Made by a program: the position numbers and the translations under genes. From positions 62,001-126,000 of the forward strand of contig NZ_JANFLS010000001.1 in NCBI RefSeq assembly GCF_024385465.1: a DNA stretch of 64,000 nucleotides, given 5' to 3'. Shown here in pieces: positions 1 through 64,000 of this stretch. The stretch comes from Arthrobacter sp. zg-Y844. Lineage in GTDB: Bacteria > Actinomycetota > Actinomycetes > Actinomycetales > Micrococcaceae. The notes under the pieces were generated by a model. It was not told the DNA's origin, did not search any database, and worked only from the letters and a program-made list of their open reading frames with translations. The first letter of the stretch is position 1. Each line of letters starts with the position of its first letter.

Positions 1-570
1 TCTGCCCCGTTCGGGCTGCTCCCCTATGTCGGGACCGAAACGGTCTACAAGCTGGCCCTTGACGCTGCCTCGCTGACGCACGGACATCCTTCGGCCCGGC
101 ACAGCGCAGCAGTCTTCGCGTCGATGGTGCACGGTCTGCTGGCGCCGGGGGCAACGCTCCGCAGCGCGGCAATGGAGTCGCTGGCCCAAGCCCGGGCCAA
201 CGGAGTTCCGGAGCTCGCGGACCGGCTGCAGGCGGTACTGGCCGACGACGGCGGTGCGGGTGCAGCAGGCACCGGCACCCCGGGCGGGACGCCCACGGCG
301 GAAGAAGCCCTGGCGATCGGACTGCACGCCGCGCAGGCCGTGGAAGACGCAGCGGACGCTGCCGTGGAAGACGGGGACCTCAGTGCGGCAACAGCAGCTG
401 CCATCCGGGACGCGGCAACAGCAGGCGGCGCGCCGGCCGCCGTCGTGACGGGAAGCCTGCTGGGGACCCGGTACGGCACCCTTCCGGAAACCGGCTTGGA
501 GGCGCTGAAGGAACGCGGGGTTATTGAGAAACTGGCCTCGGGGTTCATCGCGGCCACGGTCGCACCCTAG
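1..570 (+). CDS. ADP-ribosylglycohydrolase family protein, C-terminal part (5' truncated by window edge)
   Basis: The reading frame is open from base 1 and ends with TAG at 568-570, giving 189 residues. The LTHGHPSA segment followed by an alanine-rich helix, and the C-terminal TGSLLGTRYG segment followed by a leucine-rich helix, resemble the all-helical ADP-ribosylglycohydrolase (DraG/ARH) fold, which removes ADP-ribose from protein side chains. In family members a GGDTDT-type segment just before the last conserved helix supplies metal-binding aspartates; here the aligned stretch reads AGGAPAAVV, so those acidic residues appear to be missing. That suggests a changed or lost activity. The N-terminal half, with its own metal ligands, lies outside the window, so the family call is moderate. 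Confidence 0.65.
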   Translation, partial: SAPFGLLPYVGTETVYKLALDAASLTHGHPSARHSAAVFASMVHGLLAPGATLRSAAMESLAQARANGVPELADRLQAVLADDGGAGAAGTGTPGGTPTAEEALAIGLHAAQAVEDAADAAVEDGDLSAATAAAIRDAATAGGAPAAVVTGSLLGTRYGTLPETGLEALKERGVIEKLASGFIAATVAP

Positions 571-595
571 GAGAATCTGCCGGCCGCTGGTCCCG

Positions 596-1612
596 CTACT
601 GCGATGCCCGCGGCCAAATGCCGCCGAGGGTCTGCAGGAATTCGGCTTCCGACAGGACTTCGATGCGCTGGCCCCGCTCGTGCAGGTCCAGCACCCGCCG
701 TGCCTTGCCGGTCAGGCGCCCGCTGCGCAGGTCCCCGGGCTCAAAACCGTCCCCGACCACCAGCACACTGGTGGCGCGGGTGACGTTGCTGGCCGTACGG
801 GCGCCGACCTCTGCGGCCCGGTCCTTCGCGGTCTGGCGGGCCATGCCCAGGTTGCCGGTGAACACAACAGTCTGGCCGAACAGGGGATGCGCCGGGTCCG
901 CCAGCGGATTAGGCGGCGGATTGTCACCCTCCGACGGCCAGCCCTGCCACCCGCCGGCTGCCGCAGCCGGCGTACCGGTGCCCCGGGCCAGGGCATCCCT
1001 CGTGGCCTTGGAGAGCGGGTGCTGCCCCGGCACGTAGGCCGGCAGATGAGACGCGGGCCGGCCGTCGCGCAGGAAAAACTCCGGCATCGACCGGGCGCCG
1101 CTGCGGCGGGCAATATCCACCATGATCCCGGCGCAGGCCCGTGCGTCCTCGGTGGCGTCGTGGTGGTTCAGCAGGGGCACTCCGGCAGCTTCCGCGGCAA
1201 AGGGCAGCGAATGCGACGGCAACTGGTAGGTGCGCCGCGAATGGACCACTGTGCAGGTGTAGTCATACGCCGGGCCCGCCAGCTCGGAGACCTCCAATGC
1301 GGAACGGATCACGCCCAGGTCAAAGGCGGCATTGTGCGCCACCAGCAGGTCATCGCCGATGAAGGCGCCGATCTCCGGAAAGAGTTCACCGAACCGGGGA
1401 GCTCCTGCCACCATCCCGGGTTCAATGCCGTGGATCCGCACGTTGCGCGGATCAAAGTAGTCGTGCCCCTCCGGAGGCCGCATCAGCCAGGACGCTTCCT
1501 CGACAACCTGTCCCCCGCGGACCCGGACCAGGCCCACGGAACATGGCGAGCCGCGGAAGCCGTTGGCTGTTTCAAAATCTATTGCGGTAAAACTGAGCCC
1601 TGCCTCAGGCAT
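596..1612 (-). CDS. DEDDh 3'-5' exonuclease with C-terminal BRCT domain
   Basis: This 338-residue protein begins MPEAGLSF. An in-frame upstream ATG at 1681 exists, but 1612 is preferred because the exonuclease domain starts at once and the ATG overlaps the dedA stop by 8 bases. Exonuclease motifs are DFET (residues 12-15, Asp/Glu metal ligands), HNAAFD, and HDATEDA near residue 165, as in DNA polymerase III epsilon-like enzymes. A BRCT domain follows from about residue 245, beginning LFGQTVVFTGNL, like the one at the end of DNA ligase. Such fusions are common in actinobacteria; a role in DNA repair or proofreading is inferred. The overlap with dedA suggests co-transcription. Confidence 0.9.
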   Translation of the reverse strand: MPEAGLSFTAIDFETANGFRGSPCSVGLVRVRGGQVVEEASWLMRPPEGHDYFDPRNVRIHGIEPGMVAGAPRFGELFPEIGAFIGDDLLVAHNAAFDLGVIRSALEVSELAGPAYDYTCTVVHSRRTYQLPSHSLPFAAEAAGVPLLNHHDATEDARACAGIMVDIARRSGARSMPEFFLRDGRPASHLPAYVPGQHPLSKATRDALARGTGTPAAAAGGWQGWPSEGDNPPPNPLADPAHPLFGQTVVFTGNLGMARQTAKDRAAEVGARTASNVTRATSVLVVGDGFEPGDLRSGRLTGKARRVLDLHERGQRIEVLSEAEFLQTLGGIWPRASQ

Positions 1613-2303
1613 TGCCGCGGGCCGCCTGCTTCCGCCGGGAGCTACGCACCTTGGAAACCACGAACCAAACCGCCGCGGCAATTACCGCCACGATGACGAT
1701 CTTCTGGAAAACGCCGGCGTACTCTTCGACGATGTGCCAGCTTTCACCCAAGTAGTAACCGGCCGCGATGAAGATTGCGTTCCAGATCAGGCTGCCTGCA
1801 GTGGTCAGGGCCGTGAAGGTCAGCAGGTGCATCCGTTCGATGCCGGCAGGGATCGAGATGAGGCTGCGGAACAGCGGGATCATCCGGCCGAAGAACACGG
1901 CCTTGTTCCCGTGCCGCCCGAACCAGGCCTCGACTTTGTCCACGTCCTCCAGGTCCACCAGCGGCACCTTCGCGACCAGCCTGCGCATCCGGTTCCGGCC
2001 CAGCCACGCGCCGAGGCCGTAGAGTGCCAGGGCGCCGACGACGGACCCCAGCGTGGTCCAGAACAGTGCGGCGGCGATGGAGAAGTTGCCCTGGCTGGCG
2101 GTGAAGCCGGCCAGCGGCAGGATGATTTCGCTCGGCAGCGGGGGGAAGAGGTTTTCCAGGGCGATGGCCAGCCCGGCGCCGGGAGCGCCGATGGTTTCCA
2201 TCATGCCGACCGCCCAGTCCGCCACACCCCCGAGGGCGGAGGGGTCGCCGGAGGCTTCGGCGGGGACGGAGGTGGCTGGGGTAACGGCTTGTGTAATAGT
2301 CAT
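1605..2303 (-). CDS. DedA family membrane protein
   Basis: The 232-residue polytopic protein belongs to the DedA/VTT family. It shows the family pattern: ENLFPPLPSEIILPLAGF near residue 50, which forms the re-entrant loop with a conserved acidic residue, and FFGRMIPLFRSLISIPAGI near residue 140, whose arginines are typical of the family. The last 30 residues are a hydrophobic segment with a basic tail (RSSRRKQAARGNA). DedA proteins sit in the cytoplasmic membrane and are implicated in flipping of lipid carriers and envelope homeostasis. It overlaps the downstream exonuclease gene, probably for transcriptional convenience rather than shared function. Confidence 0.92.
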   Translation of the reverse strand: MTITQAVTPATSVPAEASGDPSALGGVADWAVGMMETIGAPGAGLAIALENLFPPLPSEIILPLAGFTASQGNFSIAAALFWTTLGSVVGALALYGLGAWLGRNRMRRLVAKVPLVDLEDVDKVEAWFGRHGNKAVFFGRMIPLFRSLISIPAGIERMHLLTFTALTTAGSLIWNAIFIAAGYYLGESWHIVEEYAGVFQKIVIVAVIAAAVWFVVSKVRSSRRKQAARGNA

Positions 2304-2356
2304 CTCGGGCTCAATTCTGCCCTAGGCCCCCTGACAGGGAAGAATCCGGGTCGCAT

Positions 2357-2392
2357 TCCCGGGCGTGTTTGGGACACATCGCACACCCGGGA
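2357..2392 (-). terminator. Possible terminator downstream of rdgB
   Basis: An inverted repeat pairs TCCCGGG-C-GTGT (2357-2368) with ACACCCGGGA (2383-2392), with one bulged base and a 14-base loop. It lies 7 bases beyond the rdgB stop codon. There is no U-run after the stem on the minus strand, so intrinsic termination is uncertain. Confidence 0.4.
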
Positions 2393-2398
2393 AGCAGA

Positions 2399-3043
2399 TC
2401 AGGAAATCCCCGGGGACCCGTCGTCCAAGGCGGCTACCAGGGCCGGCAGCAGGGCGCGGAAGGCCTGGCCGCGGTGGCTGATGGCGTTCTTTTCCGCACT
2501 GCTCAGTTCGGCGCAGGTGCGGTCCAGCCCGGCCGGCTGCAGGATCGGGTCGTAGCCGAACCCGCCCGCTCCCCGCGGCGAGTCCTGCAGTGTTCCGCGC
2601 AGTTCGCCGCGTTCCACGGTCTCGCCGCCGTCGGGCAGTGCCAGGGCAGCAGCGCAGACGAACGCCGCCCCGCGGTGCTCGGCGGAAATGTCGCCCAGCT
2701 GGGCCAGGAGCAGTTCGAGGTTCGCCGCGTCGTCGCCGTGCCGGCCGGACCAGCGCGCCGAAAAAATCCCGGGCGCCCCGCCCAGGACGTCTACGGCCAG
2801 CCCGGAATCGTCCGCGACGGCCGGCAGGCCGGTGGCTGCCGCTACCGCATGGGCCTTGAGCAGCGCGTTCTGTTCAAAGGTCACACCGGTTTCGGCGACA
2901 TCGGGCACTCCGGCCGCGGCGGCATCGATCACCTGCGTGTCGACGTCGAGGCCGGGTACCTGCCCGCGGAGCAGTTCCCGCAGCTCACGCAGCTTGCCCG
3001 GGTTGCGGGTGGCCAGGACCAGGCGCGCTGTCGGCTGCGGCAT
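2399..3043 (-). CDS. rdgB: RdgB/HAM1 non-canonical purine NTP pyrophosphatase
   Basis: This 214-residue protein hydrolyses dITP, XTP and ITP to monophosphates, keeping deaminated purines out of DNA and RNA. The Ham1 signature is complete: LATRNPGKLRELRELL near the N-terminus (substrate binding), FEQNALLKA, the catalytic-loop ADDSGLAVDVLGGAPG near residue 83, and GFGYDPIL then SAEKNAISHRGQA near the C-terminus. The start codon directly abuts the rph stop codon, so the two genes are surely co-transcribed, as in many actinobacteria. Length is normal for the family. Confidence 0.97.
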   Translation of the reverse strand: MPQPTARLVLATRNPGKLRELRELLRGQVPGLDVDTQVIDAAAAGVPDVAETGVTFEQNALLKAHAVAAATGLPAVADDSGLAVDVLGGAPGIFSARWSGRHGDDAANLELLLAQLGDISAEHRGAAFVCAAALALPDGGETVERGELRGTLQDSPRGAGGFGYDPILQPAGLDRTCAELSSAEKNAISHRGQAFRALLPALVAALDDGSPGIS

Positions 3044-3817
<774 letters not shown>

Positions 3818-3823
3818 AGGCCC

Positions 3824-3829
3824 AGTCTA
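3824..3829 (-). promoter_or_regulatory. -10 box for leaderless rph transcript
   Basis: TAGACT on the minus strand lies exactly 6 bases upstream of the rph ATG. With transcription starting about 6-7 bases downstream of a -10 box, the mRNA would begin at the start codon. No convincing -35 box is seen. Confidence 0.55.
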
Positions 3830-4023
3830 TCGGCCGGGCCGTCCCGTGCCGGGCGGACGGGCCGGGCAGACGGGCCGGGCTGTTTGCGTCCCTACCCTTT
3901 CTCTCGCGCTGCCCCGCTCCTAGGGTGGCGCCGTACCGTCGGACCCCTTCCCTCCCGTTCCGAACACCGGGAGGGTCTGGAGGAACGACCCCCTGCAATG
4001 ACGCAGAAAGGATCGGCACGCAC

Positions 4024-5442
4024 ATGCGCAGACTTTCATCTTTGGGGGTTGCCGTTTCGCTGGCCCTGGCAACCGCCCCGGCACCGGCAACCGCGGCAGA
4101 ACCCGCCGTCACGGAGCTCGGGGGGACGCTTCCCGGCGGAGCAACGTGGGCGGCACAGCTGCCGCAGGACTGGAACGGCAAGCTGGTGCTCTACAGTCAC
4201 GGCTTCCGCCCCGGACCCGACAACCCGGCCCGGGACCCGGGTTTCGAATCCACCGCCCAGGCACTGACCGCCCGGGGATTCGCGGTCGCTTCCTCGTCCT
4301 ATGCAGCCACCGGCTGGGCCCTTGGAACAGCGGTCGAGGACCAGCTGGGCACCCTGGCCGCCTTCTCCGCTGCGGCGGGCGAACCTGTCCGGACCATCGC
4401 CTTCGGCACGTCGATGGGCGGCCTGGTCAGCAGCCTCATCGCCGAAACCCCGGACAGCGGCGTGGACGGAGCGGTGAGCACCTGCGGACTGCTCGGCGGC
4501 GGAATCAACCTGAACAATTACCAGTTGGACGGCCTCCACGCACTCGCCGAGCTGCTCCTGCCCGGAGCAGACCTGCAGTTGACCGGATTCCGCACCTCAG
4601 AGGAAGCCGATGTCACCATCAATGCCCTGATGGGTGCGCTGCAGCAGGCACAGGCGACGCCGGAGGGCCGGGCCCGGCTGGCATTGGCGGCGGCCCTGAT
4701 GAACACACCAACCTGGTTCAGCGGGGACACGGAACCGGACCGGAAGGATTACGCCGCACAGCAGGAAGCGCAGTACAACTGGCTGCTGCAGACAATCCCG
4801 TTTGTGGTCGGCTCGCGTGCCTCGATAGTCAACGCAGCGGACGGTGACAGCGGCTGGAACCAAGGAGTGGATTACGGCTCCCTGCTGCGTGACTCGGCGC
4901 AGCGGCAGCAGGTCAAGGCGCTGTACCGCAGTGCCGGCCTGGATCTGCGCCGGGACCTGCATACCCTCACCTCCACCGCGGACACCGCACCGGATCCGGA
5001 AGCCCTGGAGTGGATGGACCGCACCTCGACCCCGCACGGGGACCTCCTCATGCCGGTGCTGACCATGCATACCCTGGCCGACATCCTGGCGCCGGTGGAG
5101 TACATGGAGGAGTACGCCCAGACTGCTCGGGAAGCCGGCACCGGTGCGCTGCTGCGCCAGGCCTACGTCGAACGGACCGGGCACTGCACCTTCACGGACG
5201 CGGAGCGGGTCGGCGCGGTGCTGGCGATGGACGAGCGCCTTGACACCGGCCGCTGGGGGAACCTGGCCGAGCCCCGGCAGCTTGACCGGGCAGCCGAATC
5301 ACTGGGACTGGGGGAAGCGGACTTCATCAGGTACCGTCCCGAAGAATTCGTCAACGACCGGGACTACCCGCAGGACCCGGGCTCCGGTCACGGACACGGG
5401 CACGGGCACGGACACGGACACGGGCATGGAAGGGGCCGCTGA
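4024..5442 (+). CDS. Secreted alpha/beta hydrolase with His-Gly-rich C-terminal tail
   Basis: The start at 4024 is chosen over an upstream in-frame ATG (3925) because an AGAAAGGA ribosome-binding site lies about 12 bases before it and a classic signal peptide follows: MRRLSS, a hydrophobic core, then a likely cut after ATAA near residue 27. The 472-residue product carries LVLYSHGF (oxyanion region), the nucleophile elbow FGTSMGG near residue 128, and a catalytic-histidine candidate in ERTGHCTF near residue 382. This supports a secreted serine esterase or peptidase-like hydrolase; the substrate is unknown. The last 20 residues contain an alternating His-Gly run ending GRGR, a potential metal-binding tail. 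It sits between two genes that are normally neighbours (rph and the MBL-fold gene). Confidence 0.85.
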   Translation: MRRLSSLGVAVSLALATAPAPATAAEPAVTELGGTLPGGATWAAQLPQDWNGKLVLYSHGFRPGPDNPARDPGFESTAQALTARGFAVASSSYAATGWALGTAVEDQLGTLAAFSAAAGEPVRTIAFGTSMGGLVSSLIAETPDSGVDGAVSTCGLLGGGINLNNYQLDGLHALAELLLPGADLQLTGFRTSEEADVTINALMGALQQAQATPEGRARLALAAALMNTPTWFSGDTEPDRKDYAAQQEAQYNWLLQTIPFVVGSRASIVNAADGDSGWNQGVDYGSLLRDSAQRQQVKALYRSAGLDLRRDLHTLTSTADTAPDPEALEWMDRTSTPHGDLLMPVLTMHTLADILAPVEYMEEYAQTAREAGTGALLRQAYVERTGHCTFTDAERVGAVLAMDERLDTGRWGNLAEPRQLDRAAESLGLGEADFIRYRPEEFVNDRDYPQDPGSGHGHGHGHGHGHGHGRGR

Positions 5443-5450
5443 CGGCGGGC

Positions 5451-6302
5451 CTACCCCGCCGGATGGACCCCGCCCTGCACGGCGAGCGGTGCACTGAACG
5501 GGCTGCCGACGTCGTAGGAGACACCGGCCACGGCGACGGCGAGGTCCCCGCTGTAGGTTTCGCGTGCTTCCGAAACGCTGACGCTGGCGTCGTTCCAGAC
5601 CGGCAGGTGCGTGAGGAGCAGGCGCCGGGCCTGCGCTGCGGTGGCCGCTGCTCCGGCGCGGCGCCCGGTCAGATGCACCCCTTCGATGGCGTCATCCCGG
5701 CCCTCGTGGAACGCAGCTTCACAGAGGAAGACATCGGTGTCCCGGGCGGCATCTTCGAGCCCGGGGCAGGAATCGGTATCCCCGGAATACGCCAGGGTCC
5801 GGAGCGCGGGCTCGCCGTCGGCGTCCAGGGTGCGGGCTTCCACGCGCAGGGCGTAGGCCTCTTCGGCCGGGTGCCGCACCGGGTAGGGGGTCACGGTGAA
5901 CGGCCCGATCTGCACTGCGCTGCCGGCGGTCCAGTTGGAGAACTCGAAATCCTCGTGCATGCCCGGGTCCAGCTCCAGCCCGTAGGCCGTGGCCATCCGG
6001 TCCGCCGTTGCCGCCGGCCCCCAGACCTTGATCCGGTCCCGGTTCCAGCCGGAGGGGTCCCAGTGCACGGCGACGTGGAGGCCGCACAGATCCATGCAGT
6101 GGTCCGGATGCAGGTGGGTCAGCAGGACGGCGTCAATGTCCCGCAGGTCCATGTAGCGCTGCAGCGCACCCAGCGATCCGTTGCCGAGGTCCAGCAGGAT
6201 CCGCCAGTCGCGGACGCCGTCGTTGGCGGTCACGAGGTAGCACGACGCCGGCGAGGCCGGCCCGGGGAAGGATCCGCTGCAGCCCACAATGGTCAGTTTC
6301 AT
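5451..6302 (-). CDS. MBL-fold phosphodiesterase, Rv1339-like (putative atypical cAMP phosphodiesterase)
   Basis: The 283-residue protein has the metallo-beta-lactamase fold: a GCSGSFPGP beta-hairpin near the N-terminus, the dinuclear-metal motif THLHPDHC near residue 82, [21 protein letters not shown] (bridging Asp) near residue 195, and LLLTHLPVW near residue 250. The architecture and the location next to murI correspond to M. tuberculosis Rv1339, reported as an atypical class II cyclic-nucleotide phosphodiesterase; ribonuclease Z-like proteins share the motifs, so the substrate is inferred. Its ATG overlaps the murI stop codon in an ATGA arrangement, indicating translational coupling. Confidence 0.85.
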
Positions 6303-7300
6303 ACCGTGCCGTTCCTGGAGCCGCCGCTGTGCGCCTCCGTGCGTTCAGGGGCGTCAGCCCGGGCTGCGGCAATCATCTGCGGGGTGACCCGCGCCATGCT
6401 GCCGGTGGGGTAATGCGCGGCCACATGTTCCACCTGCTGCACGCTCAGCACCTCGGGGCCGAGGAAACGCCGGGCAAGCAGCTCGAAGGAGGCAGAGTCT
6501 CCGGTGGCAACGAAGGTGTGCTCCGGCGGGGTCTGCGAGCGCCGTTCGATCCCGTGCGAGATCAGGGCGCGGTAGACATCCTTCGCGGTCTCCTCGGCAC
6601 TGGAAACGAGCGTGACGCCGTCGCCCATCACATAGGAAATGACGCCGGTGAGCAGTGGGTAGTGGGTACAGCCAAGGACCAGGGTGTCCACGTCCCGGGC
6701 CTTCAGCGGAGCCAGGTATTCCTCCGCCGTGGCCAGCACATCGGGGCCGGACGTGATGCCGGCTTCGACGAACTCCACGAACGCCGGGCAGGCCACCGAA
6801 GACACCTGCAGGTGCGGGGCCGCGGCAAAGGTGTCGTCGTAGGCCCGCGAACCAACAGTGGCAGCCGTGCCGATGACGCCGATCCGTCCGGTCCGGGTAG
6901 CAGCCACTGCGCGGCGGACCGCCGGCTGGATGACCTCGATGACGGGGATGCCGTACCGGTGCGTGTAACGCTCGCGGGCGTCACGCAGGACGGCGGCGGA
7001 GGCGGAGTTGCAGGCAATCACCAGGAGCTTGACGCCGGAATCCACCAGTTCGTCCATTACGCCCAGCGCTTTGGCCCGGACTTCGGCGATCGGCAGGGGT
7101 CCGTAGGGTCCGTTGGCGGTATCCCCCACGTACATAACGGCTTCGTTGGGCAGCTGGTCCAGGACGGCGCGCGCCACTGTCAGGCCGCCGACACCGGAGT
7201 CAAAGATGCCGATCGGGGCGTCCGGGTCCTTGACCCGGACTGCTTCGTGCACGGACGTGCCCAGTGGATGGGTGGAGGAGCTGGCCGGGTTCGAACTCAT
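6299..7300 (-). CDS. murI: Glutamate racemase
   Basis: This enzyme makes D-glutamate for peptidoglycan. From the ATG at 7300 the protein has 333 residues; a longer frame from 7339 is less likely because the core begins only at [15 protein letters not shown]. Both catalytic cysteines are present: VIACNSASA near residue 87 and LGCTHYPLL near residue 198, with the substrate-binding DTANGPYGP loop between start and first Cys. The carboxy-terminal 25 residues are polar and poorly conserved. A GGGGGAGGA stretch lies about 16 bases before the ATG, farther than usual. It is followed by the MBL-fold gene with a 4-base overlap. Confidence 0.95.
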
Positions 7301-7394
7301 AATGTAACGACCATAGTCCTCCCCCGCGCACGGGCACATTCACCGGACCGTGCCGTTGCTCACAAAACCAGCTGCGGACACAGCCGATTCCGTG

Positions 7395-7952
7395 TCAGCG
7401 CAGGGAGTCGAGCAGCGCCTGCATGAGTGTCTCCTGCAGCCATGTGACGAAGTTGTACACCAGCGCAAGGTAGCCGTCCAGATCCTCGGCCTTGGACGGA
7501 TCGGTGATGTCATGCAGCCGCTCGGCGTCTTCGTCATCTTCCAGGCCCAGGCGGTCGGCAAGCACCAACCGGACATCGTTCAAGGCGCGCGCAAAGAGCT
7601 GCGCCTGCTCGGTGTCCAGGCGCAGCGGAGCCGCCTCCAGCTGCAGCGCGGCGGCGCGCAGGGCGCTTTGTTTTGATTCGCGCAGCGACCGTTCCGTAAA
7701 CCGCCGGAACTCGAGGGCGTCGTCGTCGTTCCCCGTGGTGCCGGCGGGGAGGAGCCGCAGCAGGGCCGAGTCATCCGGAACGGCCGCCGACGGGTCGATG
7801 CCGACCATGGCCGCGAGCGGATCGGCGTCCGCGGCAGTGTCAGGTTCCAGCAAGGCCTGCACATCGGAGAAGAGCTTGCGCAGCAGGTCCCGCTCCCCCG
7901 GTTCCAGGTTTGCGGTAATGCCCTTACGGGTGAGCTTGAAGCCGGTGGCCAC
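7395..7952 (-). CDS. DUF2017 domain protein
   Basis: A 185-residue cytoplasmic protein starting with GTG at 7952. It is rich in acidic residues and predicted helices, and contains the pattern LEPGERDLLRKLFSDV near the start and LALVYNFVTWLQETLMQALL near the end, which I recognise from the actinobacterial DUF2017 family. Members are found next to clpS throughout actinobacteria, as here, which suggests a link to Clp-dependent proteolysis, but no biochemical function is established to my knowledge. It lies 58 bases after clpS on the same strand. Confidence 0.85.
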   Translation of the reverse strand: MATGFKLTRKGITANLEPGERDLLRKLFSDVQALLEPDTAADADPLAAMVGIDPSAAVPDDSALLRLLPAGTTGNDDDALEFRRFTERSLRESKQSALRAAALQLEAAPLRLDTEQAQLFARALNDVRLVLADRLGLEDDEDAERLHDITDPSKAEDLDGYLALVYNFVTWLQETLMQALLDSLR

Positions 7953-8010
7953 GAATATCCGTTTCTGTTCTGCGTACTGGGTTCTGCGGTGTAGGCGGTG
8001 CCAGGCGGTG

Positions 8011-8319
8011 CTAGGCCGCGTCCGCCTTCTGGAAGGTGGCCCACAGCCCGTAGGAATGCATGGCGAGGGTATCGCGTTCTGCGGATTCCCGGGATCCGGT
8101 GGCCACTACGGACTTCCCGGCCTGGTGGACCTCCAGCATGAGGCGGTGGGACTTGGCCTCCGAATAGCCGAAATAGCTCTGGAAGACGTAACTGACATAA
8201 CTCATCAGGTTAACCGGGTCGTTCCAGACAATCACGACCCAGGGAACATCCGAAGACGTGAGGGTATCCGTCTCTTCACGTGTCAGGGTGTCCGTTCCGG
8301 TCGCGGTGCTGGTAGCCAT
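8011..8319 (-). CDS. clpS: ATP-dependent Clp protease adaptor ClpS
   Basis: This 102-residue adaptor delivers N-degron substrates to ClpC/ClpA-ClpP. The N-terminal 25 residues are a disordered Thr-rich tail, followed by the core [16 protein letters not shown], where the ND pair helps bind the substrate alpha-amino group, then the helix [18 protein letters not shown], with the His of the binding pocket. A TACAAT box 7 bases before the ATG predicts a leaderless transcript. It is divergent from pncB. Confidence 0.95.
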
Positions 8320-8326
8320 AGGTCCA

Positions 8327-8332
8327 ATTGTA
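8327..8332 (-). promoter_or_regulatory. -10 box for leaderless clpS transcript
   Basis: TACAAT on the minus strand ends 7 bases before the clpS ATG, so the predicted transcript starts at or next to the start codon. The pncB -10 box lies only about 60 bases away on the other strand. Confidence 0.55.
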
Positions 8333-8392
8333 GTGAGGAATCGGCTGCGAACCTCCGCAGTGCAGCCTTCTGCTCAATGGGGATCCGCGGGT

Positions 8393-8398
8393 TAGAGT
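8393..8398 (+). promoter_or_regulatory. -10 box for leaderless pncB transcript
   Basis: TAGAGT ends 7 bases before the GTG at 8406 that is in frame with pncB. This supports GTG at 8406 over the TTG at 8400 as the start. No clear -35 box is seen. Confidence 0.55.
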
Positions 8399-8405
8399 TT
8401 TGCCT

Positions 8406-9731
8406 GTGAACAGTCCCGCCGTCCGGCACACCCCGAATTCAGCCCTCTATACGGACCACTACGAGCTCACCATGCTCCAGGCCGCCCTCCACTCGGGTAC
8501 GGCTTCCCGCCGGTCCGTGTTCGAAGTCTTTGCCCGGCGGCTGCCGGAAGGCCGCCGCTACGGCATCGCGGCGGGAACGGGCCGCATTCTCGAAGCCCTC
8601 GAAAACTTCCGCTTCGACCAACCGCAGCTGGACTTCCTGGCCAGGACCAACGTGGTGGACGAACGCACGCTGGCGTGGCTCGCGGACTTCCGGTTCTCCG
8701 GCAACATCTACGGCTACGCCGAGGGCGAGGCGTACTTCCCGCAGTCCCCCCTGCTGATCGTTGAATCCACCTTCGGCGAAGCCTGCATCCTCGAAACGAT
8801 GATCCTGTCCATGCTCAACCACGACAGTGCCATTGCCTCCGCGGCTTCCCGCATGACCTCCGCTGCCGACGGACGCCCGTGCATCGAAATGGGTTCGCGC
8901 CGCACCCATGAGGAAGCGGCCGTTGCCGCGGCCCGCGCGGCAGTGATCGCCGGCTTCGACAGCACTTCCAACCTCGAGGCCGGCCTGCGCTACGGCCTGA
9001 AAACCGTGGGCACCGCCGCGCATTCCTTCACCCTGCTGCACGATTCCGAAAAGGAAGCCTTCACCGCGCAGACAGCATCGCTGGGTATGGGCACCTCCCT
9101 CCTGGTGGACACGTACGACGTCGAGCGGGGGGTCCGCACCGCGGTGGAAGTTGCCGGACCGTCGCTGGGCGGCGTGCGGCTGGATTCCGGCGACCTCGTG
9201 GCGCAGGCGCGCTGGGTCCGGGACCTGCTCAACGAGCTGGGCAACGCGAAGACGCGCATCATGGTCACATCCGACCTGGACGAGTTTGCGATTGCGGCCC
9301 TGGCCTCGGCTCCCGTGGATGCCTACGGCGTCGGCACCTCCCTGGTCACCGGCTCCGGGGCTCCCACCGCCGGCATGGTCTACAAACTGGTCAGCCGCGA
9401 GGGAGACGACCACGAGTTCGTCTCCGTTGCCAAGGCCGCGAAAAACAAGGTCTCGCTCGGCGGGCGCAAGTACGCACTGCGCCGGCTGGACGAACACGGC
9501 ACGGCAACCGCCGAGGTGATCGGCATCGGCCATGCACCGGCGGACGACGGCAACGACCGTACGCTGCTGCACCAGTTCGTGGCCGACGGCGTTGTCCAGC
9601 CCGGCTGGACCGGACCGGAGGCGGTGACGCGTGCTGCCAAGCAGCACGCTGCGTCCCTTGCCGAACTGCCAACCTCGGTGAACCGCCTGCAGCGCGGCGA
9701 GCCGGTCATCCCCACCGAATACGAGGAGTAA
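8406..9731 (+). CDS. pncB: Nicotinate phosphoribosyltransferase
   Basis: This 441-residue enzyme converts nicotinate and PRPP to nicotinate mononucleotide in NAD salvage. Visible signatures are ALYTDHYELTMLQAAL near the start, FEVFARRLPEGRRYGIAAG, the substrate loop GSRRTHEEAAVAAARA near residue 165, the active-site histidine in VGTAAHSF near residue 205, GVRLDSGDL, and the phosphate-binding AYGVGTSLVT near residue 310. Length and motifs fit the long bacterial class. The start is GTG at 8406, seven bases after a TAGAGT box. pncA follows after 4 bases, so the two salvage steps form one operon. Confidence 0.95.
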   Translation: MNSPAVRHTPNSALYTDHYELTMLQAALHSGTASRRSVFEVFARRLPEGRRYGIAAGTGRILEALENFRFDQPQLDFLARTNVVDERTLAWLADFRFSGNIYGYAEGEAYFPQSPLLIVESTFGEACILETMILSMLNHDSAIASAASRMTSAADGRPCIEMGSRRTHEEAAVAAARAAVIAGFDSTSNLEAGLRYGLKTVGTAAHSFTLLHDSEKEAFTAQTASLGMGTSLLVDTYDVERGVRTAVEVAGPSLGGVRLDSGDLVAQARWVRDLLNELGNAKTRIMVTSDLDEFAIAALASAPVDAYGVGTSLVTGSGAPTAGMVYKLVSREGDDHEFVSVAKAAKNKVSLGGRKYALRRLDEHGTATAEVIGIGHAPADDGNDRTLLHQFVADGVVQPGWTGPEAVTRAAKQHAASLAELPTSVNRLQRGEPVIPTEYEE

Positions 9732-9735
9732 GCAA

Positions 9736-10353
9736 ATGGCCCGCGCCCTGATAATCGTCGACGTGCAGAACGACTTCTGTGAAGGCGGCTCGCTGGCTGT
9801 GGCCGGCGGGGCCGACCTCGCGGGGGAAATCACCGACTACGTGGAAACCTCCGCCGGCCGGTACGATCTGGTCGCCGCCACCCAGGACTGGCACATCGAT
9901 CCCGGTGCGCATTTCTCGGATACCCCGGACTTCGTGGACTCCTGGCCTCCGCACTGCGTCGCCGGTACCCCCGGTGCCCAGCCGCACCCGGACCTGGACA
10001 CAGAACTGGTGGATGCCTTCTTCCGCAAGGGCCAGTACGAAGCGGCGTATTCCGGTTTTGAGGGTGTCCTGGCCCCGGACGTTGAAGTTCCCCTCGGGGA
10101 GCCGGAAGCCGAGCCGGAGACAGACGCCGAGACGTTGAGCCTCGACGACTGGCTGCGGGACAACGACGTGGACGAGGTGGTGGTGCTGGGCCTTGCCGCT
10201 GACTACTGCGTACGCGCCACTGCCCTGGACGCCATCGCTGCCGGCTACACCACCGCGGTGATCCCGGAACTGTGCCGCGGCATCAAGCGTGAGACAACGC
10301 TCGCGGCCTGGGCCGAACTCGAAGACGCCGGCGTGGAGATCATCGACCTCTAG
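9736..10353 (+). CDS. pncA: Nicotinamidase
   Basis: The 205-residue isochorismatase-fold enzyme hydrolyses nicotinamide to nicotinate, the substrate of the preceding PncB. The catalytic triad is visible: Asp in IVDVQNDF near residue 10, Lys in FRKGQYEAAYSGF near residue 97, and Cys in LAADYCVRATA near residue 155. The metal ligands are in TQDWHIDPGAHF. An acidic insertion (residues about 117-135) precedes the Cys region. Conversion of the prodrug pyrazinamide is a known property of this family. The start is ATG, 4 bases after the pncB stop. Confidence 0.95.
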   Translation: MARALIIVDVQNDFCEGGSLAVAGGADLAGEITDYVETSAGRYDLVAATQDWHIDPGAHFSDTPDFVDSWPPHCVAGTPGAQPHPDLDTELVDAFFRKGQYEAAYSGFEGVLAPDVEVPLGEPEAEPETDAETLSLDDWLRDNDVDEVVVLGLAADYCVRATALDAIAAGYTTAVIPELCRGIKRETTLAAWAELEDAGVEIIDL

Positions 10354-10366
10354 CAAGGGCGCAGGA

Positions 10367-10400
10367 CAGAGGGCCGGCCGCTGCTGCGACCGGCCCTCTG
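10367..10400. terminator. Terminator between convergent pncA and helicase genes
   Basis: An 11-bp perfect stem, CAGAGGGCCGG (10367-10377) with CCGGCCCTCTG (10390-10400), encloses a 12-base loop. It lies 13 bases after the pncA stop and before the convergent helicase gene, and could serve both. A U-tract is weak. Confidence 0.6.
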
Positions 10401-10430
10401 CCGTTCCCCGGGGTCATTTTCCTGGGGCCG

Positions 10431-12227
10431 CTACTTGCGGCCGATGAACCAGTCCTGCAGCTTCTTCAGCCGCTTGTTGAGCTGTTCCTCGTTGGCCTGG
10501 GCCACGGGCGGTCCGCCGCAGATCCGGCGCAGCTCGCTGTGCACCACGCCGTGGGGCATGCCGGAGCGGGCGGACCAGGCAGAAACGTTCTTCGCCAGCT
10601 CGCCCCGCAGTTCGGTCAGCCGGCGGTGATCCACCACTTCCGGGGCTTCCGCCGGCACTGCCTCGGCTGCGGCACCGGAACGGCGGCCCCTGCGGGAAAG
10701 CTGCTCGTGCTGGCGCTGGCGCAGCAACGTGCTCATCTGGTCCGCGTCCAGGAGGCCCGGAATGCCGAGGAAATCCTGCTCCTCCTCGCTGCCCAGCGCA
10801 CCGCCGGTTCCGAACTCGCCGCCGTCGAACAGGACCCGGTCAAAGGACGCCTGCGATTCGAGGGCCTCGAACTTCTGCTTGGTCAGCTCGCCGGAGGCCT
10901 TTTCCTCGCGGTTTGCCGCCTCCATCAGGCTGTCCTCGAGGCCGAAGCCCTCCTCCTCCAGATGGTTGTCCGGACGGTCCAGCGCGTGGTCGCGTTCGAC
11001 TTCCATCTGGTTGGCCAGCGCCATCAGGTTCGGCACGGAAGGCAGGAACACCGACGCCGTCTCGCCGCGCTTGCGGGCACGCACGAAACGCCCCACGGCC
11101 TGCGCGAAGAACAGCGGGGTTGCGGTGGAGGTGGCGTAGACGCCGACGGCGAGGCGCGGCACGTCCACGCCTTCAGACACCATCCGCACGGCTACCATCC
11201 AGCGCTGGGTGCCGGCGGAGAATTCCTCGATCTTCTCCGATGCCTTGGCATCGTCGGACAGGATGACCGTAGGTGATTCGCCCATGATCTTCTTCAGCCA
11301 GCCGGCGTACGCACGGGCGTCGTCGTGGTCGGTGGCGATCACCAGCCCGCCGGCATCGGGCACGGACCGGCGGACCTCCGTGAGGCGGCGGTCCGCTGCG
11401 GCCAGCACGGCGGGAATCCACTCGCCGGTGGGATTCAGGGCGGTGCGCCAGGCCTGCGCCGTGATGTCCTTGGTCACCGCGGCTTCGCCAAGCGACGCCG
11501 CCATCTCGTCGCCGGCGCTGGTCCGCCAGCGCATCTGCCCCGAATAGGCCATGAACATCACCGGGCGGACCACATGGTCCTTCAGCGCCTGTCCGTAGCC
11601 GTAGGTGTAGTCCGCCTTGGACCGGCGGATGCCGTCCCTGTCTTCGACGTACTCCACGAACGGGATGGCTGCGGTATCCGAGCGGAACGGCGTACCCGTC
11701 AGGGAAAGCCGCTTGACGGCCGGCTCAAACGCTTCGCGGATGCCGTCGCCCCAGGAGAGGGCGTCACCGCCGTGGTGGATCTCGTCCAGGATCACCAGGG
11801 TGCGGGCGGCCTCGGTCTTGGCACGGTGCAGCATCGGCTTGGATGCCACCTGCGCGTAGGTGACGGCCACGCCGATGAACCCGTGCCCGTGCCGCCCGTC
11901 GGCGTTCTTGAAGTTCGGGTCGATGGCCAGGCCCACCTTCGCGGCGGCGTCGGCCCACTGCCGTTTCAGGTGGTCCGTCGGGGCGACGACGGTGATGCGG
12001 TTGACGATCCCACGCTCCACCAGTTCGTTGGCCACACGCAGGGCGAAGGTGGTTTTACCGGCGCCCGGGGTGGCAACGGCCAGGAAATCGCTGGCATTGG
12101 ATGCGAAGTACTTCTCGAGGGCCTCTGCCTGCCACTGACGCAGCTTCGGGGCGGTGCCCCAGGCGGCGCGCCCGGGGTAGGCAGGTGGCAGGGACGCACC
12201 GGCGCCGAACAGGGTTTCGGAACTCAC
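10431..12227 (-). CDS. SF2 DEAD/DEAH-box helicase
   Basis: The 598-residue protein has a complete superfamily 2 helicase core: Q-motif-like LRQWQAEAL near residue 28, Walker A ATPGAGKTT (motif I) near residue 52, Walker B LVILDEIHHGG (DEIH type) near residue 143, motif III LSLTGTPFR, and motif VI FAQAVGRFVRAR near residue 380. The C-terminal 170 residues are charged and helical, with a basic KRLKKLQDW end. The family is widespread in actinobacteria without a well-defined role; a part in DNA repair or RNA metabolism is inference only. The start is GTG at 12227, which lacks a close ribosome-binding site. Confidence 0.88.
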   Translation of the reverse strand: MSSETLFGAGASLPPAYPGRAAWGTAPKLRQWQAEALEKYFASNASDFLAVATPGAGKTTFALRVANELVERGIVNRITVVAPTDHLKRQWADAAAKVGLAIDPNFKNADGRHGHGFIGVAVTYAQVASKPMLHRAKTEAARTLVILDEIHHGGDALSWGDGIREAFEPAVKRLSLTGTPFRSDTAAIPFVEYVEDRDGIRRSKADYTYGYGQALKDHVVRPVMFMAYSGQMRWRTSAGDEMAASLGEAAVTKDITAQAWRTALNPTGEWIPAVLAAADRRLTEVRRSVPDAGGLVIATDHDDARAYAGWLKKIMGESPTVILSDDAKASEKIEEFSAGTQRWMVAVRMVSEGVDVPRLAVGVYATSTATPLFFAQAVGRFVRARKRGETASVFLPSVPNLMALANQMEVERDHALDRPDNHLEEEGFGLEDSLMEAANREEKASGELTKQKFEALESQASFDRVLFDGGEFGTGGALGSEEEQDFLGIPGLLDADQMSTLLRQRQHEQLSRRGRRSGAAAEAVPAEAPEVVDHRRLTELRGELAKNVSAWSARSGMPHGVVHSELRRICGGPPVAQANEEQLNKRLKKLQDWFIGRK

Positions 12228-12415
12228 GCGGGAAACGCAACCTTTCTCATTGCTCGATTGGTTGTTGCCGTGCGGGCACCGGACGGGCGCAGCGCTGAGC
12301 GACTGCGCGCGGGCGCAGGCGTAAACACATAGGTCATGCAGACATCAGGACTAACTGCCTTCGCGGAGGAAGGCTGGGAAACGGAGCGAGCAGAAAACCG
12401 GCCGGAGAGGACGAA

Positions 12416-12724
12416 CTACTTCTTGCCCTTGGGGTTGTCACCTTCGGGACGCAGGCCCTCGTAGATTTCCTTGCAGGTGGGGCAGACGGGGAACTTCTGG
12501 GGATCCCGGCCGGGCGTCCACACCTTGCCGCAGAGAGCAATCACCGGCTCGCCCGAAAGCGCCGATTCCATGATCTTTTCCTTGCGCACATAGTGGGCAA
12601 AGCGCTCACTGTCGCCGGGTTCCAGCTCTTCGCGCAGTTCTTCGCGCTCGATGGTGGCCGTGGACGTACCGTTGTCATCCAGGCGGCGGGGATCGTTTTC
12701 GAAAGGATCGGGAGGCAGGCTCAT
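12416..12724 (-). CDS. DUF3039 domain protein (small zinc-site protein)
   Basis: A 102-residue protein starting MSLPPDPF. The ATG at 12724 is preferred over one three codons upstream because a TAAGAT box ends 7 bases before it. The core ERFAHYVRKEKIMESALSG, followed by VIALCGKVWTP and PVCPTCKEIYEGL, matches the actinobacterial DUF3039 family. Three cysteines (CGK and CPTC) plus the upstream His could hold a zinc ion. No function is known to me. The C-terminus is basic (NPKGKK). It precedes the helicase gene by 188 bases; that gap shows no further gene or clear terminator. Confidence 0.85.
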   Translation of the reverse strand: MSLPPDPFENDPRRLDDNGTSTATIEREELREELEPGDSERFAHYVRKEKIMESALSGEPVIALCGKVWTPGRDPQKFPVCPTCKEIYEGLRPEGDNPKGKK

Positions 12725-12731
12725 GCGTTCC

Positions 12732-12737
12732 ATCTTA
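12732..12737 (-). promoter_or_regulatory. -10 box for leaderless DUF3039 transcript
   Basis: TAAGAT on the minus strand, 7 bases before the ATG at 12724. Its position decides between two candidate starts. Confidence 0.45.
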
Positions 12738-12748
12738 GTACCCGCCGA

Positions 12749-14323
12749 CTATTTGTTGACGGAGACCTGCTGCAGCAGTTCCGGCCCGCGCGCGTCCAGC
12801 CACCGTCCGCCCAGCCGGATCCCGAGAATCAGGACCGCCGCACCCAGCAGCAGTCCCGCGAGCAGGGTCACAACGCCCCAGAAAGTGCTTTCGAGCACGA
12901 CGGCGAGCACTCCCGGGACGAGCACGGGCACCAGCAGCGCGAAGGTCACGAGGCTGAAGGCACCCTGGACCAGCAGGGCCCGGCCGGTGGAACCGGGCGG
13001 GGTCTTGAACGCGTTTTCCCCGGGCAGCGGCACGTTGTAGGTGTAGCGCGCGGACACCGCGCTGGAGACTCCCAGCCCGACCATCAGCGCCGCCATGGAA
13101 ACCCCCAGTACGGGGGCTATGAGGTCCGCGTGTCCGGTCAGGGCCGCCGGCAGGACGGCTGCGGCGAGCACGGCCGGCACGCTTACCACTGCGCAGGCCA
13201 GTGCCCGGCCGGCGCGGTCCGCCCGCCCGGACACACCGGTGGCCAGATGCAGGGCGAACGCCGTGTTGTCATAGGAGACGTCCGCGCTGATGGAGAAGCC
13301 CAGCATAAAAGCCACCAGCGGCCCCAGCGTCAGCGGTACCATCAGCCCCGCCTCCGCGCCGGCGTTGTTTCCCGCGAACAGCAGGACCACAACCAGCAGC
13401 GGGACAATCAGCAATGAAGCGCTGTAGCGGGGGTCGCGCAGCCAGTAGATCAATGCCCGCGCTGCCACCGCTCCGGTGGGAGTGGCCGGGAAACGCGAGA
13501 AGAGCCCGAGCCCGGCGCTCTTCCGGCCGGCTGCAGACTGCGGCGGGCTGACCAGCGCCCGCAGCAGCAGGGCTTTCCAGGCCAGTACCAATACCGCCAG
13601 GAAAGCCACAGCGATAAGGGCCTTGGCACCCGCCGCACCGAAATGGCCGAGTGCAATGTCGCCGGGTACTGCCCAGACGGCGCCCAACGGCGTCCACGCG
13701 AGCACGTCGGCCAGGCCCGGAAGGAACTCTGCGCCGGCCCGGATCCCTTCGGCTGCACCGGCAATGATGGGCCCCAGCAGCACCAACGGGATGACCAGCA
13801 GCAGCCCCGTAAAGTCGCGGAACCTGCGGGAGCCGGTCAGGGAGACTGCTGCGGCCACGGTAACGCGCGCGGCGATCAGGCAGGTGAAGACTGCCACCAC
13901 GGAAAGCACCAGTGCTGCGGCCAGCGCCCCCGGAAAGCGGTACCAGCTCGCCGCCTGCGCGAGTACGGCCAGCAGCATGGCGGCCCCGGGAATACCGATC
14001 AGCCCGCCCGCGGCCAAGCCGGTCAGCAGCTGCGGGGTGGGAACGGCATAGGTGGTGAACCGGGCCGGATCCAGGGTCAGGTCCAGGCCGGAAAACACCA
14101 CCGGGATCAGGGCCCAGCCCGCAACCGCTGCGGCTCCGGCCAGGATGACCGCTGTTCGGGCCGCCGCCGGATCATCCCCCGCGATAAACAGAGCGGCGAT
14201 CAGCACGGCCAGGAAACCCAGCGCATAGAGCGCGCCGAGTATGATCCCGACCAGCTGCCAGGGACTGCGCTTCAAAGAGTTGCGCAGCAGCAGCAGCTTC
14301 AGCCTCAGAAGGTGCGCAACCAT
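12749..14323 (-). CDS. ABC-2-type exporter permease
   Basis: The 524-residue protein has about 12 hydrophobic segments, in two similar halves separated by a loop near residues 260-290, and short basic cytoplasmic ends. No ATPase or substrate-binding motif is present. It overlaps the upstream ATP-binding gene by 19 bases, so the two make one ABC exporter, with the ATPase (257 residues) energising this membrane subunit. The exported substrate cannot be deduced. Proteins of this size and layout are annotated in actinobacteria as ABC transporter permeases of unknown specificity. Confidence 0.82.
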   Translation of the reverse strand: MVAHLLRLKLLLLRNSLKRSPWQLVGIILGALYALGFLAVLIAALFIAGDDPAAARTAVILAGAAAVAGWALIPVVFSGLDLTLDPARFTTYAVPTPQLLTGLAAGGLIGIPGAAMLLAVLAQAASWYRFPGALAAALVLSVVAVFTCLIAARVTVAAAVSLTGSRRFRDFTGLLLVIPLVLLGPIIAGAAEGIRAGAEFLPGLADVLAWTPLGAVWAVPGDIALGHFGAAGAKALIAVAFLAVLVLAWKALLLRALVSPPQSAAGRKSAGLGLFSRFPATPTGAVAARALIYWLRDPRYSASLLIVPLLVVVLLFAGNNAGAEAGLMVPLTLGPLVAFMLGFSISADVSYDNTAFALHLATGVSGRADRAGRALACAVVSVPAVLAAAVLPAALTGHADLIAPVLGVSMAALMVGLGVSSAVSARYTYNVPLPGENAFKTPPGSTGRALLVQGAFSLVTFALLVPVLVPGVLAVVLESTFWGVVTLLAGLLLGAAVLILGIRLGGRWLDARGPELLQQVSVNK

Positions 14324-15078
14324 TCCAGCCCCTCCGAGTGGGTCCGGCCGCCGACCAGCGACACAAAGCGGTCCTCCAGCGTCGCGCCGCCGCGGACCTC
14401 GTCCACCGTTCCTGCGGCCAGCAGGTTGCCGCCGGCAACCACTGCGACGTGGTCACACATCCGCTGGACGAGGTCCATGACATGGCTGGAGACAATCACG
14501 GTTCCCCCGGAGGAAACGTACCCGGCGAGAATGTCGCGGATATTGGCCGCAGAGACCGGGTCCACCGCCTCGAACGGTTCGTCCAGGACCAGCAGGCGCG
14601 GGGCATGGATCAAGGCGGACGCCAGGGCTACTTTCTTCGTCATACCCGCGGAGTAATCCACCACGAGCTTGCCTGCGTCAGCACTGAGGTCCATGGCGGC
14701 CAGGAGGTCCTTGGTGCGCACCCGGACCGTCTCCCGGTCCATACCGCGCAGCAGTCCCGCGTACGTCACCAGCTGCTCACCGGTCAGCCGGTCGAAAAGG
14801 CGGACGCCGTCCGGCAGGATCCCCATCAGCCGCTTGGCCTCGAGGGGGCGGGCCCACACGTCGGTGCCGTGCACCCGGACGGAGCCTGCGTCCGGACGCA
14901 GCAGCCCGGTGGCCAGGGACAGCAGGGTGGTCTTGCCGGCCCCGTTGGGGCCCACCAGCCCGTAGAACGAGCCCTGCGGCACATCCAAGGTGATGCCGTT
15001 GACGGCCGTCTTGGAACCGAAGCGCTTGACGAGTCCCCGCATGGACAGCGCCGGGACGGAATCCGGTAGTGATGTCAT
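14305..15078 (-). CDS. ABC exporter ATP-binding protein
   Basis: This 257-residue nucleotide-binding subunit has Walker A GPNGAGKTT near residue 41, the Q-loop region MGILPDGVRLF, an ABC signature in the exporter-type form DYSAGMTKKVALA near residue 140 (instead of LSGGQ), Walker B LLVLDEPFEAVDP near residue 162, and the H-loop VIVSSHVMDLV. This signature form is common in ABC-2 multidrug and polysaccharide exporters. A TAGGCT box 6 bases before the ATG predicts a leaderless mRNA. Partner permease: the overlapping downstream gene. Confidence 0.93.
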   Translation of the reverse strand: MTSLPDSVPALSMRGLVKRFGSKTAVNGITLDVPQGSFYGLVGPNGAGKTTLLSLATGLLRPDAGSVRVHGTDVWARPLEAKRLMGILPDGVRLFDRLTGEQLVTYAGLLRGMDRETVRVRTKDLLAAMDLSADAGKLVVDYSAGMTKKVALASALIHAPRLLVLDEPFEAVDPVSAANIRDILAGYVSSGGTVIVSSHVMDLVQRMCDHVAVVAGGNLLAAGTVDEVRGGATLEDRFVSLVGGRTHSEGLEWLRTF

Positions 15079-15084
15079 GGGCCC

Positions 15085-15090
15085 AGCCTA
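15085..15090 (-). promoter_or_regulatory. -10 box for leaderless ABC exporter operon
   Basis: TAGGCT on the minus strand ends 6 bases before the ATG of the ATP-binding protein at 15078. Confidence 0.5.
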
Positions 15091-15110
15091 TCCACCCGGC
15101 GCCGGGACGT

Positions 15111-15152
15111 CCTCGGCCCAAAGGACCAATTCAGCGCCCCTTGGGGCCGAGG
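15111..15152 (-). terminator. Possible terminator after the old yellow enzyme gene
   Basis: CCTCGGCCC (15111-15119) pairs with GGGCCGAGG (15144-15152) in a 9-bp perfect stem with a 24-base loop. It separates the end of the oxidoreductase gene from the promoter of the ABC operon on the same strand. No U-run. Confidence 0.45.
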
Positions 15153-15178
15153 CATCCGTCGCGGGGACTAGCCCTTCG

Positions 15179-16300
15179 CTAGAACATCCCGCGGCGTGCG
15201 GCGCGCTCGTACTGCGGCACCCAGGGCAGCTTGGCGTCCAGTTCGGCCGCTGCGCGCATCCACCAGCGCGGATCCCGCAGGGCGGCACGGGCTATGAGGA
15301 CCGCGTCCGCGGAACCGGCCTGCAGGATTCCCTCCGCCTGCGCACCGGAATCGATGAGCCCGACGGCGGCGGTAGGCACGCCTGCGCCGTGCCGGACCGC
15401 TTCGGCGTACTCCACCTGGTAATTCGGTGCCACGGGGATCACGGCCCCGGGAACGGCTCCGCCGGTGGAAACGTCCACCAGGTCCACTCCGCGTTCCCGT
15501 GCAGCTCGTGCCAGGACCACCGAGGACCGGGCATCCACTCCCCCGGGCATCCAGTCCGTGGCGGAGATCCGCAGCAGGAGCGGCATGGAATCGGGGATGA
15601 CAGCGCGTACCGCGTCGATGACCTCAAGGGTCAGCCGATTCCGCCCCGCCTCGTCCCCGCCCCACGCATCGGTGCGGGTATTGACCAGCGGGCTGAGGAA
15701 CTGGTGCAGCAGGTAGCCGTGTGCGCCGTGGATCTCGATGGTGTCGAAGCCCGCGTCAACCGAGCGGACAGCCGCGTCGGCGAAGTCCCGGATGACCTGC
15801 CGGATACCCGCTTCATCCAGCGCGGCAGGAGCTGCGTAGCTGCCGAACGGGTCCGCCGTCGGGCCGACGGTCTGCCAGCCGCCGTCGGACAGCGGGACAC
15901 TGCCGGTCCCGGGGGCGAACGGAGCATAGGTGGAGGCCTTGCGTCCGGCATGGGCCAGCTGGATGCCGATACGCGCCTGGACGGCGCCGTGCCGGTGGAC
16001 AAAATCCGTGATGCGCTGCCAGCCGGCGGCCTGCTCCTCGTTCCAGATCCCGGCGTCCTGCGGGCTGATCCGTCCTTCCGGCTGGACTGCCGCGGCCTCG
16101 GTGATGATCAGGGCCGCGCCGCCGGCGGCGAAGGACCCCAGATGCATCAGGTGCCAGTCATTGGGTACGCCGGGCGCGTTGGCCGGATCCGCGGGATCTA
16201 CGGAGTCCGCGGAGTACTGGCACATTGCGGCTACCCATCCGCGGTGGGCCAGCTCCAATCCGCGCAGGGTGACGGGGTCAAAAAGGGATGACGTCTCCAT
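15179..16300 (-). CDS. NADH:flavin oxidoreductase, old yellow enzyme (YqjM/NamA class)
   Basis: The 373-residue TIM-barrel flavoenzyme should bind FMN and reduce activated alkenes such as enones with NAD(P)H. Features are the cysteine in AAMCQYSA near residue 27, a mark of the YqjM class, IQLAHAGRKAS near residue 114, the substrate-binding pair in EIHGAHGYLLHQFLSP near residue 193, NTRTDAWGG, and the FMN phosphate site AVGLIDSG then ADAVLIARAALRDP. The usual LRNRI(V)V(A/S)P before the Cys is here AHRGWVAA, a slight oddity. The physiological substrate is unknown. It starts 16 bases after the end of the TPR gene and is probably co-transcribed. Confidence 0.92.
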   Translation of the reverse strand: METSSLFDPVTLRGLELAHRGWVAAMCQYSADSVDPADPANAPGVPNDWHLMHLGSFAAGGAALIITEAAAVQPEGRISPQDAGIWNEEQAAGWQRITDFVHRHGAVQARIGIQLAHAGRKASTYAPFAPGTGSVPLSDGGWQTVGPTADPFGSYAAPAALDEAGIRQVIRDFADAAVRSVDAGFDTIEIHGAHGYLLHQFLSPLVNTRTDAWGGDEAGRNRLTLEVIDAVRAVIPDSMPLLLRISATDWMPGGVDARSSVVLARAARERGVDLVDVSTGGAVPGAVIPVAPNYQVEYAEAVRHGAGVPTAAVGLIDSGAQAEGILQAGSADAVLIARAALRDPRWWMRAAAELDAKLPWVPQYERAARRGMF

Positions 16301-16316
16301 GGAAAAGCCGCGCCGC

Positions 16317-17303
16317 CTAGAACAGTGCCCGGGCGAGGGCAGAACGGGCCTTGGTGACCCGGGGATCGGCGATGCCGACCACTTCGAACAGGTCCAGCAG
16401 CCGCAGCCTGGCGGTTTCGCGGTCTTCGCCGCGCACCCTGCCGATCAGGCCGGTAATCCGGCGGAAGGCGTCCTCGACGTGCCCGCCGGCAATGTCCAGG
16501 TCCGCGACGGCCAGCTGCGCCTGGACGTTGTCGGGCTCTTCGGCGCCTGCCCGGCGGACGGCCTCCGCATCGGCATCACGCAGCCTGGCCATGAGTTCCA
16601 CCTGGGCAAGGCCCGCTTTCGCATCCGCGTCGGCCGGCTGTTCGGCAAGGGCACGGCGGTAGGCGGCAGCCGCGGCGTCGTAGTCCTCGGCATTGATGGC
16701 GTCAAAGGCTTCCTGGTGGAGCGGAGACAGCGGCGCTTCCGGCGCCTCTTCCTGGGTACCGCCTTCGAGGGTCCCGTTGACGCCGTTGGCGGCGGCCACC
16801 TGCATCAGCTCGCCGACCAGGGCGCGGATCTGCTCCTCCGGCATCAGCCGGTCCAGGAGCGGCACCGGCTGGCCCTTGATCACCGCGGCCACGGTGGGAA
16901 CGGCGACGGCGGAGAAGGCCTGCGCAATCTGCGGGTACGCTGCAGCGTCCACCCGGGCCAGCAGCATCCGCCCGTTCTGTTCCACGGCGATGGACGCCAG
17001 GATTGCGGACACCTGCTGCGAGTCGGGGCTCGCATCCGAATACAGGTCAATGACCACCGGAACTTCGGCGGAAAGCTGGACAATCTGGGGGAAGGTCTGT
17101 TCCGAGACCTGCACCACGAACGGTGACGGCGCCGGAGCGGTTCCGGGGGCGGCGCCACCCGGAGCGGCTCCACCCGGGGCTGCCGGGGCCGCGGGTGCCG
17201 CCGGGGCCGTGGAACGTGCCTTGAGTGCGGAGAGGTCAACTGCACCCCGCAGGTTCATGGAGGAGGGGGCAGCCGGGGACGGGCGATGGTTCGGTGTGCT
17301 CAT
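16317..17303 (-). CDS. Thioredoxin-fold/TPR co-chaperone-like protein (CnoX/YbbN-like) without CxxC
   Basis: This 328-residue protein has an N-terminal Ala/Pro/Gly-rich linker (residues about 30-60), a thioredoxin fold from about residue 62 (FVVQVSEQTFPQIV, then VPVVIDLYSDASPDSQQ, then AVPTVAAVIKGQPV with the cis-proline), and tetratricopeptide-like helices from about residue 185. The redox CxxC that should follow LYSD is replaced by ASPDS, so it cannot do dithiol chemistry. E. coli CnoX is a chaperone-holdase that hands clients to GroEL and DnaK; the actinobacterial homologue Rv1324 lies at the same place in the conserved gene order. Start is supported by AAGGTG before the ATG; the same bases also make a TAAGGT -10 box 6 bases upstream. 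Confidence 0.85.
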   Translation of the reverse strand: MSTPNHRPSPAAPSSMNLRGAVDLSALKARSTAPAAPAAPAAPGGAAPGGAAPGTAPAPSPFVVQVSEQTFPQIVQLSAEVPVVIDLYSDASPDSQQVSAILASIAVEQNGRMLLARVDAAAYPQIAQAFSAVAVPTVAAVIKGQPVPLLDRLMPEEQIRALVGELMQVAAANGVNGTLEGGTQEEAPEAPLSPLHQEAFDAINAEDYDAAAAAYRRALAEQPADADAKAGLAQVELMARLRDADAEAVRRAGAEEPDNVQAQLAVADLDIAGGHVEDAFRRITGLIGRVRGEDRETARLRLLDLFEVVGIADPRVTKARSALARALF

Positions 17304-17309
17304 TTCTTC

Positions 17310-17315
17310 ACCTTA
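17310..17315 (-). promoter_or_regulatory. Dual -10 box / ribosome-binding site of the CnoX-like gene
   Basis: TAAGGT on the minus strand lies 6 bases before the ATG; AAGGTG within it also fits a ribosome-binding site. Which function applies cannot be settled by reading. Confidence 0.35.
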
Positions 17316-17355
17316 TTACGCCGTGCCCGTCCACCGGCAAGCCCCGCGCTTCCGC

Positions 17356-19062
17356 CTACTTGAGGTTGGCGGACAGCAGTTCCTGCGCTGCACCCACTAC
17401 CAGGGCCTGGCCGGTGCCGCCGGAAGCCGGAACGTAGAGCATTACGGCTTCGCCGTGGGTGACATCGATGCCCTTGTCGGTGTTCGTCTCGCCGGTCAGT
17501 GCCTGGTAGACGGTACCTTCGAGGTTGACCGAGTCGCCGGCTTCCTTGGGCGTGCTGGAGAACGTGTTGGACAGGTAGCCGAACACGATGGCCCCGCCGT
17601 CGGCGGTCCGCAGTGCGTAGGTTTCCTTCGGATCCGCGGCATGCAGGAACGTGTTGGTGGCGAACTCATTCTTCGGGTCGCTCTGCACCTGCTGCTGGAA
17701 CTTGACCACGTCCTCGCTGAAGCGGTTGGCGCCGAAGGTGTCCTTCTTCTCGCCCTCCGGATTAGTCAGGGAGTCGGCCAGCGCAGCGACGGCGCCCTGC
17801 GGCGACATGGCCAGCCCGTTGTCCGAGTCGGCGGGAATCTGGGCCGAGCCGTCGGTGGCGGCGGGCGGCTGCGGGAAGGTGCTGGCGGGCAGCATCTGGA
17901 CAGCGGAAACCAGCTTGTAATTGTCCCTGGCCGAGTCCTGGACCAGGAGCAGCGCCTGGGGCACCGGGTTCCCCTCGCCCTGGGTCACGGCGACGACGGT
18001 GCGCGGCCAGTCTGCGGCGGTGCCGATTGACTGGGTCCGCAGCGTTTCGGCGGCCACCGGCACCGGGGCTTCATGGTCGGCGGACTTCGCAGCCACGGCG
18101 TAGTTCGCTGCACGCATGGCGTAGGCAGCCCCGCCGACGCGCGGCGTCAGCATCGATGCATCCTTGGCCGCGTCGCCCGCCTCAACCGTGCCGGCCACGG
18201 AATCCAGGATGCGGGTCAGCTGGGAGTCCACGATTACCGGCTGGCTTCCGGCGGCGGACTCGCCGGCCAGCGCCGCTGCGGGGGCAGAGCCCGCTGCCAG
18301 TACGGCGGCGGCAGCAGCGGCCAGGTAGGCCGGACGACGGCGGCGGGGGGCGGCGGCGGTGAAGGCCGACGTCGTACCCGAGACGCTGGGCTGCTTGTCA
18401 GCTGCCCCGCTATCCCGACCGGCGCTGTCCGGACCGGCGCTGCGGCGGCCGCTGCGCCGCGGACCGTCGGAGCCGCTGCGCAGGAAGGCAAGGGCCAGGC
18501 CCAGGACGGCCAGCAGGGCACCGATGACGATCAACGGCACGGCGAACGGGCGGGTGGCGTCGTTCTCCCAGGTCAGGGTCACGTCGGTGGGTGCGGGAGC
18601 GGTGCCGTCCGTGGCGATCAGGATCCGCCAGTCGCCTTCGCCCGGCGCTTTCCAGTCGTGGGACAGTTCGCCTTCGCCGGACTCTTCAATGACCCAGAGA
18701 TCGGAACCGGCAGGATTCGGGGCGGTCTTCCCGGTCTTGTCGGTGCCGACGGCCAGGGACGAGCTGTCCTCTCCCGGGCTGAGCCGGGCGGCGGCGGCGT
18801 CTGCCACCCACGCCTGGACATCGTTGGCCCGGCCAACCGCCAGCGTGAAGGGAGCATCCGAACGGACGGTGATGTCCACGCCGTCGGAGTATTCGGCCAG
18901 CAGTTCCGGTTCCAGTACGGTGACCACGGCATCCTCGGCGCCCTCGGCGTCCATGGAAACCGACTGGGTCTCGGGGGGCGCCCAGAACGTGCGCTGGCCA
19001 ATGCCTATCAGCATCAGCAGCACCCCAAGGACGATCAGCGGAACTGCAAATTTGTTTCGCAC
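17356..19062 (-). CDS. Membrane-anchored protein of unknown function
   Basis: I do not recognise this 568-residue protein with confidence. From GTG at 19062 it shows a hydrophobic helix at about residues 6-24, an extracytoplasmic beta-rich domain to about residue 165, a second membrane helix (FAVPLIVIGALLAVLGLAL), a charged Arg/Ser/Gly-rich cytoplasmic stretch (about 195-245), a third hydrophobic segment after RRRR near residue 250, and a 300-residue outside domain with no cysteine pairs. The first and second helices begin alike (KFAVPLIVLG and PFAVPLIVIG), hinting at internal duplication. It precedes the CnoX-like gene by 52 bases on the same strand. Envelope stress or wall-related function is only a guess. 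Confidence 0.7.
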   Translation of the reverse strand: MRNKFAVPLIVLGVLLMLIGIGQRTFWAPPETQSVSMDAEGAEDAVVTVLEPELLAEYSDGVDITVRSDAPFTLAVGRANDVQAWVADAAAARLSPGEDSSSLAVGTDKTGKTAPNPAGSDLWVIEESGEGELSHDWKAPGEGDWRILIATDGTAPAPTDVTLTWENDATRPFAVPLIVIGALLAVLGLALAFLRSGSDGPRRSGRRSAGPDSAGRDSGAADKQPSVSGTTSAFTAAAPRRRRPAYLAAAAAAVLAAGSAPAAALAGESAAGSQPVIVDSQLTRILDSVAGTVEAGDAAKDASMLTPRVGGAAYAMRAANYAVAAKSADHEAPVPVAAETLRTQSIGTAADWPRTVVAVTQGEGNPVPQALLLVQDSARDNYKLVSAVQMLPASTFPQPPAATDGSAQIPADSDNGLAMSPQGAVAALADSLTNPEGEKKDTFGANRFSEDVVKFQQQVQSDPKNEFATNTFLHAADPKETYALRTADGGAIVFGYLSNTFSSTPKEAGDSVNLEGTVYQALTGETNTDKGIDVTHGEAVMLYVPASGGTGQALVVGAAQELLSANLK

Positions 19063-19355
19063 AACTTACCTATCTTCAGTCTGGGCAAATGACATGGCAG
19101 GGCGGCGGATTTTCCGGGCCGGCAGGCCCGAACGCGGGCTCCGGAATGCGGCGGCTAATTCGCAGCTGGTCATTGATGTCCTGGCACTTGATAACCCAAT
19201 GGTAACGAAATCCCATCAGAGCACCCATTCGGGCGATGGCCCGGAGCGGTAACCGCCGCATGTGCCTAAGGGGAAAAGCGGTTTCGGCGGCGCGTCGGCT
19301 GGTAAGGTTTCGGTTCGTATCAGCAGCCCGACCAGGCAGAGGAGAAACGCGCGAA
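19063..19355. other. Divergent intergenic region, no gene seen
   Basis: About 290 bases between the unrecognised membrane protein gene (minus) and the AI-2E-type transporter gene (plus). It must hold both promoters. No strong -35/-10 pair, operator or RNA gene could be recognised by eye; a TAAGGT near 19303 on the plus strand is a possible -10 box for the transporter. Confidence 0.4.
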
Positions 19356-20702
19356 ATGAGCGAAAACGAGGACGTGCCCGTCCACGCGCCGCTCCCCGGC
19401 CCTGCGGACAAAAAACCGGCGGGCGGGAATGCCTCCGGCGGAAATACGCCCCCCACCCCTCTGCCCGGATTCCTTTCCACGGCTGCGGACCGAGTGCGCT
19501 ACAGCCTGCGCCACGGCGTTCCCGGTGCCCGGCCGCGGCCGCGCTTCGAATTCCCGCCCGAGGACGCAGCCGGTCCGGAGATTACGGTCGACGACGACGT
19601 GCGGCTTCCCGATGAACGGCTCAGCGTCAGCGGCGGCGGACAGGGGCATGACCCGGAGGGCGGGAGCCTGCGCGCCCACCCCATCTACTTTGGTTTTATG
19701 CTCACGGTCGGCGTTGGCCTGGCCTTGCTGCTGTTCTTCGTCATCACCAATGTCGGCGAGCTGCTGGTCTGGATCGGCGCTGCCCTGTTCATTGCCCTGG
19801 GACTGGATCCGGTGGTCCGCTGGCTGGCCGCGCGGCGGATCCCCCGCCCCGCAGGCATCGCCCTCACCGTGCTGGTGCTCGCCGGCGTCGTCACGGCCTT
19901 CTTTGCGACGCTGATCCCCACCATCGTCAGCCAGTCGACGGAAATCATCGCCAAGGCTCCGGGCTACATCAACAACTTCCTTGCCTCGGATTTCTTCGTC
20001 AACATCGACAAGCAGTTCCAGATCCGTGACCGCATCGAGCAGGAAGTCGGCAGCTTCTTCTCCAACAGCTCCGCCGTGGGCGGCATTTTCGGCGGGGTCC
20101 TCAGCGTGGGCACGGTGATTGCCAACGGCCTGTTCGGCGCCCTGATCATCCTGGTCCTGACCCTCTACTTCCTGGCTTCGCTGCCGTCGATGAAGAAGTG
20201 GGCCTACCGGCTTGCCCCGCGCAGCCGCCGCCGCCGGGTGGAGGCCCTCTCAGAGGAAATCACCGGCAGCGTCGGCAACTACGTGATCGGCCAGGGCCTG
20301 GTCGCATTGCTGGACGCCACCTACGCCTTCATCGTGATGACCATCACCGGCGTGCCGTTCTCGGTGCTGCTGGCCTTCCTGGTGGCGCTGCTGGCCTTCA
20401 TCCCGCTGGTGGGCCCGCCCATAGCGCTGGTGCTGGTCTCGCTGGTTGCCCTGACCGAGGGCTGGCAGACGGCTGTGGTCTTCGCCATCCTCTACATGGC
20501 CTACCTGCAGTTCGAGGCGTATTTTGTCTCCCCGCGCGTGATGCAGCGGGCCGTGGCAGTGCCCGGCGCCGTCGCCGTCATCGCCGTGATTGCCGGCGGC
20601 AGCCTGCTCGGCGTGCTGGGGGCACTGATAGCCATCCCGACGGCGGCCGCCACCCTGCTGCTGCTCAAGGAAGTCTTCATCGCCCGGCAGGACCGGCAAT
20701 AG
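19356..20702 (+). CDS. AI-2E family transporter
   Basis: The start MSENEDV at 19356 is preceded by AGAGGAGA about 10 bases upstream; in-frame upstream codons lack this. The 448-residue product has a hydrophilic N-terminus of about 110 residues, then eight or so membrane helices with the family pattern: paired N-terminal helices, a long soluble helix region (about 200-245), and the C-terminal block ITGVPFSVLLAFLVALLAFIPLVGPP then FEAYFVSPRVMQRAV. The family (UPF0118) includes the E. coli AI-2 exporter TqsA and several cation/proton antiporters, so the substrate is open. It faces the small zinc-site gene, with only 4 bases between the stops. Confidence 0.92.
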   Translation: MSENEDVPVHAPLPGPADKKPAGGNASGGNTPPTPLPGFLSTAADRVRYSLRHGVPGARPRPRFEFPPEDAAGPEITVDDDVRLPDERLSVSGGGQGHDPEGGSLRAHPIYFGFMLTVGVGLALLLFFVITNVGELLVWIGAALFIALGLDPVVRWLAARRIPRPAGIALTVLVLAGVVTAFFATLIPTIVSQSTEIIAKAPGYINNFLASDFFVNIDKQFQIRDRIEQEVGSFFSNSSAVGGIFGGVLSVGTVIANGLFGALIILVLTLYFLASLPSMKKWAYRLAPRSRRRRVEALSEEITGSVGNYVIGQGLVALLDATYAFIVMTITGVPFSVLLAFLVALLAFIPLVGPPIALVLVSLVALTEGWQTAVVFAILYMAYLQFEAYFVSPRVMQRAVAVPGAVAVIAVIAGGSLLGVLGALIAIPTAAATLLLLKEVFIARQDRQ

Positions 20703-20706
20703 CCCG

Positions 20707-21060
20707 TCAGTACCTGCGGCGGATCCGCCAGCAGTGGTTGTGCCAGTGCCGGCGGCCCTCGACGGCGGTCTGGCGGCCCAGCAGCGAGTCTTCCTGCCAC
20801 ACCACCAGGTGCGCGGTTCCGGGCGGGATGACCTGCCCGCAGCCGGGGCACCGGTAGTCCTTTGCGGCGTTGCCGGCCGTGATCTGCCGCACCGACCATT
20901 CGCCGTCGGGACCGCTTTCACGGCGTGGAATACCGGCACGCGTGCGTTCCAAATCCCTCTCCGGCGGGGTGGACGCCCACTTGCGGCGGGCGTTCCGGCC
21001 GGCTGCGCTGCCGGCGGCAGGCGTGCGGCGGGGATGGTTCGAACGGGGCATAGAAGTCAT
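20707..21060 (-). CDS. Small basic protein with a putative zinc site
   Basis: A 117-residue protein (or 114 if ATG at 21051 is used). The N-terminal half is very basic and probably disordered (repeated Arg/Pro). The C-terminal half has RCPGCGQVIPPGTAHLVVW then RHWHNHCWRIRRRY; the CxxC pair plus HxxxHC can hold one zinc ion in a zinc-ribbon or HNH-like arrangement. I recall similar short proteins beside nucS in other actinobacteria, sometimes labelled ATP/GTP-binding without good reason. It is divergent from nucS, with 31 bases between starts, so their promoters must overlap. A nucleic-acid-binding role is inferred. Confidence 0.75.
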   Translation of the reverse strand: MTSMPRSNHPRRTPAAGSAAGRNARRKWASTPPERDLERTRAGIPRRESGPDGEWSVRQITAGNAAKDYRCPGCGQVIPPGTAHLVVWQEDSLLGRQTAVEGRRHWHNHCWRIRRRY

Positions 21061-21079
21061 TTTGCCGCAGATGAGCCGG

Positions 21080-21085
21080 TAAAGT
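21080..21085 (+). promoter_or_regulatory. -10 box for leaderless nucS transcript
   Basis: TAAAGT ends 6 bases before the GTG start of nucS. It lies in the 31-base gap between nucS and the divergent small gene. Confidence 0.55.
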
Positions 21086-21091
21086 GCAACT

Positions 21092-21787
21092 GTGCGTTTA
21101 GTAATAGCCCGCTGCTCCGTTGACTACGTCGGCCGCCTCCGTGCCCATCTGCCCCTGGCCGTAAGGCTGCTCATGGTGAAGGCCGACGGTTCCGTCCTGA
21201 TCCATTCCGACGGCGGATCCTACAAACCGCTGAACTGGATGAGCCCTCCGGCCACCATGCGCAGCGTGGAACCGGACGAGACGGACGCCGAAGCCGGCGT
21301 CACCGAAGTCTGGAACGTCCAAAGCGCGAAGACCGACGACCGCCTGATCATCAGCATCCACGAGCGGTTCTCCGATGTCTCCCATGACCTCGGGACCGAC
21401 CCGGGCCTCATCAAGGACGGCGTGGAAGCGGACCTGCAGCGCCTGCTGGCCGAACAGATCAACCGGTTGGGCGAAGGCCACACGCTGATCCGCCGCGAAT
21501 ACATGACGGCCATCGGCCCCGTGGACATCCTGGCGCGCGACGCCACGGGCGCCACCGTGGCCGTGGAGTTGAAGCGCCGCGGAGATATCGACGGCGTGGA
21601 GCAGCTGACCCGCTACCTGGAACTGCTCAACCGGGACCCGCTGCTGGCTCCGGTCCGCGGTATTTTCGCCGCGCAGCAGATCAAGCCCCAGGCCCGCGTG
21701 CTGGCCGAGGACCGCGGGATCACCTGCCTGACGCTCGACTACGACGCGATGCGCGGCGTGGATGACAGGGATTCCCGCCTCTTCTGA
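21092..21787 (+). CDS. nucS: Mismatch-specific endonuclease NucS/EndoMS
   Basis: This 231-residue enzyme is the core of the MutS/MutL-independent mismatch repair used by actinobacteria and some archaea; it cuts both strands at mismatches and works with the beta clamp. The N-terminal half ([19 protein letters not shown], then the [12 protein letters not shown] segment) is the DNA-binding/dimer domain. The C-terminal RecB-like nuclease domain shows GPVDILARD near residue 150 and [17 protein letters not shown] near residue 163, i.e. the D-ExK core, followed by [12 protein letters not shown]. The end DSRLF is the expected clamp-binding type tail. The start is GTG, six bases after a TAAAGT box. 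Confidence 0.96.
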
Positions 21788-21823
21788 GTCCCCGCCCCGC
21801 TCCCGGCCGCCGGGCAACATGCC

Positions 21824-21829
21824 TAGAAT
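21824..21829 (+). promoter_or_regulatory. -10 box for leaderless nagA transcript
   Basis: TAGAAT ends 6 bases before the nagA ATG at 21836; no Shine-Dalgarno sequence precedes that ATG. Confidence 0.6.
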
Positions 21830-21835
21830 CGGTGC

Positions 21836-23053
21836 ATGAACCCCACAGCGCGCAGCCGGGACCGCGGCTACCTCCGAGGCAGCCTGCTGACTCCGGATGA
21901 GCTGGTTCCCGACGGCGCACTCGCGTTTGTCGGGGACCGGATCACCTACGCCGGCCCGGCCGGCGGTTTTGACGACGCCGGGTGGCCGGAGCCCGCGCAC
22001 CTGCCGGCCGGTTCGCTCATCCTTCCCGGACTCGTGGACCTGCACTGCCACGGCGCTGCGGGAAGCGATTTCACCACCTCCGACGCCGAGGGAATCCGGC
22101 GGGCAGCCGCCTTCCTGCATTCGGCGGGAACCACCACGCTGCTCGCCAGCACGGTTTCCGCGTCCCGCCAGGACATGCTCGCTGCCGCTGCCCGGCTCGC
22201 CGCCCTTGCGAGGGAAGGGCTCATTGCCGGAATCCATGCCGAAGGGCCGTTCCTGGCACGGGAGCGCTGCGGTGCGCAGGACCCGAAGTTCCTGGTCCCG
22301 CCGGACCCCGGCTTCGTGGATGAGCTGCTTGCAGCCGCGGACAGCGAACTGGTCACCATGACCTATGCGCCTGAACTGCCCGGAGCGGATGACCTGGTGG
22401 ACCGTCTGGTCCTGCACGGCGTGACGCCGTCGCTGGGGCATACCGCCGCTGCGGACCCCGTTGCTGCCGAGTCCCTGGGGTCCGCCCGGGACGAAATGGA
22501 AGAGGCCGGCTTCGGAGGCTATGCTCCCCGGCCCACAGTGACGCACCTGTTCAACGGCATGGACCCGCTGCACCACCGCTCCCCCGGCGCCGTTGCCGCG
22601 AGCCTGCGGGCCGCACGCAGCGGCGCGGCCGTGGTGGAGCTGATCGCCGACGGGGCGCATCTGGACCCCGCGCTGGTACGCACCGTCTTCGAGCTCGCAG
22701 GAGGCGCCAACGTGGCCCTCGTCAGTGACTCCATGGCGGCCACCGGCCTGGGCGACGGTACCTACCGGTTGGGGCCTGCCGACGTCGTGGTGGAGAACGG
22801 GACGGCCCGCCTGCCCGGCGGCACGCTGGCCGGCGGCACGGCCACCCTGCTCCAGTGCGTACGCACGGCTGTCGCTGCCGGTGTGCCGCTCGCGGACGCG
22901 GTGGGCGCGGCCACTGCGGTGCCCGCGGACGTGCTTCGGCTCGCCGATGAAGTCGGCGCCCTGCGCCGCGGCCTGCGGGCCGATGCCCTGGTGGTTTCAG
23001 CGGACCTGGAGCTGCACGCGGTCCTGCGCTGCGGAACGTGGCTGCCGCGGTAA
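21836..23053 (+). CDS. nagA: N-acetylglucosamine-6-phosphate deacetylase
   Basis: The 405-residue amidohydrolase removes acetate from GlcNAc-6-P in amino-sugar and cell-wall recycling. Motifs are DLHCHGAAGSDF near residue 67 (metal region), GIHAEGPFL near residue 133 with the metal-binding Glu, SLGHTAA near residue 201 and THLFNGMDPLHHRSPG near residue 234 with metal and substrate histidines, and the catalytic Asp in LVSDSMAATGL near residue 298. A TAGAAT box 6 bases before the ATG predicts a leaderless mRNA. No nagB or PTS gene is adjacent, so it stands alone. Confidence 0.95.
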   Translation: MNPTARSRDRGYLRGSLLTPDELVPDGALAFVGDRITYAGPAGGFDDAGWPEPAHLPAGSLILPGLVDLHCHGAAGSDFTTSDAEGIRRAAAFLHSAGTTTLLASTVSASRQDMLAAAARLAALAREGLIAGIHAEGPFLARERCGAQDPKFLVPPDPGFVDELLAAADSELVTMTYAPELPGADDLVDRLVLHGVTPSLGHTAAADPVAAESLGSARDEMEEAGFGGYAPRPTVTHLFNGMDPLHHRSPGAVAASLRAARSGAAVVELIADGAHLDPALVRTVFELAGGANVALVSDSMAATGLGDGTYRLGPADVVVENGTARLPGGTLAGGTATLLQCVRTAVAAGVPLADAVGAATAVPADVLRLADEVGALRRGLRADALVVSADLELHAVLRCGTWLPR

Positions 23054-23087
23054 AAAAGCACCCGAAAAAAGTTCTAAATATTTCGTT

Positions 23088-23285
23088 TTGAGCATTGACC
23101 AGGCATTTCGGTTATGCCACGCTGTTACCAAGTCTTTGTGTAGGTGTTTTTTCATGCTCGCAAGACCGTTGCGAGTGAGAAGCTCCTCAAGGAACTGCTG
23201 AACGGCAAGAACTTGGGCTTTCTTGCTTCAGTAACATATCCGGCACGGACTGTGCAGGTAAGTTCCACATTATGAGGAGAAACAA
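23088..23285 (+). promoter_or_regulatory. cspA promoter region and structured 5' leader
   Basis: The 232 bases between nagA and the cold-shock gene hold no large gene. TTGAGC (23088) or TTGACC (23095) could be a -35 box. Downstream are small hairpins: CTCGCAA (23157-23163) with TTGCGAG (23169-23175), and CAAGAA with TTCTTG around 23208-23227. A 15-codon frame starts at 23154, preceded by AGGTG, and ends at 23201. A GAGGAG ribosome-binding site lies near 23273. Long structured leaders are known to control cold-shock mRNAs in other bacteria; the same role here is inferred. Confidence 0.5.
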
Positions 23286-23489
23286 ATGGCTCAGGGTACC
23301 GTCAAATGGTTTAACGCCGAAAAGGGCTTCGGCTTCATCACTCCGGACGACTCAGACGGCGATGTCTTCGTCCACTACTCCGAAATCCAGACCAACGGAT
23401 TCAAGACCCTCGACGAAAACCAGCGTGTTTCCTTCGAGATCGGCCAGGGCGCCAAGGGCCCCCAGGCCACCGGCGTTACCGCCCTCTAG
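23286..23489 (+). CDS. cspA: Cold-shock protein (CspA family)
   Basis: This 67-residue OB-fold protein binds single-stranded RNA and DNA and prevents mRNA structure at low temperature. RNP1 (KGFGFIT) and RNP2 (VFVHY) are intact, and the protein opens with the typical [11 protein letters not shown]. Length is standard. The ATG has a GAGGAG ribosome-binding site, and a long leader (about 150 bases or more) precedes it, unlike the leaderless genes nearby. A strong terminator follows. Several paralogues are usual in Arthrobacter-type genomes, so the letter in the symbol is nominal. Confidence 0.96.
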
Positions 23490-23514
23490 GGTTTAACACT
23501 TTTCCGCAGGGAAA

Positions 23515-23552
23515 CAAGGAAAGCCCCCGGCACATGCCGGGGGCTTTCCTTG
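23515..23552. terminator. Strong bidirectional terminator between cspA and murA
   Basis: A perfect 18-bp inverted repeat: the left arm at 23515-23532 and right arm at 23535-23552 read GCCCCCGGCA / TGCCGGGGGC at their core, flanked by AAGGAA and TTCCTT. T-rich sequence follows on the plus strand and A-rich precedes, so it can end transcripts from both convergent genes. Confidence 0.85.
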
Positions 23553-23568
23553 TTTTCCATTCGTTTAT

Positions 23569-24834
23569 TTACCCACGGCGGCGGACTACGTTCGCACCGA
23601 GACTCCGCAGATTCTCCATGAATCTTTCATACCCGCGGTCAATATGGTCCACGCCCCGCACTTCCGTGGTTCCGTCAGCAGCCAGGCCTGCTATGACAAG
23701 GGCAGCGCCGGCCCGGATGTCATTGGCCACCACCGGTGCGCCGGAAAGCAGCTCGACACCCTGGATCAGGGCGTGGTGTCCGTCGAGCCGGACCACGGCT
23801 CCGAGCCGCGCCAGTTCGGACGTGAATCCCCAGCGGGCCTCGAAAACATTCTCGGTGACCATGCCCGAACCGTTCGCGACGGCGTTGAGGGCCACCACGA
23901 AGGGCTGCAGATCGGTGGGGAATCCGGGATACGGCAGTGTGGACACGTTGATGGGCTCCGGGCGGGCCGGTCCCTTCACCGTGAAGCCGTCCTCCCCCGT
24001 GCTGACTTCGCAGCCCGCCTGGGTGAGTTTGTCCAGGACCACTGCCAGGGCTGATGCATCCGCCGAGCGCACCTCGATCTCGCCGCCGGTGATCGCTGCC
24101 GCGAAGGCCCAGGTGCCGGCGACAATCCGGTCCGGCACCACGCGGTGTTCCACCGGGTGCAGTTCCCGGACCCCGTCGATGATGAGCGTGTTGGTGCCCA
24201 CGCCGCTGATCTGGGCCCCCATGCTGTTGAGCATGCGGGCAATGTCGGTGATTTCCGGCTCCCGGGCGGCGTTATCGATCACCGTGCGTCCGCGGGCCAG
24301 GGTGGCGGCCATCATGAGGTTTTCGGTGGCGCCCACGGAGGGAAAGTCCAGGATATGGTCCGCTCCGTGCAGGCCTTCCGGGACGGAGGCAACCAGGTAC
24401 CCGTGATCGATGCCGATCTCGGCGCCCATAAGTTCCAGTCCGGCGCGGTGCATGTCCAGTCCGCGGGAGCCGATGGCGTCTCCGCCCGGCAGCGCCACCT
24501 CTGCCCGCCGGCAACGGGCCACCAGCGGTCCCAGCACGGAGATGGAGGCCCGCATGGCGCGGACGAGGTCATAGTCCGCCTGGTGGCCCAGCTCCTGCGG
24601 GACGTCCACGGCCACGGAGGCGGCGTCGACGTCGTAATCCACCGAACATCCCAGCCGGCGCAGCAGCTCCGCCATGATCCAGACATCCTGGATGTTGGGG
24701 ACATTCGTGATGACGGACCGGCCCTGCGCAAGCAGCGTTGCCGCCATCAGCTTCAGGACGCTGTTCTTGGCACCCGGGACAGTAACGGCTCCGCGAAGGG
24801 TGGACGGGCCGGTAACAACAATGACGTCTTCCAT
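23569..24834 (-). CDS. murA: UDP-N-acetylglucosamine 1-carboxyvinyltransferase (fosfomycin-insensitive type)
   Basis: The 421-residue enzyme transfers enolpyruvate to UDP-GlcNAc, the first committed step of peptidoglycan synthesis. ATG at 24834 is chosen because the EPSP-synthase fold begins at once ([20 protein letters not shown], with the essential Lys in AKNS). The catalytic loop reads [10 protein letters not shown], with Asp119 in the place of the Cys that fosfomycin alkylates (Cys115 in E. coli). The same Cys-to-Asp change gives M. tuberculosis intrinsic fosfomycin resistance. The R(V)[10 protein letters not shown] and [11 protein letters not shown] segments are intact. A TACTAT box 6 bases before the ATG predicts a leaderless mRNA, just after the atp operon terminator. 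Confidence 0.95.
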
Positions 24835-24840
24835 TACTCC

Positions 24841-24846
24841 ATAGTA
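24841..24846 (-). promoter_or_regulatory. -10 box for leaderless murA transcript
   Basis: TACTAT on the minus strand ends 6 bases before the murA ATG. The intervening GGAGTA resembles a ribosome-binding site but would be only 2 bases from the ATG, so the -10 reading is preferred. Confidence 0.55.
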
Positions 24847-24874
24847 GGGGCCGGGGCAGGCTCCAAAGGGCAGC

Positions 24875-24906
24875 AAAAAAGGCACAGGGGGAATTCCCTG
24901 TGCCTT
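24875..24906 (-). terminator. Rho-independent terminator of the atp operon
   Basis: On the minus strand, AAGGCACAGGG (24906-24896 side) pairs with CCCTGTGCCTT across a 6-base loop, an 11-bp perfect stem, followed by a run of six T (24880-24875). It lies 35 bases after the DUF2550 stop and before the murA promoter. Confidence 0.88.
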
Positions 24907-24940
24907 CTAAGCAGAGCTTCTTTACTGTCCGGCCCGGCGC

Positions 24941-25369
24941 CTAGCGCCAGGTACCGATGCCGACCACGGGGCCGGCTTCCACCCATGAAGACAGGCCCGT
25001 ATAGGCCTCGTACTTCATGGCCACCAGGATGGTACTGCCCTGGTAGTTCAAGCTGACGACGACGGCTCCGGGCTGGATACGGGCACGCTCGGCTTCAGTG
25101 GGCTCCCGCCAGCCGGCCATTTCCAGTGAACTGCGCAGGAAACGGTACGGCGGACGCGGACTCAGCGAGACCAGGCGCAGCCATTCCAGATGGGTGTCCG
25201 TATAACGGCAAACCCCCATCCGCCACCCCGCAGGGGGAAGGCAGATGGAGGCATCGAAGGTCCCCAGGGCGCGCCGCAGCTGGCTGCGGCGCACCCCGAA
25301 GAGCACTACTGCAAGGACAAGCAGCCCAAAGAGGGCGGCCAACGCAATGAACACATAGGAGCTGTCCAT
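24941..25369 (-). CDS. DUF2550 family membrane-anchored protein
   Basis: This 142-residue protein has one N-terminal membrane helix (YVFIALAALFGLLVLAVVLFGV, residues about 5-26), then a basic turn (RRSQLRRAL) and a small soluble domain beginning TFDASICLPPAGWRMGVCRY. It matches the actinobacterial DUF2550 family, whose M. tuberculosis member Rv1312 also directly follows atpC. Function is unknown; constant linkage to ATP synthase suggests a role at the membrane, but the gene may simply be carried along. Only 9 bases separate it from atpC, and the operon terminator follows. Confidence 0.9.
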   Translation of the reverse strand: MDSSYVFIALAALFGLLVLAVVLFGVRRSQLRRALGTFDASICLPPAGWRMGVCRYTDTHLEWLRLVSLSPRPPYRFLRSSLEMAGWREPTEAERARIQPGAVVVSLNYQGSTILVAMKYEAYTGLSSWVEAGPVVGIGTWR

Positions 25370-25378
25370 CGGAAGGAG

Positions 25379-25672
25379 TCAGCGGGTCCCGGCGGTTGCT
25401 TCGTTGGTCACCTTGGCATTGTCGGCCACGATGACCACCCGGTTGTTGTCCACGGAGAAGAATCCTCCGTCAACGCTTACCTCAATGCGGGAACCGGACA
25501 CCGGTTCGATGGCCAGTCCGCCCTCTGCCAGGATGGCCAGCACCGGTGAGTGCCCGGGAAGGATCCCGATCTCGCCGTCGCTGGTGCGGGCCTTGACCAT
25601 CTTTGCCGCTCCCGACCACACGAAGTGGTCGGCAGCAACAATCTCAACTTCGAGTTCAGCAGCGTCCGCCAT
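25379..25672 (-). CDS. atpC: ATP synthase F1 subunit epsilon
   Basis: The ATG at 25672 (MADAAELEVEIV) overlaps the usual start of the epsilon beta-sandwich and lies 5 bases after the atpD stop; a longer in-frame start inside atpD is not needed. The 97-residue product has the N-terminal domain with KARTSDGEIGILPGHSPVLA, but the two-helix C-terminal domain is almost absent. Short epsilons are common in actinobacteria and imply weak epsilon-type inhibition of ATP hydrolysis, which other parts of the enzyme may supply. Confidence 0.95.
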   Translation of the reverse strand: MADAAELEVEIVAADHFVWSGAAKMVKARTSDGEIGILPGHSPVLAILAEGGLAIEPVSGSRIEVSVDGGFFSVDNNRVVIVADNAKVTNEATAGTR

Positions 25673-25677
25673 GGGGC

Positions 25678-27159
<1,482 letters not shown>

Positions 27160-27219
27160 TTAGATGGCGTGTGGACTAAGTTTTTTTATGCGTTGGAACT
27201 TATCTTCGAGCGGGGCAGG

Positions 27220-28113
27220 CTAAGAGGCGCTGAGCGCGTCCGCACCGGCTACGATCTCGGAAAGTTCCTGGGTGATTTCGGCCTGACGGGCGTTGTTGCG
27301 AAGTCGCGTGTACTTCTTGATCAGGTCCGTGGCGTTGTCCCCTGCGGCCTTCATGGCGCGCTGGCGGGCAGCAAGCTCGGAAGCGGCGGCCTGGAGCATG
27401 GCTGCGAAGATGCGCGACTCGATGTAGCGCGGCAGCAGTGCGTCCAGGACCTTTTCCGGCTCGGGCTCGTATTCGTAGAGAGGCAGGAACTCAGCGTCAG
27501 ACTGGGCTTCTTCCTCCACTACCTCCAGCGGCAGCAGTCGGATGACCGCAGGTTCCTGAATAACCATGGACTTGAAGCGCGTGTAGACGATGTGGATTTC
27601 GTCCACGCCGCCGTCTTCGTAGGCCGTGTTGAAGTCATCGAGGAGTGCCTTGCCGATTTCTCGGGCTGTTTCGAACTCGGGTGCGTCGGTACCGCCGGTC
27701 CAGACCCGTTCCACTGAACGGTTCCGGAATTCGTAGTACGCCTGCGCCTTGCGTCCAACAAGGTAGGTCTTAACTTCCTTGCCCTCGTCACGGAGCAATT
27801 CATTGAGTGCTTCGCCCTGCTTGAGGACACCGGCGGAGTACGATCCGGCAAGACCGCGGTCGGAGGTCATGATGACCACGGCTGCGCGCCGGATCTGCTC
27901 CGGTTCGGTGGTCAGCGGATGATCGATCTCCGACTGGGATGCCACAGCAGAAACGGCACGGGTGATCGCATTGGAGTAAGGCAGTGACGCAGCCACACGG
28001 GTGCGCGCCTTTCCAATGCGAGAGGCAGCAATCAGCTCCATCGCCTTGAAGATCTTCTGCATCGACGTTGTCGACGCGATCTTCTGGCGGTAGACCCGAA
28101 TTTGGGCTCCCAT
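27220..28113 (-). CDS. atpG: ATP synthase F1 subunit gamma (rotor shaft)
   Basis: The 297-residue central-stalk subunit starts [20 protein letters not shown], whose helix enters the alpha3beta3 ring, and ends with the matching C-terminal helix ([22 protein letters not shown]). SDRGLAGSY near residue 85 is the conserved Rossmann-like segment. An acidic insertion ([22 protein letters not shown], here around residues 200-221) is typical of actinobacterial gammas. AAAGGAAGAG precedes the ATG. Order atpA-atpG-atpD is standard. Confidence 0.97.
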
Positions 28114-28212
28114 ACTCTTCCTTTCAGTTCCTGGCGTTGAAGCCAGGGGCTAAGGCAATGGCCATGGGTTCCGCTGCCGGGCACACGGCCCGGCAGCGGA
28201 ACTCCAGAACCG

Positions 28213-29850
28213 CTAGCGCTTCTGCTTGACGATCTTTTCCTGGTCTACGGCATCCTCGTCCAAGGCCGAGGTAGCTTCGTTGCCGGCGGCGACCATGCGG
28301 TCGTCACCTTCGCCGAAGAAACCCTGCTTGAACTTGGTGATGAGGCTCTTCATCTCATCAACCGTGGAATCCTCGAGCTTGTTCGTCTCGGCCAGGACGG
28401 TCATGACGGACGAGGAGTGGCGTACGTGTTCCAGGAACTCGGACTCGAAGCGGCGGACGTCCTCAACGGGGACGTCATCCAGGTAGCCGTTGGTGCCCAT
28501 CCAGATGGAGACAACCTGGTCTTCCACCGGGTACGGGGCGTACTGGCCCTGCTTGAGCAGTTCCATCAGGCGTGCACCGCGGGTCAGCTGCTGGCGGGAA
28601 GCCGCATCCAGGTCCGAGGCAAACATGGCGAATGCCTGCATGTCGCGGTACTGGGCCAGTTCCAGCTTCAACGTACCGGAGACCTTCTTCATGGCCTTCT
28701 GCTGTGCAGCACCACCGACGCGCGAGACGGAGATACCGACGTCGACGGCGGGGCGCTGGTTGGCGTTGAAGAGGTCCGACTGGAGGAAGATCTGTCCGTC
28801 GGTGATGGAAATAACGTTGGTCGGGATGTAGGCCGAGACGTCATTTGCCTTGGTTTCGATGATCGGCAGGCCGGTCATCGAGCCGGCACCGAGCTCGTCG
28901 GAGAGCTTGGCGCAACGCTCCAGCAGGCGGGAGTGCAAGTAGAAGACGTCGCCGGGGTAGGCTTCGCGTCCCGGCGGGCGGCGCAGCAGCAGCGACACGG
29001 CGCGGTAGGCTTCAGCCTGCTTCGACAGATCATCAAAGATGATCAGGACGTGCTTGCCGCCGTACATCCAGTGCTGGCCGATGGCCGAGCCGGCGTACGG
29101 TGCCAGGTACTTGAAGCCGGCGGGGTCGGATGCCGGGGAGGCCACGATCGTGGTGTACTCCATGGCGCCCTTGTCTTCCAGCGTCCGCTTGATTTCAGCG
29201 ATCGTGGAAGCCTTCTGGCCGATGGCTACGTAGATGCAGCGAACCTGCTTCTGGACGTCACCGGAATCCCAGTTGGCCTTCTGGTTCAGGATGGTGTCAA
29301 CGGCAATGGCGGTCTTACCCGTCTTGCGGTCACCGATGATCAGCTGGCGCTGGCCGCGGCCGATCGGGATCATGGCGTCGATTGCCTTGAGGCCGGTCTG
29401 AAGCGGCTCGTGGACCGACTTGCGCTGGGTAACGCCCGGCGCCTGGAGTTCCAGTGCACGGCGTGCCTCAGCGGCGATCGGGCCCATGTCATCCATCGGC
29501 TCGCCCAGCGGGTCGACAACGCGGCCCAGGAAGGCGTCGCCTACGGGTACGGACAGGACTTCACCGGTGCGGTGGACTTCCTGGCCTTCTTCGATACCGG
29601 CGAAATCGCCAAGTACAACGACACCGATTTCACGGGTGTCAAGGTTCTGGGCGAGGCCCAGCGTGCCGTCCTCAAACCGAAGCAGCTCATTCGCCATAAC
29701 GGAGGGCAGGCCCTCCACACGGGCAATGCCGTCGCTGGCGGTTGTTACGCGGCCAACTTCAACGCGCTCTGCGTTTCCGGGTTCGTAGGACGCCGCGAAT
29801 TCATTCAACGCATTACGGACGTCGTCGGCGTTGATGGTCAATTCGGCCAT
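28213..29850 (-). CDS. atpA: ATP synthase F1 subunit alpha
   Basis: This 545-residue non-catalytic nucleotide-binding subunit starts [15 protein letters not shown] at 29850, after GGAGAGCAGGGAC; the open frame continues further upstream but without homology. Walker A is [13 protein letters not shown] near residue 170, Walker [12 protein letters not shown] near residue 268, and the arginine finger lies in the [11 protein letters not shown] segment near residue 372. The C-terminal 40 residues ([13 protein letters not shown] onward) are an actinobacterial extension beyond the E. coli length; in mycobacteria such an extension suppresses ATP hydrolysis. Confidence 0.98.
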
Positions 29851-29950
29851 CTGCAGTCCCTGCTCTCCTATGTTGTGATCATCGCTTAACAGCCGATGAC
29901 CGTGATTGGTTCTCAAATGTTCTGAAGGCCGTTTAGGGCCGTCAAGGTGA

Positions 29951-30765
29951 CTAGACAGCGAGCTTTCGGCGAAGTTCAGTCAGGCGCGTCGTAACGGTGG
30001 AATCAACTACTTCATCCCCCACTGTGACACGAATGCCGCCGAGAATCGCCGGGTCCACATTGACGTTGATCTTCAGCTCGCGGCCATACAGTCCGTTGAG
30101 AGAGGACTGCAGACGCTTTTGCTGTTCCTGCGTCAGCGGACGGCTGGACTGCACTTCTGCAATCCACCGCTGCTGGCGGCCGGCTACCAGTTCCGCGAAG
30201 CGCGCTACCAGTGCTGCCGGACGCAGTCCGCGCGGGGCGGTTACTGCCTGCGTGACCAGCACCTTGGCTTCGGCTCCCAAGCCCGGCACGAGCTTCTGTG
30301 CCAGCGTGGCCTTGGCCGAGGCCGATGCCTGCGGTTCCTGCAGCGCACGCTGCACCTCGTGGTTGGCTGCAACGGCCTGGTTGAAGCGGAACAAATCGTT
30401 TTCCAGGGCTTCAAGGCCGGCCAGGCCGGGACCCTTGTTTTCCGCTACAGCTGAAACAACGGTTGCACCCAGGGTTTCCAGGGCATCGCCCAGGTCACGC
30501 GCTGTGCGCCACCGGGACTCCACCAGAGAAGCAGCCAGCTGCTCGGCGTCGGCCGAAACCTTGCCGCCGACCAGCTTGGAGACCAGGGCTGCCTTGGCCG
30601 AGGCTTCACGAGCCGGATCCGTCAGGGCACGCAGCAGGCCAGCATCGCTGTCCAGCAGGCCCAGAATTCCAAAGAGTTCCTCGGCCAGGGACAGGGTTGC
30701 GCCGGGAAGCTTGGCTTCCAGCTTCTCCTGCGCCGCGGCCAGTGACTCGCTCGATATACCTGCCA

Positions 30766-30766
<1 letters not shown>
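29951..30766 (-). CDS. atpH: ATP synthase subunit delta
   Basis: The 271-residue protein joins the peripheral stalk to F1. Its C-terminal part ([28 protein letters not shown]) is the classic delta signature. It is about 90 residues longer than the E. coli protein, as in other actinobacteria, but it is not fused to a second b subunit as in mycobacteria. The ATG shares one base with the atpF stop (TAATG), so translation is coupled. Confidence 0.96.
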
Positions 30767-31329
<563 letters not shown>

Positions 31330-31356
31330 CTACTTGGTTGGAAATACGCGCTGACG

Positions 31357-31578
31357 TTAGAGAACGAACGCGAAAACCAGACCAAGGATAGCCAGTGCTT
31401 CGGTCAGAGCCAGGCCCAGGAAGGCGATGGGCTGCAGGACGCGCTGGGCTTCCGGCTGGCGGGCAACGCCGTTGATGTAGGCCGCGAAGACCAGGCCCAC
31501 GCCGATGGCGCCGCCGATAGCGGACAGGCCGTAGCCGACGAGGTTGATGTTGCCTTCGATATCCAAAACACCAGTCAT
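31357..31578 (-). CDS. atpE: ATP synthase Fo subunit c
   Basis: The 73-residue proteolipid forms the rotor ring. Two membrane helices flank the polar loop ARQPEAQ (residues 39-45); the proton-carrying Glu is residue 60 in [11 protein letters not shown]. The N-terminal helix has the GGAIGVG glycine pattern needed for close ring packing. This is the subunit targeted by diarylquinolines in mycobacteria; sensitivity here cannot be read from sequence alone. The start has GAAAGGAAC about 6 bases before it. Confidence 0.97.
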
Positions 31579-31650
31579 TTGGTTTTGTTCCTTTCAAGAT
31601 GCCCGTTGGGCAGGTTGCATGGTTCAGGGGGTTCCCCGGTGAGGGGAGGT

Positions 31651-32454
31651 TTAGTGTTCCTCGGCCAGGGAGCCTTGGATGTAGATCGCGGTCAGCAGGG
31701 TAAAGACGTAGGCCTGCAGGACCTGGATCAAAACTTCGAACAGGAACATGGCGACGCCGCCTACCAGGGTGAGCGCACCCAGCGGCTTCAACAGTCCTTC
31801 AGCCTCGAGCAGCAGGAACGCGGTTCCGCTGCCGGCAAGCATGATGATGAGGTGGCCCGACAGCATGGTTGCGAAGAGTCGCAGGCTGTGCGTGATCGGA
31901 CGGACCAGGAAGGTGGAGATGATTTCGATCAGCACCACGAGGGGCAGGATGGCCATCGGCACGCCGGACGGGACGGTGGCGAACTTGAAGTAACCGAGGC
32001 CGTGCTTCCGAATGCCGACAATGATCCACGTGAAGTAGACAATCGCGGCCAGTGCATAGGCCGTGCCCACGTGGGACGTGGTCGGCAGCTGGGCCAGCGG
32101 GATGGTGCCCCACAGGTTGTTGATCAGGATGAAGAAGAACAGCGCGAACAGCAGCGGAGTGAAGGACCGGAAGTCCTTTTCACCGATGATGTCCCGGCCG
32201 ATCGAGTTGCGGACGAAGTTATAGCTCCATTCGCCCAGGAACTGCAGCCGGCCCGGGACCATCTGGCCCTTGCGGGCTGCGGCTACGAAGAACCACCCGA
32301 TAAGGATGACGGAAATAAGGATAAGCAGCATCTGCTTTCCGAATCCTTCACCGCTTTCGGCGCCCCAGGGAAGGATCTCAGGGAGGTGCATGTCTTCGAG
32401 GGTAGGTGCGACGAATCCCTCGTCATTGGAGGCGGGAAGCGCAAGCGCGATCAA
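31651..32454 (-). CDS. atpB: ATP synthase Fo subunit a
   Basis: The 267-residue membrane subunit forms the proton half-channels beside the c-ring. Five or six helices are predicted, with the essential Arg in ITHSLRLFATMLSGH near residue 187 and the matching residues in LIQVLQAYVFTLLTAIYI at the end. NNLWGTIPLAQLPTTSH marks the loop between helices. The first 40 residues are acidic and lie outside. It is the first of the standard atp genes; two small membrane proteins precede it. Confidence 0.97.
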   Translation of the reverse strand: MIALALPASNDEGFVAPTLEDMHLPEILPWGAESGEGFGKQMLLILISVILIGWFFVAAARKGQMVPGRLQFLGEWSYNFVRNSIGRDIIGEKDFRSFTPLLFALFFFILINNLWGTIPLAQLPTTSHVGTAYALAAIVYFTWIIVGIRKHGLGYFKFATVPSGVPMAILPLVVLIEIISTFLVRPITHSLRLFATMLSGHLIIMLAGSGTAFLLLEAEGLLKPLGALTLVGGVAMFLFEVLIQVLQAYVFTLLTAIYIQGSLAEEH

Positions 32455-32539
32455 CGCGTTTCCTCTCTGCTGTGTCCATCGTTGGGCATATCATTGGTGG
32501 GCACGCATGATGTGCGCCCATTAGTTCGGTTTTGTGAAA

Positions 32540-32815
32540 TCAATTCGATTTATCCGTATCCGGCTGTTTTCCGCCCGTGACGGGTCGGTCCGCACCCAAG
32601 GTGCGCCTGTGTGCGAAGGCGACATAGTAGCCGCAGACCGCACCCAGGACGATACCGGCCGGTAAAATCCAGCGAGTTCCCAGGAGACTATCCAGGCTCC
32701 ACCCTATCAAACCCAGGGCGATGATTCCCGCAAGCAGATACTGCACGGTTGCGCGGCGGCCGGCGGCAGGCGGCTCGAAAGCACCCGGGCCGGTGGAGGG
32801 CTGTTTTTTAGGCAT
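32540..32815 (-). CDS. AtpZ/AtpI-like small membrane protein
   Basis: This 91-residue protein starts MPKKQPSTGPG at 32815, inside the end of the preceding gene (8-base overlap). Two hydrophobic helices (YLLAGIIALGLIGWSLDSLL and ILPAGIVLGAVCGYYVAF) with a short turn are typical of the AtpZ family that precedes Fo genes; those proteins are linked to Mg2+ or Ca2+ supply or to assembly of the c-ring. The cytoplasmic ends are basic and polar. The start is supported by the overlap and by family length. Confidence 0.82.
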   Translation of the reverse strand: MPKKQPSTGPGAFEPPAAGRRATVQYLLAGIIALGLIGWSLDSLLGTRWILPAGIVLGAVCGYYVAFAHRRTLGADRPVTGGKQPDTDKSN

Positions 32816-33290
32816 TTGCGCCTCCTTGGGGACTGGAATCGTCAGCATCGTTGTAAATCAGGTGACGGGTAGTCGAAAAGGCGCGGATTTCCGCCGCCTG
32901 CCAGAGGACCACTGCGCCGACTGCGGTCAGGGCAAACCATTCACGGTGCAGCCAATCAGGAGTTCCCAGTCCGAAAAGAATGACGGCGAAACCGACAACC
33001 TTTATGGCATAGGTAACGACAAACATTCCGATGGCTCCGGAGGGATTGCTGCGTCCGACGACGTGGCCGACCAGGAGGCTGATTCCGAAGAATGCGGCAA
33101 TAACGAACCACCCCAGAAGGGAGCTCGCCGCTGCAGACAGATCCGCCGTGAGAGCAGCCACGACTGCGGCCAGGACGGCGGCGGCGCCGGTCACGGCAAG
33201 GGCCTTCCCGAGAATCGCCAACCAGGGGGCCTTCGTTGGCCCCGAGGGGGTCAGGAACCCGCCGGGGCGGGAACCATCTGCGGATCTCAT
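32808..33290 (-). CDS. atpI: ATP synthase protein I-like membrane protein
   Basis: The 160-residue protein has four predicted membrane helices (about residues 28-48, 58-78, 88-108, 118-135), short loops and hydrophilic ends. Position at the head of the atp operon, size and topology fit the actinobacterial AtpI-like family (Rv1303 in M. tuberculosis); sequence conservation in this family is poor, so the call leans on context. AtpI proteins assist c-ring assembly. It overlaps the AtpZ-like gene by 8 bases. Confidence 0.75.
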   Translation of the reverse strand: MRSADGSRPGGFLTPSGPTKAPWLAILGKALAVTGAAAVLAAVVAALTADLSAAASSLLGWFVIAAFFGISLLVGHVVGRSNPSGAIGMFVVTYAIKVVGFAVILFGLGTPDWLHREWFALTAVGAVVLWQAAEIRAFSTTRHLIYNDADDSSPQGGANA

Positions 33291-33363
33291 GGTGGAGGCA
33301 GTCTTCCTTGCTGGTTTTTTGGAGCCGGACGCTTCGTGGGTGCCGGGCTACCGCGACCCTTGA

Positions 33364-33369
33364 ATTCTA
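33364..33369 (-). promoter_or_regulatory. Candidate -10 box of the atp operon
   Basis: TAGAAT on the minus strand, about 73 bases before the atpI start, within the 123-base gap after the glycosyltransferase gene. No convincing -35 element is seen, so this is tentative. Confidence 0.3.
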
Positions 33370-33413
33370 CAGTACATAGAAGACGCCTCTGGCAGGGGCC
33401 GCATAGCCGCGGA

Positions 33414-34409
33414 TCAGGCCACCGTGCGCCGGGCGAACAGGCGCGGCGAGGCCAGGTAAAAAGCCAGCACTGCGACGGCGAAGAGGACCCCGGCAGCCGT
33501 CGCGCCGGCACCCGCACCCGCAGTGAGCAGCCCGGTGACGCCGACGGCTACGGTACAGCCGGTGACGATCAGCGACACCTGTACGTGGCTCAGACCTGCG
33601 TCGGTCAGCCGCTGGTAGGCGTGCTGGCGGTGGGCCGTGTACCACCGCTCCCCCCGGCCCATGCGGCGCAGCAGCGTGGAGAAGGTGTCGGCCAAATAGA
33701 CCAGGATCGGAAACAGCAGGTATTCCACATACACGCCTGCGAGGAAGGCAGCTACTGCAACACCGGCGATGGATGACCCGAGCAGGTAACTGCCGACGTC
33801 GCCCAGGAAAACCTGCCCCCTGCCGAGGTTCCAGGGCAGGAAGGCGGCAAAAGCCGCGGCCACCACTGCTCCCGTAACAGTCAGCCAGACGTGGTCCGAC
33901 AGCACGCCGCTGATGGAGTACAGGGTACCCACCACCAGTCCATGCAGCCCGGAGATTCCGTTGATGCCGTCCATGAAGTTGGCGACGTTGATGTAGGCCG
34001 CTATTGCAAGGCCGCCCACGGGAACCCACCACCAGCTTTGCTCCATGGTCCATGCCAGTCCGGCCGTTCCAAGCAGGCCGATGGCGAGCTGGGTGGCCGC
34101 CCGGGTCCGGACGGAGACGCCGCGCCAGTCCTCGATCCAGCCCAGCAGCGATGCCGCGCCGATCACGGCGATCAGAATGGCAAGCACCGAACGGTCAACG
34201 GCCACCAGCCCTGTCAGCAGCGCCAGCAGGAGGCCGGCCAGGACGCCGGCGGCAGTGGTTGCACCCACCCCGCGGATGACTGCCTTGGTGTGCGAAGACC
34301 GCTCATTGGGGACGTCGAGGACACCCAGCCGGCGCAGCAGGGGGATAAAAAGGAAGGGCAGCAGCAGGCTCGCCAGGAAAGCCGCAGCGGCGCACAGCAC
34401 CAGCAGCAT
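33414..34409 (-). CDS. Polyprenyl-phosphate sugar-1-phosphate transferase (MraY/WecA/WbpL family)
   Basis: The 331-residue protein has about ten membrane helices and the signature loops of the family: DVPNERSSHT near residue 32, NFMDGINGISG near residue 144 (catalytic Asp), VFLGDVGSYLLG near residue 198, and the cytoplasmic HRQHAYQRLT near residue 262. It would start a lipid-linked glycan by moving a UDP-sugar phosphate to decaprenyl phosphate. In related genomes wecA occupies this place; the loop sequences here look more like the WbpL branch, which fits the adjoining CapD-like dehydratase. Its ATG overlaps the dehydratase stop by one base. Confidence 0.9.
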   Translation of the reverse strand: MLLVLCAAAAFLASLLLPFLFIPLLRRLGVLDVPNERSSHTKAVIRGVGATTAAGVLAGLLLALLTGLVAVDRSVLAILIAVIGAASLLGWIEDWRGVSVRTRAATQLAIGLLGTAGLAWTMEQSWWWVPVGGLAIAAYINVANFMDGINGISGLHGLVVGTLYSISGVLSDHVWLTVTGAVVAAAFAAFLPWNLGRGQVFLGDVGSYLLGSSIAGVAVAAFLAGVYVEYLLFPILVYLADTFSTLLRRMGRGERWYTAHRQHAYQRLTDAGLSHVQVSLIVTGCTVAVGVTGLLTAGAGAGATAAGVLFAVAVLAFYLASPRLFARRTVA

Positions 34410-36340
34410 CAGCCGGTCCGCCGTTCGCTGTAGGGTTCTCCGGGCTCATTTGCGGCGTCACCCGGGGCGCCGGGATGGCGGGCACCCGGAATGCGCACTA
34501 TCTCGCCGGCATCGGTTGCTGCCCCGTCCGTCGGCACGCTCCCGGGTTCGATCCCGCAGCGCCGCAGCCAGTCAGCCAGGTCCAACTCCTCGGGATCCAG
34601 CACGGCAACCGCAGCGTGGGAGATCTTCGGATGCAGGGGACGGGAGTCCTCTTCACCGGTGCCGACGAGGATCTCGTGCAGCTTTTCGCCCTGGCGCAGT
34701 CCGGTGAAGACAATTTCGATGTCCTTGCCGGACATCGCGATCATGCGGCGGGCGACGTCGAGGATCTTCACGGGCTCGCCCATGTCCAGGATCATCACCT
34801 CTCCCCCGCGGCCGATCGCGCCGGCCTGGATCACCAGCTGGCAGGCCTCGGGGATCGTCATGAAGAAGCGGGTCACCTCCGGGTCGGTCACGGTGACCGG
34901 TCCGCCCTGCCGGATCTGTTCGCTGAACAACGGCAACATGGAGCCCCGGCTGCCGATCACGTTGCCGAACCGCACGGAGACGTACCGCTCCCCGGTGGCG
35001 CGAGCCATCCAGGCCGTCAGCTTTTCGGCTACGCGCTTGGAATGGCCGAGGACCGTGGTGGGGTTCGCCGCCTTGTCAGTGGAGATGTTCACGAAATGGC
35101 GCACGTTCGCTTTGCGGGCCGCAGCCAGCACGTTGGCGGTGCCGATGATATTGGTCTTCCAGGCTTCCTGCGGGTACTGCTCCAGGAGGGAGACATGCTT
35201 CAGGGCAGCGGCGTGGAAAACGACGTCGGGGCGGCGTTCGCGGAAGATGCGCTCCAGCGCTTCGGGGTCGCGGATGTCCGCCAGGACCGTATCCGGGCCG
35301 TCCAGCAGGCCGCGGCCGGTGATGGAGAGCTGGGTCAGCTGCAGGCCGGTCTCGTCCCGGTCCACCATGATCAGTTCGCCGGGATTGAAGGCGGTGATCT
35401 GGCGGCAGAGTTCGGAGCCGATGGAACCGCCCGCTCCCGTAACGAGGACCTTCTTCCCGGACAGGTAGCCGGCAACTTCGTCCACATGGATGTCGACCGG
35501 CCGGCGCCCGATGAGGTCTTCGACCGCCACGTCGCGGAAGTCGCCCAGGCCGGCGCCGTCGCCCTTCGAGAGCATGTCCTTGAGCGGCGGAAGCACCAGG
35601 ACGCGCAGGTCCAGGCCTTCGGCGAGATCGGAAATCTCACGGACCTGCTTCGCTTCCACATCGGCGATGGCCACCACCAGCACCATGGCGCGGGTCCGCT
35701 GCACCAGTTCGGGAAGGTCTACGAGTTTGCCGAGCACCGGAACAGTGGCCAGCCTCAGGTGCTTCTTGGACGGGTCGTCGTCGACCAGGCCAACCGGGTA
35801 GTACGGCGACTCCGGGTCCTTCATCATCCGTGAGACCAGGGAACCGCCCAGGAATCCCGCGCCGTACACAAGGGCACGCTGGGCTTCTTCCCCCGGCCGG
35901 GCCTTGCTCTCCACGTACATCCGCTTGACGTACCTGATTGCCGCCATGAACAGGCAGGCGAAGGGGAAGGCGATCATTCCGGTGCTGCGCGGGATATCGA
36001 TCACGAGGCCGAACAAGGCGCTTGCGAGGACCAGGATGGCGGAGACAATGAGCGTCACCACCGCCAGCAGCCGCATCTCGTGGAAACTGCCGAAGCTGTA
36101 GCGGCCGCGGTAGAGGGCAAACGAATAGCCGACTATCAGCTGGGTCAGGACGGCGACGCCGCAGAAGACGGCCAGTCCGCCCGGGTTGATCTGCTCGACA
36201 GTGAGTTCGTAGCGGAGCACCAGCGCGAGGCCGATGGACACGATCCAGGCCAGGGAGTCCAGCACATACTGCGACCAGAGCCACAGGACGGGCTTTTCCT
36301 CCCTGGGAAGGTGACTGTTGTCCGTAGGTTTTTGCCTCAT
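34409..36340 (-). CDS. Membrane-bound nucleotide-sugar dehydratase/epimerase (CapD/WbpM/PglF family)
   Basis: Start ATG at 36340 (MRQKPTDNSHLP) is preferred to a TTG three codons upstream; GAGGA lies close before it. The 643-residue protein has four membrane helices (to about residue 140), a first nucleotide-binding domain (ALVYGAGFLGGSLVSRMM), and a C-terminal SDR domain with VLVTGAGGSIGSELCRQI near residue 300, ADIRDPE, FHAAALKHV and STDKAANPTTVLGHSKR near residue 430. The family makes 4-keto-6-deoxy sugars from UDP-GlcNAc. The residue usually Met or Tyr before the GxSK is Leu here. The downstream sugar-phosphate transferase probably uses the product. Confidence 0.9.
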   Translation of the reverse strand: MRQKPTDNSHLPREEKPVLWLWSQYVLDSLAWIVSIGLALVLRYELTVEQINPGGLAVFCGVAVLTQLIVGYSFALYRGRYSFGSFHEMRLLAVVTLIVSAILVLASALFGLVIDIPRSTGMIAFPFACLFMAAIRYVKRMYVESKARPGEEAQRALVYGAGFLGGSLVSRMMKDPESPYYPVGLVDDDPSKKHLRLATVPVLGKLVDLPELVQRTRAMVLVVAIADVEAKQVREISDLAEGLDLRVLVLPPLKDMLSKGDGAGLGDFRDVAVEDLIGRRPVDIHVDEVAGYLSGKKVLVTGAGGSIGSELCRQITAFNPGELIMVDRDETGLQLTQLSITGRGLLDGPDTVLADIRDPEALERIFRERRPDVVFHAAALKHVSLLEQYPQEAWKTNIIGTANVLAAARKANVRHFVNISTDKAANPTTVLGHSKRVAEKLTAWMARATGERYVSVRFGNVIGSRGSMLPLFSEQIRQGGPVTVTDPEVTRFFMTIPEACQLVIQAGAIGRGGEVMILDMGEPVKILDVARRMIAMSGKDIEIVFTGLRQGEKLHEILVGTGEEDSRPLHPKISHAAVAVLDPEELDLADWLRRCGIEPGSVPTDGAATDAGEIVRIPGARHPGAPGDAANEPGEPYSERRTG

Positions 36341-36497
36341 GGTCCTCAACGGGTAGGTACCCGGCTTTCTTCTCGGTGATGCGAAGAGCTGGCGGAAGAA
36401 TCCGGTGTAATAGACTGGAATCTATTCAGCATACTAACTGCACACCCTCTCCGGTTTCGGTCTTGGCCGATCCCCCGGGTTGCCTGAAAGGACCATC
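36341..36497. other. Divergent promoter region of the polysaccharide cassette
   Basis: Noticeably more AT-rich than its surroundings, with TAATAGACT and CAGCATACTAACT around 36408-36440 and a small inverted repeat AATAGA (36409-36414) / TCTATT (36421-36426). It separates the minus-strand dehydratase from the plus-strand glycosyltransferases and probably carries both promoters. Confidence 0.45.
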
Positions 36498-37397
36498 TTG
36501 CCGGACTCCGTGGCCGTAGCAGCAGTGACCTTCGACCGTCCGGACGATGTGAAGATCCTCCTGGAGGCACTGGCCGCGCAGAGCGGCAACATCACGTCCG
36601 TGGCCCTCGTGGACTCCGGCAGGACCCCGGTTTCGGAGATCGCCGAAGCTTCAGCGGCGCCGGTTAATTACATCCGGTCAAACACCAATCTGGGCGGAGC
36701 CGGCGGTTTTTCGCTCGCCATCCTTTCAGCCATGGCCTCCGGCGCCGAATGGATCTGGATCATGGACGACGACGCCCATCCCGAAGATCCCGAATGCGTC
36801 GCCACCCTGTTGGCTGCAGCGAAGGAACGCGGCCTCGACGTCGTCCTGCCGCTAGTGGTTGCCCCGGGGGCACCGGACACGCTGTCCTTCCATTTCCGCC
36901 TCGACGGGAAGCTGACCCATGACCGGGCCGAAGTTGCCGCCCGCGGGTTCCTGCCCAATGTGGGGCACTTCTTCAACGGCGCCCTGATCCGCGCCGACGT
37001 CTTCTACCGGGTGGGACTGCCGGACCTTCGCCTGTTTATCCGCGGCGACGAGACGGACTTCATGATCCGGCTGCGCCGGGCGGGCATCGACTTCGCCACC
37101 GTCACCACGGTGGCCCTGACGCACCCGGCGGCCTGGGCCGAAGTGCAGCCCGTCCTGGGCGACCGGATGCACGTCCTGGTCCCCGAGACGCCGTTCAAGC
37201 AGTTCTACTTCTACCGCAACCGGGGCTACCTCACCCGCCGCTACACAAGGGTGAAGTCCTTCGTGGCCGATGCCGTGGGCTACCCCATCCACTTCGCCAG
37301 GACCCGGGATCCCCGCGGTTTCGCCAACTGGCTGCGCGCCTACGCGGCCGGCATGGGCGGGCGCCGCTTCGGGCCGCCGTCGGACTTCGGGTTCTAA
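36498..37397 (+). CDS. GT2 family glycosyltransferase (galactofuranosyl/rhamnosyltransferase-like)
   Basis: The start is TTG at 36498, chosen because GAAAGGA lies 5 bases before it. The 299-residue GT-A enzyme opens with VAVAAVTFDRPDDVKILLEAL, has the nucleotide-sugar binding NTNLGGAGGF near residue 62, and the metal-binding WIWIMDDDAHP near residue 85. RGDETDFMIRLRRAG near residue 183 holds the probable catalytic acid pair. It is cytoplasmic with no membrane helix. The pattern is that of GlfT1- and rhamnosyl-type transferases that extend lipid-linked glycans. It is followed at once by a related transferase. Confidence 0.85.
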   Translation: MPDSVAVAAVTFDRPDDVKILLEALAAQSGNITSVALVDSGRTPVSEIAEASAAPVNYIRSNTNLGGAGGFSLAILSAMASGAEWIWIMDDDAHPEDPECVATLLAAAKERGLDVVLPLVVAPGAPDTLSFHFRLDGKLTHDRAEVAARGFLPNVGHFFNGALIRADVFYRVGLPDLRLFIRGDETDFMIRLRRAGIDFATVTTVALTHPAAWAEVQPVLGDRMHVLVPETPFKQFYFYRNRGYLTRRYTRVKSFVADAVGYPIHFARTRDPRGFANWLRAYAAGMGGRRFGPPSDFGF

Positions 37398-37398
37398 C

Positions 37399-38391
37399 GT
37401 GGACGTCGTCCAGGAACCGGCCCCGCTGACGATCGTCATCACGACGTTCAACCGCTCCGGCTACCTCACCGGCCTGCTGGAGAGCATCAAAAGGCTCGAC
37501 CCCGCACCTGCGGCGGTTGTCGTGGTGGACAATGCCAGCACCGATGAGACTCCCCGGGTCCTGGAAGCAGCCCGTGCCGGCTTCCCCGTCCCGCTGTCCG
37601 TCCTGCGGCTGGAGACCAACACCGGCGGGGCCGGCGGGTTCGCAGCCGGTGTCGAGGCCGCCCTGGACTCCGGCGCGCAGTGGCTGTGGCTGATGGACGA
37701 CGACGTCGAGGTCCTCCCGGGTGCCGTGGCTGCGCTGAGCAAGTGGACCGGGACCTACGACTGCATCCACGGCCGGCGGTTCGACGCCGGCGGGGAACCG
37801 TTCTTCTGGCAGCACCGCTTCGTCCCGTTCCTGGGCGTGCACCTGCCGGTGCCGGGCAACGTTTTCCGCGACTCCCCCGTCTTCGACACCAATGTGGGCT
37901 GCTTCGAGGGAATGCTGATCAGCGCCGGCCAGGTGCGCCGGATAGGCCTGCCGGATGCCCGCTACTTCATCAACGGCGACGATGTGGTTTACGGCTGGCT
38001 CGCCTCCCTGGACCGGCCGGTGGCCTACGTCAATGATTTCGTGCTCCGCAAGGTCCGGGTGCAGAGACAGATCGACCTCGGCATCCGCCACCTCAACGAT
38101 TCCAGCGACCTTGGCCGCTTCACTGCCATGCGCAACCGCGGCCATACCGCCCGGTACCTCCAGGTCCACGGCCGGTATCACCGGTTCGGATTCGCCCTGG
38201 GGACCTTCCTGACCGCAGGGAAGGAACTGCTCAGGCTGGTTGCCGTGGAGCATTCGCTGCGGGGCGCCGGGCGCCTCTGGGCCGGCTGGCGCGGTGCCCG
38301 ACGCATCCTCCGGGACCGGTCCTGGTCCCCGATGGCCCCGCTGTCCGCGCCCGGGCAGCCATCACCGGAAACACGAAAGCAGCAGGTTTGA
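37399..38391 (+). CDS. GT2 family glycosyltransferase, paralogue of the preceding gene
   Basis: Start GTG at 37399, one base after the previous stop codon. The 330-residue protein has LTIVITTFNRSGYLTGLL, NTGGAGGFAAGV near residue 75 and the metal-binding WLWLMDDDVEV near residue 97, then INGDDVVYGWLA near residue 193. It resembles its upstream neighbour in motif order, so the pair probably arose by duplication and adds successive sugars. Its last bases overlap the TTG start of the epimerase gene. Confidence 0.85.
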   Translation: MDVVQEPAPLTIVITTFNRSGYLTGLLESIKRLDPAPAAVVVVDNASTDETPRVLEAARAGFPVPLSVLRLETNTGGAGGFAAGVEAALDSGAQWLWLMDDDVEVLPGAVAALSKWTGTYDCIHGRRFDAGGEPFFWQHRFVPFLGVHLPVPGNVFRDSPVFDTNVGCFEGMLISAGQVRRIGLPDARYFINGDDVVYGWLASLDRPVAYVNDFVLRKVRVQRQIDLGIRHLNDSSDLGRFTAMRNRGHTARYLQVHGRYHRFGFALGTFLTAGKELLRLVAVEHSLRGAGRLWAGWRGARRILRDRSWSPMAPLSAPGQPSPETRKQQV

Positions 38392-39362
38392 GCACTCCTT
38401 CTCCCGAACCCGTCCCTTCCTCCGGCACACCCTCGGTGTGGGCGGTCCTCGGCGGCACCGGCTTCATCGGTTCGGCCGTCCGCTCCGCACTGGCTGCAAG
38501 CGGGGTCGAGGTCCGGGCCGTTTCCGCTCCCCGGCTGCGTACCGATGCCTCGGACGTAGCCGGTTTGCTTGCGGAGGCCGCAGCGCTGGACACGGAACGC
38601 CGCCGGCTGGCCGACGCCTTCGCGGGGGTCGACGTCGTGGTGAATGCTGCCGGACTGGCGACGCCGGGAGCCGCGGACTCCCCCGAGCTCCGGGGTGCGA
38701 ACTCGCTGCTGCCTGCGTTGGTCGCCGATGCCGCTGACGCCGCCGGTGTCCGCCGGTTCGTACACCTGAGCAGCGCCGCGGTGCAGGGGCACCGTCCGTT
38801 CCTGGACGAAAGCCCGCATGTGGAACCGTTTTCGGCCTACTCCCGTTCCAAGGCACTCGGCGAACAGGTCCTTTCCGCCCGGCACGGCGGGTCCTGCAGC
38901 GTTGCCACGGTCCGCGCCACCTCGGTCCAGGGACCGGGCCGGGCGACCACAGCTAAGCTAAGCCGGCTCGCGGCCTCGCCGCTGGCATCCGTTGCCGGGC
39001 CCGGAACCGCACCCAGCCCGGTAAGTTCAGTAGATTCCCTGGTCGACTTCGTCCTGCGGGTAGGCTCCCACACGGGCCCGGTTCCTGCAGTGGTGCTGCA
39101 GCCCTGGGAACAGGCATCGGTGTCCTCCGTGCTTGAAGCAGCAGGCGGTCGGCGGCCGGCGCATCTGCCGGTCTGGGCCTGCCGTCTCGCGCTGCGGTCC
39201 GGCTATGCGGTCTCCTCGCTGGCCGGGGAGCGGCTGCACGGAGCACTGCGCCGCGTGGAGATGATGTGGTTCGGGCAGCGCCAGGAGCCCGGCTGGGCCG
39301 AGGCCACGGGCAACGTCCCGGAACCCCGCGTCCGCGAGGTCCTGGCAGCCTCCCGGAACTAA
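38388..39362 (+). CDS. NAD-dependent epimerase/dehydratase family protein
   Basis: This 324-residue extended SDR starts with TTG at 38388 overlapping the previous stop (TTGA). It has the Rossmann motif VLGGTGFIGSAV near residue 20, NAAGLATPG, LSSAAVQGH, and the catalytic YSRSK near residue 149 with Ser in the LSSAA segment. Substrate is not evident; a sugar nucleotide is likely from the neighbours. The final codons overlap, tail to tail, with the end of tsaC on the other strand by 4 bases, so no terminator can fit between them. Confidence 0.82.
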   Translation: MSTPSPEPVPSSGTPSVWAVLGGTGFIGSAVRSALAASGVEVRAVSAPRLRTDASDVAGLLAEAAALDTERRRLADAFAGVDVVVNAAGLATPGAADSPELRGANSLLPALVADAADAAGVRRFVHLSSAAVQGHRPFLDESPHVEPFSAYSRSKALGEQVLSARHGGSCSVATVRATSVQGPGRATTAKLSRLAASPLASVAGPGTAPSPVSSVDSLVDFVLRVGSHTGPVPAVVLQPWEQASVSSVLEAAGGRRPAHLPVWACRLALRSGYAVSSLAGERLHGALRRVEMMWFGQRQEPGWAEATGNVPEPRVREVLAASRN

Positions 39363-40075
39363 ACCGGTTTCTGGTCTTTGGCCAGGGAGGGCGCAGTGCC
39401 GCCCGCTGCGGGTTCTTCATCCAGATCCAGGATTCCCGGAACCACTTCGCGCAGGGCTGCGGTGCTGATCGCACCGCTGCGCACCACCCGCATCGGCTCG
39501 CTGGTGGCGTCCACAATGGTGGACGGCACTCCGTCGCTGCCGGCCACCGGACGGTGTCCGGCTTCCAGATAGACCTCCACGGATTCGCCCAGTTGTTCGC
39601 GTGCCTGCGCCGCGGTCTGTCCGGCCGGGGATCCCGTGCGGTTGGCCGAGGACACAGCCAGCGGCCCGGTGGCGGCCAGCAGGTCCAAGGCCACACTGTC
39701 GTCGGGCATCCGCAGCGCCACGGTCCCCATGGTGTCGCCCAGGTCCCAGCTCAGGGACGGCTGGGCGTGGAAGATCAGCGTCAACCCGCCCGGCCAGAAC
39801 GTACGTGCCAGGCTGCGGGCGTCTTCGGAAATGTCCGTGGCCAGGCCGTCCATGGTCTCCAGGCGCGGGATCAGCACGGGCGGGGGCATGCTCCGGCCGC
39901 GTCCCTTGGCCGCGAGCAGCGTAGCCACTCCCTGCGGGGAGAAAGCGTCGGCACCGATTCCGTACACGGTGTCGGTGGGAAGCACCACGCAGGATTTGGC
40001 GGCTATGGCGCGCTGGGCTGCCGCCAGGCCCTCACTGAGTTCTTCGGGGTTACTGCAGTCATAACTGGTGCTCAC
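39359..40075 (-). CDS. tsaC: L-threonylcarbamoyladenylate synthase (TsaC/YrdC type)
   Basis: The 238-residue enzyme makes threonylcarbamoyl-AMP from threonine, bicarbonate and ATP for the t6A modification of ANN-decoding tRNAs. The YrdC fold shows LPTDTVYGIGADAF near residue 32, KGRGRSMPPPVLI, FWPGGLTLIF near residue 93 and AVSSANRTGSPA near residue 140. It lacks the Sua5 C-terminal domain. The start is GTG, overlapping the prmC stop (GTGA), so the two are translated together. Confidence 0.94.
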   Translation of the reverse strand: MSTSYDCSNPEELSEGLAAAQRAIAAKSCVVLPTDTVYGIGADAFSPQGVATLLAAKGRGRSMPPPVLIPRLETMDGLATDISEDARSLARTFWPGGLTLIFHAQPSLSWDLGDTMGTVALRMPDDSVALDLLAATGPLAVSSANRTGSPAGQTAAQAREQLGESVEVYLEAGHRPVAGSDGVPSTIVDATSEPMRVVRSGAISTAALREVVPGILDLDEEPAAGGTAPSLAKDQKPV

Positions 40076-40992
40076 GGCAATATTCTTTCACTAGTGGATG
40101 CCACCGATGCGGAGCGTCGGACAGCCGACGTCGCCCGCGGGCGGTCATTGAGGTCCCGGTGGGATTGGACATCGGTCCAGGCCGGATCGCCGGCCAGCAG
40201 CCGGGCGATGGCCGGCGCCTGCACTTCGGCATGTTCCATCACGAAGTAGCCGCCTCCGGCAAGCAGCCGCGCCGCGGTCCGTGCTGCGGCCATCGGCAGT
40301 TCCAGGCCGTCCGCTCCCCCGCCGTACAGCGCCATGGCCGGATCATGCTCGGCGGCTTCCGGCTCGTTCGGGACGGCTTCGGCAGGGATGTACGGAGGGT
40401 TGGACACCACCACGTCGAAGCTGGCTTCGTGGCCGGCCAGGGCGGTCCGCAGGTCTTCCAGGACCAGGTGGACGCCCAGCGGAGCCAGGTTCCGTTCCGC
40501 CCAGGCGAAGGCGAGGGGGCTCAGCTCCACGGCATGCACTTCGGCTGCGGGAACCTCCGAGGCCACCGCAGCCGCGATGGCGCCGGAGCCGGTGCCGAGG
40601 TCCACGACCTTGGCCGAGCCGGCCCGGCGCGCAGCATCGATCGCCAGCTGCGCCACCGTTTCGGTTTCCGGCCGCGGCACGAAGACTCCGGGGCCGACGG
40701 CCAGTTCCAGGTACCGGAAATGGGCCTTTCCCGTCAGGTGCTGCAACGGCAACCGGGCGGCCCGTTCGGACACCAGTGCGGCGTATCCCCGGGGTGCCGG
40801 CACGTCGGTGAAGGCCAGCGCCCGGATCCGTCCGGGGCTTTCGCCCAGCAGGTGCGCGGCGAGCAGCTCGGCGTCCACCCGCGGTGACGGTACTCCGGCG
40901 GCGGCGAGTTCCGCCGTCGCACGGCGCAGCGCGTCGGCCAGGGTGCCGCCGGCACCGGCCGCGGAACCGGTGGGGCTATTAGCTTTCGTCAC
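40072..40992 (-). CDS. prmC: Peptide chain release factor N5-glutamine methyltransferase
   Basis: The enzyme methylates the Gln of the GGQ motif in RF1 and RF2. Start GTG at 40992 (MTKANSPTG) overlaps the prfA stop by 14 bases; the frame is open to ATG at 41019 as an alternative. The 306-residue protein has VPRPETETV near residue 108, the SAM motif [16 protein letters not shown] near residue 130, and the catalytic [11 protein letters not shown] near residue 195 that holds the glutamine. The C-terminus is Arg/Ser-rich and longer than usual. Its substrate is encoded directly upstream. Confidence 0.95.
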
Positions 40993-42058
40993 CGATGGCG
41001 TCCAGCCGTGCCTGCTCATCCATTTCAATGGCTGCCTGCACCACTGCCTCAAGCTCGCCGTTCAGCACGGTGTCCAGGTTGTAGGCCTTGTAGCCGGTGC
41101 GGTGGTCCACGATCCGGTTTTCCGGGTAGTTGTACGTCCGGATCCGCTCCGAGCGGTCCATGGTCCGGATCTGCGACTTCCGGATGTCCGAGTTCGCGGC
41201 GTCGATCTTTTCCTGCTCGTGCGCGAGGATACGTGAGCGCAGCACGCGCATGGCTGCTTCGCGGTTCTGCAGCTGCGACTTTTCGTTCTGCATGGCCACC
41301 ACAATGCCGGTGGGCAGGTGGGTGATGCGCACGGCCGAGTCGGTGGTGTTCACCGACTGTCCGCCGGGACCGGAGGAGCGGTAGACGTCGATCTTCAAGT
41401 CGTTCTGGCTGATCGCGACTTCTTCCGGCTCGTCCACTTCGGGCAGCACCAGGACGCCGGCAGCCGAAGTGTGGATCCGGCCCTGGGACTCCGTGACGGG
41501 AACGCGCTGCACGCGGTGCACGCCGCCTTCATACTTCAGGCGTGCGTAAACGCCTTCTGCCGGATCGTTGGAGTTGCCCTTGATGGCCATGGCAACGTCC
41601 TTGTAGCCGCCCAGGTCCGACTCGGTGGCCGAGATGATTTCCGTACGCCAGCCGCGGTGCTCGGCGTAGCGGGTGTACATGCGCAGCAGGTCGCCGGCGA
41701 ACAGGGCGGCTTCGTCGCCGCCTTCGCCGCCCTTGACCTCGATGATGACGTCGCGTCCGTCATTGGGGTCCCTCGGAATCAGCAGGCGGCGCAGCTTCTC
41801 CTGCGCGTCCTCCAGCTGCTCCTTAAGCACGGGTACCTCGGCGGCGAATTCCGGGTCCTCATCCGCCATTTCGGCGGCGGCGGCCAGGTCATCCTCAAGT
41901 CCGTGCCAACGGTTGTAGGCATCCACAATCCGGCTGAGTTCGGCGTAGCGCCGTCCCAGCCGGCGGGCCAGGCCCTGGTCCGCGTGCACTGCCGGGTCGG
42001 ACAAGCGCAGCTGGAGTTCAGCGTGCTCATCCAACAGGCCCTGTATGGACTCAAACAT
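40979..42058 (-). CDS. prfA: Peptide chain release factor 1
   Basis: RF1 reads UAA and UAG stop codons. The 359-residue protein has the stop-codon reading tripeptide PVT in [16 protein letters not shown] near residue 190 and the catalytic GGQ in [17 protein letters not shown] near residue 233, whose Gln is methylated by PrmC. ATG at 42058 is preceded by AAAGAGGAA. The gene is followed by its modifying enzyme prmC, and 144 bases separate it from rho upstream. Confidence 0.97.
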
Positions 42059-42140
42059 GTTCTAGATTCCTCTTTCAGCTGGGTTTCCCACATGGAAGTT
42101 TATCGGTTCGCGCGCCCGTCGGTCCCCGGGCGTTAACGAA

Positions 42141-42194
42141 CGAGCCGCCCAGGCCCCCTGCCCGCGTGCAGCGGGAGGGGGCATGAGCGGCTCG
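42141..42194 (-). terminator. Terminator after rho
   Basis: A long interrupted inverted repeat: outer arms CGAGCCGC (42141-42148) and GCGGCTCG (42187-42194), inner arms around GCCCCCTGCCCGC and GCGGGAGGGGGC (42171-42182). It directly follows the rho stop codon on the minus strand. The T-run after it is short. Confidence 0.65.
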
Positions 42195-42202
42195 TAAGGC
42201 AG

Positions 42203-44443
42203 CTAGTTGTCCTTGGTGCCCAGGGTGGTCTGCTGGACCTGCATCAGGAACTCGACGTTGGACTGCGTCTCCCGGATCTTGCCGGTGAGCAGTTCCAGCG
42301 CCTGCTGGGTGTCCAGTCCGGACAGGACCCGGCGCAGCTTCCACATGATCTTGACTTCATCCGGGGAGAGCAGGTTCTCTTCGCGGCGGGTACCCGACGC
42401 GTTGACATCCACGGCCGGGAAGATGCGCTTGTCCGCAAGGTTGCGGGACAGTCGCAGCTCCATGTTGCCGGTGCCCTTGAATTCCTCGAAGATGACCTCG
42501 TCCATCTTGGACCCGGTCTCCACCAGGGCCGTGGCCAGGATGGTCAGCGAGCCGCCGTTTTCGATGTTGCGGGCAGCACCGAAGAAACGCTTGGGCGGGT
42601 ACAGTGCGGACGAATCCACACCGCCGGAGAGGATACGGCCCGACGCCGGAGCGGCCAGGTTGTAGGCACGTCCCAGGCGGGTCATGGAGTCAAGCAGCAC
42701 CACGACGTCGTTGCCCATTTCCACCAGGCGCTTGGCGCGCTCGATGGCGAGTTCGGCAACAGTGGTGTGGTCATCGGCGGGGCGGTCGAAGGTGGAGGCA
42801 ATGACCTCGCCCTTGACCGTGCGCTGCATGTCCGTGACTTCTTCGGGACGCTCGTCCACGAGGACCATCATGAGGTGGACCTCAGGATTGTTGATCGTGA
42901 TTGCGTTGGCAATTGCCTGCAGGATCAGCGTCTTTCCGGCCTTCGGCGGGGAAACGATGAGGCCGCGCTGGCCCTTGCCGATCGGAGCCACGAGGTCGAT
43001 GACACGCGGGCCGATCACCTTGGCATTGGTTTCCAGGCGCAGACGCTCGGAGGGGTACAGCGGGACCAGCTTGGAGAACTCCACGCGGTCCTTGTTGTCC
43101 TCGGCCTGCTTGCCGTTGACGGACGTGAGGCGGACCAGTGCGTTGAACTTCTGGCGCTGGTTTCCGCCCTGGTTTTCGCCTTCACGCGGGGCGCGGATGG
43201 CGCCGACGACGGCGTCGCCCTTGCGCAGGTTGTACTTCTTCACCTGGGCGAGGGAAACGTAGACATCGTTCGGGCCCGGCAGGTAACCGGAGGTCCGTAC
43301 GAAGGCGTAGTTCTCCAGGACGTCGAGGATGCCGGCCACGGGCAGCAGGACGTCGTCTTCAGTGACCTCGACGTCGTCGACCTCGGGGTTCTGGTTGCGG
43401 TTGCGGCGGCGCTCGTTGCGGTCGCGGAAACGATCGTTCCGGTCGCCGCGGTCATTGCGGTCATTGCGCTCGTTGCGGTTCCGGTTGCGGCGGTTACGCC
43501 CGCGCCCGTTCTCGTCACTGTCGTCGCGGTTGTTGTCGCGGTCGCGGTTGTTCTCGCGGTTGCCACCGTTGTCGCGGTTGTTGTCGCGGTCGCGGTTGTT
43601 CTCGCGGTTGCCACCGTTGTCACGGTTATTGTCGCGGTCACGGTTGTTCTCGCGGTCGCGGTTGTTCTCGCGGTTGCCACCGTTGTCACGGTTGTTGTCG
43701 CGGTCCGAGCGGTTGCGGTCACGGCGCTCACGGCGTTCGCCGCGCTCGTCGTCGCCCTGGGTCCGGGCCTCAGCGCCGTTGTTGGCAGCGCCGTTGCTGT
43801 TGGCAGCGTCCTTGTTGGCAGCGCCGCTGCTGGAAGCGTCCTCTGCAGGTGCCTCGGCGGAAGCGTTGCTGACGGTTCCGTTGGACTCGTTGGAATCGCT
43901 GCGGCGGTTGCGGCTGCGGCGGTTGCCGCGCTCGCGCTGGCCCTCTTCGCGTCCGTTGTCTTCGCGTGCCTCGCGGTTCCGGGCCGGAGCCGCTTCTGCT
44001 TCCGGCGAGGCGGCGGGTGCCGGTGCCTCGGCCGGTGCAGTTTCCGCGGGGGCGGAAGTGACGACGCCGTCACTGGCTGCACGCCGGTTGCGGTTACGGG
44101 TACGCGTCGGGCGGGTCGTCTCGGCCTCTGCGGACTGCTCCGCGGGTGCTGCTGCCGCCTTCTCGGGCGCCGAAGCACCCTTGGCTGCGTCGTCGCCGGC
44201 CTCGCCGCGGGAACCGCGGACCGGCCGGTCGGCTACTGCGCCGCCGCGCTGGTGGTTGGAGATGGCCGTAACCAGATCTCCCTTACGCATGCGGGAACCC
44301 CCGGTGATGCCGAGCTGGCCGGCAAGCGCCTGGAGCTGCGCGAGCTTAAGGCCTGCAAGGCCGGCGCTCTTTGATGCGTTCTCGCCGGTTGAACCGGCGG
44401 ATGCTGAATCCACGCCTGCAGTCAGGCTAGTGGTATCTGTCAC
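42203..44443 (-). CDS. rho: Transcription termination factor Rho with long RNA-binding insertion
   Basis: Start GTG at 44443 is chosen for the AAGGAT ribosome-binding site just before it. The 746-residue hexameric RNA helicase ends transcription. Residues about 25-65 form the N-terminal helix bundle (LAGLKLAQLQALAGQLGI); about 65-350 are a disordered, charged insertion with tandem Arg-Asp-Asn-rich 16-residue units; the cold-shock-like RNA-binding domain follows (VLENYAFVRTSGYLPGPNDVY); the motor has Walker A SPPKAGKTLIL near residue 495, Walker B VVVLLDSMTRLGRA and the Q/R-loops. Such insertions are known from Micrococcus luteus Rho and let it act on GC-rich RNA. Confidence 0.96.
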   Translation of the reverse strand: MTDTTSLTAGVDSASAGSTGENASKSAGLAGLKLAQLQALAGQLGITGGSRMRKGDLVTAISNHQRGGAVADRPVRGSRGEAGDDAAKGASAPEKAAAAPAEQSAEAETTRPTRTRNRNRRAASDGVVTSAPAETAPAEAPAPAASPEAEAAPARNREAREDNGREEGQRERGNRRSRNRRSDSNESNGTVSNASAEAPAEDASSSGAANKDAANSNGAANNGAEARTQGDDERGERRERRDRNRSDRDNNRDNGGNRENNRDRENNRDRDNNRDNGGNRENNRDRDNNRDNGGNRENNRDRDNNRDDSDENGRGRNRRNRNRNERNDRNDRGDRNDRFRDRNERRRNRNQNPEVDDVEVTEDDVLLPVAGILDVLENYAFVRTSGYLPGPNDVYVSLAQVKKYNLRKGDAVVGAIRAPREGENQGGNQRQKFNALVRLTSVNGKQAEDNKDRVEFSKLVPLYPSERLRLETNAKVIGPRVIDLVAPIGKGQRGLIVSPPKAGKTLILQAIANAITINNPEVHLMMVLVDERPEEVTDMQRTVKGEVIASTFDRPADDHTTVAELAIERAKRLVEMGNDVVVLLDSMTRLGRAYNLAAPASGRILSGGVDSSALYPPKRFFGAARNIENGGSLTILATALVETGSKMDEVIFEEFKGTGNMELRLSRNLADKRIFPAVDVNASGTRREENLLSPDEVKIMWKLRRVLSGLDTQQALELLTGKIRETQSNVEFLMQVQQTTLGTKDN
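43526..43706 (-). repeat. 48-bp in-frame tandem repeat inside rho
   Basis: The DNA repeats a 48-base unit encoding 16 residues of the type DNGGNRENNRDRDNNR about three times, with one 18-base partial duplication (RDRENN). It is in frame, and number of copies could vary between strains by slippage. Confidence 0.8.
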
Positions 44444-44837
44444 GAAGGATCCTTCCCCCTCGTCGGGCGGTCCGGCGCAATGCCGGCCGCGGTGATTGGC
44501 CCTGGTCCCAAAATCAGACATTGGGTCAGGGTTCGCCTACTACCGGCCCGATGGCCGGAGAAAGGCGAATCTGCTGGGTGCCTTTTGTAAAGAAGAATCC
44601 ACGCAGAGTCTGGTCAGCTTCGCTGCCGAACACGCGGCATTCAAGCGGGACACGCCGCTTCTTGGCGGTTCCTTTGAAGGCTGCACCGGAGACTGTGCCT
44701 CCGCGGGTGGGCATTTGAATCAACGGAAATCACCGCAGGACGGGTGCAATCACACCTGACGGCGGCAAAGTGTTTTCAACTAAAGCCCGGGGCGGCCCGA
44801 AATGGACGGCTACCTGCGGGAGCACAGGACGGAAAAA
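44444..44837. other. 394-base gap between thrB and rho, no gene supported
   Basis: This should hold the rho promoter and leader. On the minus strand I see no clear -35/-10 pair. An 87-codon plus-strand frame (44496-44759) has no ribosome-binding site or recognisable motif and is not called. A small inverted repeat CCGGCC...GGCCGG lies near 44543-44559. Rho leaders are often autoregulated in other bacteria; that is possible but not shown here. Confidence 0.5.
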
Positions 44838-45842
44838 TTACCGCTGGTGCCCTTCCACTCTAGCACCATCTCGCTCGACACCAAGCCGCAGAACACGCCA
44901 ATTTTCGCCGTATTCCGCTGCCTGCAAATGTTTGGTCATTGCCTGCTCCGCTTCCAGAGCGGCCTCCTCGCCGTCGGCAAGGCACATCACTGTGGGACCG
45001 GCACCGGAAATCACGGCGGCGAATCCCGCTGAGCGCAGTGACTGCAGCAGCCGGGCACTGGGCAGCATCGCGGGTGCCCGGAACTCCTGGTGCAGCGCGT
45101 CCTGCGTTCCCTCGAGCAGCAGCGACGGATCCACGGTCAGGGCGTGGATCAACAGCGCGGCACGGCCCGCGTTGGCCGCTGCGGTCCGGTGGGCCACGGT
45201 GGCCGGCAGCAGGCCGCGGGCACTCTCGGTGGAGAGTTCCACGGCCGGTACGGCGACTACGGGAACCACATCGGGATGGACCGAGGCCCGAACGGAGCGG
45301 AAAACGCCGTCGTCCGCCCAGGAAATCGCGAGGTCGCCGACGAGTGCGGGAGCAACATTGTCCGGGTGGCCCTCCAGCGCCGAGCAACTGTGCAGCAGGC
45401 CTGCGGCATCGAGCCGGGATTCGGCCGGCAGCAGGGAATTCGCGGCTAGGACGCCGGACACAATAGCCGACGCCGAAGAGCCCAGTCCGCGGCCGTGCGG
45501 AATAGCGTTCTCTGCGCTCAAATGAAGCCCCCGGGCGCTGTATCCGGCGGCAGCCAGGGTGGACAGCAGGGTGCGGACCACCAGGTGGGAGGAGTCCAGG
45601 GGAACGTTTCCGGCACCCTCCCCCGCAACCTCGACGAAAACGCCTTCCTCCGCGGAGGTGCGCACCCGCACCGTGTCATACAGCGTGAGCGCCAGCCCCA
45701 GGGAGTCGAACCCCGGGCCCAGGTTGGCGCTCGTTGCGGGCACGGTCACGGTCACGTCCTGCCCCGGCGCCAGGGTTCGGGAACCGGTGCGGGAAACGGA
45801 GCGGGAACCGGAGCGCGGCCCGCCGGGCAGATCCACCTGCAT
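44838..45842 (-). CDS. thrB: Homoserine kinase
   Basis: The 334-residue GHMP kinase phosphorylates homoserine in threonine synthesis. Motifs are VPATSANLGPGFDSLG near residue 34 (GHMP motif 1), the ATP-binding IPHGRGLGSSASAIVSG near residue 110 (motif 2), and AAVISGAGPTVMCLA near residue 275 (motif 3). The first 28 residues are an odd Ser/Arg/Gly-rich extension (GSRSVSRTGSRTL), from GGAACCGG-type DNA repeats; a start within it is possible. It closes the run argS-lysA-hom-thrC-thrB. Confidence 0.95.
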   Translation of the reverse strand: MQVDLPGGPRSGSRSVSRTGSRTLAPGQDVTVTVPATSANLGPGFDSLGLALTLYDTVRVRTSAEEGVFVEVAGEGAGNVPLDSSHLVVRTLLSTLAAAGYSARGLHLSAENAIPHGRGLGSSASAIVSGVLAANSLLPAESRLDAAGLLHSCSALEGHPDNVAPALVGDLAISWADDGVFRSVRASVHPDVVPVVAVPAVELSTESARGLLPATVAHRTAAANAGRAALLIHALTVDPSLLLEGTQDALHQEFRAPAMLPSARLLQSLRSAGFAAVISGAGPTVMCLADGEEAALEAEQAMTKHLQAAEYGENWRVLRLGVERDGARVEGHQR

Positions 45843-45851
45843 GCTTCAGCC

Positions 45852-46979
45852 CTACTTGCCGGATCCGGCGGGCTGCGCCGCTTCCAGGCCCAGCGCTGCC
45901 GCCACGCTCACAACGTCGAAGTCCACCTTGGTGGGTTCGACGTCGGATCCGTCGGCGGTGCGCAGTGCCCACTGCGGGTCCTTCAAGCCGTGTCCGGTGA
46001 CCGTAATAACGATGGTCTTGCCGGCGGGGACTTCCCCTGCGGCATGCTTCTTGAGCAGCCCGGCCACACCCGCGGCGGAGGCCGGTTCCACGAACACGCC
46101 TTCGCGGGAAGACAGCCAGCGGTGCGCGTCGAGGATTTCGGTGTCCGTGACGGCTTCGATCAGGCCGCCGGATTCGTCGCGGGCGGCAATCGCCTGGTCC
46201 CAGGAGGCCGGGTTGCCGATCCGGATGGCGGTGGCAATGGTGTCCGGATCGGTGATCGGATGTCCCTTCACCAGGGGCGAGGCGCCTTCGGCCTGGAAGC
46301 CCCACATGTGCGGCGTCTTGGTGGCCACCGGCGCCAGTTCCTCGCCGGCCACGTTGGTCCAGGGCTTCGCGTATTCGGAGTAGCCCTTCCAGTAGGCGGT
46401 GATGTTTCCGGCATTGCCGACGGGCAGCAGGTGGTAGTCGGGGGCATCGCCGAGGTAGTCCACCACTTCGAAGGACGCGGTTTTCTGGCCCTCAATGCGC
46501 GCCGGATTCACGGAGTTCACCAGGAACACCGGGTAGGCCTCGGCAAGCTTGCGGGCCACCTCCAGGCAGTTGTCGAAATTGCCGCGGACCTGGAGCAGCT
46601 GGGCGCCGTGCGCAATGGCCTGGCTGAGCTTGCCCATGGAGATCTTGCCGTCCGGCACCAGCACGGCGCAGGTAATGCCCGCCTGCGTCGCATAGGCGGC
46701 GGCCGATGCGCTGGTGTTGCCGGTCGACGCGCACACCACTGCCTTGGCGCCGGATTCCACGGCTGCGGTCATGGCCATGGTCATTCCGCGGTCCTTGAAG
46801 GACCCGGTGGGGTTCATGCCTTCGACCTTGAGGTACACCTCCGAGCCGGTCAGTTCGGACAGCGCCTTCGCGCGGACCAGCGGCGTACCGCCCTCGCCGA
46901 GGGTAATGACCTCGGTGCTCTCGGTGACCGGAAGACGGTCGGCGTATTCGCGGATAACGCCGCGCCATTGGTGAGCCAC
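45852..46979 (-). CDS. thrC: Threonine synthase
   Basis: This 375-residue PLP enzyme converts O-phosphohomoserine to threonine. The PLP lysine is in [15 protein letters not shown] near residue 62, the ring-stacking segment is [17 protein letters not shown] near residue 84, and the phosphate loop is [16 protein letters not shown] near residue 185. The start is GTG at 46979, with GGAG 8 bases before it overlapping the hom stop. Length is that of the short (class 2) type. thrB follows after 9 bases. Confidence 0.96.
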
Positions 46980-46982
46980 GGC

Positions 46983-48278
46983 TCAGACTCCTTCTACCCG
47001 CAGGACGGATTTGACGTTCTTGATGACGTCCAGGCCCTTGATGGCCTCGACGGTGGCCGCGAGGGCGGCCTCGGAAGCACGGTGCGTGACGAAGCGCAGC
47101 TCGGCGCTGGCCCCTTCACCGTGGATGGTCTGGCGCATGGTTTCGATGGAGACACCGTGCTCGGAGAACACCCGGGCGACGGCGGCCAGGACGCCGGGCT
47201 GATCGGCCACTTCCAAGCCGATCGAGTAGCTGGTGGTGACCTTTGCCAGCGGCAGCGCCGGCAGCGAGCCGCTCGGACGGCCGGCGGGAACGGGACCGCC
47301 CAGGACGAGCCTGCGGGCGGCGGTGACGACGTCGCCCATCACGGCGGACGCGGTGGGCGCACCGCCGGCGCCCTGGCCGTAGAACATCAGTTCACCGGCG
47401 TTTTCCGCTTCGACGAACACGGCGTTGAACGCGCCGTGCACGGCGGCCAGCGGATGCAGGCGGGGCAGCAGGGTGGGGTGCACGCGTACGCTGACGCCTT
47501 CGGTGCAGTCCGTGTCCGTAAACTTCTCGGCGATGGCGAGCAGCTTGATGACGAACCCGGCTTCCTTGGCGGCGCTGATGTCCTCAGCCGTAACCGAGCT
47601 GATGCCTTCGCAGGAAACGGCGGAGAGGTCGAAACCGGTGTGGAAGGCCAGCGAGGCGAGGATGGCGCCCTTCGCGGCGGCGTCGTGCCCCTCCACATCT
47701 GCGGTGGGATCCGCCTCGGCGTAGCCAAGCCGCTGGGCCTCGCCCAGGGCATCTGCGAACTGGGCTCCGGTGGAATCCATGGCATCGAGGATGTAGTTGG
47801 TGGTGCCGTTGACGATGCCCATGACCTTGGTGATCCGGTCTCCGGAGAGGCTGTCCCGGATGGGGCGGAGGATCGGGATGGCCCCGGCTACGGCGGCCTC
47901 ATAGGAGAGCTGGACACCGGCGGCGTCGGCCTTCTCGTAGAGGGCGGCGCCGTCTGCGGCGAGCAGGGCCTTGTTGCCGGTCACGACGGCGGCGCCGGAC
48001 TCCAGCGCCTGCAGGATCAGGGTGCGGGCCGGCTCGATGCCGCCCATCAGCTCAATGACAATGTCCGCGCCGCGGACCAGGGTCCCGGCATCAGTGGTGA
48101 ACAGTTCCGCAGGCAGATCCACGTCGCGGGGAGCATCGACGTTGCGCACTGCAATGCCGGAGAGCTCCAGCCGCGCGCCGAGGCGTGAGGTGAGGTCCGC
48201 GGCGTCGTCAATGAGGATCCGGGCAACCTGCGAACCCACGTTTCCGCACCCCAGCAGGGCTACTTTCAGGGTCTTCAT
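46983..48278 (-). CDS. hom: Homoserine dehydrogenase with ACT domain
   Basis: The 431-residue enzyme reduces aspartate semialdehyde to homoserine. ATG at 48278 is chosen, with AGAGGAG about 12 bases upstream; a TTG four codons earlier abuts the ribosome-binding site. Features are the Rossmann motif VALLGCGNVGSQVA near residue 8, VVTGNKALLA near residue 98, GIVNGTTNYILDAM near residue 165 and the catalytic YAEADPTADVEGHDAAAK near residue 200. The last 80 residues are an ACT domain (DQPGVLAAVARVFSEHGVSI), which in this family gives feedback inhibition by threonine. Confidence 0.97.
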   Translation of the reverse strand: MKTLKVALLGCGNVGSQVARILIDDAADLTSRLGARLELSGIAVRNVDAPRDVDLPAELFTTDAGTLVRGADIVIELMGGIEPARTLILQALESGAAVVTGNKALLAADGAALYEKADAAGVQLSYEAAVAGAIPILRPIRDSLSGDRITKVMGIVNGTTNYILDAMDSTGAQFADALGEAQRLGYAEADPTADVEGHDAAAKGAILASLAFHTGFDLSAVSCEGISSVTAEDISAAKEAGFVIKLLAIAEKFTDTDCTEGVSVRVHPTLLPRLHPLAAVHGAFNAVFVEAENAGELMFYGQGAGGAPTASAVMGDVVTAARRLVLGGPVPAGRPSGSLPALPLAKVTTSYSIGLEVADQPGVLAAVARVFSEHGVSIETMRQTIHGEGASAELRFVTHRASEAALAATVEAIKGLDVIKNVKSVLRVEGV

Positions 48279-48302
48279 ATGTTGTGCCAACTCCTCTAAG
48301 AA

Positions 48303-49727
48303 TTAGGAAACGTCCCGGGCCAGCAGGTCGTCTTCGGTCTCGCCGCGGACTATCAGCCGCGCGGCGCCGTCCCGCACGGCCACCACGGGCGGCCGGGTCA
48401 GGTAGTTGTAGTTGCTGGACAGGACCCAGCAGTAGGCGCCGGTGCCCGGAACGGCAAGCAGGTCCGACGCCGTGACGTCGCCGGGCAGGTAGGCGTCCCT
48501 CACCACTATGTCGCCGCTTTCGCAGTGTTTGCCAACCACGCGCGAAATAACCGCGTCATCTTCGGAGGTCCGCGAAGCCAGCACGGCGGAGTAGTCCGCC
48601 CCGTAGAGCACGGGCCGGGCGTTGTCGCTCATCCCGCCGTCCACGGAAACATACCGCCGCGGCGAGGTGCCGCCGTCGGGCGTGTCCACCCGGACCGTCT
48701 TGGTGGTGCCTGCCCGGTAGAGCGTGAAGGTGGTCGGGCCCACGATGGCGCGTCCGGGCTCGATGGAGATCCGGGGAACCGCCAGTCCCAGCTCGGTGCA
48801 GGTGCTGCCGACGACGGCGGCCATCGCGTTGGCGATCTCGGCCGGCGGGCGCGGGGCGTCTGCCTCCGTGTAGGCGATCCCGTAGCCGCCGCCCAGATCC
48901 AGTTCGGCCAGTTCGACGCCGTAGCCCTGCTTCACCTCGGACAGGAAACCGAGCAGCCGGCGGGCGGCGAGTTCAAACCCGGCGGATTCAAAGATCTGCG
49001 AACCAATGTGGCAGTGCACGCCCACCAGGTTCACGCCGTCGTGCTTGAGCGCGGTTTCCACGCCGGCCATGGCCGGGGACATCCCGTCCAGCTCCGGGTC
49101 CGCCACCATGGACAGGCCGAACTTCTGGTCCTCGTGGGCGGTGGCAATGAACTCGTGCGTGGAGGCATGCACGCCGGGGGTCAGGCGCAGCATGACGTTG
49201 GCGCGTTCACCGCGGGAGGCGGCCAGGTTCCCGAGCATTTCCAGCTCGCCCAGGCTGTCCACCACAATCCGGCCCAGCTCCATGTCCAGGGCACGGGTCA
49301 GCTCGGCCAGGGACTTGTTGTTGCCGTGCAGTCCGAGCTGGCTGCCGTGGAGCCCCGCACGCCGGGCCACGGCCAGCTCACCGCCGGAGCAGGTGTCCAG
49401 GCGCAGCCCCTCGGAGGAGACCCAGCGGGCCACCTCGGTGCAGAGGAAGGATTTGCCGGCGTAGTAGACATCCACTCCCCCGCAGAGCCCCGCGAACGCA
49501 GCGTCGAAGGAGTCCTTGAAGTCCCGGGCACGGGCACGGAAATCCGCTTCCGACATCACGAACACGGGGGTGCCGAATTCCTCGGCGATCCGGGAGACGG
49601 GGATGCCGGAGATCTCCAGCTCACCGCTGTCGCCGCGCACCACGTCCTGCGCCCACATCTGCGGGCGGAGGGCGTTGTTGTCTTCCGGGTGGCTCAGCCA
49701 TGCGGGAGCCAGGGGTGAAGCAGTCAT
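48303..49727 (-). CDS. lysA: Diaminopimelate decarboxylase
   Basis: This 474-residue PLP enzyme makes L-lysine from meso-diaminopimelate. The PLP lysine is in VYYAGKSFLC near residue 88, followed by CSGGELAVARRAG, HGNNKSLAEL near residue 135, HCHIGSQIFE near residue 240, DLGGGYGIAY near residue 278 and ESGDIVVRD with the second active-site Cys near residue 405. The alanine usual after YA.K is Ser here (YAGKSF). It lies directly after argS (3 bases) and before hom, linking lysine and threonine branches of the aspartate pathway. Confidence 0.96.
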   Translation of the reverse strand: MTASPLAPAWLSHPEDNNALRPQMWAQDVVRGDSGELEISGIPVSRIAEEFGTPVFVMSEADFRARARDFKDSFDAAFAGLCGGVDVYYAGKSFLCTEVARWVSSEGLRLDTCSGGELAVARRAGLHGSQLGLHGNNKSLAELTRALDMELGRIVVDSLGELEMLGNLAASRGERANVMLRLTPGVHASTHEFIATAHEDQKFGLSMVADPELDGMSPAMAGVETALKHDGVNLVGVHCHIGSQIFESAGFELAARRLLGFLSEVKQGYGVELAELDLGGGYGIAYTEADAPRPPAEIANAMAAVVGSTCTELGLAVPRISIEPGRAIVGPTTFTLYRAGTTKTVRVDTPDGGTSPRRYVSVDGGMSDNARPVLYGADYSAVLASRTSEDDAVISRVVGKHCESGDIVVRDAYLPGDVTASDLLAVPGTGAYCWVLSSNYNYLTRPPVVAVRDGAARLIVRGETEDDLLARDVS

Positions 49728-49730
49728 GAA

Positions 49731-51380
49731 TTACATCCGTTCGGGTGCGGAGACTCCCAACAGGCCCAGGCCGTTGGCCAGGACCTGGCGTGCGGCAAGG
49801 TTCAGCCACAGGCGGGTGCGGTTGGTGTCGGTGATTTCCTCGTCGCCCTGCGGTGCGATGCGGCAGGCGTCATACCAGCGGTGGTAGGTGCCGGCGATGA
49901 CCTCGAGGTGGCGGGCCACGCGGTGCGGTTCGCGGAAGGCACTGGCCTGCGCGACGACGCCGGGGTACTGCCCCAGCGCGGCCAGCAGTGCGCTCTCGGT
50001 GGGGTGGGTCAGCAGCGACGCGTCAAATGCGGAATCGTCGACGCCGGCAGCCTCGGCGTTGCGTGCCAGGGCATGGGTGCGGGCGTGGGCGTACTGGACG
50101 TAGAACACGGGGTTCTCGTTGCTGCGCTTGGTCAGCAGGTCCAGGTCAACGTCGATGTTGGAATCGGCGGAGAAGCGGGCCAGCGTGTAGCGGGCGGCGT
50201 CCACGCCTACGGCGTCGACCAGGTCCTCAAGGGTGACCACGGTGCCGGCGCGCTTGGACATGCGCACGGGCTTGCCGTCCTTGACCAGGTTCACCATCTG
50301 GCCGATGAGTACCTCGACGCACTCCGGGTCGTGGCCCAGGGCGGCTGCGGCAGCCTTCAGGCGCGCTACGTAGCCGTGGTGGTCCGCACCCAGCATGTAG
50401 ACGTTCAGGTCGAAGCCGCGCTCGCGCTTGTTGTGGATGTAGGCAATGTCACCGGCAATGTAGGCGGCGTTGCCGTCCGACTTAATGACCACGCGGTCCT
50501 TGTCGTCGCCGAACGCGGTGGAGTTCAGCCACCAGGCGCCGTCCTTCTCGTACAGGTTCTCGGAGCCCTTGAGCTGCTCCAGCAGCTTGGCAACCTGGCC
50601 GTTTTCGTGCAGCGAATCCTCGTGGAAGAACACATCGAAGTCCACGCCGAAGTTGTGCAGGGATTCCTTGATGTCGCCGAACATGAAGTCCACGCCCACG
50701 GCACGGAAACGTTCCTGCGCCTCGGCGTCGGGCAGCTCGGTGATGTTCGGCTCTGCGGCCAGCACGCGGTTGGCAATGTCCACGATGTATTCGCCGGCGT
50801 AACCGTCCTCCGGCGCGGGTTCGCCCTTGGCGGAGGCGAGCAGGGAGCGGGCGAAGCGGTCAATCTGCGCGCCGTGGTCATTGAAGTAGTACTCGCGGGT
50901 GACCTCCGCGCCCTGGGACTGGAAGACCCGGGCCAGCGCATCGCCGACGGCGGCCCAGCGGGTGCCGCCCAGGTGGATGGGGCCGGTGGGGTTGGCGGAG
51001 ACGAACTCCAGGTTGATCCGGGTGCCCTTGAGGATTTCCGAGGTGCCGTAGGCGGGTCCGGCGTCAACGATTGTCTTGACGAGTTCTCCGGCGGCACCGG
51101 CGTCGAGGGTGATATTCAGGAAGCCTGGACCGGCAATGTCGACCTTCGCAACACCGGCAATCTTTTCCAGCCGGCCCTTGAGGATCTCGGCGAACTGGCG
51201 GGGATTCATGCCGGCCTGCTTGGAGAGCTGCAGGGCGATGTTGGTGGCCCAGTCACCGTGGTCCCGGTTCTTCGGACGCTCCACGCGCACCTCCCCCGGC
51301 AGCTCGACGCTGAAGTCACCGGCATCGATGGCGTCTTGGAGGCAGGCAGTTACGGCGGAGGAAAGTTCTTCAGGAGTCAC
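49731..51380 (-). CDS. argS: Arginyl-tRNA synthetase
   Basis: The 549-residue class I synthetase charges tRNA-Arg. The HIGH motif is in [15 protein letters not shown] near residue 135, the KMSK counterpart reads [13 protein letters not shown] near residue 375 (MSK preserved), and the N-terminal tRNA-binding Add-1 domain and C-terminal helical anticodon domain ([12 protein letters not shown] onward) are complete. The start is GTG at 51380, 6 bases after a TATGCT box, predicting a leaderless operon mRNA for argS-lysA-hom-thrC-thrB. It is divergent from the flavin module. Confidence 0.97.
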
Positions 51381-51386
51381 CGGTTA

Positions 51387-51392
51387 AGCATA
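51387..51392 (-). promoter_or_regulatory. -10 box for leaderless argS-lysA operon
   Basis: TATGCT on the minus strand ends 6 bases before the argS GTG at 51380. No ribosome-binding site precedes that GTG. Confidence 0.55.
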
Positions 51393-51567
51393 GCCGGGTG
51401 CAGCACGGGTCCCGTTTTGTATGACAGGCCTTACGCTGTGCGGATCCGGCACCGGCACCAACGATGCGATGTAATGAAAGGGAACCGTTGAGCCCCGGGC
51501 CGGTTTCCACGCGTGTGCCTGTCGTGTGTGCCGTCCGGGATCAAAGCGCCCCACTCCAAGGAGAACC

Positions 51568-52068
51568 GTGAACCGAGCGAGCAAGTCCCTGCTGTGTGCC
51601 GCCGCCGGCCTGTCCCTGCTGTCTGCCGCCGGCTGTGCCGCGGGCGAGGAAACCGTCGACGCCGGCGAGGCCCCGGCGAAGTCCCCTGCAGCTTCCCCTG
51701 CTTCCTCCCCTGCTTCGTCCCCCGAGTCTTCCGCAGCATCCTCCCCCGACGCTGCAGCCGGTTCCGGCAGCTACGCCGACGGCGAGTACTCCGGCACCGG
51801 AAGCTACATCCCGCCGTCGGGCACTTCCGAGGACGTGGACGTGACGCTGCGGCTCGAGGGCAGCGTGGTGACGGAGCTGGAGGTGGAGACCTCGCAGAAG
51901 AACCCGACGTCCAAGCAGTACCAGCGTGAATTCACGTCCAATGTGAAGGAGCAGGTAGTCGGCAGGAACCTCGACGAGCTGGACGTGGACAAGGTGGCCG
52001 GATCCTCGCTGACCAGCGAGGGCTTCAACCGCGCCCTGGACGCCATCCGGTCCGAAGCTGCCTCCTAG
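51568..52068 (+). CDS. FMN-binding-domain lipoprotein (putative flavinylated electron carrier)
   Basis: Start GTG at 51568 has AAGGAG 5 bases before it. The 166-residue precursor has a lipobox LSAAGC (Cys23), a 30-residue Ser/Pro/Ala linker (about 37-65) that could span the wall, and a C-terminal FMN-bind domain. In this family ApbE attaches FMN to Thr or Ser in a D-x-x-(S)GA(T/S)-x-T motif; here residues 141-150 read DKVAGSSLTS, so Ser147 is the likely acceptor, with Ala and Ser in place of the usual Ser and Ala. The next gene is apbE and the third is a membrane flavin reductase, which supports a covalently bound FMN and an electron-transfer role outside the membrane. Confidence 0.88.
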   Translation: MNRASKSLLCAAAGLSLLSAAGCAAGEETVDAGEAPAKSPAASPASSPASSPESSAASSPDAAAGSGSYADGEYSGTGSYIPPSGTSEDVDVTLRLEGSVVTELEVETSQKNPTSKQYQREFTSNVKEQVVGRNLDELDVDKVAGSSLTSEGFNRALDAIRSEAAS

Positions 52069-52078
52069 GACAGCACCC

Positions 52079-52948
52079 GTGCATACCCTGGGGTTCGAGG
52101 CGATCGGCACGCAGTGGTCCCTCTCCACTGCCGCGCCTTTGGATTCCGCCACCCGGGCTGCTGTCGCGGACGTGGTCGACAGTTATGACCGCACCTATTC
52201 GCGCTTCCGCTCCGATTCCACGGTTGCGCGGATGGCCGAGGCTGCGGGCAGCTTTGCCCTGCCCGCTTCGGCCGCGCCACTGCTGCGGCTCTTCGATTCG
52301 CTGCAGCAGATCACCCGTGGCGCGGTCAACCCGCTGGTGGGGCGCTCGCTGGAGGTGTTGGGGTACGACGCCGGATACAGCTTCCTGCCTTCCGGACCAC
52401 CCGCTCCCGCAGCTGCTTGGACGGAGACCGTGTCCTGGACCACCGACGGCCGGGGAACCCTGATGACCACTGCCGTGCCGGTGACCTTCGATATCGGTGC
52501 CGCCGGTAAGGGCCAGCTGGTGGACCTGGTCAGCGGGGTCCTGGAAACCGCAGGTCACGGGGGATACGTGGTGGACGCCGGTTCGGACCTTCGCCATGCC
52601 GGCGCCGCTCCCCTGCGGATTGCGTTGGAGCATCCGTATGACGCGAAGCGGGCCATCGGGGTGCTGACCCTCTCGGACCGTGCACTGTGCGCCTCGGCCG
52701 TCAACCGCCGGCAGTGGGGAGACGGACTGCACCACGTGCTCGATGCCCGCACCGGTTTTCCGGTGGATACCGTGGCGGCCACCTGGGTGCTGGCCGCGGA
52801 CGCCATGACGGCGGACGGCCTGGCCACCGCCCTGTTCTTCGCCGAGCCGCAGGAGCTGGCCGGTGCGTTCACCTTTGACTATGTCCGGATGTTCACCGAC
52901 GGCCGGGCCGACTATTCCCCTGCAATGGCTGGAGTCCTATTCCCATGA
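52079..52948 (+). CDS. apbE: FAD:protein FMN transferase ApbE
   Basis: The 289-residue enzyme transfers FMN from FAD to Thr or Ser of client proteins with Mg2+. Start GTG at 52079. Family motifs are DRTYSRFRSDSTVARM near residue 38, FDIGAAGKGQLVD near residue 140, HHVLDARTGFPVD near residue 220 (FAD contact), and the metal-binding ADAMTADGLATALFF near residue 240. No signal peptide or lipobox is visible, unlike many ApbE proteins; see findings. Its end overlaps the next start by ATGA. The flanking genes supply both likely clients. Confidence 0.95.
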   Translation: MHTLGFEAIGTQWSLSTAAPLDSATRAAVADVVDSYDRTYSRFRSDSTVARMAEAAGSFALPASAAPLLRLFDSLQQITRGAVNPLVGRSLEVLGYDAGYSFLPSGPPAPAAAWTETVSWTTDGRGTLMTTAVPVTFDIGAAGKGQLVDLVSGVLETAGHGGYVVDAGSDLRHAGAAPLRIALEHPYDAKRAIGVLTLSDRALCASAVNRRQWGDGLHHVLDARTGFPVDTVAATWVLAADAMTADGLATALFFAEPQELAGAFTFDYVRMFTDGRADYSPAMAGVLFP

Positions 52949-54462
52949 GCGTTTCCGCCCCCGCCGCTCCCCGCACCCTGAACACCTTCCTCGGGCGCTG
53001 GACCATGTACCGGTTCACCGTCTGGGTGCTGCTGGCAATTGCTGCCTGGTCCTTTGTCCTTTCCTTCGCCGGGGTGCTGTTCTACACGCCGGCAGAACTG
53101 GGGGCGACGGCGGTGACGGCGGTGGCCTCCACCCTGGTCACCAGCCGTGTGGCCGGGCTGCTGCTTCGCACCCGTCCGCAGACCGACTCCTCGCTGATCA
53201 CCGGCCTGCTCCTGTTTTTCCTCTTCTGGCCCAGCACCGACGGCGCGCAGCTGGGTTGCGTGGCCCTTGCCGGGGCAGTGGCGACGGCTTCCAAATATCT
53301 CCTGGTGTTCCGGCGGCGGCACATCTTCAACCCGGCTGCGGCGGGGGCGTTTGCGGTGGCGGTGACCGGGCTGGGCGGTGCTGTCTGGTGGGTGGCGACT
53401 CCGGGCATGCTGATCGCTGTCCTTCCGGCCGCCGTCCTGGTCCTGTACCGGAACCGCCTGCTGCCAATGGCCGGGGTTTTCGCCCTTACTGCCGGGGTTG
53501 TTGTCCTGGCCCGCTTCCTCGCCGGCGGTGAGTCCGTCTCCTACGCCCTGGCCACCATCGTCGGAAGCTATCCGCTGGTGTTCCTGGCCGGCTTTATGCT
53601 CACCGAACCGCTGACCCTGCCGCCGCTGCGCGCCCAGCGCCTGGCGGAGGCCGTCGTCGTTGGGGTTCTCTTCGCCGTGCCGCTGTCCTTTGGCCCGGTG
53701 ATGATGTCCCCGGAGCTGGCGCTGCTGGTCGGGAACGTCCTTGCGTTCGTGATGGGCCAGCGCGGAGCTGTCCGGCTGCGGCTGCGCGAAACCCGGGAGC
53801 TGACCCCTACGTCCCGTGAGCTGGTGTTCGAGCCGGCACGTCCTGTCCGCTTCCGTGCCGGCCAGTACATGGAGCTTGCCGTGCCGCATTTTGAGCCGGA
53901 CGCGCGGGGGGCACGGCGTATTTTCAGCATCACTACTGCCCCGTCGGAACCCGGCACGGTGGCGGTGGGGCTGCGCGTGGCCGAACCGGGGAGCACTTTC
54001 AAGACCGCCCTGTTGAAGATGCGTCCCGGAGCGGAGGTGACCGCCACAACCGTTGCCGGCGACTTCCTCTTGCCGCGGGACGCACGGACACCGGTGCTGA
54101 TGATCGCTTCGGGTATCGGCATCACTCCTTTCATCAGCCAGCTGCGGCAGGTCCGCGGCGAGGACCGGGACATTGTGCTGGTCTACGCGGCATCCTCTGT
54201 TGACGAGCTTGCCTATGCCGGGGAGCTGCAGGAACTGGGGGTTCGGGTGCTGGTCTGCACGCCGTCGGATCCGGCGATCCCGGGCTGGACCTGGTTGGGT
54301 CCGAGGCTTCCCGATGCTGCGGTCCTGCGTGGGGAGGTTCCCGACCTGGCTGCTCGGACGATCTATGTTTCGGGTTCGCCGCAGGCGGTGGCTGCTGCCC
54401 GCAAGGCCGTCCGCGGTGCCGGCGGCAGGCGGATCCATACCGACCCGTTCCTCGGCTACTAA
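52945..54462 (+). CDS. RnfD/NqrB-like membrane domain fused to a ferredoxin-NADP reductase domain
   Basis: The 505-residue protein has eight or nine membrane helices (residues about 20-265) resembling RnfD/NqrB: SKYLLVFRRRHIFNPAAAGAF near residue 120 and GFMLTEPLTLPP near residue 215 follow the quinone-pump family pattern. A reductase domain follows: FAD site RRIFSITTAPSE near residue 335 (RxxS), NAD(P)-phosphate loop ASGIGITPFIS near residue 390, and IYVSGSPQAV near the end. It would pass electrons from NAD(P)H through FAD to the membrane and on to the flavin lipoprotein; direction and partners are inferred. Start ATG overlaps apbE. Confidence 0.88.
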   Translation: MSVSAPAAPRTLNTFLGRWTMYRFTVWVLLAIAAWSFVLSFAGVLFYTPAELGATAVTAVASTLVTSRVAGLLLRTRPQTDSSLITGLLLFFLFWPSTDGAQLGCVALAGAVATASKYLLVFRRRHIFNPAAAGAFAVAVTGLGGAVWWVATPGMLIAVLPAAVLVLYRNRLLPMAGVFALTAGVVVLARFLAGGESVSYALATIVGSYPLVFLAGFMLTEPLTLPPLRAQRLAEAVVVGVLFAVPLSFGPVMMSPELALLVGNVLAFVMGQRGAVRLRLRETRELTPTSRELVFEPARPVRFRAGQYMELAVPHFEPDARGARRIFSITTAPSEPGTVAVGLRVAEPGSTFKTALLKMRPGAEVTATTVAGDFLLPRDARTPVLMIASGIGITPFISQLRQVRGEDRDIVLVYAASSVDELAYAGELQELGVRVLVCTPSDPAIPGWTWLGPRLPDAAVLRGEVPDLAARTIYVSGSPQAVAAARKAVRGAGGRRIHTDPFLGY

Positions 54463-54617
54463 GGATCCGTTCCAGTTCCGGGACTCCCTAAAGCTCTGAG
54501 ACTCCCTAAAGCGGACCCGGGAAGACGGCAGGCCCGCTGGAAGCAGGCTCCTCCAGACGCGGGTCCGGGCTCGCACCCCTGCTGCCAGGGGTTCCGCGAT
54601 TCTCCTGAGCGGGCCGC
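54463..54617. other. Convergent intergenic region with direct repeat and hairpin
   Basis: GACTCCCTAAAGC occurs twice (54482-54494 and 54500-54512, period 18). Then CGGACCCG (54512-54519) can pair with CGGGTCCG (54560-54567), enclosing an inner CTGGA/TCCAG stem. It may act as a terminator for the flavin operon and the convergent DUF222 gene. Confidence 0.4.
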
Positions 54618-56492
54618 TCAGAACGGAGGCGCCTGTTCCGGTTCCTTCTGCTCGGGGTTCGTTCGCGCGTGATCCTTCTGCATATGCTCCGTCTGCCTGT
54701 GATCGGCCTGTCCATGTTCCTGTCGCGGGTCTTTCCGCGGATCAGATGCCGTGTCCGGGGGCCCGAGTTCCAGAAACGGCTCCGTGCGGTAGACGCGGCC
54801 GGCGGGCGACGTCCACTCAATCACCCCGGGGATTGGCTGGCAGGCTTTCCAGTAACCGAGGGTCTTGAACCGGTGGTGCCGGCGGCAGAGGTGTTCCAGG
54901 TTTCCGTGGTCCGTGGGTCCGCCTCGAGCCCAGTCGATGGTGTGGTCGATGTCCGCGTTTGCGGTGCTGACCCGGCAGCCGGGAAACCGGCAGGTTCCGT
55001 CCCTTGCGCGGAGCCAGCGGCGGAGCCCGGCCGGGACTTTTCTGCGCCGTCCCACCCCCAGGATCTCTCCGGTGTGCGGGTTTTGGGCCAGTCCGGTCCA
55101 TCCGACGGCGTTGCGGGCCAGTCGGCGGGCGGCTTCGGCGCTGATGGGGCCGTAGCCATGCAGTTCTGCCGGCTGGTCATTGGCTCCGAAGAGGGTTTCG
55201 GCGTTGATCAGGACCATGATTTCCGCCCTCGGGATGATTCCCTCGTCAGGTCCGGCGCCATCGTTACCGGTTCCGCGCGCACCTGTTGTCGCGCCGCCGC
55301 CGGTTCCGCTCTCACCGACTGCGCCGCCCACCCCGCCATTACCGGTCGAACCTGCGCCGCCCACCCCGCCAGCACCGGCTGAACCTGTGCCGCCCATCAG
55401 CAGCTGGGCCAGGATGTCGGCACGCAGCTGGTCCGTGGTCCGGGAATCTCCTCCCGCCTGCTCACCCCGCGCCGCAGTGCTGAGAGCCGTGTAAATCTGA
55501 TGCGCTTCCGCAGCACGCAGGTGAGCCGAGAGGCAGGACATACCGTCTTCTTCGCGGTCCAGGGTGACCTTGCGCTGCTCGAAAGCGGTCAGGTGCCGTT
55601 TGCTTATGGTCTCCGGGAACGTCTTTTCGCGCAGCCGCCGGGCCTTGGCCGAGAACTGCGCCCGCGTCTGACCCGGAGCTGCTGCCAGTAGGTCGGCCTC
55701 GAACCCGGGGAGTTTCTCCGCAGGAACGTTCTGGCACTGCTCCAGGACCACCTGGGCATGCTGGTACGAGAACCGCCCCTCCTCCAGCCCGGCCAGGGTC
55801 GCCGTATGGGTGCCGCACAGCTGCCCGGCCTCGCTCAGCAGCCGCTGACCCGTCACCTGCGGAACATTCAGGATGGCGGCACATTCGGCAGCCGCGAGGC
55901 TGAAAGCGATCCCGGGTTTATCCCGCTCCGACGGGTCGAAGAACTTGTCCCGGAAGATTTCCTCCATCCGGTGCAGTAGGCGGGACCGCTGCGCCTGCCC
56001 CCAGGAAACCAGATGCTCCACCCGGACCAAGGCCTCACCAACCGCGGCTTCGTCGAAGGCTTCAAGGTTCTGCAACGCAAGGGTCCCGGTGAAACCATCC
56101 GGGTAAGCGTCGGCAAAACTATCGGTTCCGGAGGCGCCGGCATCAGTGGTCTCGCCGTCAGGATTGAGGCTGGTGGCGGAAGCTCCGGAATCGGCCGGCT
56201 CGGCAGAGGAGTGGCAGGCATGAAGAGGGCCGGCATCAGGAACGGGATTGTCAGCTGACCGGGTGCCATGCTCGGCGTCGTTCTCCGGAGTGGCACTGGA
56301 AGTGTCTGCACTCGCGCCAACCGTCCCCTCAGGCCCGACAGGCCCGACAGGCCCGACAGCCAGTTCAGCCCGATACACCGCCAGGGTGACGGAAGGACAA
56401 GGCGGCTCTGTGTCGCCGGCCTGCTCTTCCGCCTGCTGGTTCTCACCGCTCTGCTCTTCAGTTGTCGGTTTCGTATTCCCGGGCTGATCCAT
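54618..56492 (-). CDS. DUF222 domain protein with C-terminal HNH endonuclease domain (13E12-like)
   Basis: The 624-residue protein belongs to the actinobacterial 13E12/REP-like family: a helical DUF222 domain (about residues 140-420), then an HNH module near 505-560 with CRFPGC, the DIDHTIDWARGGPT segment and NLEHLCRRHHRFK. The metal ligands and catalytic histidine are intact. The N-terminal 120 residues are acidic and low-complexity; a glycine-rich linker of GGVGGAGS type interrupts DUF222 near residue 375; the C-terminal 50 residues are charged, with many His, Gln and Lys. These genes occur in many copies in actinobacteria and are thought to be mobile or selfish, though the biology is unproved. 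Confidence 0.88.
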   Translation of the reverse strand: MDQPGNTKPTTEEQSGENQQAEEQAGDTEPPCPSVTLAVYRAELAVGPVGPVGPEGTVGASADTSSATPENDAEHGTRSADNPVPDAGPLHACHSSAEPADSGASATSLNPDGETTDAGASGTDSFADAYPDGFTGTLALQNLEAFDEAAVGEALVRVEHLVSWGQAQRSRLLHRMEEIFRDKFFDPSERDKPGIAFSLAAAECAAILNVPQVTGQRLLSEAGQLCGTHTATLAGLEEGRFSYQHAQVVLEQCQNVPAEKLPGFEADLLAAAPGQTRAQFSAKARRLREKTFPETISKRHLTAFEQRKVTLDREEDGMSCLSAHLRAAEAHQIYTALSTAARGEQAGGDSRTTDQLRADILAQLLMGGTGSAGAGGVGGAGSTGNGGVGGAVGESGTGGGATTGARGTGNDGAGPDEGIIPRAEIMVLINAETLFGANDQPAELHGYGPISAEAARRLARNAVGWTGLAQNPHTGEILGVGRRRKVPAGLRRWLRARDGTCRFPGCRVSTANADIDHTIDWARGGPTDHGNLEHLCRRHHRFKTLGYWKACQPIPGVIEWTSPAGRVYRTEPFLELGPPDTASDPRKDPRQEHGQADHRQTEHMQKDHARTNPEQKEPEQAPPF

Positions 56493-56773
56493 ACCTCAGG
56501 ATTTCATCCGGCACTGACATTTTCAGGCCGAAAACAGGCCCAAAAGGGGGCTCCCAGAAACCGAAAATACGCGTCTTTTTGAAACCACTACCTACCCGCA
56601 CAAACGAACCTGAACCACCGGTTTCAGGCGACGCAGTTAAAGCGCTCGGAAACGGCACAGGAAACGAGTCCGGCACCCAGCCCATCCGCGGTAGCGGCAG
56701 GTTTTCCCCGCCCGCCTGAAACCTGCTAAGCTTCTTGAGTCCCACAGGACCTGCCGGTTTACCTGCAGTCCTT
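56493..56773. other. Gap between DUF222 gene and tRNA-Arg, no gene supported
   Basis: About 280 bases. Short overlapping frames on both strands lack ribosome-binding sites. It should hold the promoter of the DUF222 gene (minus) and of the tRNA (plus); CTTGAG then CTGCTAAGCTT near 56720-56740 are AT-richer but not a clear promoter. Confidence 0.4.
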
Positions 56774-56846
56774 GCCCTCGTAGCTCAGGGGATAGAGCGG
56801 TTGCCTCCGGAGCAACAGGCCGTAGGTTCGAATCCTATCGAGGGCA
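56774..56846 (+). tRNA. tRNA-Arg (anticodon CCG)
   Basis: A complete 73-base cloverleaf: acceptor stem GCCCTCG (56774-56780) with CGAGGGC (56839-56845), D-stem GCTC/GAGC, anticodon stem GTTGC/GCAAC with loop CTCCGGA giving anticodon CCG (56807-56809), T-loop TTCGAAT between GTAGG and CCTAT, and discriminator A. It reads CGG. The CCA end is not encoded. Confidence 0.97.
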
Positions 56847-56860
56847 CATTGAGACATAAG

Positions 56861-56897
56861 AGAAGAACCCCGCAGCCCCGGCTGCGGGGTTCTTCTT
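56861..56897 (+). terminator. Terminator after tRNA-Arg
   Basis: AGAAGAACCCCGCAG (56861-56875) pairs with CTGCGGGGTTCTTCT (56882-56896) in a 15-bp perfect stem with a 6-base loop, followed by T-rich TTGTTTC. It also faces the convergent gene ending at 56925. Confidence 0.88.
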
Positions 56898-56924
56898 GTT
56901 TCACGGCGATGTCCCAGCGTGCGC

Positions 56925-57374
56925 CTAGCCCCCGGCACCCCCGGCACCCTCGACGGCGGCACGCACCGCCGGCGGGCAGAGGAAGAACCGCGGCTGGAGC
57001 TCTTCCCACCCCGGATGCTTGGTCTTTTTCCCGTACTCCAGGTGTGCCTGGTCCAAGGGATTGTCGGGTACTAACCCGGGGCTGGCATTTCCCATCAGCT
57101 GGAAGTGGTACATCCACCAGGACCCGTCCGCTTCCTGGTTCAGGAACGTGGCTTCCAGTGCCATGAGTTCCCGGCCCAGCGTAGCCAGGCATTCGTCGTA
57201 GCGCTCGTGGAGCATTGTCATCCAGTCATCGAACGAAGACTCGCGGGAATCCAGCAGCCGTGCCCGGCTCAACTCCATCCGCATGCCCTCCGGCACGGAC
57301 GGCGGCATGGTCCAGCCGGGGAAGTCCCGGGCAGCAGGCTCGAACGGAATAGGCGGGTGCGTGGAAGGAGTCAT
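56925..57374 (-). CDS. Uncharacterised small protein (DUF6176-like)
   Basis: A 149-residue soluble protein, starting MTPSTHPPIPF at 57374, where a TAAAGT box ends 7 bases upstream; the longer frame has no support. The middle part (MELSRARLLDSRESSFDDWMTMLHERYDECLATLGRE, positions about 45-80) followed by ALEATFLNQEADGSWWMYHFQLMG resembles a family of small ferredoxin-like-fold proteins annotated DUF6176, in which an enzyme-like alpha/beta unit has unknown function. The call is tentative. It is divergent from the TetR gene, with 167 bases between starts. Confidence 0.65.
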   Translation of the reverse strand: MTPSTHPPIPFEPAARDFPGWTMPPSVPEGMRMELSRARLLDSRESSFDDWMTMLHERYDECLATLGRELMALEATFLNQEADGSWWMYHFQLMGNASPGLVPDNPLDQAHLEYGKKTKHPGWEELQPRFFLCPPAVRAAVEGAGGAGG

Positions 57375-57381
57375 GCGCATG

Positions 57382-57387
57382 ACTTTA
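57382..57387 (-). promoter_or_regulatory. -10 box for leaderless transcript of the small gene
   Basis: TAAAGT on the minus strand ends 7 bases before the ATG at 57374; it selects this start over an ATG two codons upstream. Confidence 0.45.
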
Positions 57388-57441
57388 GGGGAATCGCCAA
57401 GGCGGCATGGACCTCCCGCCGGAATTCTTTCGGCCAAACCC

Positions 57442-57472
57442 TTGCGCAGCCCGCCCCCTTCGGGGTTATGGT
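57442..57472 (+). promoter_or_regulatory. Candidate promoter of the tetR gene
   Basis: TTGCGC (57442-57447) and TATGGT (57467-57472), spaced 19 bases, would start transcription near 57479, inside the palindromic operator that follows. Confidence 0.4.
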
Positions 57473-57480
57473 GTTCGCAC

Positions 57481-57499
57481 ATACCAACCGGTCGGTTCC
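57481..57499 (+). promoter_or_regulatory. TetR operator 1 (upstream of tetR)
   Basis: ATACCAACCGGTCGGTTCC is a near-palindrome (AACCG-GT-CGGTT core, 57486-57497) 43 bases before the tetR start. It matches the second site at 58241-58259 at 16 of 19 positions, which strongly suggests a shared regulator, most simply the adjacent TetR protein acting on its own gene. Confidence 0.65.
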
Positions 57500-57541
57500 T
57501 ACCGCCGGTCCGCTTCACGAGAAACCCGGACACCACCCCGC

Positions 57542-58120
57542 ATGAAGACCCTGAACATCAAGGAAGAGCTCGCACGGACCTCCGTGGAGCTTTTCGCGCG
57601 GCACGGCTACGCAAAGACGAGCGTGCAGCAGATCGTTGACGCGGCCGGGGTGACGAAAGGCGCTCTCTATCACTACTTCAATTCCAAGGACGATCTGCTC
57701 TTTGACATCTACGACCGCATCCTGACGCTCCAGCGCGAGCACCTGACCGAGATCATCGGGCGGGGCCTGCCGGCGGCTGAAACCATGAGACTGGTCTGCG
57801 AGGACGTGATCATGACGTCCATCGACTGGATCCGTGAAGGATCCGTGTTCTTCCGCTCCCAGCACATGCTCAGCGAGGACCGCCAGGAGGAAGTGAAGCG
57901 GAGGCGACGCGAATACAACGAGGCGTTCACCGCCATCCTGGTCCGCGGCCAGTCCGACGGCGTCTTCCGCACCGACATTCCGATACCTGTGCTGGCTGCC
58001 AACTTCTTCTCCGACCCGCACTACCTCTCGTACTGGTACTCCCCCGGCGGGTCCATCAGCCGCGAACAGGCAGCCGCACAACTGACCGATCTTTACCTGG
58101 CCGGACTGCAGGCAAAGTAA
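57542..58120 (+). CDS. TetR family transcriptional regulator
   Basis: The 192-residue repressor starts MKTLNIKEELA at 57542; the longer open frame upstream overlaps the operator and lacks homology. The helix-turn-helix is complete: FARHGYAKTSVQQIVDAAGVTKGALYHYF (residues about 17-47, shown only in part by its hallmark GALYHYFNSKDDLL). The C-terminal ligand domain is all-helical and long enough for a lipid-like or acyl-CoA ligand. Adjacent Liv-type transporter and acyl-CoA-type enzymes suggest control of uptake and breakdown of an organic acid; the ligand is unknown. Confidence 0.93.
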   Translation: MKTLNIKEELARTSVELFARHGYAKTSVQQIVDAAGVTKGALYHYFNSKDDLLFDIYDRILTLQREHLTEIIGRGLPAAETMRLVCEDVIMTSIDWIREGSVFFRSQHMLSEDRQEEVKRRRREYNEAFTAILVRGQSDGVFRTDIPIPVLAANFFSDPHYLSYWYSPGGSISREQAAAQLTDLYLAGLQAK

Positions 58121-58226
58121 CCGATTTACCGCAGCATCGCACCGCATCAATACCGCACCACCGCACCTCCCGCACCACCTTCGAGACAGCACCATGCAAG
58201 GTAAGAGCAGAGACGATGGAGTACTC

Positions 58227-59012
58227 ATGCAGGAGCAACATACCGACCGGTCGGAACCGCCGCGTCTCCGCTTGGACGGGATCACCGTCCGGTTCGGCGG
58301 ACTCACCGCGCTGGATTCGGTGTCCCTGGACATCCCCGCCGGCAGGATCGTGGGGGTTATGGGCCCCAACGGAGCCGGAAAGACCACCCTGTTCAACGTG
58401 ATCTGCGGGGTGTTCCCACCCACGGCAGGCAGCCTGGAGCTGGATGGACAGGGGTTTGTCCCTCGTCCGCACCGCCTGACCCGCTCCGGAGTAGCACGCA
58501 CCCTGCAGGGGCTCGGCCTGTTCCCCGGGCTGACCGTGCTGCAGAACGTCACGACGGGCTTGGCAGCCGGCTCACGCGGAGGACTCGACCTCCTGGCCCT
58601 GCCAGGCTCCGTCCGGCGCGAAGCCCGGCTCGCAGAGCGGTCGATGCAAGCACTGGAAGCCCTCGGCATCGCCGGGTACGCGGCTTCCCTGCCCGACACC
58701 CTCCCCTACGGAATCCGCAAGAAGGTGGCCCTGGCCCGGGCACTGGTCAGCGAACCGAGGTTGCTGCTGCTGGATGAACCTGCAGGCGGACTCAGCCATG
58801 ACGACATTGAGGAACTGGCTTCCATCATCCGCACCGTGCCCGGCGACGGGTGTTCGGTGGTGCTCGTGGAACACCACGTGGACCTGGTCATGGAGGTCTG
58901 CGACCGCATCGCCGTGCTGGACTTCGGCCGTCTGATCGCCGAAGGCACACCGGCCGAAATCGGCGCCGATCCCGCCGTCGCAGATGCCTACCTGGGAGTT
59001 GAGGTGGCATGA
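58227..59012 (+). CDS. Liv-type ABC importer ATP-binding protein (LivG-like)
   Basis: Start ATG at 58227 has GGAG 6 bases before it; an ATG at 58194 is an alternative. The 261-residue protein has Walker A GPNGAGKTTLFN near residue 44, the LivG-type signature LPYGIRKKVALARAL near residue 155, Walker B LLLLDEPAGGLS, and the H-loop VLVEHHVDLV. The operator-like palindrome (58241-58259) lies inside codons 5-11. It is the first of five coupled importer genes: two ATPases, two permeases and a binding protein. Confidence 0.93.
   Translation: MQEQHTDRSEPPRLRLDGITVRFGGLTALDSVSLDIPAGRIVGVMGPNGAGKTTLFNVICGVFPPTAGSLELDGQGFVPRPHRLTRSGVARTLQGLGLFPGLTVLQNVTTGLAAGSRGGLDLLALPGSVRREARLAERSMQALEALGIAGYAASLPDTLPYGIRKKVALARALVSEPRLLLLDEPAGGLSHDDIEELASIIRTVPGDGCSVVLVEHHVDLVMEVCDRIAVLDFGRLIAEGTPAEIGADPAVADAYLGVEVA
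58241..58259 (+). promoter_or_regulatory. TetR operator 2 (start of the importer operon)
   Basis: ATACCGACCGGTCGGAACC, with a perfect 12-base palindrome CCGACCGGTCGG (58243-58254). It lies 14 bases inside the livG-like coding region, so a bound repressor could block elongation or a start site just upstream. Confidence 0.6.
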
Positions 59013-59728
59013 CAGGCGCGCTGGTATTGGAAGGCGTCAGCGCAGGCTACGGCGCCGTCCGCGTACTGCACGGGATCGATCTTTCCGTTTCGGAGGGCTC
59101 CATCACCACCGTCGTCGGAGCCAACGGCGCCGGAAAGACCACCCTCCTGCGGACCATCACCGGCCAGCTGCGGCCTTCGGCCGGCAGTATCCGCATCAAG
59201 GACGGCAAGGACCTGACCCGGGTGCCGGTCGAGGACATGGTGCGCCACGGCGTCGCACTGGTTCCCGAAGGCCGCGGCGTCATCACCGAACTGACGGTGG
59301 ATGAAAACCTGCGCCTGGGCGGGCTGTGGCGGAAGGACCGTAAGGCAGCGGATGAGGTGCTCACCGCGATGTACGAACTGTTCGAGCCCCTTGCACGGCG
59401 CCGGAAGGCTGCCGGACACCAGCTCTCCGGCGGCGAGCGCCAGATGCTTGCGCTGGGGCGGGCCCTGATGGCCGCACCGTCGCTCCTCCTGCTGGACGAG
59501 CCGTCCCTGGGGCTGGCCCCCAAGGTGACCGCACAGATCCTGGGCATGCTGCGCCGCCTCCGCGATGAGACCGGCCTGACCGTACTGCTGATCGAGCAGA
59601 ACGTCCGGAGCGCGCTCGCGGTCGCGGACCACGGCGTCGTACTCAACCTGGGCCGGATTGTCGCCTCGCGGCCGGCGGCCGAGCTGGCCGAAGACACCGA
59701 CCTCCGCCACACCTACCTGGGGTTCTAA
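59009..59728 (+). CDS. Liv-type ABC importer ATP-binding protein (LivF-like)
   Basis: The 239-residue second ATPase starts in an ATGA overlap with the preceding gene. Walker A is GANGAGKTTLL near residue 38, LVPEGRGVITELTVDENL near residue 87 is the LivF-type segment, the signature is QLSGGERQMLALGRAL near residue 138, and Walker B LLLLDEPSLGLAP follows. LivF and LivG proteins form a heterodimer under the two permeases. The stop codon overlaps the start of the first permease (TAATG). Confidence 0.95.
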   Translation: MTGALVLEGVSAGYGAVRVLHGIDLSVSEGSITTVVGANGAGKTTLLRTITGQLRPSAGSIRIKDGKDLTRVPVEDMVRHGVALVPEGRGVITELTVDENLRLGGLWRKDRKAADEVLTAMYELFEPLARRRKAAGHQLSGGERQMLALGRALMAAPSLLLLDEPSLGLAPKVTAQILGMLRRLRDETGLTVLLIEQNVRSALAVADHGVVLNLGRIVASRPAAELAEDTDLRHTYLGF

Positions 59729-60606
59729 TGGACAGATTTCTCTTCCTCACCTTTGACGGCCTCGCCCGCGGTGCAGTACTCGCTGCCTTCGCGCTCTCCC
59801 TGGTGCTGATCTGGCGTGCTGCGCGGATCGTGAACTTTGCGCAGGGCGCCATGGCGGTGGCGGCAACCTACATCGCCTTCACGGTCACCGCCCTCACCGG
59901 GAGCTACTGGGCGGGACTTGCCGCAGCGCTCCTGGCGGGTTTCCTGATCGGAGCCCTGGTGGAACGCGGCGTCATGCGCTTCGTGGGCAACGGCTCCGCC
60001 TTGAACCCGGTCATTGCCGGGCTGGGCCTGCTGATGCTGATCCAAGCCATCCTGGGCATGGTGTTCGGGAACAGCTACCGGACCATGGTGACGCCGTTCA
60101 GCTCAAACCCGGTGGAGATCTTCGGCATCACCGTCTTCTCCTCCTATGACCTCTTCGTGTTTGCCTGCATAGCCCTTTTGGTCGGCGGCCTGGTCCTGCT
60201 GTTCACGAAGACGCCCCTGGGACTGCGGCTGCGGGCCTCCGCCTTCGCCCCCGATCTGGCCCGGCTCCTCGGCGTGCGGACCTCGCGGATGCTCACCCTT
60301 GGCTGGGCCATGTCCTCCGCCCTGGGCGCACTCGCCGCCCTGCTGGTCATCCCCACCGAACTGGGGCTCAATCCGCACGCCGCGGACACGGTCTTCGTCT
60401 ATGCGTTCACCGTTGCCGTCATCGGCGGACTGGATTCCCCCGCCGGTGCCGTCCTGGGCGGATTGGCCGTGGGCGTGCTGCTGAGCTGGGTCAGCGGCTA
60501 CGGGGGCGCCACCCTGGCTCCCATCGCCATCCTGGTCCTGCTGCTGGCCGTGCTGCTGGTCCGCCCCGGCGGAATCTTCTCAATGACCAAGGAGCGAACG
60601 GTATGA
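59728..60606 (+). CDS. Liv-type ABC importer permease (LivH-like)
   Basis: This 292-residue permease has about eight membrane helices. RIVNFAQGAMAVAATYIAF near residue 30 and VERGVMRFVGNGSALNPVIAGLG near residue 75 are typical of LivH proteins, and the C-terminal AVIGGLDSPAGAVLGGLAVG near residue 235 is the cytoplasmic EAA-like loop that contacts the ATPase. It overlaps both neighbours by one to four bases, so all five genes are translated in sequence. Confidence 0.94.
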   Translation: MDRFLFLTFDGLARGAVLAAFALSLVLIWRAARIVNFAQGAMAVAATYIAFTVTALTGSYWAGLAAALLAGFLIGALVERGVMRFVGNGSALNPVIAGLGLLMLIQAILGMVFGNSYRTMVTPFSSNPVEIFGITVFSSYDLFVFACIALLVGGLVLLFTKTPLGLRLRASAFAPDLARLLGVRTSRMLTLGWAMSSALGALAALLVIPTELGLNPHAADTVFVYAFTVAVIGGLDSPAGAVLGGLAVGVLLSWVSGYGGATLAPIAILVLLLAVLLVRPGGIFSMTKERTV

Positions 60607-61736
60607 GCGTCAGCAAGCGGTACGGCTTTGCCGGGGCAGCGATGGTCCTGCTGATTGGCCTCACGTTCGTCATTCCGTCGTTCTCCTCGTATCAGCTCGC
60701 CACTGCCTGCGCCTATCTGTGCGGCATCGCCGGGCTCACCCTGCTGACGGGCGCCGGCGGCCAGCTGTCCCTTGGGCAGGCGGCCCTCATGGCCGCCGGA
60801 GCGTACAGCTACGCGTTGACCGCCAACACGATGGCCGACGCCGGCACGGAGGGCCCGCTGCTGCTCCTGGTGCCGCCGGTTGCAGCTGTCTTCGGTGCAG
60901 CCGTCCTCGGCCTGGTGATCGGACTCGCTGCCGGGCGGCTTCACGGCCCCTATCTGGCCGGCTTCACCATGGCGCTGGTGGTGGCTCTTCCCGCGGTCAC
61001 CAGCACCTTTTCCTCAGTGCTCGGCGGCGACCAGGGATTGTGGATCTCCGTGGAGAAACGCCCGTCCTCGCTGCGCGGCATGGTGTCCAATGAAGCGTGG
61101 CAGGCGTGGCTCGCCGTCGTCTGTTCCGTCCTGGTCCTGACCCTGCTGGCGAACCTGCTGCACGGACGCTTCGGCCGGCACCTGAGGGCCGTGCGGGATA
61201 ACCCGGTGGCGGCGGCGCTCGCCGGCATCAACCCGGCCCGCACCAAAGTCACCGCCTTCGTCATCAGCTCGGCCGCGGCCGGCATGGGCGGCGGCCTGCT
61301 GGCGTACACCACGCAGAGCGCCAGTCCAGGGGCCTATTCACTGGTGTTCTCCCTCTTCCTGCTCATGGCCGCCGTGGTCGGCGGCATCGGTTCCCTGACC
61401 GGAGCAGTCTGGGGCGCCGCGCTCCTGGTTGCCCTGCCGCATCTGATCAGTACGGCCACTTCCCGGCTCGAACTGTCCACGGACCTGGCCCAGCGGCTGG
61501 ACGGCAACCTTGCGGTGGCCATCTTCGGACTGGTCCTGGTCCTCGTGGTGCTGCTGGCCCCGCAGGGCATCCAGGGCCTGCTGGTCCGGGCCGGCCGCCG
61601 GCTGGGTCAGGCCCGTTCCGCTTCCGTTCCGCCGCAGTCCCCCAAAACCGCACCATCACCAGCATCCAGTACACCAACCCGGTTATCCGCCCGGCACGAG
61701 CCCGAGCAGCTACCGGCAACCCCGAAAGGTCAATGA
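60603..61736 (+). CDS. Liv-type ABC importer permease (LivM-like)
   Basis: The 377-residue second permease has nine or ten helices and the LivM pattern GAGGQLSLGQAALMAAGAYSYAL near residue 50 and FGRHLRAVRDNPVAAALAGINPARTK near residue 190 (shown partly; the EAA-type contact loop). The C-terminal 45 residues are a hydrophilic Ser/Pro/Arg-rich tail in the cytoplasm, longer than usual. It overlaps the binding-protein gene by 4 bases. Confidence 0.94.
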   Translation: MSVSKRYGFAGAAMVLLIGLTFVIPSFSSYQLATACAYLCGIAGLTLLTGAGGQLSLGQAALMAAGAYSYALTANTMADAGTEGPLLLLVPPVAAVFGAAVLGLVIGLAAGRLHGPYLAGFTMALVVALPAVTSTFSSVLGGDQGLWISVEKRPSSLRGMVSNEAWQAWLAVVCSVLVLTLLANLLHGRFGRHLRAVRDNPVAAALAGINPARTKVTAFVISSAAAGMGGGLLAYTTQSASPGAYSLVFSLFLLMAAVVGGIGSLTGAVWGAALLVALPHLISTATSRLELSTDLAQRLDGNLAVAIFGLVLVLVVLLAPQGIQGLLVRAGRRLGQARSASVPPQSPKTAPSPASSTPTRLSARHEPEQLPATPKGQ

Positions 61737-63013
61737 TGATCCGTTCCAAGCTCCGACTGGGTACCGCCGTCCTTGCAGCCGCTGCCCTCGGCCTGGCCTC
61801 ATGTGCTTCACCGGACGAGGGAGGCGAGCCGGCTGCCGAAGACGTTCCCGGAATCACCGACACCACCGTCACCGTCGGTACGCACCAGCCGCTCACCGGA
61901 CCGGCAGCGGCCGGCTACTCGACGATTTCACCGGCCACGAAGGCGTACTTCGATTACGTGAACGACAACGGCGGAGTCAACGGCCGCACTATTGAGTACA
62001 TCGTGAAGGATGACGGCTACAACCCCGCCAACACCCAGACAGCGGTACGCGAGATGGTGCTCCAGGACGAGGTCTTCGCCCTGGTGGGCGGTCTCGGCAC
62101 GCCGCCGCACAGCGCCGTCCTGGACTTCGTGAACGATAACGAAGTGCCGGATCTCTTCGTGGCTTCCGGCAGCCCCATCTGGAACCAGCCCGACGACTAC
62201 CCGTACACCTACGGCTTCATGGTGGACTACCCCACCGAGTCACGGATCCTGGCCACTTACGCGCAGGAGGAGTTCCCGGACAAGACCTACTGCTTCTTCG
62301 GCCAGGATGATGACTTCGGCGAGGAATTCCAGGCAGGGCTTGAAGCGGTGCTCGGAGAGGACGGACTGGCCGACACCCAGGTCTATTCCACGGCCAATAC
62401 CGATATTGCGGCGCAAATCAGTGCGATGAAGGAAGCCGGCTGCGAGGTGAACTTCCTGGCCACCATCAACGGCTTCAGCGCCCAGGCTGTGGGGACGGCC
62501 GCGAAACTCGGCTACTTCCCGCAGTGGATGGCGTCCTCGGCGGGCGGAGATCTGAACACCCTGTCCGGATACCTCGGCGAGAACACGAACAAGCTGCTGC
62601 AGGGCTTCGTCAGTGCCAACTACCTTCCTTCCTACTCGGACACCGAGGACGAATGGACGGCAAAATTCTCCGAGATCAACGAGGAATACAACGCCGGGGC
62701 TCCGTTTGACGGCAACACCATCTTCGGAATGTCCATCGGCTACCTCTTCGTTGAGGCGCTGAAGGAAGCCGGGGAGAACCCGACCCGGGAATCCCTGCTC
62801 GAAGCACTCGAATCCGGCAACGTCACCGGCAACGGCCACGCGCCGCTGGGCTTCGGCGAAGACAGCCACCAGGGATACACCGGAGCAATGCTGACCCGGG
62901 TGGACAACGGCGTGCAGTCCTACTTCGGCACCCCGTTCGTGGTAACGGGTGACGAGGTGGAGGAGTACACCGAAGAACGGCCTGCCATGCCGGCAGACGG
63001 CCTGCCCGAGTAG
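61733..63013 (+). CDS. Liv-type ABC importer substrate-binding lipoprotein
   Basis: The 426-residue precursor has a signal peptide and lipobox LASC (Cys near residue 24), then an acidic linker and a type I periplasmic-binding fold: VGTHQPLTGPAAAGY near residue 48, FDYVNDNGGVNGRTIEY, FALVGGLGTPPHSAV near residue 112, and CYFFGQDDDFGEEF-like hinge sequence near residue 180. It resembles binding proteins for branched-chain amino acids, amides and aromatic acids; the ligand cannot be read from sequence. ATGATG allows two starts one codon apart. A strong terminator follows. Confidence 0.94.
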   Translation: MMIRSKLRLGTAVLAAAALGLASCASPDEGGEPAAEDVPGITDTTVTVGTHQPLTGPAAAGYSTISPATKAYFDYVNDNGGVNGRTIEYIVKDDGYNPANTQTAVREMVLQDEVFALVGGLGTPPHSAVLDFVNDNEVPDLFVASGSPIWNQPDDYPYTYGFMVDYPTESRILATYAQEEFPDKTYCFFGQDDDFGEEFQAGLEAVLGEDGLADTQVYSTANTDIAAQISAMKEAGCEVNFLATINGFSAQAVGTAAKLGYFPQWMASSAGGDLNTLSGYLGENTNKLLQGFVSANYLPSYSDTEDEWTAKFSEINEEYNAGAPFDGNTIFGMSIGYLFVEALKEAGENPTRESLLEALESGNVTGNGHAPLGFGEDSHQGYTGAMLTRVDNGVQSYFGTPFVVTGDEVEEYTEERPAMPADGLPE

Positions 63014-63064
63014 GGGCAGCGCCGGCCAACCGGCACGCAAGGCAGCCCAACAAACCAGCAGCCC

Positions 63065-63112
63065 AACAAACGCTGAGGGCCCGTCCGATTGGACGGGCCC
63101 TCAGTGTTTGTT
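63065..63112. terminator. Bidirectional terminator between importer operon and MaoC gene
   Basis: A 22-bp stem with one G-U pair joins arms at 63065-63086 and 63091-63112 (core GAGGGCCCGTCC / GGACGGGCCCTC) across the loop GATT, with AACAAA and TTTGTT outer arms giving T-runs in both directions. A 14-base direct repeat (GCAGCCCAACAAAC) at 63042 and 63058 precedes and overlaps the left arm. Confidence 0.9.
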
Positions 63113-63130
63113 GCAGCGGTGCAGGGTCAG

Positions 63131-63583
63131 CTACCCCAGCACGTACAGCGAAATCGACTCCGCGACGCAGGCCGGCTTGTCCACGCCCTCGATCTCGATG
63201 GTGACCATGAGTTTGACCCGCACCCCCTGCGCCACGGTCTCCACCGAGGCGATCTCCGACCGGGCACGCACCCGGCTGCCCACCGGCACCGGGTGCGGGA
63301 AACGCACCCGGTCCAGGCCGTAGTTCACCCCCATCACCATGCCGTCCACCCGGAACCGGCCGGAGGCGAGCGCCGGCAGCAGGGCCAGGCTCAGATAGCC
63401 GTGCGCAATGGTGCCGCCGAAGGGGCCCTTGGCGGCACGTTCGGGATCCACATGGATCCACTGGTGGTCATCAGTGGCCTCGGCGAACAGGTTCACGCGT
63501 TCCTGGTCAATGAGGACCCACTCGCTGGTTTCCTGGCTCCCCACTGCTTCCTGGAGTTCCTGCACGGAACCGAAATGCGCCAC
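63131..63583 (-). CDS. MaoC family (R)-enoyl-CoA hydratase
   Basis: The start is GTG at 63583, just after the stop of the SDR gene, giving 150 residues; the open frame upstream belongs to the overlapping SDR gene. The hydratase-2 motif is FAEATDDHQWIHVDPERA near residue 30, with catalytic Asp and His, followed by GPFGGTIAHGYLSLALL. The hot-dog-fold enzyme adds water to trans-2-enoyl-CoA to give (R)-3-hydroxyacyl-CoA. Together with the adjoining reductase it fits acyl-CoA metabolism or polyester precursor supply. Confidence 0.93.
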   Translation of the reverse strand: MAHFGSVQELQEAVGSQETSEWVLIDQERVNLFAEATDDHQWIHVDPERAAKGPFGGTIAHGYLSLALLPALASGRFRVDGMVMGVNYGLDRVRFPHPVPVGSRVRARSEIASVETVAQGVRVKLMVTIEIEGVDKPACVAESISLYVLG

Positions 63584-63585
63584 AG

Positions 63586-64000
63586 CTAGGCCTTCGGTCC
63601 GCCGGCGACGTAGAGCACCTGTCCGGAAACGAACGAGGCCTCCTCGCGGGCAAAGAAGGACGCCGCCGCAGCGATGTCCGCCGGGTTTCCGGCCCGTCCC
63701 ACGGGAATCTCCTTCGCCGCATGCGCCACGAAGTCTTCGAACGGCACTCCCACGCGTTCCGCCGTCGCCCGTGTCATGTCCGTCTGGATGAAGCCGGGGG
63801 CAATCGCGTTGACCGTGACGTTGTAGCGGCCCAGTTCGATGGCCAGTGTCTTGGTGAAGCCCTGGATGCCGGCCTTGGCTGCGGCGTAGTTCGCCTGGCC
63901 GCGGTTGCCGAGGGCGGAGGTGCTGGAGAGGTTGATGATGCGCCCCCATTTCTGCTGCACCTGGTGCGCCTGCACCGCCCGGCTCATGAGGAACGCTCCG
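63586..64000 (-). CDS. SDR family 3-oxoacyl reductase (FabG-like), 5' part beyond window edge
   Basis: About 137 residues of the C-terminal part are present. The catalytic set is visible: Ser in IINLSSTSALGN, Tyr and Lys in YAAAKAG, and the cofactor segment VNAIAPGFIQTDMT, followed by the typical end FFAREEASFVSGQVLYVAGG. FabG-like enzymes reduce 3-oxoacyl-CoA or -ACP with NAD(P)H. The start and Rossmann motif lie beyond base 64000. Its stop codon is 2 bases before the MaoC start, so the pair forms an operon carrying out consecutive steps. Confidence 0.93.
   Translation of the reverse strand, partial: GAFLMSRAVQAHQVQQKWGRIINLSSTSALGNRGQANYAAAKAGIQGFTKTLAIELGRYNVTVNAIAPGFIQTDMTRATAERVGVPFEDFVAHAAKEIPVGRAGNPADIAAAASFFAREEASFVSGQVLYVAGGPKA

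Follow-up and report, generated by a model that had tools for sequence, protein, structure and literature searches.

A three-gene cassette of Arthrobacter and related actinobacteria resembling NQR/RNF-like electron-export systems, with an altered flavinylation motif and an altered ApbE loop

Systems in which an extracytosolic FMN-bind subunit and an ApbE are encoded along with a single protein made up of an NqrB/RnfD-like membrane domain, devoid of a flavinylation site, and a PF00175 domain are referred to as NQR/RNF-like systems. Their architecture and a proposed direction of electron flow have been published, mainly for Actinobacteria (Meheust 2021, Huang 2024; PMC8238504, PMC11334425). According to the portions of a review of ApbE considered here, the flavinylation motif is D-x-x-[ST]-G-A-[ST], in which Thr is favoured over Ser as acceptor, Ser is accepted and some changes are tolerated. 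Replacement of Ala by Val (and of Gly by Ala) roughly halved the flavinylation of one model substrate, and removal of the Asp had little effect. The review describes an Asp-Ser-His triad and also notes an ApbE that is cytosolic and acts on a soluble substrate.

In the current analysis we have studied a cassette in the window, that is, the whole stretch of 64,000 nt analysed, from Arthrobacter sp. zg-Y844 (Micrococcaceae; GCF_024385465.1, NZ_JANFLS010000001.1, positions 62,001-126,000, forward strand). A first-pass annotation had placed here three tightly coupled genes for a lipoprotein, an ApbE and a membrane/reductase fusion. The genes and their coordinates are confirmed and the ATGA overlap at the apbE/fusion junction is exact (52945-52948); the gap between the lipoprotein gene and apbE, given as 11 bases, is 10 bases (52069-52078). 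The features are as follows.

51464..51476, + strand: promoter-like block ATGCGATGTAATG, from an alignment of 15 chosen upstream regions, partly conserved 5' of the operon in the genus
51568..52068, + strand: lipoprotein gene, GTG start
51988..52017, + strand: motif DKVAGSSLTS, lipoprotein residues 141-150, in place of D-x-x-[ST]-G-A-[ST], with Ser147 as the predicted FMN-bearing residue
52079..52948, + strand: apbE, encoding ApbE (FAD:protein FMN transferase), GTG start
52945..54462, + strand: fusion gene (membrane domain and reductase domain), ATG start

With a probability of about 0.7, we consider this cassette to be a one-way electron-export unit of the NQR/RNF-like kind, in a clade-specific variant whose own ApbE flavinylates a GSS motif. 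The computed basis of this reading consists of the folds, the conserved motifs, the operon, the coupled change of motif and ApbE loop and the detection of a single ApbE. We infer for the unit the covalent flavin and the residue that carries it, the direction of the electrons, the place of flavinylation and the acceptor. In the likely mechanism, as judged from sequences and structure models, NAD(P)H would give its electrons to the FAD of the NqrF-like domain in the cytosol. They would cross the membrane through the RnfD-like domain and its non-covalent flavin, and FMN on Ser147 of the lipoprotein would receive them at the outer face. A flexible tether would then allow the FMN to pass electrons on to an acceptor that is small and diffusible, be it ferric chelate, quinone, soluble flavin or oxygen. 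The ApbE of the operon would attach FMN to the non-canonical G-S-S, probably in the cytosol, before or during export.

The lipoprotein has a signal peptide, a lipobox-like AAGC (Cys23), a linker rich in A, S and P and an FMN-bind-like domain; the lipobox Cys is recognised in 76 of its 78 relatives. Its score against Pfam FMN_bind (19.6 bits) is under the 22-bit cut-off, and the earlier assignment to FMN-bind is upheld by matches in the family, where 55 of the 62 lipoproteins reach E<=0.1, and by the predicted structure, which is of FMN-bind type. Foldseek matches are weak, with none at E<=0.001, IscU in the first rank and 8p2a in rank 18, and further structure comparison interleaves IscU/SufU and lipoate-ligase folds with FMN-bind. 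FMN-bind has been preferred to both these folds because of its higher Z (11.4, the others having 9.3 or less), the Pfam result and the motif. The tether from the lipid Cys to the domain has a median length of 38 residues (62 lipoproteins) and is rich in A, S, T, G and P, which fits an arm moving between the membrane flavin and the outside.

The second protein is an ApbE as annotated (Pfam score 133.6 bits, cut-off 25.6). The third has an RnfD/NqrB-like membrane domain (residues ~10-270) followed by an FAD/NAD(P) reductase domain (~272-505) with the motifs RRIFSI (324), GIGITP (390) and the C-terminal DPFLGY (500-505). Its only Pfam match above cut-off is NAD_binding_1 (PF00175; 27.9 bits against 22), and PF03116 (RnfD/NqrB) gives no match to it at E<=5. 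Of 53 fusions scanned, 14 match PF03116 at E<=0.1 and the other 39, the window protein included, are missed; for the window protein the miss is a matter of detection threshold and not a biological difference. The predicted folds are RnfD-like for the membrane domain and NqrF-like for the reductase, in keeping with the proposed union of an RnfD/NqrB-like domain with a ferredoxin-NADP-reductase-type domain.

The operon is flanked at the 5' side by divergent argS and then lysA, and at the 3' side by a convergent HNH/DUF222-type gene (names by eye from translations) and a tRNA-Arg. No standard sigma-70 promoter was found in 51300-54800. The block ATGCGATGTAATG has one exact match in the window and one more with a mismatch at 36400, and a regulon defined by it has been rejected since the longer pattern derived from it occurs only once in the whole genome. 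Elsewhere in the window (23099-23550) this actinobacterium has a match to the Rfam cspA thermoregulator (85.9 bits, gathering 78).

All the 29 genomes of the genus, the present one included, have a match to the fusion, the copy of G022 being in two pieces. Purifying selection is evident on the three genes, with median dN/dS of 0.16 (lipoprotein), 0.19 (ApbE) and 0.13 (fusion) over 36 pairs from 9 chosen genus loci. With a genus-wide fusion, a kept gene order and purifying selection, the cassette is not a chance arrangement. Fusion matches are encoded in 86 of 295 genomes of the family (E<=1e-30, with up to five candidates of each genome scored), representing 9 of 32 genera, and in 28 of 394 genomes of the class (E<=1e-20, three candidates scored per genome). 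A named species collection holds at least 573 stretches encoding a relative, of which the best 80 were kept for checking the full cassette. The search for the gene order in relatives, recommended in the first-pass annotation, finds the three genes in order in 78 of these 80 loci; in the other two, L156 and L160, apbE is cut off by the end of the contig. The genera among the best 80 include Arthrobacter, Paenarthrobacter, Pseudarthrobacter, Psychromicrobium, Agreia, Herbiconiux, Leifsonia, Mycetocola and Plantibacter. Meheust 2021 (PMC8238504) counts 127 NQR/RNF-like clusters, found in 127 of the genomes that it surveyed, a count that is not comparable with ours because the sets differ and only the best 80 of at least 573 stretches were checked. 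As PF03116 misses most of the fusions considered here, the published census probably undercounts such relatives.

A few loci depart from this pattern. In G056 (L072) the fusion adjoins argS, the region examined has no ApbE and one ApbE lies on another contig. The lipoprotein was not matched in G056 nor in five family members without a fusion match, a set that had no positive-control genome, the same query having matched 15 of 246 in another search. The lipoprotein and ApbE seem to have been lost together, and since G056 keeps the fusion without them adjoining, the fusion may not always need them. A single in-frame TAA interrupts the fusion gene of L094 (G437), where the adjoining lipoprotein and ApbE frames are open. 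L121, titled Vibrio cholerae strain 35D contig00018, has the argS-lysA neighbourhood of Micrococcaceae and the cassette, with a fusion of 52% identity to that of the window, and is an actinobacterial contig whose record name is wrong or reflects contamination. Thirteen loci of other actinobacterial classes (L233-L245, 8-18 kb each) encode RnfD-like membrane domains; no lipoprotein or ApbE was detected nearby, and they have not been counted as members.

The motif of the lipoprotein is highly conserved in a form of its own. Among 62 aligned lipoproteins the predicted attachment position is Ser in all, and the position before it is also Ser in all and Ala in none, so that the canonical motif of ApbE substrates is absent. 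Position -2 is Gly in 59 and Ser in 3, and position -3 is Ala (50), Ser (10) or Gly (2). The attachment position is followed by Leu (62), Thr (61, with Ser in one) and Ser (62), and S-S-L has also been read in two overlapping sets of 63 and 78 lipoprotein sequences. In L232 and L265, two cassettes from a different class of actinobacteria, the genes stand in the same order and the motifs are SGAT and TGAT; GSS therefore looks like a derived state. The proteins 5' of ApbE in these two match the lipoprotein profile no better than E 0.72 and 0.29 and start with a membrane anchor, looking anchored and not lipidated, so they have been assigned as counterparts by position and motif. Second, apparently orphan lipoproteins of the family occur in L261 and L262 with the motifs LAGASGC and LAGSSGT; their short flanks showed no ApbE.

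The ApbE of the window, aligned to solved ApbEs, keeps Lys144, Ser206, His219 and Asp246 and has an altered loop, CASAVNRRQW. Across 142 aligned rows of cassette ApbEs, the residues that correspond by motif to the reviewed triad (Ser, His and Asp) are kept, as is a Lys, and the loop at the Ser is mostly C-A-S-[AG]-x-N-R-R-x-W (C in 135, A in 132, S in 139 and N in 133 of the 142). The same loop is A-T-S-G-D-Y in the best-matching solved ApbE and, read by eye outside the aligned rows, ATSGTY in L232 and ATSGSY in L265; Thr precedes the Ser in 29 of 30 other actinomycete ApbEs. In the D-loop these other ApbEs (L181-L210) have Glu (19) or Asn (11) at the Asp of the cassette. One genome, G537, carries both pairs: L084 is a GSS cassette with CASAINRR, and L263 has an SGAT protein beside an ApbE with ATSGTAERG. 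Because the SGAT and TGAT cassettes keep TSG and G537 has both pairs, the motif and the loop seem to have changed together. The independent events are few, and may number one since only two canonical outgroup cassettes were found, which falls short of proving specificity.

We tentatively suggest, as a possibility given less than even odds, that the two form an orthogonal pair in which a cytosolic ApbE of new specificity places FMN on the G-S-S serine of the precursor, which would be exported flavin-loaded and reduced outside by the NAD(P)H-driven RnfD-NqrF fusion. On this reading such a pair would possibly be present in several hundred actinobacterial species, mostly invisible to Pfam-based surveys. 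It is somewhat unlikely that GSS is a neutral variant in an ordinary NQR/RNF-like system, acceptable to any ApbE and requiring no separate specificity. Such a variant would agree with the unchanged Ser, His and Asp of the cassette enzyme and with the reviewed tolerance of ApbE for Ser and for some motif changes, but the motif is invariant in 62 of 62 lipoproteins and not drifting, is paired with a changed loop, and coexists in G537 with the other enzyme and motif.

The gene neighbourhood bears on the acceptor. Within two genes of the cassette and on the other strand, argS is found in 64 of 109 loci. One representative each from 20 of ~150 neighbour clusters was scanned; two are without a family and the others are mostly housekeeping or unrelated. 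No conserved acceptor gene was found beside the cassette, and the neighbours vary by lineage. Redox enzymes lie near the cassette in some lineages, one of the Pyr_redox_2 type in 8 loci (cluster 30) and an amine-oxidase-type flavoenzyme in 3 (cluster 97). Further genes near it in some lineages encode a P-type cation ATPase, in 5 loci (cluster 65), and a two-component pair accompanied by an FtsX-type permease (clusters 21, 36 and 37 with 11, 7 and 7 members); neither the redox enzymes nor the ATPase nor the two-component pair is general across the cassette lineages. Since its neighbours change by lineage the unit looks self-sufficient, and we infer a diffusible acceptor. A role in iron assimilation, with external Fe(III) being reduced for a ferrous transporter, is unlikely, though the unit may play such a part for a transporter encoded at a distance: a VIT1 iron transporter accompanies 6 of the 127 published clusters (PMC8238504), whereas none of the 20 representatives near the cassette belongs to an iron-transporter family and the frequent neighbour is argS. 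In a Bifidobacterium screen under iron limitation a mutant of an apbE, which may or may not belong to a cassette of this kind, was sensitive to ferrous chelators.

The place of flavinylation has been approached through the N-terminus of ApbE. No hydrophobic leader precedes the ApbE domain in any of 143 loci (some genomes counted twice); a start codon lies within 12 codons of the domain in 130, and 6 have none in the scanned range. The hydropathy test is rated crude because only 56 of 78 lipoproteins, taken as the control, score even under a more lenient rule. Neither the signal peptide nor the lipidation site by which an extracytosolic ApbE is recognised was seen in the cassette enzyme, which is the sole ApbE match detected in the genome, and flavinylation would therefore have to precede export; no other enzyme was found that could flavinylate the lipoprotein, and this one seems, from its sequence, to be cytosolic. 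At 30 other actinomycete ApbE loci (L181-L210, the top-scoring of the class sample) there is also no convincing signal peptide; L195 does have a hydrophobic stretch in frame, but the 60 codons scanned contain no start codon ahead of it. A narrow pattern for the canonical motif found nothing convincing in their flanks, so these loci give no sign of exported substrates.

A cytosolic ApbE with an exported substrate, and a motif that departs from the consensus, would also suit a lipoprotein that binds flavin loosely or not at all, its ApbE acting on another protein or as an FAD pyrophosphatase, which is the activity described for Treponema Ftp of the ApbE family. We regard this as quite improbable, given that Ser-Ser-Leu is strictly conserved and that ApbE and the lipoprotein occur together in nearly all of the best 80 loci. 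The lipoprotein profile has one match in the Arthrobacter sp. zg-Y844 genome, and Pfam FMN_bind, a search that likewise missed the divergent cassette lipoprotein, has none at E<=0.001. That ApbE flavinylates the membrane domain of the fusion instead is barely credible, as [ST]GA[ST] is absent from 52 of 53 such domains, that of the window included, and present in L144 only, and the NQR/RNF-like class is reported to be without that site (PMC11334425).

Against the reading as an electron-export unit with its own ApbE stand a motif that lacks the consensus Ala and has the Asp at position -6 in 28 of 62 lipoproteins, the weak Foldseek matches with other folds interleaved, the assignment of the L232 and L265 counterparts by position and motif, the genome G056, and neighbours that lend no support to any acceptor. 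Flavinylation of GSS, if real, would mean that the accepted consensus for ApbE is drawn too narrowly and that a widespread actinobacterial branch escapes the lists of flavoproteins compiled by motif. The ApbE/GSS pair would be useful for flavin-tagging, provided that there is no cross-reaction with ApbE/SGAT. When an ApbE has no signal peptide but its substrate is exported, the question arises of where the flavin is attached and whether the export machinery can carry a flavinylated chain, a question that may reach further because the 30 other loci also have no convincing signal peptide.

The first-pass annotation had called the locus the best candidate for an undescribed system. The folds of its module fit, but the same design is that of the NQR/RNF-like class of Meheust 2021 and Huang 2024. 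The cassette shares with it an exported or lipidated FMN-bind subunit (lipobox Cys, fold) with ApbE in the cluster, and an NqrB/RnfD-homologous membrane domain without a flavinylation Thr on the same protein as PF00175. It differs from the class as described in the passages considered here, of which some published clusters may nevertheless carry GSS, in having GSS for [ST]GA[ST], an altered ApbE loop and an ApbE without visible signal peptide, and the window fusion falls outside the PF03116 part of the census rule (PF03116 with PF00175).

With Na+-NQR and RNF the cassette shares homologues, by fold, of NqrB/RnfD, NqrC/RnfG and the FAD part of NqrF. The other subunits of these complexes are not in the cassette nor among the 20 neighbour representatives, and an ion-pumping semicircle is presumably absent. 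NqrF contains a ferredoxin domain, whereas the reductase of the fusion comes directly after the membrane domain without one. Listeria-type extracellular electron transfer (PplA, FmnB) likewise has a flavinylated lipoprotein outside the membrane as electron carrier, flavinylation being predicted in the present case; its electrons come by the Ndh2/quinone route, whereas the donor here is the fused RnfD-NqrF-like protein. Other actinomycete clusters (for example L260 and L263) also have an FMN-bind protein adjoining ApbE, and near it the fusion profile is matched in part, chiefly over the reductase. They differ in their SGAT motif and TSG loop and are perhaps of the published MsrQ-like kind.

In the portions of the literature on these systems considered here no mention was found of the GSS motif, the changed loop or a signal-less ApbE with an exported substrate. 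Since the architecture is published and the motif and loop are unmentioned there, the present form counts as new within a known class, the new elements being the signal-less ApbE with an exported substrate and, common to many related genomes, the altered motif and the altered ApbE loop.
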